Shown one piece after another: positions 1 through 33,571 of a stretch of 33,571 nucleotides of DNA; position 1 is the first letter of the stretch, and every line of letters begins with the position of its first letter. A program made the translations under genes and the position numbers. The stretch spans positions 1 through 33,571 of the forward strand of contig JAEFCZ010000073.1 in NCBI GenBank assembly GCA_016125975.1, written 5' to 3'. This DNA is from Candidatus Nitrosopumilus sp. (GTDB lineage: Archaea; Thermoproteota; Nitrososphaeria; Nitrososphaerales; Nitrosopumilaceae). The notes below the pieces were generated by a model that saw nothing but the letters and a program-made list of their open reading frames with translations, had not been told where the DNA came from and searched no databases.

Positions 1-1004
1 CAATTTTTGTTGAAAGAAAAATGCTTGCAAAATTACAATTAAGAGTTGGTCCTTTTTACTGTGGAAAAGTTGAAGGAATTTTACAATTAATGGGTGATGG
101 ACTAAAACTAATTTCCAAAGAAATTATTATTCCTGCAAAAGCTGACAAACCTCTTTTCTGGGCAGCACCGGTGCTCTTTGTTGCAACTGCAGCTGCATTT
201 GTTGCATTAATTCCAGTTGCTCCTGGTTGGGTAGTTGCAGATGTTGACTTAGGATTAATTGCAGTATTTGCAGTAATTGGATTCTTCCCAATTATTACAA
301 TTCTTTCTGCATGGTCTGCAAATAGTAAATATCCGTTCATTGGAGGAATTAGAGCCTTATTCCAAATGGTTTCATTTGAGATTCCATTAATCCTACCTTT
401 GTTAGGAGTAGTTATTCTAACTGGAACACTTAACCTGTCTGAAATTGCAGCAAGTCAATCTAATTTCCCATGGATTATCTTTTTGCCAGTTGGTGCTATT
501 GTCTTCTTTATCACAATGCTTGCAGAACTAGAAAGAATTCCATTTGACTTGCCAGAAGCAGAAAGTGAAATTGTAGCTGGTTGGTTAACTGAATTCTCTG
601 GAATGATGTATGGTTTGGTTCAATTAGGAACCTATTTGAAACTTTATGCATTTGCAGCTTTGTTTGTTGTTTTATTCCTTGGTGGTTGGACTGGCCCAAT
701 GATTGTACCTCCATTCCCTGAAGAAATTCTTACTGATGGAATTGTAATGGGTCCTGTTACTGCCAAGATTCCTGGTTTACCATTACTTGATCAAGCAATG
801 CTTAATGGAATAGTCTGGTTTATTCTCAAAACAGTTGGAGTGATCTTCTTTATTCTATTACCAAGAGGTGTCTTCCCAAGAATCAGAGTTGATCTTTTGT
901 TGAATCTTGGTTGGACTAAACTAATTGGACTTGCTTTCGTTAACATCTTTATTGCTCTGGGATTGCTTTACGCTGGAGTGCTAGGATCAGGAGGGTTACA
1001 ATAA
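1..1004 (+). CDS. nuoH: NADH-quinone oxidoreductase subunit H (5' end outside window)
   Basis: Membrane subunit H of respiratory complex I, which links the peripheral arm to the proton-pumping arm near the quinone site. The reading frame is open from the window edge: residues IFVERK precede the ATG at 21 and match the usual ERK..A..Q.R.GP start of TM1 in NuoH, so ATG 21 is internal and the gene begins upstream. Conserved stretches are QLRVGP, ISKE, the loop AELERIPFDLPEAESE and the late segment FPRIRVD. About eight hydrophobic helices follow. The stop overlaps the nuoI start (TAATG), indicating one operon. In ammonia-oxidising archaea complex I lacks the NADH module, so the electron donor may be ferredoxin or reduced quinone; that part is family knowledge. 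Confidence 0.95.
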   Translation, partial: IFVERKMLAKLQLRVGPFYCGKVEGILQLMGDGLKLISKEIIIPAKADKPLFWAAPVLFVATAAAFVALIPVAPGWVVADVDLGLIAVFAVIGFFPIITILSAWSANSKYPFIGGIRALFQMVSFEIPLILPLLGVVILTGTLNLSEIAASQSNFPWIIFLPVGAIVFFITMLAELERIPFDLPEAESEIVAGWLTEFSGMMYGLVQLGTYLKLYAFAALFVVLFLGGWTGPMIVPPFPEEILTDGIVMGPVTAKIPGLPLLDQAMLNGIVWFILKTVGVIFFILLPRGVFPRIRVDLLLNLGWTKLIGLAFVNIFIALGLLYAGVLGSGGLQ

Positions 1005-1501
1005 TGGGAACTGCTACAGGAATTATACGTGCATTAAATTCCGGAATTAAACACCTTGCAATCAAACGATTTACACTTCGTTATCCTGAAGAGAAACTAA
1101 AGTTTGTAGGTGATGGATACCAATTTGATCCTTCAACTGGTGTAGGAATTGCTGGACTAAAGGGACGTCATATGTTATTCCATGATCACTGTACTGGTTG
1201 CCAATTATGTTCTATTGCATGTGAAGGAGTTGCTGAAGCAATTGCAATGGTAAAGGTTCCAGAAGAACATAAACAAAACAAAAAAGCAATCATGCCACAA
1301 ATTGATTATGGTAAGTGTGTTTTCTGTGGCCTTTGTGTTGACGCGTGCCCATTTTATGCACTTTACATGACTAATGATTATGAATTATCTTCGTTTTCCA
1401 AAGAAGGTTTAATCTATACTCCTGCTCAACTTCAGGTAAAACCATTCGTTGATCAAAATAGTGAAATCCAAATTACTGACAGAGGTGCATCACATGGCTG
1501 A
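1004..1501 (+). CDS. nuoI: NADH-quinone oxidoreductase subunit I (two 4Fe-4S clusters)
   Basis: Iron-sulfur subunit I of complex I, carrying electrons through the peripheral arm towards the quinone site. The protein of 165 residues has two ferredoxin-type motifs: CTGCQLCSIAC (about residues 62-72) and CVFCGLCVDACP (about 105-116), each fitting CxxCxxCxxxC. The length is normal for the family. The start overlaps the nuoH stop by one base, and the last eight bases overlap the nuoJ start at 1494, so nuoH-nuoI-nuoJ are translationally coupled. Nothing in this gene is damaged; the break occurs in the next one. Confidence 0.95.
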   Translation: MGTATGIIRALNSGIKHLAIKRFTLRYPEEKLKFVGDGYQFDPSTGVGIAGLKGRHMLFHDHCTGCQLCSIACEGVAEAIAMVKVPEEHKQNKKAIMPQIDYGKCVFCGLCVDACPFYALYMTNDYELSSFSKEGLIYTPAQLQVKPFVDQNSEIQITDRGASHG

Positions 1502-1805
1502 TGCTGCGTTTCTTGCATTAACTGTAATTACAATTGGTTCTGCAATTGCTGCACTTGAATTAAGATCATTAATTTATGGTTCAATTGCTTTGATGGGAAC
1601 TCTTGGTGGAATTGCTGGGTTCTTTTTATTATTAGATGCACCATTTGTTGCATTATTCCAACTAGCAGTCTATGTTGGTTCTATTGCTGTTTTGATTTTG
1701 TTTACTGTAATGCTTGTAAAAAGAGAACTCATCTTCAAAAAAATTGAAGATAAACACAGAAATAATTGCAGGAGAGCATACAATTTGTACACCAGGTACA
1801 ATTGA
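1494..1805 (+). CDS. nuoJ: NADH-quinone oxidoreductase subunit J, truncated at a junction
   Basis: Membrane subunit J of complex I. Starting at the ATG at 1494 (MADAAF), about 87 residues are typical NuoJ: two N-terminal helices, then the conserved third helix [15 protein letters not shown], followed by [10 protein letters not shown]. NuoJ is normally about 165-170 residues. Here the frame passes at roughly 1740-1755 into DNA that encodes urease alpha in another frame, so the last 16 or so residues ([10 protein letters not shown]...) are out-of-frame translation. The last two NuoJ helices and the expected downstream nuoK, nuoL, nuoM and nuoN are absent. An in-frame start at 1449 lies inside nuoI and is less likely. 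The product could not form a normal complex I; either the strain is rearranged here or the assembly is chimeric. Confidence 0.88.
1738..1756. other. Abrupt nuoJ/ureC junction
   Basis: Good NuoJ coding sequence in frame 3 (positions divisible by three) stops being recognisable about here, and good UreC coding sequence begins in frame 1. The UreC frame has a TAA at 1717-1719, so it cannot extend upstream. The boundary lies in the A-rich word aaaattgaagataaa, which could encode part of either gene. There is no transposon end, inverted repeat or tRNA at the boundary. The sequence shows the join; whether it is a deletion in a genome or an assembly error is not determined. Confidence 0.8.
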
Positions 1806-3114
1806 TTCGCATATTCATTTTATTTCTCCTCAACAAGCAACACATGCAATTTGTAATGGAACTACCACAATGATTGGTGGGGGGACAGGTCCTGCAGATG
1901 GAACAAATGCAACAACATGTACACCAGGTAAATGGAACATACACAGAATGATTGAGTCAGTAGATGAATTACCATTAAACTTTGGATTTCTTGCAAAAGG
2001 AAATGACTCACGTGAGATTGCATTACTTGAACAGATTGAAGCAGGAGCTTGTGGGTTAAAACTGCATGAAGATTGGGGTTCAACTCCTGCAACAATTGAT
2101 TCTGCATTAAAAGTTGCAGACAAAACAGACACTCAAGTTGCAATACATACAGATACACTAAATGAATGTGGGTTTGTTGATGATACAATCAAAGCAATTA
2201 ACGGAAGAACAATTCACACATATCATACTGAAGGGGCAGGAGGAGGTCATGCTCCAGATATTTTGAAAATTTCAGGAGAAAAAAATATACTTCCATCATC
2301 TACAAATCCTACAAGGCCTTTTACAATAAACACTCTAGCAGAACATCTTGACATGATGATGGTTTGTCATCATCTAAACTCATCAGTGCCTGAAGACGTA
2401 TCATTTGCAATGTCTAGAATTAGAGGAGAAACAATTGCAGCAGAAGATGTTCTACATGATATTGGAGTTTTGAGTATGATGTCTTCAGATAGTCAAGCAA
2501 TGGGAAGAGTTGGCGAAGTCACAACTAGAAACTGGCAGACTGCAGATAAAATGAAAAAGATGACAGGGAGTTTGCCAGAGGATAATTCTCAAAATGACAA
2601 TTTCAGAGTAAAGCGGTATCTTGCCAAAATTACAATAAATCCTGCCATAACTCATGGAATCTCAGATTATGTAGGCTCACTACAGCCTGGAAGACTGGCA
2701 GATATTGTAATTTGGTCTCCTCAATTCTTTGGAGTTAAACCAAAAATGATCATAAAGGGAGGTTTTATCGCATATTCACTAATGGGTGATCCTAATGCTT
2801 CAATTCCCACCACAGAGCCAGTTCTTTATCGTCCAATGTTTGGAGCATTAGGGCAAACAAAACATTCTACTTCTGTGACCTTTACATCTCAATTAGCACT
2901 AGAGAAGGGAATTAAATCAGAAGTTAATTCAAAAAAAGATTTAGTTCCTGTGAAAAACTGCCGTTTTATTGGAAAAAAAGACATGTTGTATAATGATGCC
3001 ACACCAAACATTGAGGTCAATCCTGAAACATATGAAGTAAAAGTTGATGGAAAGATTGCAACTGTAGATCCTGCAGATAAGGTTTCAATGGCAAGAATTT
3101 ACAATTTATTTTAG
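1744..3114 (+). CDS. ureC: Urease subunit alpha, lacking the N-terminal ~110 residues
   Basis: Catalytic subunit of nickel urease, which hydrolyses urea to ammonia and CO2. The fragment of 456 residues corresponds to about residues 112-567 of a normal alpha subunit. All catalytic residues are present: nickel ligands H23 and H25 (SHIHF), the carbamylated lysine K106 (GLKLHEDWG), H135 and H161 (HTYHTEG), D249 (SSDSQAMG), and the flap C208-H209 (VCHH). The TTG at 1744 is only the first start-like codon in this frame, not a believable native start. The N-terminal beta domain, ureA, ureB and the accessory genes ureD-ureG are missing. The 3' end is intact and converges on the nickel transporter gene, with overlapping stop codons. 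It would be non-functional as drawn unless the missing part lies elsewhere. Confidence 0.93.
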
Positions 3115-3869
3115 TTTAATGAAAATAATTTGTTATCTATTCCAATTGTAATTACAATGTTAAGACCAATGATAAAAGTTACACCAGAAATTATATATCG
3201 TAAATATTTTGTAGCTGAGTTTATTTTTGATAATAAAATTAATGGCAATCCCATCACACCGCTAGCAACAGTCATACCAATGATACTACCAACACCAAAT
3301 AAGATTAGAAAGTAAATCATCATATCAAAACCATCCATGGTAGAAGCAACTAATGCTACTAGTGCACCACTACCAGCAATTCCATGTATACACCCTATCA
3401 GATATGATTTGTGACTGTGTTTATGATCAATATTGTGGGAGTGGGAGTGAGTGTGAGAAATTGCATTTGAGTGTGTGTGAGGGTGGTTATGTTTTTGTTT
3501 AAAAATACTCTTGTTTGCAAATGTAAAAATTCCTAAGACAATCAACATAAAACCAACAAGAACTTCTGCACTAACAAAAAAATTCTCAGGTATGTTTAAT
3601 GATAAACCAGCAATCAACAAACCAATTAGAATTATGCTAGAAGTATGTCCCATCCCCCAGAACATTCCTCTTAATGATGAGACAATAGTCAGACTCTTCA
3701 AGTTTGATTTTTTTGAATCACTTGCTTTGTTGTTATTTTTCAATAATTGTGTAGAGACAGAACTAAGATGATCAGGCTCAAAAGCATGCAATAATCCAAT
3801 CATCAAGCCTGCAACTATTATCAAAAAAGGGTTGTTGGCTTGGAGCATTTCGATTATTGTTTCAATCAA
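3111..3869 (-). CDS. ureH: UreH/NicO-type nickel transporter
   Basis: Predicted inner-membrane nickel (or cobalt) transporter. The protein of 252 residues has about six hydrophobic segments. It carries the HAFEPDH motif near residue 30 (HxxxxDH, the metal-selectivity signature in TM2 of nickel/cobalt transporters), a second conserved stretch GMGHTSS, a His-rich cytoplasmic loop with about a dozen histidines (KHNHPHTHS... to HKHSHKS, about residues 125-153), and [12 protein letters not shown] after it, which points to the UreH branch. It ends tail to tail with ureC, the stops overlapping, so the context fits nickel supply for urease or for the neighbouring ureohydrolase. Metal choice is inferred from family and context. 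Confidence 0.85.
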
Positions 3870-3883
3870 TTATCTCATCACTC

Positions 3884-4279
3884 CTATGCTGTCTGTTTCT
3901 GCTCATTAAGAAAATATGGTTCAATACGTATAGGTGCCTCAATAGACATTTGCTCACTGTCAGCATCATTTGGAGTAATTGTAAAAGTCAATTTCCTCAT
4001 ACTTTCAGGAACACCAATCATAACTTGATTTGGTAAAAGAAGTTCTGGCATGTGTTTTTGAATTTCAGGCAGTGTTTTACGTTCATTTAATGAAGTTATG
4101 ATGTATGCAACAAATAGTCTGAGTGTTTCATTTATGTTTAATAGCATATTATTTGAAAGGCGGTTTTTGATCAATTGTGTCGACTCGATGAAGATTGGCT
4201 CATCAGATTTTTCATAATGAAACGTTTCAGTATAAGGTTTGATATCAGGGTCTCCCTGTATCAATACTTCAATTTTCAT
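3884..4279 (-). CDS. Divergent urease gamma-like (UreA-like) protein
   Basis: This protein of 131 residues matches the urease gamma subunit over most of its length when aligned by eye with bacterial UreA. RLSNNMLLNINETLRLFVAYI matches the family's RLARGLKLNYPESVALISAFI, then KTLPEIQKH matches KSVASLMEE, PNQVMIGVPESM matches REQVMEGVPEMI, and EAPI near the end matches HNPI. It differs by an N-terminal extension of about 35 residues (MKIEVLIQGDPDIKPYTE...) and weak overall identity. It is not beside ureB or ureC in their usual order. Its ATG overlaps the stop of the ureohydrolase gene (TAATG), so the two are co-translated. It may be an accessory or structural partner of that enzyme. Function is unknown; the fold assignment is an inference. 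Confidence 0.65.
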   Translation of the reverse strand: MKIEVLIQGDPDIKPYTETFHYEKSDEPIFIESTQLIKNRLSNNMLLNINETLRLFVAYIITSLNERKTLPEIQKHMPELLLPNQVMIGVPESMRKLTFTITPNDADSEQMSIEAPIRIEPYFLNEQKQTA

Positions 4280-5394
4280 TAATCCCTCTTTGGGATTTCA
4301 GAAGTTGGATTACCAAAACTGTATGTATTTCCAGTACCCATGTAGTCTTTTGGTCTTACAGGATCTCCTCCATCTAAACCTCGTTTTGTTAATGACAATC
4401 CAGCTAATAGTTCGATAACTAATCTTTGTCCTAATCCAGATGTGATTCCTCCGTTGTAAGAACTTGTATCACTGACATCATATGCTGGTGCAATTTCTAC
4501 CAAGTCCATTGCAAATCTATCAGGATCAAATGATTTTGATAATAATCTGATCATTCTAATTCCTTCCCTTGATGTAAGTCCGTTTGGTTCTGGTTCTCCA
4601 GTACCGGGTGCAAAAGCAGGATCAAAAGAATCAATATCCCAACTAAGATAAACAGCATCTGTTCCATCATTTGCTCTGTCAGCTATTTCTTTTGCAATTA
4701 CATCAATTCCTAATTCTTCAACATCAAGCATTGTGAACCATTGGAAATCTTGGTCTGACATCCATTTGTACAAATCACGTCCAGGCCAATATCCTCTTGG
4801 ACCAACAAGTGAGTAATTTTTCCCCTTAAGACAACCCATCTCCATAATTCTTCTAATGTGTGCACCATGATCATACTTGAAACCAGTTAGTCCTTGTGGC
4901 GCACAATCAGCGTGCGTATCAAAATGAATCATGCCTATATTTTTGAATTTTTTCTGAAAAGCTCTAACGTTTGCATATGTAATTGAGTGGTCTCCTCCAA
5001 GCATTACAGGAATTCCATCTTGTTCTAATACTTCTTTGACTTTGAGAGTCATCCTCTTGTGGGATTCTATTACATCACCTGGTGAAACTACAACATCACC
5101 ATAATCTACAGTTCGAAAAGTTCCAAATGGATCTGCACCAGTTTCAATATTGAATCGTTCAAAAGGTGGAGATGGGATTGTGGATGCAGCTCTAATTGCT
5201 CTTGGTCCATATCTTGCTCCAGGACGAATAGTGGTACCAAAATCAAATGGCTCTCCAATAATTGCAACATCGGGTTTTGCTTCAACTAGTTCTTTGTGAT
5301 TTTTCACCCAAGGAAGATGTAAAAATGTGTTAATCCCAACAAATGGCGCAACATCTGCACCTTGAAAATCGTCACCATAAAACTCCATTCCCAT
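4279..5394 (-). CDS. Ureohydrolase (agmatinase/arginase family)
   Basis: Binuclear metal hydrolase of the arginase/agmatinase/guanidinase superfamily, releasing urea from a guanidino compound. Metal-binding motifs in order are GGDHS (about residue 155), HFDTHADC (about 175; DTHAD in place of the commoner DAHxD) and SWDIDSFDP followed by AFAPGTGEPEP (about 255). At 371 residues it is longer than typical agmatinase (about 300); the extra length is mainly an N-terminal region with FVGINTFLHLP and a C-terminal tail. Substrate could be agmatine, guanidinobutyrate, arginine or guanidine; residues alone do not decide. The gene is first in a two-gene unit with the UreA-like protein. A TATA-like tttaattatc lies about 30 bp upstream of the ATG at 5394. 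Confidence 0.85.
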   Translation of the reverse strand: MGMEFYGDDFQGADVAPFVGINTFLHLPWVKNHKELVEAKPDVAIIGEPFDFGTTIRPGARYGPRAIRAASTIPSPPFERFNIETGADPFGTFRTVDYGDVVVSPGDVIESHKRMTLKVKEVLEQDGIPVMLGGDHSITYANVRAFQKKFKNIGMIHFDTHADCAPQGLTGFKYDHGAHIRRIMEMGCLKGKNYSLVGPRGYWPGRDLYKWMSDQDFQWFTMLDVEELGIDVIAKEIADRANDGTDAVYLSWDIDSFDPAFAPGTGEPEPNGLTSREGIRMIRLLSKSFDPDRFAMDLVEIAPAYDVSDTSSYNGGITSGLGQRLVIELLAGLSLTKRGLDGGDPVRPKDYMGTGNTYSFGNPTSEIPKRD

Positions 5395-5529
5395 TTTAAA
5401 TCAAATTCTATCCATAACTTTGATAATTAAAGATTTCAAGTAAAGTACGTATTTTAGATTGTAATTACTAATAATCATGATATAACAAAAAAAATCAAAT
5501 GATATGTAATATACGATTTAAATATTAAA

Positions 5530-6792
5530 ATGGTGTTTGGATGTAATATCAATATGATATTACAAAAATCAAAAAATTCATGGTATTATTTGAATCAAGG
5601 TTTAACAGCAGTTTATTACAGTCAATTTAAAAAAGCTGTTTCAAAATTCAACAAGGCAATTGATCTAGAACCTGAAAATATTGTAGCACAACTTCACAAA
5701 GGCAGAACGTTGTATAAAATTGAAGACTTTCAAAATTCTATAATTTGTTTTGATGTTATCTTATCTATTGATCCAAAAAATCTAGATGCATTATACAACA
5801 AAGGTCTTGCACTAGAAAAATTAGAAAAATATGAAGAAGCTATATCCTCTTTTGAAAAATCTCTTAAAATTGATTCAAAGTATTCAGATTCATTAACAGC
5901 CATGGGATTATGTTTTAGTAAATTAGGCCAGAATGAAGAAGCTATAAAAATAATTGATCAGGTTTTGATAAATAATCCAAAAAATTCTGCTGCTCTTTAT
6001 GCTAAAAGTTTGATTTTGGGTAGACTAGAGAAGAATTCTGAGGCTACACTGTTTTTAGAAAAAGCTATTGAAGAAGATTCTAAACAATCAGACATCCTAT
6101 ATGAAAAAGGACAAAAACTTACAAAACAAGGAAAACATGAAGAGGCAATAAAATTTTACACCAAGGCATTAGAAATAGATAGTAAAAACACCAAAGCATT
6201 AGTAGCCAAGGGATGGACACTTGATTTTGCAGGATTTTCAAACAAAGATATCTTTGTCTTTTATGATAAGGCTCTAAAAGTTGATCCAAAATGCACTGAG
6301 GCTCTAATGAATAAAGGATTAGTTCTAGATAGGACACGTTTATACAAAAAAGCCATAGAGTGTTTTGATAAAATTTTAGAATATGACTCAAATAATGTTA
6401 GGGCACTTTACAGCAAAGGCACATCTTTATCTCAATTGAAAAAATTTGGTCAAGCAAGATTTTATTTTGAATGTGCATTAGAGATCGAACCAAAAAATGT
6501 TGTTGCCATATGTACTATGGTATGGTTTCTAGAACATTCAAAAAAATATGAAGAAGCACTAGAATACTGTGAAAAAGCACTAAAAATCAATCCAAATTAC
6601 GTATATGGAATAAGCTATAAAGGAAAATTACTTTTATTATTAAAAAAATATGAAGAATCTCTAAAATGGTATGACAAAGCAATAGAACTTGATCCTGAAA
6701 ATCAAACTGCAATTTGGCATAGATTCAAAGTAATAGAAAAATTAGATGAAGCAAAAAGAGAACCATTTTTAAAAAGACTTAAAAAATTATGA
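5530..6792 (+). CDS. Tetratricopeptide repeat protein
   Basis: A protein of 420 residues made almost entirely of about eleven TPR units of 34 residues, each ending in the pattern A(L/I)xxxPxN (for example KAIDLEPENIVA, KSLKIDSKYSDS, KALEIDSKNTKA, KAIELDPENQTA). TPR arrays form superhelical protein-binding surfaces; no enzymatic domain, signal peptide or membrane segment is present, so it is probably a cytoplasmic scaffold. The start may be ATG 5530 or ATG 5554; the TATA-like atttaaatatt at 5515-5525 lies about 33 bp from the second. A small A-rich C-terminal tail (RLKKL) ends the protein. Its partner cannot be read from the sequence. Confidence 0.85.
   Translation: MVFGCNINMILQKSKNSWYYLNQGLTAVYYSQFKKAVSKFNKAIDLEPENIVAQLHKGRTLYKIEDFQNSIICFDVILSIDPKNLDALYNKGLALEKLEKYEEAISSFEKSLKIDSKYSDSLTAMGLCFSKLGQNEEAIKIIDQVLINNPKNSAALYAKSLILGRLEKNSEATLFLEKAIEEDSKQSDILYEKGQKLTKQGKHEEAIKFYTKALEIDSKNTKALVAKGWTLDFAGFSNKDIFVFYDKALKVDPKCTEALMNKGLVLDRTRLYKKAIECFDKILEYDSNNVRALYSKGTSLSQLKKFGQARFYFECALEIEPKNVVAICTMVWFLEHSKKYEEALEYCEKALKINPNYVYGISYKGKLLLLLKKYEESLKWYDKAIELDPENQTAIWHRFKVIEKLDEAKREPFLKRLKKL
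5542..5564. promoter_or_regulatory. Inverted repeat at the start of the TPR gene
   Basis: Ten-base perfect arms (tgtaatatca and tgatattaca) are separated by three bases (ata). The right half covers the second ATG (5554) of the TPR gene. It could be an operator, or a hairpin at the start of the message. No known regulator is recognised. Confidence 0.35.
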
Positions 6793-6830
6793 TAATATTT
6801 TTAGAATGAAATAAAAATTAAATTAGAATA

Positions 6831-6840
6831 TTTTTATATT
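6831..6840 (+). promoter_or_regulatory. TATA box for the gene starting at 6861
   Basis: The sequence tttttatatt is centred about 25 bp before ATG 6861, the spacing of an archaeal TATA box to a leaderless start. It supports ATG 6861 over the TTG at 6840. Confidence 0.5.
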
Positions 6841-6860
6841 TGTTCATCATAAAATTAACA

Positions 6861-7112
6861 ATGCAAGATGTTAGCACACAAGAAGACATTGATAGAGAAT
6901 CAAAAAGAGTGATTAATGCATTATATGGAGATGTAAGTGACTTTAGAGTAAACGAAACATTTCAAATTCCTGAAAAAGGACCTAGAGAAGCTTGGGATGT
7001 ACAAGTTAATTTCATGCTAAACTCTTTGAAATACACTGTAGACCTTGAAATTCAGGAGAAAGAAGGTCATGTAACTAATGCACGATTAATCGACACTATG
7101 ACACCACTCTAA
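6861..7112 (+). CDS. Small conserved-looking protein of unknown function
   Basis: A protein of 83 residues starting MQDVSTQEDIDRESKRVINALY, with alternating strand and helix character, no membrane segment and no metal motif. I do not recognise the family. The middle is polar (FQIPEKGPREAWDVQVNF) and the end (NARLIDTMTPL) reads like a small alpha/beta domain. It stands alone between the TPR gene and a gene on the other strand. Start chosen at the ATG because of the TATA box 25 bp upstream; a TTG at 6840 would add seven residues. Confidence 0.65.
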   Translation: MQDVSTQEDIDRESKRVINALYGDVSDFRVNETFQIPEKGPREAWDVQVNFMLNSLKYTVDLEIQEKEGHVTNARLIDTMTPL

Positions 7113-7153
7113 TTTTCAATATTTTTAGAAATTTAGATCAGGACAAATAAAAT

Positions 7154-7675
7154 TTAGATTGTTAAGATTTCTTTTGCAGCTTTAATCTTTACAAGTAATT
7201 CGTTGATATAATCATCTGCAAATCGTTCAAAGCTGGTATTGTTATTTGAATTTTTTAAACTCTTTTTTTGTTTTTTGTACTCTTCTTGAAGCCAATTAAA
7301 ATCTGATTCTTTTAGACTAATAGAATGATTTTGCGCATCACTTTTTGATTCAAGCATGTTAACTATAAAATAACTTACAAATTTTGTGAAGCATTTTACA
7401 TTGTATCTTTTTTCATATTCATCACCAAATTTTTTATGGTTTTCTACCAACCATGCTTTTACATCAGACCTAATCGTTATGGTGTTATAACGACCTGATA
7501 AATCTAATTTCAATTTATGGGGTTCAACTGAATAATACCCTCTCTTAACTTCATTCATTATGATGATTAAGGTACTAGGTAGAAACATTCCAGGATAGCT
7601 TTTATCAGTGGCTTCTTGTAATCGAGTTGTAACAGAGGGCTTCATTCCAAATGTAGAATATCCTTGTCCTGGCAC
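7154..7675 (-). CDS. Unknown protein with two similar strand-helix-helix segments
   Basis: A soluble protein of 173 residues, not recognised. Two segments resemble one another in layout: YSTFGMKPSVTTRLQEATDK...LIIIMNEVKRG (about residues 6-45) and YNTITIRSDVKAWLVENHKK...FIVNMLESK (about 63-112). Each has a short strand, a helix, then a second helix, as in ribbon-helix-helix DNA-binding proteins, so a regulator is possible but not established. The C-terminal third is charged and helical (EEYKKQKKSLKNSNNN). It is on the minus strand between two genes without operon partners. Start taken at ATG 7675; M11 (GMKPSV) is an alternative. Confidence 0.6.
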   Translation of the reverse strand: MPGQGYSTFGMKPSVTTRLQEATDKSYPGMFLPSTLIIIMNEVKRGYYSVEPHKLKLDLSGRYNTITIRSDVKAWLVENHKKFGDEYEKRYNVKCFTKFVSYFIVNMLESKSDAQNHSISLKESDFNWLQEEYKKQKKSLKNSNNNTSFERFADDYINELLVKIKAAKEILTI

Positions 7676-7724
7676 ATAAAACAGAACTTCTTAATGCTTA
7701 TATTATTTTATGAACTCGAAAAGT

Positions 7725-7895
7725 TCAAGTACTTTTCTTTTTCACTTCTTTGATTAATCGAATTGCAACCCACAATGTACCCATTGCAACAATTCCCATA
7801 CCAAGACCACTGTAAAATGGGTCAGATGAACCAGATTGATTCAACCCAAGTCCCAGAATAATTAGAATAACTGCAAAAGCATATTGTTTATCCAC
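7725..7895 (-). CDS. Small two-helix membrane protein
   Basis: A short reading frame of 56 codons starting with GTG (VDKQYAFAVILIILGLGLNQ). It has two hydrophobic helices (about residues 6-18 and 29-46) separated by SGSSDPFY, and a basic tail (RLIKEVKKKST), which would place the C-terminus inside the cell. An alternative GTG at 7904 adds three residues. Clean codon use, a hydrophobic pattern and a basic end argue for a real gene. It lies just upstream of the symporter gene but on the other strand, so it is not in its operon. Function is unknown. Confidence 0.55.
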   Translation of the reverse strand: MDKQYAFAVILIILGLGLNQSGSSDPFYSGLGMGIVAMGTLWVAIRLIKEVKKKST

Positions 7896-8130
7896 AGTAC
7901 ACACAAGGAATTTGAATTAATAAAATTTGAATTAAAATGGTGTTTAAAATTTGATCGAAAATTTGTTTTGAAAATAGATTAATTACAAAATGATGAAATT
8001 ATGAAGTTCTTATATGTAGATCGTAAAATTTTCTTTAAAAACATCTAATTTAGATAAATTATTTCATAAAATGTACAATACGAATAAAAAATTCCTTCAA
8101 AAAACGTAGAATACTTGAAAAATTCAATAC

Positions 8131-8137
8131 TAATATA
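8131..8137 (+). promoter_or_regulatory. TATA box of the symporter gene
   Basis: The word taatata is centred about 26 bp upstream of ATG 8160, consistent with a leaderless archaeal transcript. The rest of the 264-bp region between 7896 and 8159 is AT-rich, with a short direct repeat of aatttgaattaa near 7909-7935, and holds no gene that I can see. Confidence 0.45.
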
Positions 8138-8159
8138 GCTTGATAAATTCAATGTAGTC

Positions 8160-9758
8160 ATGGTAGAGATGGAGGGCTTCCAAATTGCCATTGCCGCCTT
8201 CATCGTAATTACAATTGTAGTGGGTGTCTTTGCAGGTAAGCTTGTCAAGAATAGTGGTAAGCGATTAATCGTTGCAGGAAAAAGTTTGCCATTATTCATG
8301 GTTGGTACAATGCTTGCAGCTCAAGCAGTTGATGGAAACTCTACGTTGGGAAATATTGCACTTGTATTTGAATTCGGATTTTGGGCCGGAGCAGTTATTC
8401 CAATTGGTCTAGGATTGTGTCTACTCATTACAGCCGCATTCTATGCAAAACCACTAAACAAAATGTCAATGATTACATTACCTGATTTCTATTTTAGAAG
8501 ATTTGGAAACGGTGCAGAAGGAATTTCTGGCGTACTTATGATTATTAGTTTTCTAATTCTTGTTGCAGGTAATTTAGCTGCTAGTGGATTTATTTTAGAA
8601 GTAGTTTTCGGTATAGACTATTTCTACGGAATAGCAATTTCAGCTTTAGTTGTAGTAATATACACAGTTGCAGGTGGACTGTTTGCATCAGCATATACAA
8701 ATTTGTTCCAAGTTTATCTTGCGATTGGTTCATTCTGGGCAGCTTTCCTTTTCTTTGCAGGGAATTTTGCAGATACCCCTTGGGATATCATTTACAACAA
8801 TGCTCCGCCAGAATTCATGGACCTATCGGGATTATACGATATGGCCAATGGTGCGCTGATCAATTGGGGAGCTATATTGGCGCTAGGATTAGGGGACATT
8901 ATTGCGCTTGACTTTATGGAAAGAGTATTTGCAGCCCGTAACCCGAAAACAGCAAGAAAAGGTGCGCTTATGGGCGGGGCACTTACTTTGTTTACCGTAG
9001 TTCCAACTAGCATGTTAGGAATTGTAGCATTCTACTATCTACCAGCAGACACACTGCCAGACTTAGCATTGCCTATACTATCTACAGAATTTATGCCATT
9101 TGCAATTGGTGCAGGAATATTAATGGGAGTAATAGGTGCATCAATGTCTACTGCAAGTGGTGGACTATTAGCAATATCCAGTGTAATTTCTAGAAACATG
9201 ATGCAGAGAATCATTAGAAGAAGATGGATGGGAAAACCAAATTGGAGTGATAGCCAACTACTCAAAGCTACTCGTATTGTGATCATACCAATGATGATTG
9301 TTGGAACAATAATTGGTTACTTTGTTCCAGCACCAGGAATTTATCTTATCTTAGCATTTGACATAATGTTTGCAGGAGCATTTGCGCCATTAACATTTGG
9401 ATTGTTTTGGAAAAAGGCAAACATGCCAGCAGCTATTGCAGCGCTTCTTGTTGGTTCAATATTGCGATTCGCTTTCTTCTTTACAATGCCAGAAGAATGG
9501 GCAGGATTAGATACAATGGTAGCACCAGCTGTGTCAGTTATTGTATTCATCATTGTGGCATATGCGACACAAAACAAGTATCCAGGAAAGGCAAGACATG
9601 ATGTACGAGACTATGTACCACCAGAGGAAGATGTTATTGCAGGAGAGGATTTGAAACATTTCAAAGGCGGTGCAGAAGCTATGCCAGGAGGAAACAAACC
9701 AGACTCATCAGGTCCTGGAGATGACGCTGCAAGTAAGACCACAACAGAACAGACATAG
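8160..9758 (+). CDS. Sodium:solute symporter, DUR3-like (probable urea transporter)
   Basis: A secondary transporter of the SSS family with about 13 membrane helices over 532 residues, driven by sodium or protons. Conserved features are the early AGKSLPLFMVGTMLAAQAVDGNSTLGN (TM1-TM2 region), VYTVAGGLFASAYTNLFQ (TM5-TM6), and GASMSTASGGLLAISSVISRN in the TM8 region, where the ST pair sits near the Na2 site in this family. A hydrophilic tail rich in E, D, G and T follows. Among SSS proteins of ammonia-oxidising archaea this type is usually annotated as a urea transporter, and its position near ureC and the nickel transporter supports urea uptake; substrate remains inferred. M1 (ATG 8160) is preferred over M4 because of TATA spacing. 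Confidence 0.85.
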   Translation: MVEMEGFQIAIAAFIVITIVVGVFAGKLVKNSGKRLIVAGKSLPLFMVGTMLAAQAVDGNSTLGNIALVFEFGFWAGAVIPIGLGLCLLITAAFYAKPLNKMSMITLPDFYFRRFGNGAEGISGVLMIISFLILVAGNLAASGFILEVVFGIDYFYGIAISALVVVIYTVAGGLFASAYTNLFQVYLAIGSFWAAFLFFAGNFADTPWDIIYNNAPPEFMDLSGLYDMANGALINWGAILALGLGDIIALDFMERVFAARNPKTARKGALMGGALTLFTVVPTSMLGIVAFYYLPADTLPDLALPILSTEFMPFAIGAGILMGVIGASMSTASGGLLAISSVISRNMMQRIIRRRWMGKPNWSDSQLLKATRIVIIPMMIVGTIIGYFVPAPGIYLILAFDIMFAGAFAPLTFGLFWKKANMPAAIAALLVGSILRFAFFFTMPEEWAGLDTMVAPAVSVIVFIIVAYATQNKYPGKARHDVRDYVPPEEDVIAGEDLKHFKGGAEAMPGGNKPDSSGPGDDAASKTTTEQT

Positions 9759-9822
9759 CATCTTAGTTTCAATAGTATCCATATTCCATATTTTTAACAA
9801 ATCAAATTTCTTATCAAGTATG

Positions 9823-9829
9823 TTTTAAT
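9823..9829 (+). promoter_or_regulatory. TATA box of the chaperonin gene
   Basis: The word tttaata lies about 26 bp before ATG 9852. A purine run (aaaggg) directly before the ATG is too close to be a normal ribosome-binding site. Confidence 0.4.
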
Positions 9830-9851
9830 ATCTGAGAAGATACTGAAAGGG

Positions 9852-11540
9852 ATGAAATATCCAGGATTACTTGACCAAGATATTTCACGAATTGGATTAC
9901 AAGAATCACAAATGTATAATCTAATTTCAGGAAAACTTGTGACAGATATAGTTAGAACATCTCTGGGTCCACGAGGTATGGAAAAAATGTACATTGACAT
10001 ACTTGGGGAAGACACCATTACAAGCCATGGAGGTGCATTTTTGAGAAAAGTTGATGTTGATCATCCAGCAGCTAAATCAGTCATAGAGGCAGTAAACACA
10101 GTAGATACTCATGTTGGGGACGGTACAACAACTGCAGCTGTCTTGATAGGTAGTTTACTCAAAGAAGCTGAAGAATTATTAAAAATTGGAATCCCAGTTG
10201 CAACAATCACAAGAGGTTATGAAAAAAGCCTAGATTACACATTAGAAGTATTAGATGAAATCAAGATGAAATCAAACAGAAGAGATAAAAAAATAATGAG
10301 ACAATTACTAACTACATGTTTAGAAGGAAAAGCAATTTTTGATCTACATGAAGAAAATACAAAGATTGTAGACACTATCATTGAAGCTATATGTGACATA
10401 TCTAACTTAGAAAGTGGGCAAATAGACATTGACGACATCAAGATTGAAGAAAAGATAGGAAATACTACAGAAATACAATTGATTAAAGGTACAGTGATTG
10501 ATAAAACAATAGACAGTTCAGCAATGCCTAGAACTATCAAAGATGCCAAAGTTTTGTTAATTAATGAATCATTAGAAACAATGAGAACCAGAACAGAAGC
10601 AGGAATTGAAATAGAATCACCAGAACAAATGAGTCAATTTCTCAATCAAGAAAACAAAGACTTGTTGGTACTTGTACAAAAGATTGTAGATTCAGGGGCA
10701 AATGTAGTAATATCAAGGAAAGGGGTTAACGAATTTGTTCAAGAAGCTCTTGCAAAAAAAGGTATCATAACAATGAGGAGAGTAAAATACAACGATTTAT
10801 GGTGGTTAGAAAAAGCTACAGGTGCTAAGACTTGTGGAAACATAGAGAAGATATCTAATGATGAATTAGGTTTTGCAAAAAAAGTTTATGAAAAAACAGT
10901 TGATGAAGAAAAAATGGTCTTCGTAGAAGGAAACAATCCAAAATCTGTAACTTTGCTGTTACGAGCAAATTCAAAACGATATTTAGATGAATTCCACCGA
11001 AATGCCAAAAATGCATTTTATGTATTAAGAAATTTCATAGAAAATCCGTTTATTGTGTATGGGGCAGGCTCAGTTGAAGGCATAATAGCACAAAAAATTA
11101 GAAAATATTCTGTAACAGTAGAAGGCAAAGAGCAAATTGCAATTGAGAGGTTTGCAAACGCTGTAGAGCAAATACCATTGACTTTAGCACAAAACATAGG
11201 AATGGATATGTTAGATACACTAACACGATTTCGAGCAGAGACAGCAAAATCAAATGGCAAAATAAAATGGTACGGAATAAATTCTAACATTAGAAAAATA
11301 TCAAACATGTCAGAATCAGAAATTATAGAAACATCAGTTGTAAAACAACAAGTTTTCAAAACTGCAGTCGAAGTAGCTAACATGATACTAAACATAGATG
11401 ATGTATTCATGAAAAATTTGATTGACAATACACATTGTCATATTGATGGACATGTTCATGCACACCGTGATGGAGGCAAAGCACACAACCACTTTGAACA
11501 AGAAGGATTAGAACAAAGACAAATGCATCAATATTATTAG
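9852..11540 (+). CDS. Divergent group II chaperonin (thermosome-like) with His-rich tail
   Basis: A member of the thermosome/TCP-1 family, which folds proteins in an ATP-driven double ring. The 562 residues include the nucleotide loop SLGPRGMEKM (about 36-45), VGDGTTTAA (about 92-100), and GAGSVEG (about 402). In the equatorial return segment normal thermosomes read HDA, with the catalytic Asp (about D386-390); here codon 387 is AAT, giving DEFHRNAKNAF with Asn. ATP binding may persist while hydrolysis is impaired. Instead of the usual GGM tail the C-terminus has HCHIDGHVHAHRDGGKAHNHF, a probable metal-binding tail. Spacing from canonical thermosome genes and overall divergence suggest a specialised paralogue rather than the housekeeping subunit. 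Confidence 0.9.
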   Translation: MKYPGLLDQDISRIGLQESQMYNLISGKLVTDIVRTSLGPRGMEKMYIDILGEDTITSHGGAFLRKVDVDHPAAKSVIEAVNTVDTHVGDGTTTAAVLIGSLLKEAEELLKIGIPVATITRGYEKSLDYTLEVLDEIKMKSNRRDKKIMRQLLTTCLEGKAIFDLHEENTKIVDTIIEAICDISNLESGQIDIDDIKIEEKIGNTTEIQLIKGTVIDKTIDSSAMPRTIKDAKVLLINESLETMRTRTEAGIEIESPEQMSQFLNQENKDLLVLVQKIVDSGANVVISRKGVNEFVQEALAKKGIITMRRVKYNDLWWLEKATGAKTCGNIEKISNDELGFAKKVYEKTVDEEKMVFVEGNNPKSVTLLLRANSKRYLDEFHRNAKNAFYVLRNFIENPFIVYGAGSVEGIIAQKIRKYSVTVEGKEQIAIERFANAVEQIPLTLAQNIGMDMLDTLTRFRAETAKSNGKIKWYGINSNIRKISNMSESEIIETSVVKQQVFKTAVEVANMILNIDDVFMKNLIDNTHCHIDGHVHAHRDGGKAHNHFEQEGLEQRQMHQYY

Positions 11541-11561
11541 ATATTCACCAAATAGAACACA

Positions 11562-11789
11562 TTAGGGACTAATTGAAATTCCGAGTCCTTCATTCAAATC
11601 TATACTTTTCTCATTGGATGGTTGATTTGTGCCATCTAGTTCTATAGAGTTTTCTGATTCATTTGATTCATCTGAGAAATCAAATCCAAAATAAAAAACC
11701 AAGTTGATAATAACAAACATGATTGCAATAATAATTAGTCTTGATTTTATTGACAGAGGTGTTCTTTCAGGACCTGCCTTGTGAACCAT
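11562..11789 (-). CDS. Small single-helix membrane protein
   Basis: A protein of 75 residues: basic N-terminus (MVHKAGPERTPLSIKSR), one hydrophobic helix (LIIIAIMFVIINLVFYFGF), then an acidic, Ser/Asn-rich exterior tail (DFSDESNESENSIELDG). The layout gives N-in, C-out. An upstream ATG at 11807 would add six residues, but the AT-rich gataaaaatg near 11812-11821 is at TATA distance from 11789, so the shorter form is chosen. It converges with the chaperonin gene. Family not recognised. Confidence 0.6.
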   Translation of the reverse strand: MVHKAGPERTPLSIKSRLIIIAIMFVIINLVFYFGFDFSDESNESENSIELDGTNQPSNEKSIDLNEGLGISISP

Positions 11790-11865
11790 AATGTAAATTC
11801 TAATCACTCATTTTTATCTATGCCGAAAGTAAGTATTCCACAAGACTTAAAGTCAAACTCGTTAT

Positions 11866-12111
11866 GTGAAAATGAAATTAAATTTGAATGAAACTGAAAT
11901 TAAAAAATATGATGAAATTTTTGATTTTATAGAGAATAACATACCTGATTGGGAAAAAGTAGTAACAGAGGGAAATATCAAAATAAAAACAAATCAACAC
12001 ATGGTAAAATTTGAGCACATGGAACAAGTTTTAGAAAAATTTAATGTCAAAATTACGGATGTTGCATACACAGATTACTATGGAATAATCTTTGGAATTA
12101 AAATAGAGTAA
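11866..12111 (+). CDS. Small soluble protein of unknown function
   Basis: A protein of 81 residues (79 if the ATG at 11872 is used), acidic and helical at first (EIKKYDEIFDFIENNIPDWEKVV), then strand-rich (GNIKIKTN, VKITDVAYTDYYGIIFGIKIE). No signal peptide, cysteine cluster or nucleotide motif. I do not recognise the family. A cttaaag word at 11846-11852 is about 23 bp from ATG 11872, which slightly favours the ATG over the GTG at 11866. Confidence 0.6.
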   Translation: MKMKLNLNETEIKKYDEIFDFIENNIPDWEKVVTEGNIKIKTNQHMVKFEHMEQVLEKFNVKITDVAYTDYYGIIFGIKIE

Positions 12112-12160
12112 AGTACGAATTAAAAACAAAAACTAAATTTTTAATTTTATCCAAGGTAGG

Positions 12161-12170
12161 AATTTATATC
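12161..12170 (+). promoter_or_regulatory. TATA box of deoxyhypusine synthase gene
   Basis: The sequence aatttatatc is centred about 24 bp before the GTG at 12190, supporting a leaderless GTG start. Confidence 0.5.
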
Positions 12171-12189
12171 TGATATCAACGAAAAAAAC

Positions 12190-13131
12190 GTGTTAGAACC
12201 AGGTAGACCAGTAAAAGATATTGAAATTGATGCAAATACATCAATTGAGAAAATATTTGAAGAATTATCCAAATCAGGAGGATTTGAATCAGTAAATCTT
12301 TCAACAGGATTAGAAATTTTAACAGAAATGATTTCAGATGATGAATGTCTTAGATTTGTCTCATTTGTGGCAGCCATAGTATCAACTGGAACTAGAGGAA
12401 TCATCAAAGACATGATCAAAAACAAATGGTTTGATGTAGCAATGGTAACTTGTGGTTCATTAGATCACGACATTGCTAGACATTTTTCACATTACAAAGA
12501 AGGTTCCTTTACCATGGATGATAGAGAACTAGCAGAACAAGACATTCACAGATTAGGAAATGTACTAGTTCCTATGGAGAGTTATGGACCAATTATTGAA
12601 GAAAAGATGCAGGCATTTTTAGAAGAAGAATATCAAAACGGAGTAAAAGAAATGACTACTGCAGACATTTGTAAAATGATTGGAAAACATCTAGGAGAAG
12701 ATTCGTATCTTTATTGGGCATACAAAAATGATGTCAAAGTAATAGTTCCAGGAATTATGGATGGAGGAGTAGGAAGTCAGATTTGGATGTTTTCACAAAA
12801 ACATAGCGATTTTAAATTAAACATGATAGGAGATGCAGAGATACTTTCAGGATTAATTTTCAAAGCTAAGAAATCAGGTGCATTTATGATTGGAGGGGGA
12901 ATTTCAAAACACCACACATTATGGTGGAATCAGTATAGAGATGGAATGGATTATGCATTTTACATAACAACAGCACAAGAATTTGATGGCAGTCTCAGTG
13001 GGGCACTAGTCAAAGAAGCAATTTCATGGGGAAAAGTAACACAAGACGCAAAACAGGCAACACTTCATGCAGAAATTACAACAATATTACCATTCATTTA
13101 TGCGGCACTTGTTTCAAGATTACAAAAATAG
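12190..13131 (+). CDS. dys: Deoxyhypusine synthase
   Basis: Transfers the 4-aminobutyl group of spermidine to a lysine of translation factor aIF5A, the first step in making hypusine. The 313 residues are full length for the archaeal enzyme. Signatures in order are STGTRGIIKDMI (about 62-73), CGSLDHDIARHFSHY (NAD/spermidine region, about 86-100), GIMDGGVGSQIW, FMIGGGISKHH (about 233-243), YITTAQEFDGSLSGA, and EAISWGK near residue 285, whose lysine forms the enzyme-substrate imine. The start is GTG with a TATA box 24 bp upstream. It needs a polyamine source, which is interesting given the possible agmatinase at 4279-5394, but that link is only an inference. Confidence 0.95.
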   Translation: MLEPGRPVKDIEIDANTSIEKIFEELSKSGGFESVNLSTGLEILTEMISDDECLRFVSFVAAIVSTGTRGIIKDMIKNKWFDVAMVTCGSLDHDIARHFSHYKEGSFTMDDRELAEQDIHRLGNVLVPMESYGPIIEEKMQAFLEEEYQNGVKEMTTADICKMIGKHLGEDSYLYWAYKNDVKVIVPGIMDGGVGSQIWMFSQKHSDFKLNMIGDAEILSGLIFKAKKSGAFMIGGGISKHHTLWWNQYRDGMDYAFYITTAQEFDGSLSGALVKEAISWGKVTQDAKQATLHAEITTILPFIYAALVSRLQK

Positions 13132-13168
13132 ACAAAAATTATTATTCTATCAATACAAAAAATATTCA

Positions 13169-13881
13169 TTGTTTCCAAGAATTAGAATTAAAGAGCTAAA
13201 ATCAGTGAACTTAGAAGGAGGTTATCTTATTGATGGATTCCCATCAGTTGGTTTCAGTAGTGCAATTGCAACTGAATCAATGATTCATACATCACAATTT
13301 GAATTAGCAGGAGTTATTTCTTCAGATAGTTTTCCTCCAATTAGTATCATTAAAGAAGGAAAACCAAACTTTGCAACAAGAATTTTTGTTAATGAAGAGT
13401 TGAAAGTTGGGACATTTTTGTCATATCTCAATTTAGATCAATCAATGCATGAACTATAGCAAATGTAATGTTAAAGTGGGCAAAGAAACACAAAATTGAA
13501 TTAATTGTTAGTAGTGTTGCAGTAAATTCCCCAAATAATGCCGAAGAAGTCATGGCAATTGGAAACACAGATTCTGCTCGAGAAAAAATTAAAAAAGCAG
13601 GACTAAAAGTCTTGAGTCACGGAACAGTGCCAGGCATTCCAGCAGTGTTGCTAAATGAAGGAAGTATAATAGAACAAGATGTAATTGTAATAATTTTTAA
13701 TACTGATGGTAAAGGTCCAGATTTCAAATCAAGTGCACAAATTTGTATGGCAATGTCACAATTAATTCCAGGAGTTTCATGCAATATTCCATCATTACAA
13801 CAAGAAGCTGAAAAAGCCGAAGAAATAATAAAAGAAGCAGAAACAGAATCAAAACATCTTAAAGATTCTATGTACAGATAG
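13169..13881 (+). pseudogene. PAC2-family protein, interrupted by a single-base frameshift
   Basis: A relative of archaeal proteasome-assembly-chaperone (PAC2) proteins. The N-terminal half runs in one frame (FPRIRIKELKSVNLEGGYLIDGFPSVGFSSAIA...) to TAG at 13457-13459, and the rest continues in another frame (IANVMLKWAKKHKIELIVSS... to the stop at 13879). Restoring one base at about 13454-13456 joins QSMHE-x-IANVM without loss, giving about 237 residues, normal for the family. Conserved features are the glycine-rich GGYLIDGFPSVG, VSSVAVNSP, and GIPAVLLNEG; the tail is a charged helix (EAEKAEEIIKEAE). Start set at TTG 13169 with a TATA-like ttattctat about 24 bp before. No coding decay is visible, so a sequencing error or a very recent mutation is likely. 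Confidence 0.75.
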
Positions 13882-13932
13882 AATTTTCCAATTAATGTTT
13901 ATTTCACAAATAAAAAACATTCTTGATGAGTA

Positions 13933-14553
13933 ATGGTTCAAATTCTTGAATTTGCAGTACTAGTAATAGTAATTTCAGCATCGGGGGTGATGGCACCAGG
14001 TCCACTTTTTGCAGCAAATGTATCATATGGATTAAGGGAAGGGGCAAAGGCAGGATACAAGATGGCAATTGGTCATACAATTGTCGAATTTCCACTAGTT
14101 GTTTTGTTAGGAATTGGTGTTTTTTCGTTAGAATCATTACCAGAGTTTAGAATCGTGATTTCTATTCTAGGTGCAATTACACTTTTTGTATTTGCAGGAA
14201 TACAAATTAGATCAGTACTTAGAAACAAAGAACTAGTATCATCTAATCCAAAGCAGAGACCATTAATTGCAGGAATTGTACTTAGTGCATTAAATCCATT
14301 TTTTATAATTTGGTGGTTAACAATTGGGTTCAAATTAATTTCAGATGCAATGTTGATTTGGGCATTTGCAGGAATACTAGTTGTATTTGTTTTACATATT
14401 TGGATGGATTTTGCATGGTTAGGTACCGTTGCATATCTTGCTAAAAAAAGTTCTAAAATTCTTTCAAACAGAAATTACAAGGCATTGATAATTGGCCTAA
14501 GTTTAATGTTAATTTATTTTGGAATCACATTTTTGACAGACATAATGCCTTAG
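13933..14553 (+). CDS. LysE/RhtB-family exporter
   Basis: A membrane protein of 206 residues with about six helices, typical in size for the LysE/RhtB family, whose characterised members export amino acids. The signature start is present: MAPGPLFAANVSYGLREGAKAGYKMAIGH (about residues 20-48), as is a mid-protein LSALNPFFIIWWLTIG resembling the family's NPK/NP segment before the fourth helix. The gene stands alone; its stop overlaps the stop of the small gene on the opposite strand. Substrate is not predictable from sequence. Confidence 0.85.
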   Translation: MVQILEFAVLVIVISASGVMAPGPLFAANVSYGLREGAKAGYKMAIGHTIVEFPLVVLLGIGVFSLESLPEFRIVISILGAITLFVFAGIQIRSVLRNKELVSSNPKQRPLIAGIVLSALNPFFIIWWLTIGFKLISDAMLIWAFAGILVVFVLHIWMDFAWLGTVAYLAKKSSKILSNRNYKALIIGLSLMLIYFGITFLTDIMP

Positions 14554-14747
14554 CCACAATCTAAAATCTCTATTTGAGGTTCACACATATCATTAAACAC
14601 ATCAATTTTTTCTACTATAACTTCACAAAATTCTGGGTCTAGAGACTTTTCATATGAAGCGATTTCATTTAGAATAGAGATATGTTGTATGCCACAAGAA
14701 TCACCAGAAAAGCTGATCAAGACTATAACAATTGAAAAGCCAATCAC
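14550..14747 (-). CDS. Small exported protein, start uncertain
   Basis: From the GTG at 14747 the frame gives 65 residues: a hydrophobic N-terminus (VIGFSIVIVLISFSG) followed by a cysteine-containing polar region (DSCGIQ, FCEVIVEK, NDMCEPQIEILDCG) with four cysteines. The frame is open ten codons further upstream (KTSTRNLILV), which would complete a proper basic-hydrophobic signal sequence but offers no ATG, GTG or TTG before the TAA at 14778-14780. That TAA is the in-frame stop of the preceding exported protein. The cysteines suggest disulfides outside the cell. Family not recognised. Confidence 0.5.
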   Translation of the reverse strand: MIGFSIVIVLISFSGDSCGIQHISILNEIASYEKSLDPEFCEVIVEKIDVFNDMCEPQIEILDCG

Positions 14748-14777
14748 AACTAAAATTAAATTTCTTGTACTAGTTTT

Positions 14778-15022
14778 TTAAAAAATTACAAAATTATACT
14801 TCATCTCTGCAAGATTAGAATTTGTTTGTGGATCATAGAATTGGTACACAAATTGAATTTTTTCATGAGTTTTGATTACAGGAGGATCATACCAAACTTC
14901 TGCAGGAGTATTTAGTTCAGGATTATATGCACCAAATGGAATATCTATGATGATTCTTCTCCATAAGCAAAAGATGTTGAGCCCAAAATAACAAGAATTG
15001 AAAAAAATGCTAGGAATTTCAT
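14778..15022 (-). pseudogene. Small secreted protein with frameshift after the signal peptide
   Basis: The ATG at 15022 opens a clear signal peptide (MKFLAFFSILVILGSTSFAYGEESS, given here as its first and last residues MKFLAFF and AYGEESS) but this frame ends at TAG 14945-14947. The neighbouring frame continues without a gap as IDIPFGAYNPELNTPAEVWY and on to EMKYNFVIF, ending at 14778. One missing base at about 14944-14953 would fuse them into about 81 residues: signal peptide plus a beta-rich extracellular domain (EKIQFVYQFYDPQTN). Family not recognised. The lack of further damage suggests a recent mutation or a sequence error. Confidence 0.6.
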
Positions 15023-15140
15023 AATAATAAAAATGCAAATTTCATAATTAAATAATACATCTTATTTTCATCAATAATAGTAATTATCAACTTGAAGAAT
15101 TATTGTAAGTGTAATATACTCAGGAATACTAGAAGCCTTG

Positions 15141-15160
15141 ATATTTACATAAAATAAACA
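15141..15160 (+). promoter_or_regulatory. AT-rich promoter element of the cyclase gene
   Basis: The run atatttacat followed by aaaataaaca lies 11-30 bp before the TTG at 15171; its centre fits a TATA box for a leaderless message. Confidence 0.35.
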
Positions 15161-15170
15161 TAGAACGAAA

Positions 15171-16946
15171 TTGTCAATCTCATTTAATCTAGATAAAAAA
15201 CTCATTTTGTTGGTAATGGTTGTATCAGTAATTGCGTTGACAATTACGGGATTTCTTAGTTTCAATTATGCTGATCAGATTCTAAAACAAAGAACAGGAG
15301 ATCAATTACTTGGAGAATCTACTGTACGTGGAGAAACTCTGAGATTACTCTTTGAATCAAGAATTGAGCAAAATCAAATTTTAGCAAATGATCCTATGAT
15401 TGAATTTTTGATTACAGAGATGAATAAAGTGCCAGAAATGCAACTAAAATCCATTAAAGAAGAAAAACGTAGGGATTTTCTAATTCAAGTACAAGCATTT
15501 CAGGAACTAATTGGATTTTCAATCGGATTTGAAGATGTTAAGATAATTGGAAAGGATGGAAATGTTTTCTTTTCACTTGTAGGAATATCTGATGAAGATT
15601 ACTCTCAAAATGAGTATTTTCAAAGAGGATTAAAGGAATCTTTTGTAGATTTTGAACCAGCAGAATCTGGCAAAAAGATGATTGTGATATCTCCAGTTTA
15701 TGCATCAGATAGTAAAATTGGTGACGAATCAATTGGAGTTATTATTTCAAGAATGAGGACAGCTGCAATTGATAATATTTTGCTTAATAGAAGTGGGTTA
15801 GGAGAAACTGGTGAAGTATACATTGTAAATGATGATTTTGTAATGTTATCTGAATCTAGATTTTTTGAAAATGCTGTATTTGAACAAAGAGTAGATACTG
15901 TGGGTGTGCAAAAATGTTTCATTCAAGGAGAAGAAAATATAGGATTTTACCCTGATTACAGAGATATTCCGATTTACGGTTCTTCATATTGTGCTCAAGA
16001 TTTAGGAATTGTTTTACTTGCAGAAATTGATGAAGGAGAAGTAGAAAAGCCAATAAATATTTTGCAAGATAGAATATTGTTTACAGGGATAGTAATAACT
16101 GCTGTAATGGGAATTGTTGCTTTTGTTATGTCAAAATCATTATCAAGACCACTAATCAAATTGAAAAGTGCTGCAAATAAAATTGCAGGCGGGGATTTTG
16201 ATGTAAGAACTGATATTAAAACAAGAGATGAGATTGGAGAATTATCTAATGCATTTGATTCAATGGCACAAAAATTACAAGAATCATTAATTGAAATTAA
16301 AGAAAAGGAGGAAGTGATTAAACAACTTGAAGGAGATATGTTGTTGAAGTTTTCTCAACATGAAGAAAATGATTGTGTAGGTGTGATTGATATGGCAGAC
16401 TCTACTAGAATATCATCAAAATTATCTGATGAGGACATTACTAAACTATATGAAATCTTTTTGAATTTTATGGCAAAAATTGTTCTTAATCATAAAGGAG
16501 AAGTTATAAAAAATATTGGAGATGCTTTAATGTTTAGATTTGCAAATATTGATACCAACAATAATGCTATGTTGAAAAATATTTTAGAATGTTGTTTATG
16601 TATGGTTGAATCTAATGGAAAACTACAAGAACAACTCAAAAAAGAAAATTTGCCGAAATTAGATTATAAAATTAGTTTAACATATGGACCTGTCAAGGTA
16701 GCAGAAAGTACTACTTCTAAAATAAGTGATGTTTTTGGACCTACTGTAAATCGATGTTTTAAAATTAATTCACTTTGTCCAAAAAACAGTCTAGTAGTTG
16801 GTGAAAATGTACGTAATATTTTCACAGATTTTTCAGAATATGAATTTACAGAATTATGTATAATTGAATTAAAGCAAAAATATGGTTATAATATTTTTGA
16901 AGTTAGAAGAAAAATGTTTGATGGTTTTGGAACAAAATCAGATTAA
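15171..16946 (+). CDS. Membrane receptor with HAMP and class III nucleotidyl cyclase domains
   Basis: A sensor of 591 residues. TM1 (LILLVMVVSVIALTITGFLSF, about 11-31, one residue more than quoted here as LILLVMVVSV) leads to an extracellular Cache-like region of about 270 residues with GFEDVKIIGKDGNVFFS and GETGEVYIVNDD; TM2 lies at about 303-322. A HAMP domain follows (SRPLIKLKSAANKIAGGDFD...TRDEIGELSNAFDSM), a short coiled coil (ESLIEIKEKEEVIKQLEGDM), then a class III cyclase domain (about 400-580). Both metal aspartates appear present: VIDMADST and KNIGDALMFRF; GPTVNRCFKI supplies the Asn/Arg region. It probably makes a cyclic nucleotide in response to an external ligand. Start TTG chosen from promoter spacing. 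Confidence 0.85.
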   Translation: MSISFNLDKKLILLVMVVSVIALTITGFLSFNYADQILKQRTGDQLLGESTVRGETLRLLFESRIEQNQILANDPMIEFLITEMNKVPEMQLKSIKEEKRRDFLIQVQAFQELIGFSIGFEDVKIIGKDGNVFFSLVGISDEDYSQNEYFQRGLKESFVDFEPAESGKKMIVISPVYASDSKIGDESIGVIISRMRTAAIDNILLNRSGLGETGEVYIVNDDFVMLSESRFFENAVFEQRVDTVGVQKCFIQGEENIGFYPDYRDIPIYGSSYCAQDLGIVLLAEIDEGEVEKPINILQDRILFTGIVITAVMGIVAFVMSKSLSRPLIKLKSAANKIAGGDFDVRTDIKTRDEIGELSNAFDSMAQKLQESLIEIKEKEEVIKQLEGDMLLKFSQHEENDCVGVIDMADSTRISSKLSDEDITKLYEIFLNFMAKIVLNHKGEVIKNIGDALMFRFANIDTNNNAMLKNILECCLCMVESNGKLQEQLKKENLPKLDYKISLTYGPVKVAESTTSKISDVFGPTVNRCFKINSLCPKNSLVVGENVRNIFTDFSEYEFTELCIIELKQKYGYNIFEVRRKMFDGFGTKSD

Positions 16947-16972
16947 ATTTTATAATATTTTACATAATCTGA

Positions 16973-18127
16973 TTAGTTTTTAGAAAAGCCAAATCTTGAT
17001 GCCCAACCTGATTTTTGTTTTTTTGTTGGTTTTTTTGAAAGATTGTTTAACATTTCATATGTAATCGTAAATCCATGACCAACCATTGTTACATCATTTG
17101 CATAATTTTCTTTGTTAGATACAAATTCATCAGCCAAATCTTTAATTTTCTTTGTTTTGAGATCAAATAATCTGATTTTTTTGCCATTTTCTAATTCAAT
17201 TTTGGCATCACCACTTAATCCTTGAATTGAGAAATTTTCAAAGAATCGGATAGAACCGCTTTCTTTTAGTTTGATAACAGAATCATAAGTGAGTTTTCCT
17301 CCATAAAATAAAACTTCACGTGCAGAAATTATTACATCGTCTTCTACATTTAGAACAATAATTGTATCAGCGTTTAACGATACAGTGTTGACTACATTTT
17401 CAGCAATGATTTTACCATTTGGAGCAGAAACTAGAGTTCTATGTTCCAGAATTTTATAAACACCAACTTTCCCATCAGGATCTTCAACTCTAAATTTTCT
17501 ACCAAAAATATTTCCCACTACAATATTTCCATTATCTACAGTGATTATAGCACCATTTTCAATTTTATACTTATTTTCTACAGGATCAAGAAATTTGAAA
17601 TCTCCTTTTGTTAGATGAATGTTTGTTTGAAATTCTTTAGTCCATGAAGGACTGGTGATGCTTCCCTGCATGATAATTGGGCCATCATAAGTTAAACTCC
17701 CAGCCATAAAATTTCCTTTAATAGACAATGCACCATTAGCTTTTCTTTCTAATTCAATTTCACCAAGGGTTTTTGAACCAAATAATCTTGACGCAGTTGA
17801 ATTTGCTCTATTTAATGCACCTGCCCATTCTTCAGCTGTTTTCATTTCTTTAGATAATTGTTGACCTAGAATCTGATTTTTTCTTCTTACATCAGATTCA
17901 GATTCATCAGAATAAACTCTTGAATTTTTTATTTTTTCAATATCCGTTTCAGGATATTTTTTACCAATTTTTAGATCTTCATATGCTTGTTTAATTTTTA
18001 TAAACTGTTCATTTTCTCCACCACGATCAGCATGATATTGCAAGGCTAGTCTTCTAAATGCATCACGAATTTCTTTTTCAGTAGTTCCTTCAACGATTCC
18101 TAAAATATCATAATTGCTTTCAACCAT
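16973..18127 (-). CDS. J-domain protein with atypical HAD motif and beta-helix-like C-terminus
   Basis: Residues 1-55 form a DnaJ-type J domain (NYDILGI, EIRDAFRRLALQYH, FIKIKQAYEDLK). The invariant HPD tripeptide that stimulates Hsp70 is HAD here (H32-A33-D34; the codon is GCT), so Hsp70 coupling may be weak or absent. A helical linker (about 60-120) precedes about 230 residues of short strands with regular turns (GNFMAGSLTYDGPIIMQGSI, NGAIITVDNGNIVVGNIFG, NGKIIAENVVNTVSLNADTI), which resemble a bactofilin or polymer-forming beta-helix. The tail is basic. No signal peptide or membrane helix. It converges with the cyclase gene. Role unknown; a scaffold or assembly factor is possible. Confidence 0.8.
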   Translation of the reverse strand: MVESNYDILGIVEGTTEKEIRDAFRRLALQYHADRGGENEQFIKIKQAYEDLKIGKKYPETDIEKIKNSRVYSDESESDVRRKNQILGQQLSKEMKTAEEWAGALNRANSTASRLFGSKTLGEIELERKANGALSIKGNFMAGSLTYDGPIIMQGSITSPSWTKEFQTNIHLTKGDFKFLDPVENKYKIENGAIITVDNGNIVVGNIFGRKFRVEDPDGKVGVYKILEHRTLVSAPNGKIIAENVVNTVSLNADTIIVLNVEDDVIISAREVLFYGGKLTYDSVIKLKESGSIRFFENFSIQGLSGDAKIELENGKKIRLFDLKTKKIKDLADEFVSNKENYANDVTMVGHGFTITYEMLNNLSKKPTKKQKSGWASRFGFSKN

Positions 18128-18228
18128 TTTCAGTACCGTCCAAATAATTTTTCATAATTCCTATACTTGTAGGTTATTACATTTACAGAATACCAAGAAT
18201 TTGAAAATAAAAAAATTAGAAAGATGTA

Positions 18229-18651
18229 CTATTTGACAACTAGTACAGGTATCTTGGTTTTGTGCATAACATAATTTGATGTACTACCAAGAAATGCTTC
18301 CTTTGCACCACCCATACCTCTTGCACCAATTACAATCATGTCAAATTTGCCCTTTTGTGCATATTTGACAATTTCAGAACCAGTGTGGCCGCCGCCTGTT
18401 TGATACTTGAATTTGGCACCTGCATTTTGTGCTTTCTTCATTGCAGGACCAATAGCTTTTACAGCCTTTTTTTGGGCATCGTCTTTCATTTTTTGTGTAT
18501 ACTTTATTCCTGCTGCTATAGGTAAGTGAAATACATAAAATCCTGTAATTTCAGCACCACTACCTTTTGCAATTTCAATTGCTCTATCCAAACCACGCGT
18601 GGAATTTGTAGAACCATCAAGTGGAACAAGGATTTTTGTAAATTTTGCCAT
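18229..18651 (-). CDS. Universal stress protein (UspA family)
   Basis: A cytoplasmic UspA-fold protein of 140 residues starting MAKFTKILVPLDGS. The family strand-loop VPLDGS, the central FDMIVIGARGMGG and the ATP-binding pattern G-x2-G-x9-G-S (GARGMGGAKEAFLGSTSNYV) are present, ending in the usual IPVLVVK strand. It probably binds ATP and acts as a stress-related regulator, but exact roles of archaeal Usps vary. The start at 18651 is preferred over the in-frame ATG at 18699, because the longer version adds 16 residues not typical of the fold. Confidence 0.92.
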   Translation of the reverse strand: MAKFTKILVPLDGSTNSTRGLDRAIEIAKGSGAEITGFYVFHLPIAAGIKYTQKMKDDAQKKAVKAIGPAMKKAQNAGAKFKYQTGGGHTGSEIVKYAQKGKFDMIVIGARGMGGAKEAFLGSTSNYVMHKTKIPVLVVK

Positions 18652-18777
18652 AGCATAATTTTTTGTCAATTCAGTATAAAGAGGAATATTAATTTTCAAA
18701 GTTGAAATTCTAAAATTACAATCAGAATTGGAAATTATATCTGTAGTTTTTATACAAAAAATCTTCTAAATTAAGAA

Positions 18778-19440
18778 TTGACAATTACCGAAATTTCAAA
18801 CAAACCAATTTCTATTATCAAAAATTCTACAATTTCTGATGCTATCAAAATGCTTCTCAACACAGAGATTAGTAGGTTAATTGTAAATGATGGCGGAAAA
18901 CATGTTGGCATAATTACTGAAAAAGGCATAGGACTACTTTTGTTCTCAGAGACCACAAAAAGAGGATTAGAAAAAATACCTGTTACAGATATTATGAAAC
19001 CTATTGAATTTGTTGAACAAGATGCAACTCCCAAAAATGCTGCAAAGATTATGGTAGAAAAAGGAATTAGTTCATTGGCTATAGGAAAAGAACAAGAAGT
19101 AAAAACAATTGTTACAAAAAGTGATCTTGTAAAATATTTTGCGAGAAGACTGCCAGAGAAAAATAAAGTGGTTGATTTTATGACTCACGATTATGAATCC
19201 ACACATACAGCTGCACCATTGTATAAAGTTGTAAGAAAGATGTTAGAGAGAAAAATTTCAAGAATAATTGTAAAAAATCAACAAGAAGAACCTGTAGGAA
19301 TAATTTCATTCAGAGATCTGTTTAGAATATCAATTGAACTTGGTAGTGAAGATGATTTTTCAGGAACAAATTTTGACAATGTTAGGCGTGGATTTCTCTC
19401 AGAAGATGGGTTTGGAGTATTTCATTGGCTAGAGATGTAA
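18778..19440 (+). CDS. CBS-domain protein, frameshifted near its 3' end
   Basis: Three CBS motifs can be read (ISIIKNSTISDAIKMLL...GIITEKG; VTDIMKPIEFVEQDATPKNAA...IVTKSDL; VVDFMTHDYESTHTAAPLYKV...GIISFRDLF). CBS pairs bind adenine nucleotides and regulate attached or partner proteins. After GFLSEDGFG the frame ends in HWLEM-stop, but the adjacent frame continues the fourth CBS motif (ISLARDVMTKGLITIKFNED...VSGLVVLD), so a missing base at about 19417-19422 is likely. That fourth motif is itself cut at the junction with a ParB-like gene at 19527-19541. The TTG start has a TATA-like tttttata about 26 bp upstream. It looks like a normal CBS protein damaged twice in 120 bp. Confidence 0.8.
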   Translation: MTITEISNKPISIIKNSTISDAIKMLLNTEISRLIVNDGGKHVGIITEKGIGLLLFSETTKRGLEKIPVTDIMKPIEFVEQDATPKNAAKIMVEKGISSLAIGKEQEVKTIVTKSDLVKYFARRLPEKNKVVDFMTHDYESTHTAAPLYKVVRKMLERKISRIIVKNQQEEPVGIISFRDLFRISIELGSEDDFSGTNFDNVRRGFLSEDGFGVFHWLEM

Positions 19441-20243
19441 TGACTAAAGGATTAATCACTATCAAATTTAATGAAGACTTGGCAGAAGCTTGCAATGTAT
19501 TATTAGAAAATAATGTGAGCGGATTAGTTGTTCTTGATGGACACCATCGATATAAAATTTGTAAGGAATTAGGGATAAAACCTAAAACCGCAATTCGAAA
19601 ATTTGCTACAAAAACAGATGAAATAATTTGTGTTGGTGAGTCAAATCTACAGGGCAGGCAATTATCACCAATTCAACAAATTGAGATTGCGCAAAAACTA
19701 GAACCCCATTACAAAAAACAAGCAGAAATACGCATGAAAACTGGAAAGAAGGCAGACCCTGTGGAAATATTTCCACAGGGTAAGACTAGAGATGGGCTTG
19801 GTAAAATGGCAAATGTCTCAGGCAGAACATATGAAAAAGGCGTTGAGATTCTAAAAAAGGCACCAAAAAAAGAGATAGAAAAGGTCAAAAACGGTGACAA
19901 AAGTATATCAAAACTACATCGTGAGATTGTAAAAAAAGAGAAAAAGACAAAACTCCAAAGGGTGATAAAAAAGCAGCAGGTAATTCTACCAAAGACAGTT
20001 CAGCTTTACAACAAAAAATTCCAGGATGTGAAAATTGCACTTGGTTCTGTGTCATTGATATTTACAGATCCATTATACCATGACGAGTTTTTGTCACTGT
20101 ATAAGGACTTGGCAAAGCAGGCTTTCAAAGTGTTGCGTGATAATGGAAGTCTACTTTGCTATATCGGACAAAAAAATATTGTCAAAATAATTGCAATGAT
20201 GGGAATCAGAAAAAATCCAAACATCATTAACCTGGTTGATTAA
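19425..20243 (+). CDS. ParB-like/DNA methyltransferase fragment fused to CBS remnant
   Basis: Residues 1-38 continue the upstream CBS protein (LARDVMTKG...GLVVLD). From residue 39 the sequence is the middle of a ParB-like protein: GHHRYKICKELGI, LSPIQQIEIAQKLEPHYKKQAE, then a helix-turn-helix-like GKTRDGLGKMANVSGRTYEKG, and a lysine-rich linker. The last 70 residues begin an N6/N4 DNA methyltransferase (VSLIFTDPLYHDEFLSLYKDLAKQAFKVLRDNGSLL), with DPLY in place of DPPY, and stop at IINLVD well before the SAM-binding half. Both the ParB N-terminus and the methyltransferase C-terminus are missing. Genes of this type are common on viruses and integrated elements, so this is probably a remnant, or an assembly chimera. 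Confidence 0.75.
   Translation: MARDVMTKGLITIKFNEDLAEACNVLLENNVSGLVVLDGHHRYKICKELGIKPKTAIRKFATKTDEIICVGESNLQGRQLSPIQQIEIAQKLEPHYKKQAEIRMKTGKKADPVEIFPQGKTRDGLGKMANVSGRTYEKGVEILKKAPKKEIEKVKNGDKSISKLHREIVKKEKKTKLQRVIKKQQVILPKTVQLYNKKFQDVKIALGSVSLIFTDPLYHDEFLSLYKDLAKQAFKVLRDNGSLLCYIGQKNIVKIIAMMGIRKNPNIINLVD
19756..19781. repeat. 26-bp perfect palindrome inside the ParB-like coding region
   Basis: The half site accctgtggaaat is followed at once by its exact reverse complement atttccacagggt; the next flanking pair (g/a) does not match. It encodes ADPVEIFPQGK in the ParB-like frame. A long perfect palindrome inside a parB-like gene is the usual arrangement of a parS centromere site, although this is not the bacterial parS word. 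It could also be a hairpin or a binding site for another factor. Confidence 0.6.
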
Positions 20244-20472
20244 TAAACAGTTTCTAAATAACCTTCAATTCAAGCCTGGTATTAGACCATTTAGAGTTCC
20301 AGCAAATATTGGAAAATTCCCAATTTTGCCATTATTTGGTTTTGGAACAACTGTTTACATGGCATTACAATTTGAAGTCGAGGTAGTTCTTGTTGGATTA
20401 GCAATTATTGCAATTGGAGCTATTTTGTATATAATTTTGAGAAGAAGAAAAGATTTTATGAATTCTGATTAA
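20236..20472 (+). CDS. C-terminal fragment of an APC-type amino-acid permease
   Basis: About 78 residues from a TTG: after an unrelated-looking start (INKQFLNN) the sequence reads GIRPFRVPANIGKFPILPLFGF, then two hydrophobic helices (TTVYMALQF and VVLVGLAIIAIGAILYIILRRRK). The pattern R.FRVP...FPILP.. followed by two helices is the usual end of APC-superfamily permeases such as amino-acid transporters. The ten or so preceding helices are absent, and the upstream DNA is the methyltransferase fragment, so this is a gene remnant. Where the permease sequence begins is uncertain (between about 20210 and 20275). It converges with the next gene by four bases. Confidence 0.55.
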   Translation: MINKQFLNNLQFKPGIRPFRVPANIGKFPILPLFGFGTTVYMALQFEVEVVLVGLAIIAIGAILYIILRRRKDFMNSD

Positions 20473-21125
20473 CTCTTTTTAGATTTTCCAAGTGCAACAA
20501 CTGCAATTGCTATACCAATTAATCCAACACCAATTCCTACATAACTCATATCTGTTTGTTGTTTAGTTTCTTCTAAATTTCTTACAGAATCTTTTAGATC
20601 ACCAATATCTTCAATCAATGCAGTATGACCATCAATCATTTGCTGTACAGTAATGTCAGATGGTTCAGGGAATTCAATGTATGAACGCTCTACAACTTTT
20701 GGAGGATGCATTGATAGACTAATTGGAGTATCTTTAATTGAACCTAACATGTTTGCTTGATAAAATCCAGATATAGTTGGATTAACGAATGCATAATATT
20801 TTCCAGGAATGTCATGATCAGGTGAAAGTGGAAGTGTTATGCTGTCATCTTTGAAAATTAATTGCATCTTTACTGTTTTTTTTAAACCTTCGACTCCATT
20901 TTGAAATTCTTGAGATTCTGCACATTTGATTGGTTCTGGAATTTCAGGACATGAAACTAATGGACTAACATAGAATTCAATTGCATTTGTTTCACCAGAA
21001 ACAACTGGTTCATTCATCCATCCAATTTCTACTCTATATTCTCCAACTGCATCAACAGTATGCCCATATGCTAAACCAATGGAGCCTGGAATTATCAATA
21101 AAAGAAGAATAAAGATGATTTTCAT
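20469..21125 (-). CDS. Exported, C-terminally anchored beta-sandwich protein
   Basis: A protein of 218 residues with a signal peptide (MKIIFILLLLIIPGSIGLAYG), an extracellular strand-rich domain (VGEYRVEIGWMNEPVVSGETNAIEFYVS... to PGKYYAFVNPTISGFYQANM), a helical stalk (QQMIDGHTALIEDIGDLKDSVRNLEE), then a C-terminal membrane helix (VGIGVGLIGIAIAVVAL) and a basic GKSKKS end. The layout resembles archaeal surface-anchored YtkA/CopC-like domains with a coiled-coil stalk. The domain has two cysteines (SCPEIPEPIKC), perhaps a disulfide. It starts on ATG 21125, upstream of glutamine synthetase's 3' end on the same strand. Confidence 0.7.
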   Translation of the reverse strand: MKIIFILLLLIIPGSIGLAYGHTVDAVGEYRVEIGWMNEPVVSGETNAIEFYVSPLVSCPEIPEPIKCAESQEFQNGVEGLKKTVKMQLIFKDDSITLPLSPDHDIPGKYYAFVNPTISGFYQANMLGSIKDTPISLSMHPPKVVERSYIEFPEPSDITVQQMIDGHTALIEDIGDLKDSVRNLEETKQQTDMSYVGIGVGLIGIAIAVVALGKSKKS

Positions 21126-21202
21126 ATTAAGAAAAGTTGGATTAGATTTTAAAAATGTTCTACAAGTTTCTTTTAATGAATTTAATTTAGTGTTTGTACC
21201 AA

Positions 21203-22648
21203 TTATGCATCAGCATACATTGAAACTTCCCATGCTGTAGGGGTTTGAGCAAATGCAACATATTCTTTATACTTTAATTCAGAATACACATCAAGAAAAT
21301 CTTTTGTAAATACATCTTCAAGGAATTTTGAATCAGATGATAGAGAGTCAAGAGCGCCTTTTAGTGATACAGGTAATGAACCAATCTTGTATTCTCTTTT
21401 CTTTTCTGTAGAAAGTTTGTATACATTTTCTTCAATTGGATCACCAGGATCAATTTTATTTTTAATCCCATCTAAACCTGCAAGTAATAATGCCGCTTCT
21501 AGGAGATAGATATTTGCAGTGGGATCAGGAACTCTATATTCAAGTCTCTTACTTTTTGATTGATTTCTATTATACATTGGAACTCTAATTGCAGCAGATC
21601 TATTTGCTAATCCCCAACAAACATTGACAGGTGCCTCAAATCCAGGAACAAGACGTTTGTAGGAATTAGTTGTTGGGTTTGAAATTGCACATAAAGCTGA
21701 TGCATGACTCAAAATTCCTCCAATATAGTATCTTCCAATTTGACTCATTTGTGCAAGTTCGTCATTTTCATCATACATTTCATTTGAGTCTCCATTCCAC
21801 AAACTTTGATGAGTATGCATTGCTGATGCGTTATCACCAAAAATTGGTTTTGGCATAAATGTTGCAACTTTGTTTTTTCTTTTAGCTTTAACTTTCACTA
21901 AATTTTTTACTCCAATAACATAATCAGCCATTTGTATCATTTCATCATAAACAAGATTAATTTCACATTGACCAGAAGTTGCTACTTCATGGTGTTCAGC
22001 TTCTATTCTAATTCCAAAGTAATTATACAAATCATCACAGACATCTTTTCTAAATCCTTCAAGTGTATCTTTAGGCTGAGATGGATAATACCCTTCTTTG
22101 ATATCTATAGCAGTACTAACGTTTCCTTTAGCCCATGGAGATTCTTTTGATTCAATTGAGTAACCAGAGCCACCATAGGAATGTGTTGCAGCATAAGGAG
22201 AAGGATAAACATTGATGGTATCAAAAACAAAAAATTCTATTTCAGGACCCCAATTTGTGTGAGTAAATCCGAATTCTTTTAATTTTTGTGATGCTTTGTA
22301 TGCAATACCTCTTGAATCTCTGTTGTATCTTGAACTTTCATCTGTACTACCATCATACAAATCACAAAATATTCTACCATTTTTTCTATTACCAGGATCA
22401 TAATCAGATGGAAGAATTTTAAATGAATTTGGATCAGGCATTAAGATCATATCAGAATTATTTACAGATTTGAATCCAACAATTGAGCTTGCATCTAATT
22501 TTTCAAGACCGTTGACAAAACTGCTTTTATCAATTGCATAGCTTGGCATTCCAACATTATGTAATTCGCCAAAAATATCTACAAACCAAAAATCAATGAA
22601 TGAAATTTTTTCATCTTGTATAGTCTGTAATACTTGATCTGCGTTCAA
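21203..22648 (-). CDS. glnA: Glutamine synthetase, type I
   Basis: Condenses glutamate and ammonium with ATP to glutamine; in an ammonia oxidiser it is the main assimilation step. The 481 residues contain GPEIEFFVFD (n1 metal ligands, about 133-142), EAEHHEVATSGQCEIN (about 217), GDNASAMHTHQSLW (about 270-283), NPTTNSYKRLVPGFEAPVN (about 322-340) and RSAAIRVP (about 347-354). The bacterial adenylylation tyrosine region is not obvious, so control is probably by other means. Start is TTG, with an AT-rich TATA-like attagtaaat about 26 bp upstream on the minus strand. It lies between a surface protein and a KamA-family gene on the same strand, with 89 bp before it. Confidence 0.95.
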   Translation of the reverse strand: MNADQVLQTIQDEKISFIDFWFVDIFGELHNVGMPSYAIDKSSFVNGLEKLDASSIVGFKSVNNSDMILMPDPNSFKILPSDYDPGNRKNGRIFCDLYDGSTDESSRYNRDSRGIAYKASQKLKEFGFTHTNWGPEIEFFVFDTINVYPSPYAATHSYGGSGYSIESKESPWAKGNVSTAIDIKEGYYPSQPKDTLEGFRKDVCDDLYNYFGIRIEAEHHEVATSGQCEINLVYDEMIQMADYVIGVKNLVKVKAKRKNKVATFMPKPIFGDNASAMHTHQSLWNGDSNEMYDENDELAQMSQIGRYYIGGILSHASALCAISNPTTNSYKRLVPGFEAPVNVCWGLANRSAAIRVPMYNRNQSKSKRLEYRVPDPTANIYLLEAALLLAGLDGIKNKIDPGDPIEENVYKLSTEKKREYKIGSLPVSLKGALDSLSSDSKFLEDVFTKDFLDVYSELKYKEYVAFAQTPTAWEVSMYADA

Positions 22649-22737
22649 TTGATAATTTTAGAAAAGCAATTTACTAATGTTATCAAGTAAGATAGATTTG
22701 TCAAGATGGTCAGGTAAATTAAAAAAAATTATCGAAA

Positions 22738-24084
22738 TTAACTACTTTTTGCTGCTTTTATGGTGTTTAGTTCATCTTCAAAAAAGAATTTGTCACCAAA
22801 TGCGGGTTTTAGATCATCTAGCCAAATTGCATTTTCATCATATTTTGCAAAAAATGGTTCTTTTACCCAATCAGGATTTCGTCCTTGCAAAAATCTTAAA
22901 ATTAGTAATTTTTCGCCATTAACTTCTGTAGTTCCAACGACTTGGACTTTTCCAGGGGTTGCAGACATACTAGGTCCACGAACAGTTCTTCCTAATCCAC
23001 TAACACTTGAATATGCTTGGCTAAAGATTTCATATGCTCTAACTAAAGGAACCCCAAAGTAATGTTGAGCACCTGTGTCTCTTACTACAAACATGTAGTA
23101 TGGTATACAACCAAGTCGGACTTGTTTTGTCCACATTTTTTCCCACATTTCTGCATCATCATTGATATGAGCTAAAATTGGCGATTGGGTTCTAATCTGT
23201 GCACCTGTTTTTCTTACTTCTTTAATTGCAGATTGTACAGCACCAGTTGATAATTCATTTAGGTGGTTAAAATGAGCCATAAATGCTAGATGCAGGCCGC
23301 TGTCAGTGATCTTTTTGAAAACTTCTAACATTTCTTGAGAATCTGAATCTGTCAAAAATTTGTATGGCCAATAAGAGAGAGCTTTTGTTCCAATTCTAAT
23401 TGTTTTGAGATTTGGTAATTTTGATTCAATTAAAGCATCAACGTATTTTGAAAACATTTTTGCTTTCATAATCATTGGATCACCACCTGTAAATAGAACA
23501 TCAGTAATTTCAGGATGCTCTGAAACATATTGAACAAGTTGTTCGCCTTCTTGCATTGCAAATTTCATTTCATCCATTCCTACAAATTGTGGCCATCTAA
23601 AACAAAAACTACAGTATGCATGACAAGTTTGACTTTGACTTGGAAAGAATAAACAAGTTTCTTTGTATTTGTGTTGCATTCCATATAGTTTTGTACCATC
23701 TTTTAAAGTTGGAACATTTAGCTCCATTTGTCCGGCAGGATGAGGATTAAGTTGTAAACGAATTTCATTTGCAACAGTTGCAATTTCTTTTTTATCAGAA
23801 GTATTTTTTAAGGTAGTTTCCATTTTTGAGTAATGTTCAGGTTTCAACATCCCTTTTTGAGGAAATGTTAAAACATACATTGGATCGTTAGGGATGTCAT
23901 CCCAATCAATTAATTGTTCAACAACATAGTTGTTTGCTTTAAATGGCAAAACGTTTCCCACAACTTCCATTTCAAATTGTTTTTCTTCAGAAAGTTTTTG
24001 AATTTGTGGAAGATCACGAAAATTTGATAGTGTGTATGATTTAAGCGAAGGAGAATCGTTCCAAACTGATTCTTGATAGGTCAT
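22738..24084 (-). CDS. KamA-family radical SAM aminomutase (lysine/glutamate 2,3-aminomutase)
   Basis: A radical SAM enzyme of 448 residues, moving an alpha-amino group to the beta carbon with PLP. The cluster motif CHAYCSFCFRW (CxxxCxxC, about residues 153-163) is the KamA type; the next conserved element is LFTGGDPMIM. A likely PLP lysine sits in SATPGKVQVVG (about 375), matching GGGGK in lysine 2,3-aminomutase. Substrate (lysine or glutamate) cannot be fixed by eye. Beta-lysine or beta-glutamate would serve as an osmolyte, which fits a marine archaeon, but the acetyltransferase partner (AblB) is not adjacent. A long N-terminal region (NDSPSLKSYTLSNFRDLPQI) fits the family. Confidence 0.85.
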   Translation of the reverse strand: MTYQESVWNDSPSLKSYTLSNFRDLPQIQKLSEEKQFEMEVVGNVLPFKANNYVVEQLIDWDDIPNDPMYVLTFPQKGMLKPEHYSKMETTLKNTSDKKEIATVANEIRLQLNPHPAGQMELNVPTLKDGTKLYGMQHKYKETCLFFPSQSQTCHAYCSFCFRWPQFVGMDEMKFAMQEGEQLVQYVSEHPEITDVLFTGGDPMIMKAKMFSKYVDALIESKLPNLKTIRIGTKALSYWPYKFLTDSDSQEMLEVFKKITDSGLHLAFMAHFNHLNELSTGAVQSAIKEVRKTGAQIRTQSPILAHINDDAEMWEKMWTKQVRLGCIPYYMFVVRDTGAQHYFGVPLVRAYEIFSQAYSSVSGLGRTVRGPSMSATPGKVQVVGTTEVNGEKLLILRFLQGRNPDWVKEPFFAKYDENAIWLDDLKPAFGDKFFFEDELNTIKAAKSS

Positions 24085-24215
24085 TTAGTAATTAGTCCTT
24101 TTACCCTTGTTAAAGGTTACAGGCTCAACACGCACAAAATTTTTCTGTGAATAATGATAATTTTCCTTAACGTTTGTATTCTAGGACACAAATTGAAGAG
24201 AGATAGTGATTAATC

Positions 24216-25958
24216 ATGGCTGAAGAAGACTTGACTCAAATTTCAGCTGGAGAGTTTGAAACAGTTTCACAACTTCTAGCATCCTCTGAGTCATTACAAC
24301 TAGCATTTACAATTATGATAGTAGGTATTATTGGGATTGTAATAGGATATAGAAAATTTTCATTTTGGGTAGGTTCAAAAAAATTCTATTACCAAAAACC
24401 ACATTTTTCGAGATTTCTTAGAAGAGCTGTACTGCCTTTTTTTGCAATTGCATTAATCACAGCAATTAATGTCCATATTCAAACTGGCCTTCTATTAGAT
24501 GAAGATGTTGCAATAGTTAGTGATGAAAGCATATCACCTCATGACATATTTGCTAAAATTCTCAATACTTTCAATATTCTAGTCATAGGTTATACCATAT
24601 CACATCTTATTCCTATAGCACTTACCAAACGTGATAAATCAATTTTAGAAAAAGAAGATTTTGATGCTTGGTTTGAAATGCGAGGATTCGTTGATGATGA
24701 GGGAGATCTATTTCATAAATTATACAAATGGGTTCCGCCAAAAATTACACCTGAAGATCTAACAGAAGAAGAATTTGAAGAAATGTTAAAGTCAGAAGAT
24801 GGGATGCAAAAATTAGAACAGTTCAGGACTGTAAAAGGAAATCCGATTGGAGGATATGAAAAATTAATTGATAAACCATTTGAAGAATGGAAAAAATCAG
24901 AACGTAAGAAATATGAAAAATATTATCAAAATTGTATTTCTGGTCACAACCAATCAGGAAGAAAATTAAGACCTGGAGCAAAACCAGATGAAATATTTCC
25001 AATTGATGTATGGAGAGAAGAAAAAAGGACACATGGATATGAACCGATCATCCCAAGTAACCGTCCTCCAGGATATGCAAAAAAGAAAAGAGAGGGAATT
25101 CCAAGATCTGCAAAACAAGTTCTTCCAGTTGGTATTTTTATTGCAACAGTTTTAGGAGTCGTTGCTTGGTGGGGGGTTGATCTAATTGTGTTAGCTACTG
25201 CAACAGGAGGGTTAGCAATTGGATTAGGTTTAGCATTACAAGAAACAATGCAAAATTATTTTGCCTATATTTTAATTCGAAGAGACAAGATATTCGTTGA
25301 GGGAGAGCGCATAAAACTTGATACTGGATATAATGGATATGTTCATAAAATTACTCCCAGAGTAACATACGTTAGAGATGCATTAAATGAATCAATGGCC
25401 ATAATACCAACAAGACAATTAGTTAATGCTCAAATTGTAAATTACACACAGGGAGTAAAGATGGTACCTGCTATTGTTAATGTTGGTGTTTCTTATCTAA
25501 ATGATCCAAAGCAAGTTTCAGCAATTCTTGTAAAAGTAGGAAAACGTGCGATGAGAGAAGTAGTTGATACTAAAGGCAGACACCTGATCAGACAAAGAAG
25601 ATGTCCATATTTAGATAATAATAAACCAAGTTGTGGTTGTGACAAAGATATTCATGTAGACATTAATCAACCGGTAGTTAGATTTAATCAGTTTAATGAT
25701 TCTTCATTAGATTTTTCGTTATGGGTGTATGTTAGAGATTATGGTGCACAATTCAAAACAAAAACTGATATGAGAATTATCATGTATGAAGAATTCAAGA
25801 GATATGACATCAGAATTCCATGGCCAATTAGAACAGTTTACCAAGGAGATGAAAAACGTGAACAAGAAGAGATTGATAGACTAAAAGAACAGAGGGAGAA
25901 GGTTATTGATGAATATGGTACAGGTGACATTGGTCGTGGAAGCGGAGAAGACGAATAA
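24216..25958 (+). CDS. MscS-family mechanosensitive channel with large loop and Cys motif
   Basis: A small-conductance mechanosensitive channel of 580 residues. Helices lie at about 28-46, 69-88 and 115-137; then comes a large hydrophilic cytoplasmic loop (about 140-295, with many E, K and P), and the pore helix region near 300-345 (GVVAWWGVDL, ATGGLAIGLGLALQETMQNYFAY), followed by the MscS beta domain (VEGERIKL, GYVHKITPRVTYVRD). An unusual segment after GRHLIRQRR holds C463, C473 and C475 (Cx9CxC), with H456 near, perhaps a metal site. Acidic tail (RGSGEDE). Opens on osmotic down-shock in the family. Stop-to-start gap to prs is 39 bp. Confidence 0.88.
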   Translation: MAEEDLTQISAGEFETVSQLLASSESLQLAFTIMIVGIIGIVIGYRKFSFWVGSKKFYYQKPHFSRFLRRAVLPFFAIALITAINVHIQTGLLLDEDVAIVSDESISPHDIFAKILNTFNILVIGYTISHLIPIALTKRDKSILEKEDFDAWFEMRGFVDDEGDLFHKLYKWVPPKITPEDLTEEEFEEMLKSEDGMQKLEQFRTVKGNPIGGYEKLIDKPFEEWKKSERKKYEKYYQNCISGHNQSGRKLRPGAKPDEIFPIDVWREEKRTHGYEPIIPSNRPPGYAKKKREGIPRSAKQVLPVGIFIATVLGVVAWWGVDLIVLATATGGLAIGLGLALQETMQNYFAYILIRRDKIFVEGERIKLDTGYNGYVHKITPRVTYVRDALNESMAIIPTRQLVNAQIVNYTQGVKMVPAIVNVGVSYLNDPKQVSAILVKVGKRAMREVVDTKGRHLIRQRRCPYLDNNKPSCGCDKDIHVDINQPVVRFNQFNDSSLDFSLWVYVRDYGAQFKTKTDMRIIMYEEFKRYDIRIPWPIRTVYQGDEKREQEEIDRLKEQREKVIDEYGTGDIGRGSGEDE

Positions 25959-25997
25959 TTTTCTCAAAACTTAAGAATCCCATTAATACACATTTTC

Positions 25998-26876
25998 TTG
26001 TTGACTAAACTATCAGTAATTTGTGGTAAAGCCTCTGAAGATTTAGGAAAGAAATTAGCTAGAAAAATTAAAGCGAATTTAGTAAAATCAAGTGTAAGAA
26101 TTTTTCCAGATGGAGAAAGTAAGATCACACTAAAGGGAACTGTATCTAAAAGAAAATCAATTATTGTTCAATCAATTTATCCACCTGTTGATACAAATCT
26201 CGTTCAAGCATTATCATTAATCTCAAAAGCAAAAGAAACATCATCTGAAGTAATTGTTGTAATTCCTTACATGGGATATGCCAGACAAGATAGAGAATTT
26301 TTGCCAGGAGAAATTGTCACCATGAAGGTTCTAGCAAAATTATTCAGAGGTGCAGGGGCATCAAAGCTCATTGCTGTAGATATTCACAGTTTAATTGGGC
26401 TCAGATACTTCACCATAAAATCTAAGAATGTGTCAGCTGTACCAGATCTGGCTGCATATTTTAAAAAATTGAGCCTAAAAAATCCATTAATTGTTTCACC
26501 TGATCAAGGTGGAAAAGAAAGAGCAAGAAAATTTGCAAAAGAGATGAGAATAGAATACATTGCATTGCAAAAGAAAAGAGATAGGAAAACCGGAAAAGTT
26601 CAGATAAAAACAAAAAAAGCTGATGTTACGGGACGTGATCTAATTTTAGTTGATGATATGATCAGTACTGGTGGAAGTATAGTTAACGCAACAAAATTCC
26701 TGAAAAAAGAAAAGTGTAAAAGAGTTTTTGTTGCATGTACCCATGCACTTTTGATGAATGATGCTGAAAAGAAAATAAAGAAATCGGGAGTCACAAAAAT
26801 TGTAAGTGCAAATACAATTCCAGGTAAAACATCAATAGTTGATGTATCAAATACAATTGCAAAGGCAATAGTATAA
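25998..26876 (+). CDS. prs: Ribose-phosphate pyrophosphokinase (PRPP synthetase)
   Basis: Makes PRPP from ribose 5-phosphate and ATP, feeding purine, pyrimidine and histidine synthesis. The 292 residues match an archaeal PRPP synthetase in length. Conserved parts are FPDGESKI (about 38), the flexible loop VIPYMGYARQDREF (about 90-104), VDIHS (about 126), SPDQGG (about 162), and the PRPP-binding loop LILVDDMISTGGSI (about 213-226). Start is TTG 25998 or TTG 26001. Its stop overlaps the start of the next gene (TAATG), opening a four-gene run prs-trmG10-rnz-sir2. Confidence 0.95.
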   Translation: MLTKLSVICGKASEDLGKKLARKIKANLVKSSVRIFPDGESKITLKGTVSKRKSIIVQSIYPPVDTNLVQALSLISKAKETSSEVIVVIPYMGYARQDREFLPGEIVTMKVLAKLFRGAGASKLIAVDIHSLIGLRYFTIKSKNVSAVPDLAAYFKKLSLKNPLIVSPDQGGKERARKFAKEMRIEYIALQKKRDRKTGKVQIKTKKADVTGRDLILVDDMISTGGSIVNATKFLKKEKCKRVFVACTHALLMNDAEKKIKKSGVTKIVSANTIPGKTSIVDVSNTIAKAIV

Positions 26877-27823
26877 TGCCAGAAAGTTTTTTTGTGTTAT
26901 CTAAAGATCAATTAGAACTTGCGATAGATGAGATTAGCGCAATTGCTAAAACTTTTGATAGATTTTCTAAAATTAAAGTTATTTCAAATTTAGTAATTGT
27001 TCAATCAAAAACTAATTGGTATGAAATTTCAAAAAGGGCATCATTTCTAAAAACTTCAGGACAAATATTACGAAAAATGTCGGGGTTGTTTTTAGATGAA
27101 GGGAATTTTGAGATATTAAAAAATGCAAAAACGTTTGTTTGTAGAATTATCAACTTATCTTCAAATCAGTTTGACATACCAGAATTAGAAAATTCTATGG
27201 GAGATATGATTTCAAAATTCTCCAATGCAAAAGTTAAACTTGAAAATCCAGATATCACAGTATATCTAATTTTTACAAATAAAGAGAATTTTTTTGGATT
27301 TTCCAAAATAACAAAGGAGAAAAGAAGACCAAAAAAAGCAATATCTCAGCCACATGAATTAGATTGGAAATTAACAAGAGCAATGATTAACCTAATTGGG
27401 TTAAAAAAAGGAGAAACAGTGTGTGACCCATTTTGCGGTACAGGTACAACGCTTTTAGAAGCAGAATCAATGGACATTCACGGAATTGGCCTAGATTTTG
27501 ATGAAAAAATGGTTGAAGTCACAAAAAAAAATCTTAAAGAAAATGGGTACAAATCAAAAGTAATTCATTCAGATTTTCAAGAAATTAAGAACATATCTAA
27601 TGAATTTGATGGCGTTGTCACAGACTTTCCATATGGAAAAAATACAAAGACATCAGAAAAACCTGAAGAAATTATAAAGAGATTTGTGACTATTATGCCA
27701 AAAAGAAAGAAGATGGCCATAATGTACAAAAAAGAATTTGGAGACAATCTAAAACTAAAAGGATTAAAAAAATATCAGATCTATAGGCATAAAAGCTTGA
27801 CAAGGACAATTTTGATAAAATGA
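26876..27823 (+). CDS. tRNA (guanine10-N2)-methyltransferase, TrmG10/Trm11 type
   Basis: Methylates N2 of guanosine 10 in tRNA. The N-terminal half (about 1-150) looks like a THUMP/ferredoxin-like RNA-binding region, ending in [11 protein letters not shown] and GFSKI. The catalytic half has [25 protein letters not shown], then the SAM loop [13 protein letters not shown] (about 184-196), GLDFDEKM, and the D(F)PYG motif TDFPYGK (about 248) in place of NPPY, as is known in the TrmG10 family. At 315 residues the length is normal. ATG overlaps the prs stop, and its own end overlaps rnz (ATGA at 27820-27823). Confidence 0.88.
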
Positions 27824-28719
27824 AACTTGTATTTCTAGGAACTTCAGCTGCACAACCAACGGAAAACAGGGGATTATCATGTATTTGTTTAGAAAGAGAA
27901 GGGGAAATTCTCATGTTTGATGCAGGAGAAGCTGCACAAATTTCCTATATGAAATCAGGATTAGGTTGGAATAAAAAAATGAAAATTTTTGTTACACATC
28001 TTCACGGAGATCATTGTGTAGGGATTTTAGGATTATTACAAACAATGTCTATGCAAAATAGAACTGAAACATTAGAAATCTTTGGACCTAGTGGGATTGA
28101 AGAATTTATTGCTGCAAACATCAAAGTTTTGAATTTTGGTTTATCATTTCCTGTTATAATCAATACAATTAAAGATGAAAAAATATTTGAAAATGAAAAA
28201 TTTTCAATACATACATGTAAAGCAAATCATTCAATTGTTGCATTTTCATATTTGTTTGAAGAAAAAGATAAACCGGGTAGATTTAATGTTGAGAAAGCAA
28301 AGGAATTAGGAATACCTGAAGGAGAATTATGGAATAAACTTCAAAATGGAAAGGAAGTTAAAGTTAATGAAAAAACAATAAAACCTGAAGATGTGTTGGG
28401 AGAAAAACGTCCAGGTAAAAAAATAGGTATTTCAGGAGACACAATGCCAACAAAAGAATTAGAGAAATTTTTTGAAGAATGTGATTACCTTGTATTTGAT
28501 TCTACATTTCTTGAGGATGAAAAACAAAAGGCCCAAGATACATATCACTCAACTGCAAAGCAAGCTGCTACATTAGGAAAAAATGCTAAAGTGAAAAATC
28601 TAATTTTAACACATTTTTCAGCAAGATACAAAGATGAAGTTGAACATTTGAAAGAGGCAAATGAAATTCATAATTCAGTAATTACTGCAAGAGATCTTTT
28701 AGAAATAGAGATTAAATGA
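27820..28719 (+). CDS. rnz: Ribonuclease Z
   Basis: Metallo-beta-lactamase-fold endonuclease that removes 3' trailers from pre-tRNA. The 299 residues include the early [16 protein letters not shown], the zinc motif [13 protein letters not shown] (HxHxDH, about 63-75), later zinc ligands in [16 protein letters not shown] (about 206) and [10 protein letters not shown] (about 266-275). Length and motifs fit archaeal RNase Z. Since archaeal tRNA genes generally lack an encoded CCA, as in the tRNA-Pro at the window end, it and the CCA transferase at 31435 act in one pathway. Overlap of four bases with both neighbours suggests one transcript. Confidence 0.95.
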
Positions 28720-29441
28720 TGTTAGAATCGCTTAAAGATCAAATAAAGAAATTTCAAAAAATTGTTTTTGTTACAGGTACAGGAATTTCACAAGAGAGTG
28801 GAATTCCCACATTTAGAGGCAAAGATGGCCTGTGGAGAAATTATGATGCTATGAAATTGGCTACAATTGATGCGTTTTATGATAATCCTAAGCTTGTTTG
28901 GGAGTGGTACAATGAGAGGAGAAATAATATTTTTTCAGCAAGTCCAAATGAAGGACATAAAGCAATTGCAGAACTTGAGAAATTTGCAGAGATAGTAGTT
29001 TTGACACAAAATATTGATGGATTAGATCAAAAAGCAGGTAGCACTAACGTGTTAGAATTACACGGTAGTATTGTAAAAATAAAATGTACTGTTTGTGATT
29101 TTCATGATGAAATCATGACAGAGTTTTCTGAAAATCCTCCTTTATGCAAATGTGGAAATATTTTGAGACCAGATGTTGTTTGGTTTGGAGAATCACTTCC
29201 ACAAGACGTATGGCAAAAAGCAATAATTCATGCAAACCAATCAGATTTGATGATAATTGCTGGAACATCACTTGTAGTATCTCCTGCAAATACTATTCCA
29301 ATATATGCAAAACAAAACAATGCGATGTTAATAGAAGTTAATCCAGAAAATACTGAAATGTCATCAGAGATGGATATGACTATAAGAAATACTAGTGCAA
29401 AAGCACTACCAGAATTTGTTTCGTTGTTTAAATCAAATTAA
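28716..29441 (+). CDS. Sir2-family NAD-dependent protein deacylase
   Basis: Removes acyl groups from lysine using NAD. The 241 residues have [15 protein letters not shown] (21-35; T22 replaces the usual Ala of GAGIS), WYNERR (about 67, carrying the Tyr and Arg pattern seen in class III desuccinylase-type sirtuins), [14 protein letters not shown] (about 93-106), and catalytic ELHGS (about 114). The zinc site reads CTVC and CKC, a spacing of CxC in the second half rather than CxxC. It follows rnz with an ATGA overlap, and is last in the prs cluster. In archaea known targets include Alba-like chromatin proteins; no target can be read here. Confidence 0.93.
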
Positions 29442-29445
29442 ATTT

Positions 29446-29799
29446 CTAAAATAAATCCCAATTTGTAAAAACATTTTGAATTGATTCTAATGGATTAAAA
29501 TCAGAAATTGCTTTTTGAGATGATTCTTTTACATCAGAGATTTCATTTTGAATTTTATCTCCAACTTCATGTATTTCATTTGTAATTGCATTACTTGTTT
29601 TTTCAGTAATCTTATCTACAGAATTATCAATCCTTTGTTCTACCGAATTTGCAGCGTTAGAGCTGAGATTAGATACATCATCCTTTATGGAATCAACTAC
29701 AGTAGCAGATGTTGATGAAAATATAGTGCCTATCTCATTTGAGAAGACCATTCCTCCAAGAATAATTATTCCTGCAATTATGCCTAGTTTTATGAACAT
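29446..29799 (-). CDS. Membrane-anchored coiled-coil protein of unknown function
   Basis: A protein of 117 residues: an N-terminal hydrophobic helix (FIKLGIIAGIIILGGMVF), then about 85 residues of amphipathic helix with regular heptads (VVDSIKDDVSNL, VEQRIDNSVDKITEKTSNAI, EVGDKIQNEISDVKESS), ending in FNPLESIQNVFTNWDLF. It is a surface or inner-membrane coiled-coil protein, with no catalytic motif. It converges with sir2 (stop codons five bases apart). Family not recognised. Confidence 0.65.
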   Translation of the reverse strand: MFIKLGIIAGIIILGGMVFSNEIGTIFSSTSATVVDSIKDDVSNLSSNAANSVEQRIDNSVDKITEKTSNAITNEIHEVGDKIQNEISDVKESSQKAISDFNPLESIQNVFTNWDLF

Positions 29800-29873
29800 T
29801 TGTTAATAATCCAAAAAAATGGATTTTAGATTCATACTAAAAAAAATAGTCAAAAATGATTGAATTTTCTTAG

Positions 29874-30278
29874 CTAATTTTCATCTCCATACACAAACCA
29901 ATCAATAATTTCATCAATTTTTGATGAAGTGAGAATGACTTTGATTGGTCCTAATGGAGATTCTTCAGATTCTTCACAAATGGCTATTTTTTCTACAAAT
30001 GCAGCTTGTTTGTTTAGATAAAACCAAGTAGAGTCATTTCTTAGGTTTTTTTGCATATTTCTTCGAAAAGTTTTTTGAGATTGTTTTGAATGAACTGCCT
30101 CGTATATCTTTTCTAAGGAGTTAAGATCTTTAGATTCCGCATAATTTGAAGAATTTTCAATTTTAATTTTAGAGTGTGGAAAAATATTTGATATTGATTT
30201 TTGAGTTTTTTCAGAATCTTCTGAAGGGTTTATTGCACAAAACATCTCAATTTTACAATTAAAATTTGGAATCTTCAT
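29874..30278 (-). CDS. UPF0201 family protein
   Basis: A protein of about 134 residues starting MKIPNFNCKIEMFCAINPSEDSEKTQKSI. It matches the UPF0201 pattern (an NPTE-like NPSED near the start, NIFP, and the FYLNKQAAFVEKI block at about 87-99, with IIDWF near the end). In some archaea UPF0200 and UPF0201 are one fused protein, and here the UPF0200 gene is directly upstream with an ATGA overlap (30275-30278), which supports this start over MGRMKIP at 30287. Fold is probably RNA-binding-like; the function is not established. Confidence 0.8.
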   Translation of the reverse strand: MKIPNFNCKIEMFCAINPSEDSEKTQKSISNIFPHSKIKIENSSNYAESKDLNSLEKIYEAVHSKQSQKTFRRNMQKNLRNDSTWFYLNKQAAFVEKIAICEESEESPLGPIKVILTSSKIDEIIDWFVYGDEN

Positions 30279-30823
30279 TCTACCCAACTTTGGATAATTT
30301 CATATGCTGATTCTATTAATTCATCTTTTGTTAATCCAATATTTGATATTGCATAATCAGATAATGCAATAGAGTTACTAATTCCAACACCTAATTCACG
30401 ATTATCTCTTTCTTCAAAATGTTCTTTCGTTTGAGGATCATCTGATCTGCCTCTCTTTTGTAAGAAATCAAATCTGGTGTCAGTTGATGCATGAATAGCT
30501 AATAACTTTACATTTCCAATTTTTCTTAGAACTTCAATTTCATCATTTGAGCGAACACCATCAATTAAAATTACATTTGAAGTTGATGATTCAATTTGTG
30601 GTTTTACTAATTCTGCCACTGCACCAGGTCCATTTTTTTCTCTAAGTTCAAGCATTAACTTTCCAAGGTTTGATCTTGATGGTTCTAGATTTCTTTTTTT
30701 AGCTTCTTCTCTTACTGCGTTGCCCATATTGACAATATCGTATCCTTTTGGTTTTAGTCCTTCAGCAATAGTAGATTTTCCAGCACCAGGCATGCCTGTC
30801 AAGCATACAATTAGTTTTGTCAT
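30275..30823 (-). CDS. UPF0200 P-loop kinase-like protein
   Basis: A nucleotide kinase-like protein of 182 residues. Walker A is LTGMPGAGKSTIAEGL (about 8-23); NMGNAVREEAK, ILIDGVRSNDEIEVL (about 96) and RGRSDDPQTKEHFEERDNREL are UPF0200 signatures, resembling dephospho-CoA kinase and adenylate kinase folds. Substrate is not known. Co-translated with UPF0201; the pair is conserved, sometimes fused, in archaea, which points to a joint job. Start ATG at 30823. Confidence 0.82.
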   Translation of the reverse strand: MTKLIVCLTGMPGAGKSTIAEGLKPKGYDIVNMGNAVREEAKKRNLEPSRSNLGKLMLELREKNGPGAVAELVKPQIESSTSNVILIDGVRSNDEIEVLRKIGNVKLLAIHASTDTRFDFLQKRGRSDDPQTKEHFEERDNRELGVGISNSIALSDYAISNIGLTKDELIESAYEIIQSWVE

Positions 30824-30895
30824 CGCATATCAAAAACTAAGCTCGTCTATGAAGCTACCGGAAATTATTATAAAGATACGTCAAAGAAAGTTGTA

Positions 30896-31438
30896 ATGCG
30901 AACTTTTGTGGCAATTGAAATTTCAAATAATAATGTAAAAGATTCGATAAAGGATTTTCAAAAGAATTTTAAAATTGATGCAAAACCAGTGAATGCAGAG
31001 CAATTACATTTTACGTTACAATTTTTAGGTGAAATTTCAGAAGAATTAGTGCAAAAAGTCATCGAATCATTGCAAACAATCAAGTTTACTGAATTTAGTA
31101 TAAACTTGAAAGGCATAGGAGCATTTCCTAAACCTGAATTCCCACGAGTGATTTGGATTGGAACAGATGAGAAGGGAGGAAGAAATCTTATTGAATTGGC
31201 AGATAAAGTGCAAAATGTGCTAAAACCATTAGGATTAGTTTCAGATAAACCATTCAAACCTCACATTACAATATTTAGAATTAAAAAGAAGATCGGGGAT
31301 ATAACAAAAGAATTGAATGAGAAAAAGGTTGTAGATTTTGGAATGCAGGAAATTTCTGGCATAAAATTGAAAAAAAGTGAACTTACATCTAGTGGACCAA
31401 TCTATTCTGATTTAGAGGAGGTAATTGCAGTAAAATGA
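30896..31438 (+). CDS. thpR: RNA 2',3'-cyclic phosphodiesterase (ThpR/LigT)
   Basis: Opens 2',3'-cyclic phosphate ends of RNA; a member of the 2H phosphoesterases. Both HxT(x) motifs are present: LHFTLQFLG (about 40-48) and PHITIFRI (about 122-129). At 180 residues the length is normal. MRTFVAIEISNN at the start is typical. It overlaps cca by four bases (ATGA at 31435), and the two RNA-processing genes are probably one transcript starting in the 72-bp gap after the UPF0200 start. Confidence 0.92.
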   Translation: MRTFVAIEISNNNVKDSIKDFQKNFKIDAKPVNAEQLHFTLQFLGEISEELVQKVIESLQTIKFTEFSINLKGIGAFPKPEFPRVIWIGTDEKGGRNLIELADKVQNVLKPLGLVSDKPFKPHITIFRIKKKIGDITKELNEKKVVDFGMQEISGIKLKKSELTSSGPIYSDLEEVIAVK

Positions 31439-32766
31439 AGAAAATAATTTCCAATATTATGAAAAATGTAATTCCTACAAAAACAGCAGAAAAATCAAAA
31501 AAACAAATTGCAGAATCAGCATTAAAATTAGTTAAGAATGAAATTGAAAAGTTTCCTGAAATTATTGGATTAGAATTTGGAGGTTCATTTGCTAAAGGTA
31601 CATGGCTATCAAAAGATGCAGATGTAGATATTTTTGTAAGATTCAAAAAATCTACATCAGAAGAGAAATTTGAAAGAATTTCTAAAAAGATTGGTTTTGA
31701 CTCATTGAAAAAATTTTCTCCATACGTAAGATACTCTGAGCATCCATATGTTGAGGCTAAAATGAAGGACACCAAGATCAATGTAGTTCCATTTTATGAT
31801 GTTAAAGTTAGGGAATGGAAAAGCGCAGCAGACAGGTCACCATTTCATACTAAATTCATGTCAAAGTCATTAACACCAAAAATGAGAGATGATGTTAGAA
31901 TTTTGAAAACATTCCTAAAAGCAAATCAAATTTACGGTGCAGAAATTGCAAAACAAGGATTTAGTGGTTATGTTTCAGAAGTTTTGATTTTACATTTTGG
32001 AAGTTTTGAAAACATGATAAAATCAATTTCTAAAATTGAAGAAAATCAAGTGATAGGAAAAACTTCAAAAAAATTTGACACATCTTTGGTAATAATTGAT
32101 CCAATAGATAGTAACAGAAACTTAGCTGCAGCAATTTCTGATGAAAATATTGGAAAATTTATTCTTGTGTGTAGAGCTTTTAAAGAAAACCCAAAAATAG
32201 AATTTTTTAAGAACAAGAAATCAAAAATTGCAACCAAGCATTGGGAAAATTTACTATCAATAAAATTTAATTTTAAAACTAGAAGCCCAGATATAATTTG
32301 GGGACAAATTAAGCGAGCTACTTCATCATTGAGTACGCAGTTAGAATTAGCTGGTTTTACGGTGCTAAGAAGTAAAGCTTTCACAGACCAACAAAAAGAT
32401 GTCTATCTCTTTTTCTTTTTAGAGTCAACTAAAATTTCTGATCTTCGTGTGAAAAATGGACCAGAATTTTTCAGAGAAGGTAGTTCTAAGAGTTTTATTT
32501 CTAAAAATCTTTCAGACGGAGAATTAATCTGGTTAGGTAAAAATAAAAAAATTATCTCTCTAGAGAAAAGACAACATACAGATGCAGGTAAATTCATGAC
32601 TAAATTTTTGAAAGATAATCCTCAGACAGGCGTACCAAAAGGACTAGAGTCTGATTTTAAACGTGGTTTCAAAATCAGTATTGGAAAGAAGAGATTAAGC
32701 AAATCAATTAAAGAGGTTGCAGGCGAGTTGATCTCAACAGATGGCACATTCCTTCATTTCAATTAA
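31435..32766 (+). CDS. cca: Archaeal CCA-adding tRNA nucleotidyltransferase
   Basis: Adds CCA to tRNA 3' ends. The class I (archaeal) active site reads GGSFAKGTWLSKDADVDIFV (about 49-68), with the GS pair and catalytic D-x-D. Further parts are KINVVPFYDV (third carboxylate region), ADRSPFHTKFM and FSGYVSEVLILHFG. The 443 residues match the archaeal enzyme. Coupled to thpR by ATGA; its last 26 bases overlap the start of the downstream kinase. Confidence 0.93.
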   Translation: MKKIISNIMKNVIPTKTAEKSKKQIAESALKLVKNEIEKFPEIIGLEFGGSFAKGTWLSKDADVDIFVRFKKSTSEEKFERISKKIGFDSLKKFSPYVRYSEHPYVEAKMKDTKINVVPFYDVKVREWKSAADRSPFHTKFMSKSLTPKMRDDVRILKTFLKANQIYGAEIAKQGFSGYVSEVLILHFGSFENMIKSISKIEENQVIGKTSKKFDTSLVIIDPIDSNRNLAAAISDENIGKFILVCRAFKENPKIEFFKNKKSKIATKHWENLLSIKFNFKTRSPDIIWGQIKRATSSLSTQLELAGFTVLRSKAFTDQQKDVYLFFFLESTKISDLRVKNGPEFFREGSSKSFISKNLSDGELIWLGKNKKIISLEKRQHTDAGKFMTKFLKDNPQTGVPKGLESDFKRGFKISIGKKRLSKSIKEVAGELISTDGTFLHFN

Positions 32767-33502
32767 GAAATTTGTAGATGAGCCATACTCGGAAATTCTT
32801 GGATATCCAAAAGCAACATCACGTCAAATAAAGTCCCGAATTAATGAATTAGAAAAATTAAAAATTAAATCAATTTCCTTGACGGGTCCCATGACATTAG
32901 GAAAATTAGAGATTCTTGGAAAAGGATACGTTGGCGTGGTTGTTCTTGCAAAAAAAGGAAGTAAAAAAGTCGCATTAAAAATTAGAAGAACAGATTCACA
33001 AAGAAAAGAAATGAAGAGTGAGGGAGATTTATTGAAATTTGTAAATTCAGTAAATGTCGGACCAAAAATGCTTGATGTAAGTAAGAATTTTTTGGTGATG
33101 GAGTACATAAAAGGAGAGAAAATTATTGATTGGGTAAATTCTTCAAAAGGTGTAGGTAGTGCAAAAAAATTAAAATCAACAATAAGAAAAATTCTTGAAG
33201 ATTGTTATAATTTAGATCAAATTGGTTTTGATCATGGTGAATTAAGTAATATCTCAAAACATGTTATTGTTGGAACAACAGAATCAACTCTCATTGATTT
33301 TGAAAGTTCTAGTGTTAAAAGAAGACCATCAAATGTAACATCAGTTACTCAAGCGATTTTTATTGGTTCAGGGATTGCAAAAAAAGTACAGAAAATTTAC
33401 AAGAATCCATCCAAAGAAAAGATTATCAGCGCATTAAAACAGTATAAGCAAGAGAAATCTCTTGAAAATTTTGAAAATCTCTTGAAAATTTTGAAATTGT
33501 AA
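32741..33502 (+). CDS. Predicted serine/threonine protein kinase (COG2112-like)
   Basis: A small kinase of 253 residues. LGKGYVGVVVLAKKG (about 58-72) is the glycine-rich loop, VALKIRR holds the ATP lysine, FLVMEYIKGEKI is the hinge, and FDHGELSNISKHVIV with TLIDFESSS (about 166-195) replaces the usual HRD...N and DFG parts. This pattern fits the archaeal COG2112 group rather than Bud32 or RIO. Substrate unknown. It follows cca with a 26-base overlap, so ATG 32741 may be replaced by a later start. The 3' end holds a 20-bp tandem duplication and its stop touches the tRNA gene on the other strand. Confidence 0.82.
   Translation: MAHSFISIKKFVDEPYSEILGYPKATSRQIKSRINELEKLKIKSISLTGPMTLGKLEILGKGYVGVVVLAKKGSKKVALKIRRTDSQRKEMKSEGDLLKFVNSVNVGPKMLDVSKNFLVMEYIKGEKIIDWVNSSKGVGSAKKLKSTIRKILEDCYNLDQIGFDHGELSNISKHVIVGTTESTLIDFESSSVKRRPSNVTSVTQAIFIGSGIAKKVQKIYKNPSKEKIISALKQYKQEKSLENFENLLKILKL
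33456..33495. repeat. 20-bp direct tandem duplication
   Basis: Two adjacent exact copies of aatctcttgaaaattttgaa at 33456-33475 and 33476-33495. Because 20 is not a multiple of three, the second copy is read in another frame, giving the varied ending SLENFENLLKILKL of the kinase. Confidence 0.85.
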
Positions 33503-33571
33503 TGGGACCGGCAGGATTTGAACCTGCGACCACTAGTCCCCCAGACTAGTATCATACCAAGCTAGACGACG
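33503..33571 (-). tRNA. tRNA-Pro (anticodon GGG), 5' end outside window
   Basis: On the minus strand the sequence holds a D-arm region (gtctagcttggtatgat), a 5-bp anticodon stem ctagt/actag around the loop ctggggg, giving anticodon GGG after T33, a T-arm gcagg-ttcaaat-cctgc, and the 3' acceptor strand cggtccc with discriminator A. Five or so bases of the 5' acceptor strand lie beyond the window. CCA is not encoded, in keeping with the cca gene nearby. The 3' end abuts the kinase stop codon with no gap. Confidence 0.9.

Follow-up and report, generated by a model that had tools for sequence, protein, structure and literature searches.

Linker palindromes of ParB-type DNA-binding methyltransferase genes as probable recognition sites of the encoded proteins

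A palindrome in a fossil gene

The window, i.e. the whole stretch of 33,571 nucleotides analyzed here, belongs to contig JAEFCZ010000073.1 of a Candidatus Nitrosopumilus sp. An open frame at 19425–20243 opens with the C-terminal portion of a CBS-domain gene, from which it runs into a fragment of a gene for a ParB-type domain, a helix-turn-helix (HTH) and a methyltransferase (Table 1). This fragment starts within the ParB-N domain, at the peptide LDGHHR, lacks the first part of that domain and ends within the methyltransferase domain, which is truncated early and displays DPLY where relatives have DPPY. The ParB-like gene of the window is a dead chimera, in which a frameshifted CBS-domain gene has been joined to a piece of a mobile ParB-HTH-methyltransferase gene. 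The latter is a fossil truncated at both ends, and the palindrome within it is a relic.

Table 1. Positions of the features around the palindrome in the window.
Feature	Position	Strand	Remarks
Broken CBS-domain gene	18778..19544	+	1 base short near 19431 in comparison to an intact 276-aa relative; cut at ~19536-19544
ParB-HTH-N6 methyltransferase gene fragment	19536..20205	+	67% DNA identity to L032/L018 there; PHROG ParB-like matches; junction alignment
Perfect 26-bp palindrome ACCCTGTGGAAATATTTCCACAGGGT	19756..19781	.	Inferred recognition site of the ParB-HTH protein; encodes the linker peptide DPVEIFPQG
Helix-turn-helix coding sequence KTRDGLGKMANVSGRTYEKGV	19782..19844	+	Adjoins the palindrome downstream; Arg at the specificity position
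C-terminal remnant of an amino-acid permease gene	20284..20471	+	Intact (435 aa) in relative G020

The junction of the CBS and ParB parts is a stretch common to both genes (peptide VVLDG or VILDG). In the relative G020 an intact 276-aa CBS frame is followed by a 230-aa frame and the 435-aa permease frame; in comparison, approximately 1.86 kb are absent from the window and approximately 0.74 kb with the ParB fragment stand in their place. Between 19536 and 20283 the window has lost the rest of the CBS gene, the 230-aa frame and most of the permease gene, and has gained the fragment of the mobile gene. This change was likely caused by illegitimate recombination at the short common stretch. Matches to such genes (E ≤ 1e-10) are present in 3 of 95 genomes of the genus, a sporadic presence as expected for mobile DNA. 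A paralogue (G000:C91:23776-24878, hereafter C91) has an integrase-like frame upstream and an HNH-like frame downstream, both read from translations without a library scan. Its ParB part is frameshifted, either by true decay or by an error of the draft assembly, and therefore no copy that reads intact is left in the genome of the window.

A preliminary description, made from the sequence alone, had reported a perfect 26-bp palindrome within a ParB-like coding region and upstream of its HTH. Both statements held: ACCCTGTGGAAATATTTCCACAGGGT is a perfect 13+13 inverted repeat without spacer and forms part of the ParB-like coding frame ahead of the HTH. That the gene is a chimera of broken genes had gone unnoticed. 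ACCCTGTGGAAATATTTCCACAGGGT is the longest perfect palindrome of the window, all others being shorter than 18 bp. Chance had been called a very unlikely cause within about 34 kb. Base composition alone predicts 0.002 such palindromes, but of 60 simulations with a first-order Markov model of the window one also reached 26 bp. Taken alone, ACCCTGTGGAAATATTTCCACAGGGT is unusual but not impossible, and it is the comparative evidence that decides. The word was further correctly said to differ from the bacterial parS sequence: the chromosomal parS consensus is TGTTTCACGTGAAACA, and no match of the palindrome to it was found.

Within the 1.79-Mb genome, ACCCTGTGGAAATATTTCCACAGGGT is present in a single copy with up to three mismatches allowed. 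For its 18-bp core exactly two occurrences were counted, each inside a ParB-methyltransferase gene, and a 22-bp core with up to two mismatches, searched in 300 genomes of the order, matched solely in the window's own genome.

Inverted repeats in the linkers of related genes

The C91 paralogue (67% DNA identity) harbors a perfect 26-bp palindrome, ACATTGTGGAAATATTTCCACAATGT, at the same place, in which each arm differs from ACCCTGTGGAAATATTTCCACAGGGT by two changes that are matched by complementary ones in the other arm. In relatives at a greater distance, the same linker holds palindromes of unrelated sequence, for example TTTTGGAGAATTCTCCAAAA in Methanoculleus virus Blf4, GACCCTGCGCCACAATTGGCGCAGGGTC in the viral contig L037 and AACTTCAGGAAAATTTTCCTGAAGTT in the Magnetococcales-related L132. 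The 18-bp core of the window is also found in the linker of the viral contig L053, where it is read in a different frame (CGNIST instead of VEIFPQ), indicating that the DNA has been kept and not the peptide. Scanning viral contigs for the exact 18-mer returned six stretches; L053 is a ParB-methyltransferase gene and the other five have not been shown to be.

For the family as a whole, 137 ORFs from archaea, bacteria and viruses were reduced to 123 non-redundant ones by dropping 14, and one unmapped locus (L140) was left out of the counts. An inverted-repeat score of at least 9 was obtained in the linker just before the HTH for 63 of the 123 genes, and for 12 of 1233 control windows that were taken from the same ORFs and matched in length. 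When the linker codons were shuffled 200 times, the observed score was attained in at most 0.5% of the shuffles for 50 of the 123 genes (p ≤ 0.005), and in at most 5% for 70 of them. The preliminary description had proposed to ask whether homologous genes keep the palindrome in place when their codons differ. This is met by the compensatory changes in C91, by the family counts and by the other frame of L053. It had also held that freely varying synonymous sites would refute the idea, which is not what the 50 linkers that beat their codon shuffles display.

The remaining 60 genes stay below a score of 9. They include the ParB-HTH genes L060-L080 without methyltransferase, which we take to be from Bathyarchaeia, a guess from their distance; none of these 19 reaches the score, and a part of the wider family is therefore without a strong linker site. 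The score is reached by 50 of 87 ORFs with a methyltransferase motif and, outside the L060-L080 set, by 13 of 17 ORFs without it, some of which are broken or cut by contig ends and among which is the gene of the window. A restriction of the site to methyltransferase fusions was considered and rejected on the count of these 17 ORFs.

In viral records, which may be fragments, the sites are usually single. The Lys-type core (named, like the Arg-type core, after the HTH residue described below) occurs exactly once in 23 of 24 records and twice in the remaining one. The Arg-type core is found once in 19 of 23 records and is absent from L289, L325, L346 and Blf4, whose cores are imperfect or of another kind. 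Blf4 has its own 20-mer once in its 37-kb genome, with nothing further within five mismatches.

Several side observations were made in these searches. TGTGGAAATATTTCCACA is present three times without mismatch in the 50-kb viral contig IMGVR_UViG_3300033518_000307 (L052, L056), as it seems not in ParB genes, and these copies may be operators of an unrelated reader. Blf4 has, at L358:35990-36024, a 35-bp near-perfect hairpin, CCTATATGCCCCAAAAGGCATTTGGGGCATATAGG, that is unrelated to the ParB site. Four ParB genes with an STRT helix (L062, L069, L071 and L113) share the half-site TTAGCG...CGCTAA, the repeat being interrupted in the first three. The linker from the ParB part to the HTH is longer by approximately 120–140 residues in L094, L095, L097 and L134; we take these additional residues to resemble a T5orf172/GIY-YIG-type domain, and the palindrome of L095 precedes them. 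Finally, in the DUF3102-like methyltransferase genes L123, L126, L127, L131 and L363 (DUF3102 was identified by Pfam in L127) mutually different palindromes with a score of 9–12 stand directly after an ERFG motif, and L362, a related gene without methyltransferase motif, lacks this palindrome segment. These cases suggest that the principle of a self-carried palindrome extends beyond ParB.

Site anatomy, protein fold and the residue-base code

The anatomy of the site was studied in the largest class, that with the recognition helix SHDT. Sixty distinct sites of this class were brought into register by AGANNTCT or by the less strict NGANNTCN, which makes positions 2 and 3 constant by design. The core CAGA/TCTG hardly varies, with an A-T pair at position 4 in 57 and a C-G pair at position 5 in 55 sites. 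Complementarity amounts to 95% at position 6, 98% at position 12 and 90% at position 13, in comparison to 38, 35 and 37% with shuffled arms, and all four pair types are used at these three positions. In contrast, complementarity in the central dinucleotide is no higher than in shuffled arms (37% vs. 41%). Coding-strand mismatches at positions 4–13 comprise 29 C.A and 4 G.T. This pattern resembles a two-fold DNA site rather than an RNA stem. Covariation extends to the outer positions 12 and 13, although no residue was found that reads them; a simple two-contact model does not predict this.

On the protein side, residues 1-205 of the relative L271 were modeled by AlphaFold2 (pLDDT 92.9). A Foldseek search with this part gave 21 matches at E ≤ 0.001, all of which are ParB, Spo0J, Noc, KorB or pNOB8-like ParB. 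For this relative the model thus predicts a ParB-N (ParB/sulfiredoxin) fold followed by the HTH. A fold search with the whole length returned methyltransferases only, which is why the N-terminal part was folded alone, and Pfam gave no ParB match at E ≤ 0.01 in the six proteins scanned. D46, G47, H48 and R50 are invariant in 24 relatives, where the GERR motif would stand, i.e. in the P motif by which members of the ParB family bind a nucleotide (CTP or another NTP). The C-terminal part, in relatives only, has the fold of a beta-class N6/N4 methyltransferase (CcrM, Z 22.0, rmsd 2.7 over 203 residues, and other methyltransferases as well), and PF01555 together with the DPPY motif is present in relatives. 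The least ordered internal stretch is the linker encoded by the palindrome, with a pLDDT below 50 for residues 121-127.

The recognition helix goes along with the core of the site. SHDT is found with CAGA/TCTG in 69 of 76 cases (identical sites merged; the other seven are without the exact core), GHDT with C[CT]GA/TCAG in 6 of 7 and [SGA]HGT with CCAA/TTGG in 5 of 5. A second relation concerns the residue ten positions before the serine of the recognition helix, termed X, which was compared with base 6 of the left arm. In the 57 sites with an exact core, Arg stands with G in 21/21, Lys with T in 22/22, Gln with A in 3/3 and Asp with C in 3/3 cases. Excluded from this tally were three duplicate sites and one without the core, and then three without the exact core. 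For Arg and Lys the association with base 6 has a Fisher p of 9.5e-13, and no other pair of columns tested reached the mutual-information z-score of X with position 6.

This code was first spotted by eye in the comparison of SHDT sites and tested afterwards, so that a held-out set is the sole independent test. Eighty loci were held out, of which 14 on contigs already seen, 16 duplicates and three present in the training set were excluded, followed by 11 without AGANNTCT in the linker and eight without motif or ORF. With the rule fixed beforehand, all 22 Arg, Lys and Gln cases were predicted correctly in both arms. Ile (4 cases) and Val (1 case) were paired with T, for which no prediction had been made. 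The 11 loci without AGANNTCT in the linker comprise seven with GHDT and four with SHDT (L427, L440, L446 and L450) that lack the core; these four are evidence against a simple helix-core rule. The rules for Gly, Ala, Met, Asn and Ser are post hoc fits to one or two cases each, and L095 (Ala-C) is an exact-core site that breaks its post hoc rule. The site scored for L134 lies approximately 400 bp away from the HTH codons and is likely not its true site.

Shared ancestry was addressed with a tree that omits linker and HTH. It requires 15 changes between Arg and Lys and 15 base changes, and independent pairs on supported branches are concordant in 12 of 12 cases, in the left as well as in the right arm (sign test p 0.0005). 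In 56 of the 57 sites, left base 6 falls on the third position of a codon, so the protein alone cannot explain the coupling of residue and base; the codon of X begins 14 nt or more downstream from the right base. The coupling links the site to the HTH of the very protein that the gene encodes. Nevertheless, the reading of the palindrome by the HTH rests on covariation only; it is inferred from sequence alone and there are no binding data.

The HTH of the window belongs to a different class, with an SGRTY-like helix and a T-R-D or A-R-D motif. It comprises about a dozen genes, whose alignment is too diverse for a scan, and no tree test was made. Here, G is present at position 6 in the window, L018, L053, L199, L132, L139 and L121, which agrees with Arg, although this was read from the alignments and carries no separate statistic.

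Proposed function, alternatives and known systems

Taken together, the palindrome very likely serves as recognition site for the product of the surrounding gene; its likeliest function, in our view, is to nucleate or load this protein in cis. Its position, symmetry, covariation, residue-base code and usually single occurrence per viral contig are shown, and direct binding and function are inferred. The suggestion of the preliminary description, a parS-like site for the ParB-like protein of a virus or integrated element, is hence supported and reaches beyond the window, in which the copy is a fossil; no binding experiment stands behind it.

In the proposed mechanism, a protein with a ParB-type N-terminal domain, an HTH and mostly also a beta-class DNA methyltransferase would act as a homodimer that reads both half-sites. 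The site is placed in the codons of the flexible linker just before the HTH, a part in which the peptide can give way to the DNA sequence. As site and reader lie side by side in one gene, both would travel and change together. Acting as a single parS-like nucleation site, the palindrome may serve for loading of the protein on the DNA molecule in which its gene resides, and the attached methyltransferase would thereby act in cis on the element's own DNA. Cis-loading is a speculative idea, put forward because the protein begins with the fold of the ParB clamps and often ends with a methyltransferase. A bolder reading is a self-addressed clamp that nucleates at the only copy of its private palindrome, within its own gene, closes and slides in a nucleotide-dependent manner like ParB and methylates only the molecule bearing its gene. 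Since site and reader form one linked cassette, the private specificity would diversify fast and co-infecting elements would not mark each other. This bolder version is possible, but less likely than not.

The evidence does not distinguish between cis-loading, autoregulation and partition; autoregulation is the main alternative, and partition is less likely. An autoregulatory operator, by which the protein blocks its own transcription from within the gene and for which the ParB domain and the methyltransferase are irrelevant to the choice of the site, remains possible. Methyltransferases and proteins of the ParB family such as KorB are known as repressors, and a single site per contig, within the gene, would fit. 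However, the site is located mid-gene and not at a promoter, and its conserved place beside the HTH is not needed for repression.

A centromere, i.e. a parS-like partition site of a low-copy element, is unlikely, and the term "centromere-like" of the preliminary description names only one of several possible functions. The ParB-type fold and parS-359 within parB of Bacillus subtilis (PMC4442127) are in its favor. On the contrary, the carrier Blf4 is described as lytic (PMC8540584), and a lytic virus does not need partition; among ParB-fold fusions a neighboring parA is reported to be consistent only for the DUF3850 fusion (PMC12704722).

A hairpin of the mRNA acting on stability, translation or termination, instead of a DNA site, is very improbable. 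Perfect repeats in coding RNA would fold, and the outer positions covary without an identified protein contact, but G-U wobble is almost absent (4 G.T vs. 29 C.A at positions 4–13), the opposite of what an RNA helix tolerates, and an RNA helix leaves unexplained why base 6 tracks an HTH residue in 22/22 held-out cases.

Two further explanations can be all but excluded. Palindromic elements of Rickettsia are known to insert in frame, and a mobile palindromic repeat inserted into a tolerant linker would account for the in-frame place in a flexible linker and for the 18-bp core recurring in other viral contigs, but unlike such an element the palindrome is not multicopy in the genome (one copy at up to three mismatches, the core twice), and the sequences vary by gene yet track HTH residues. 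A coupling at the protein level, in which a linker residue encoded by the right arm touches X (e.g., Asp-Lys) and the palindrome is a by-product, would fit the right-arm codon, which is Asp with Lys, Ala with most Arg, Val with Gln and Gly with two of three Asp, but the base in the left arm is equally strict and is a third codon position (56/57) across different amino acids.

With recognition by the encoded protein as the preferred reading, in many genes of this family the linker seems to spell out the site at which the DNA-binding domain of the same gene is directed. Thereby a natural protein-DNA recognition code (Arg-G, Lys-T, Gln-A, Asp-C) becomes legible from sequence, which helps to predict specificity. 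Moreover, the role of the phage ParB-fold methyltransferases is now directly testable; the question is whether they mark DNA in cis, starting at one loading site that their own gene supplies. A linker palindrome was found undescribed in the open-access literature searched, including PMC12704722, PMC6563490, PMC7383237, PMC12207404, PMC4442127 and PMC8540584, subscription papers and preprints being excluded. PMC12207404 was considered as a precedent and rejected.

Several known systems share parts of this arrangement. Methyltransferases of the M.SsoII type are known to repress their own genes via a palindromic operator; they have methyltransferase, HTH and palindromic site in common with the family described here, but their operators lie upstream of the gene. 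The HTH also aligns with the headpiece of the Lac repressor in a profile comparison (E 0.002), placing X at LacI residue 6 and SHDT at residues 16–19. In LacI, positions 6 and 16–19 are known to include contacts to operator bases. In contrast to LacI, no LacI sensor domain is present here and the operator lies inside the gene. The same pair of domains occurs in the phage ParB-fold proteins fused to N6_N4 methyltransferases (PMC12704722), a paper whose main text contains neither "palindrom" nor "inverted repeat."

The chromosomal and plasmid ParB-parS systems likewise combine a ParB-N fold and an HTH with a palindromic site, which may lie within a gene, as parS-359 does in parB of B. subtilis (PMC4442127). 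They differ in that the site described here stands in the linker codons directly before the HTH, is usually unique on the contig and diverges together with the HTH gene by gene, whereas parS has a fixed consensus; in addition, most members carry a methyltransferase. For ParB and Noc, a specificity code has been described that separates parS from NBS, with Q162, G170, K171 and S172 of ParB contacting the DNA (PMC7383237). In both cases a few HTH residues set the half-site, and X would correspond to ParB 162 if the serines are aligned, which is inferred and not based on a superposition. Q162 is conserved in ParB and Noc, whereas X varies, and here natural variation reveals the code, since each gene carries its own site along.
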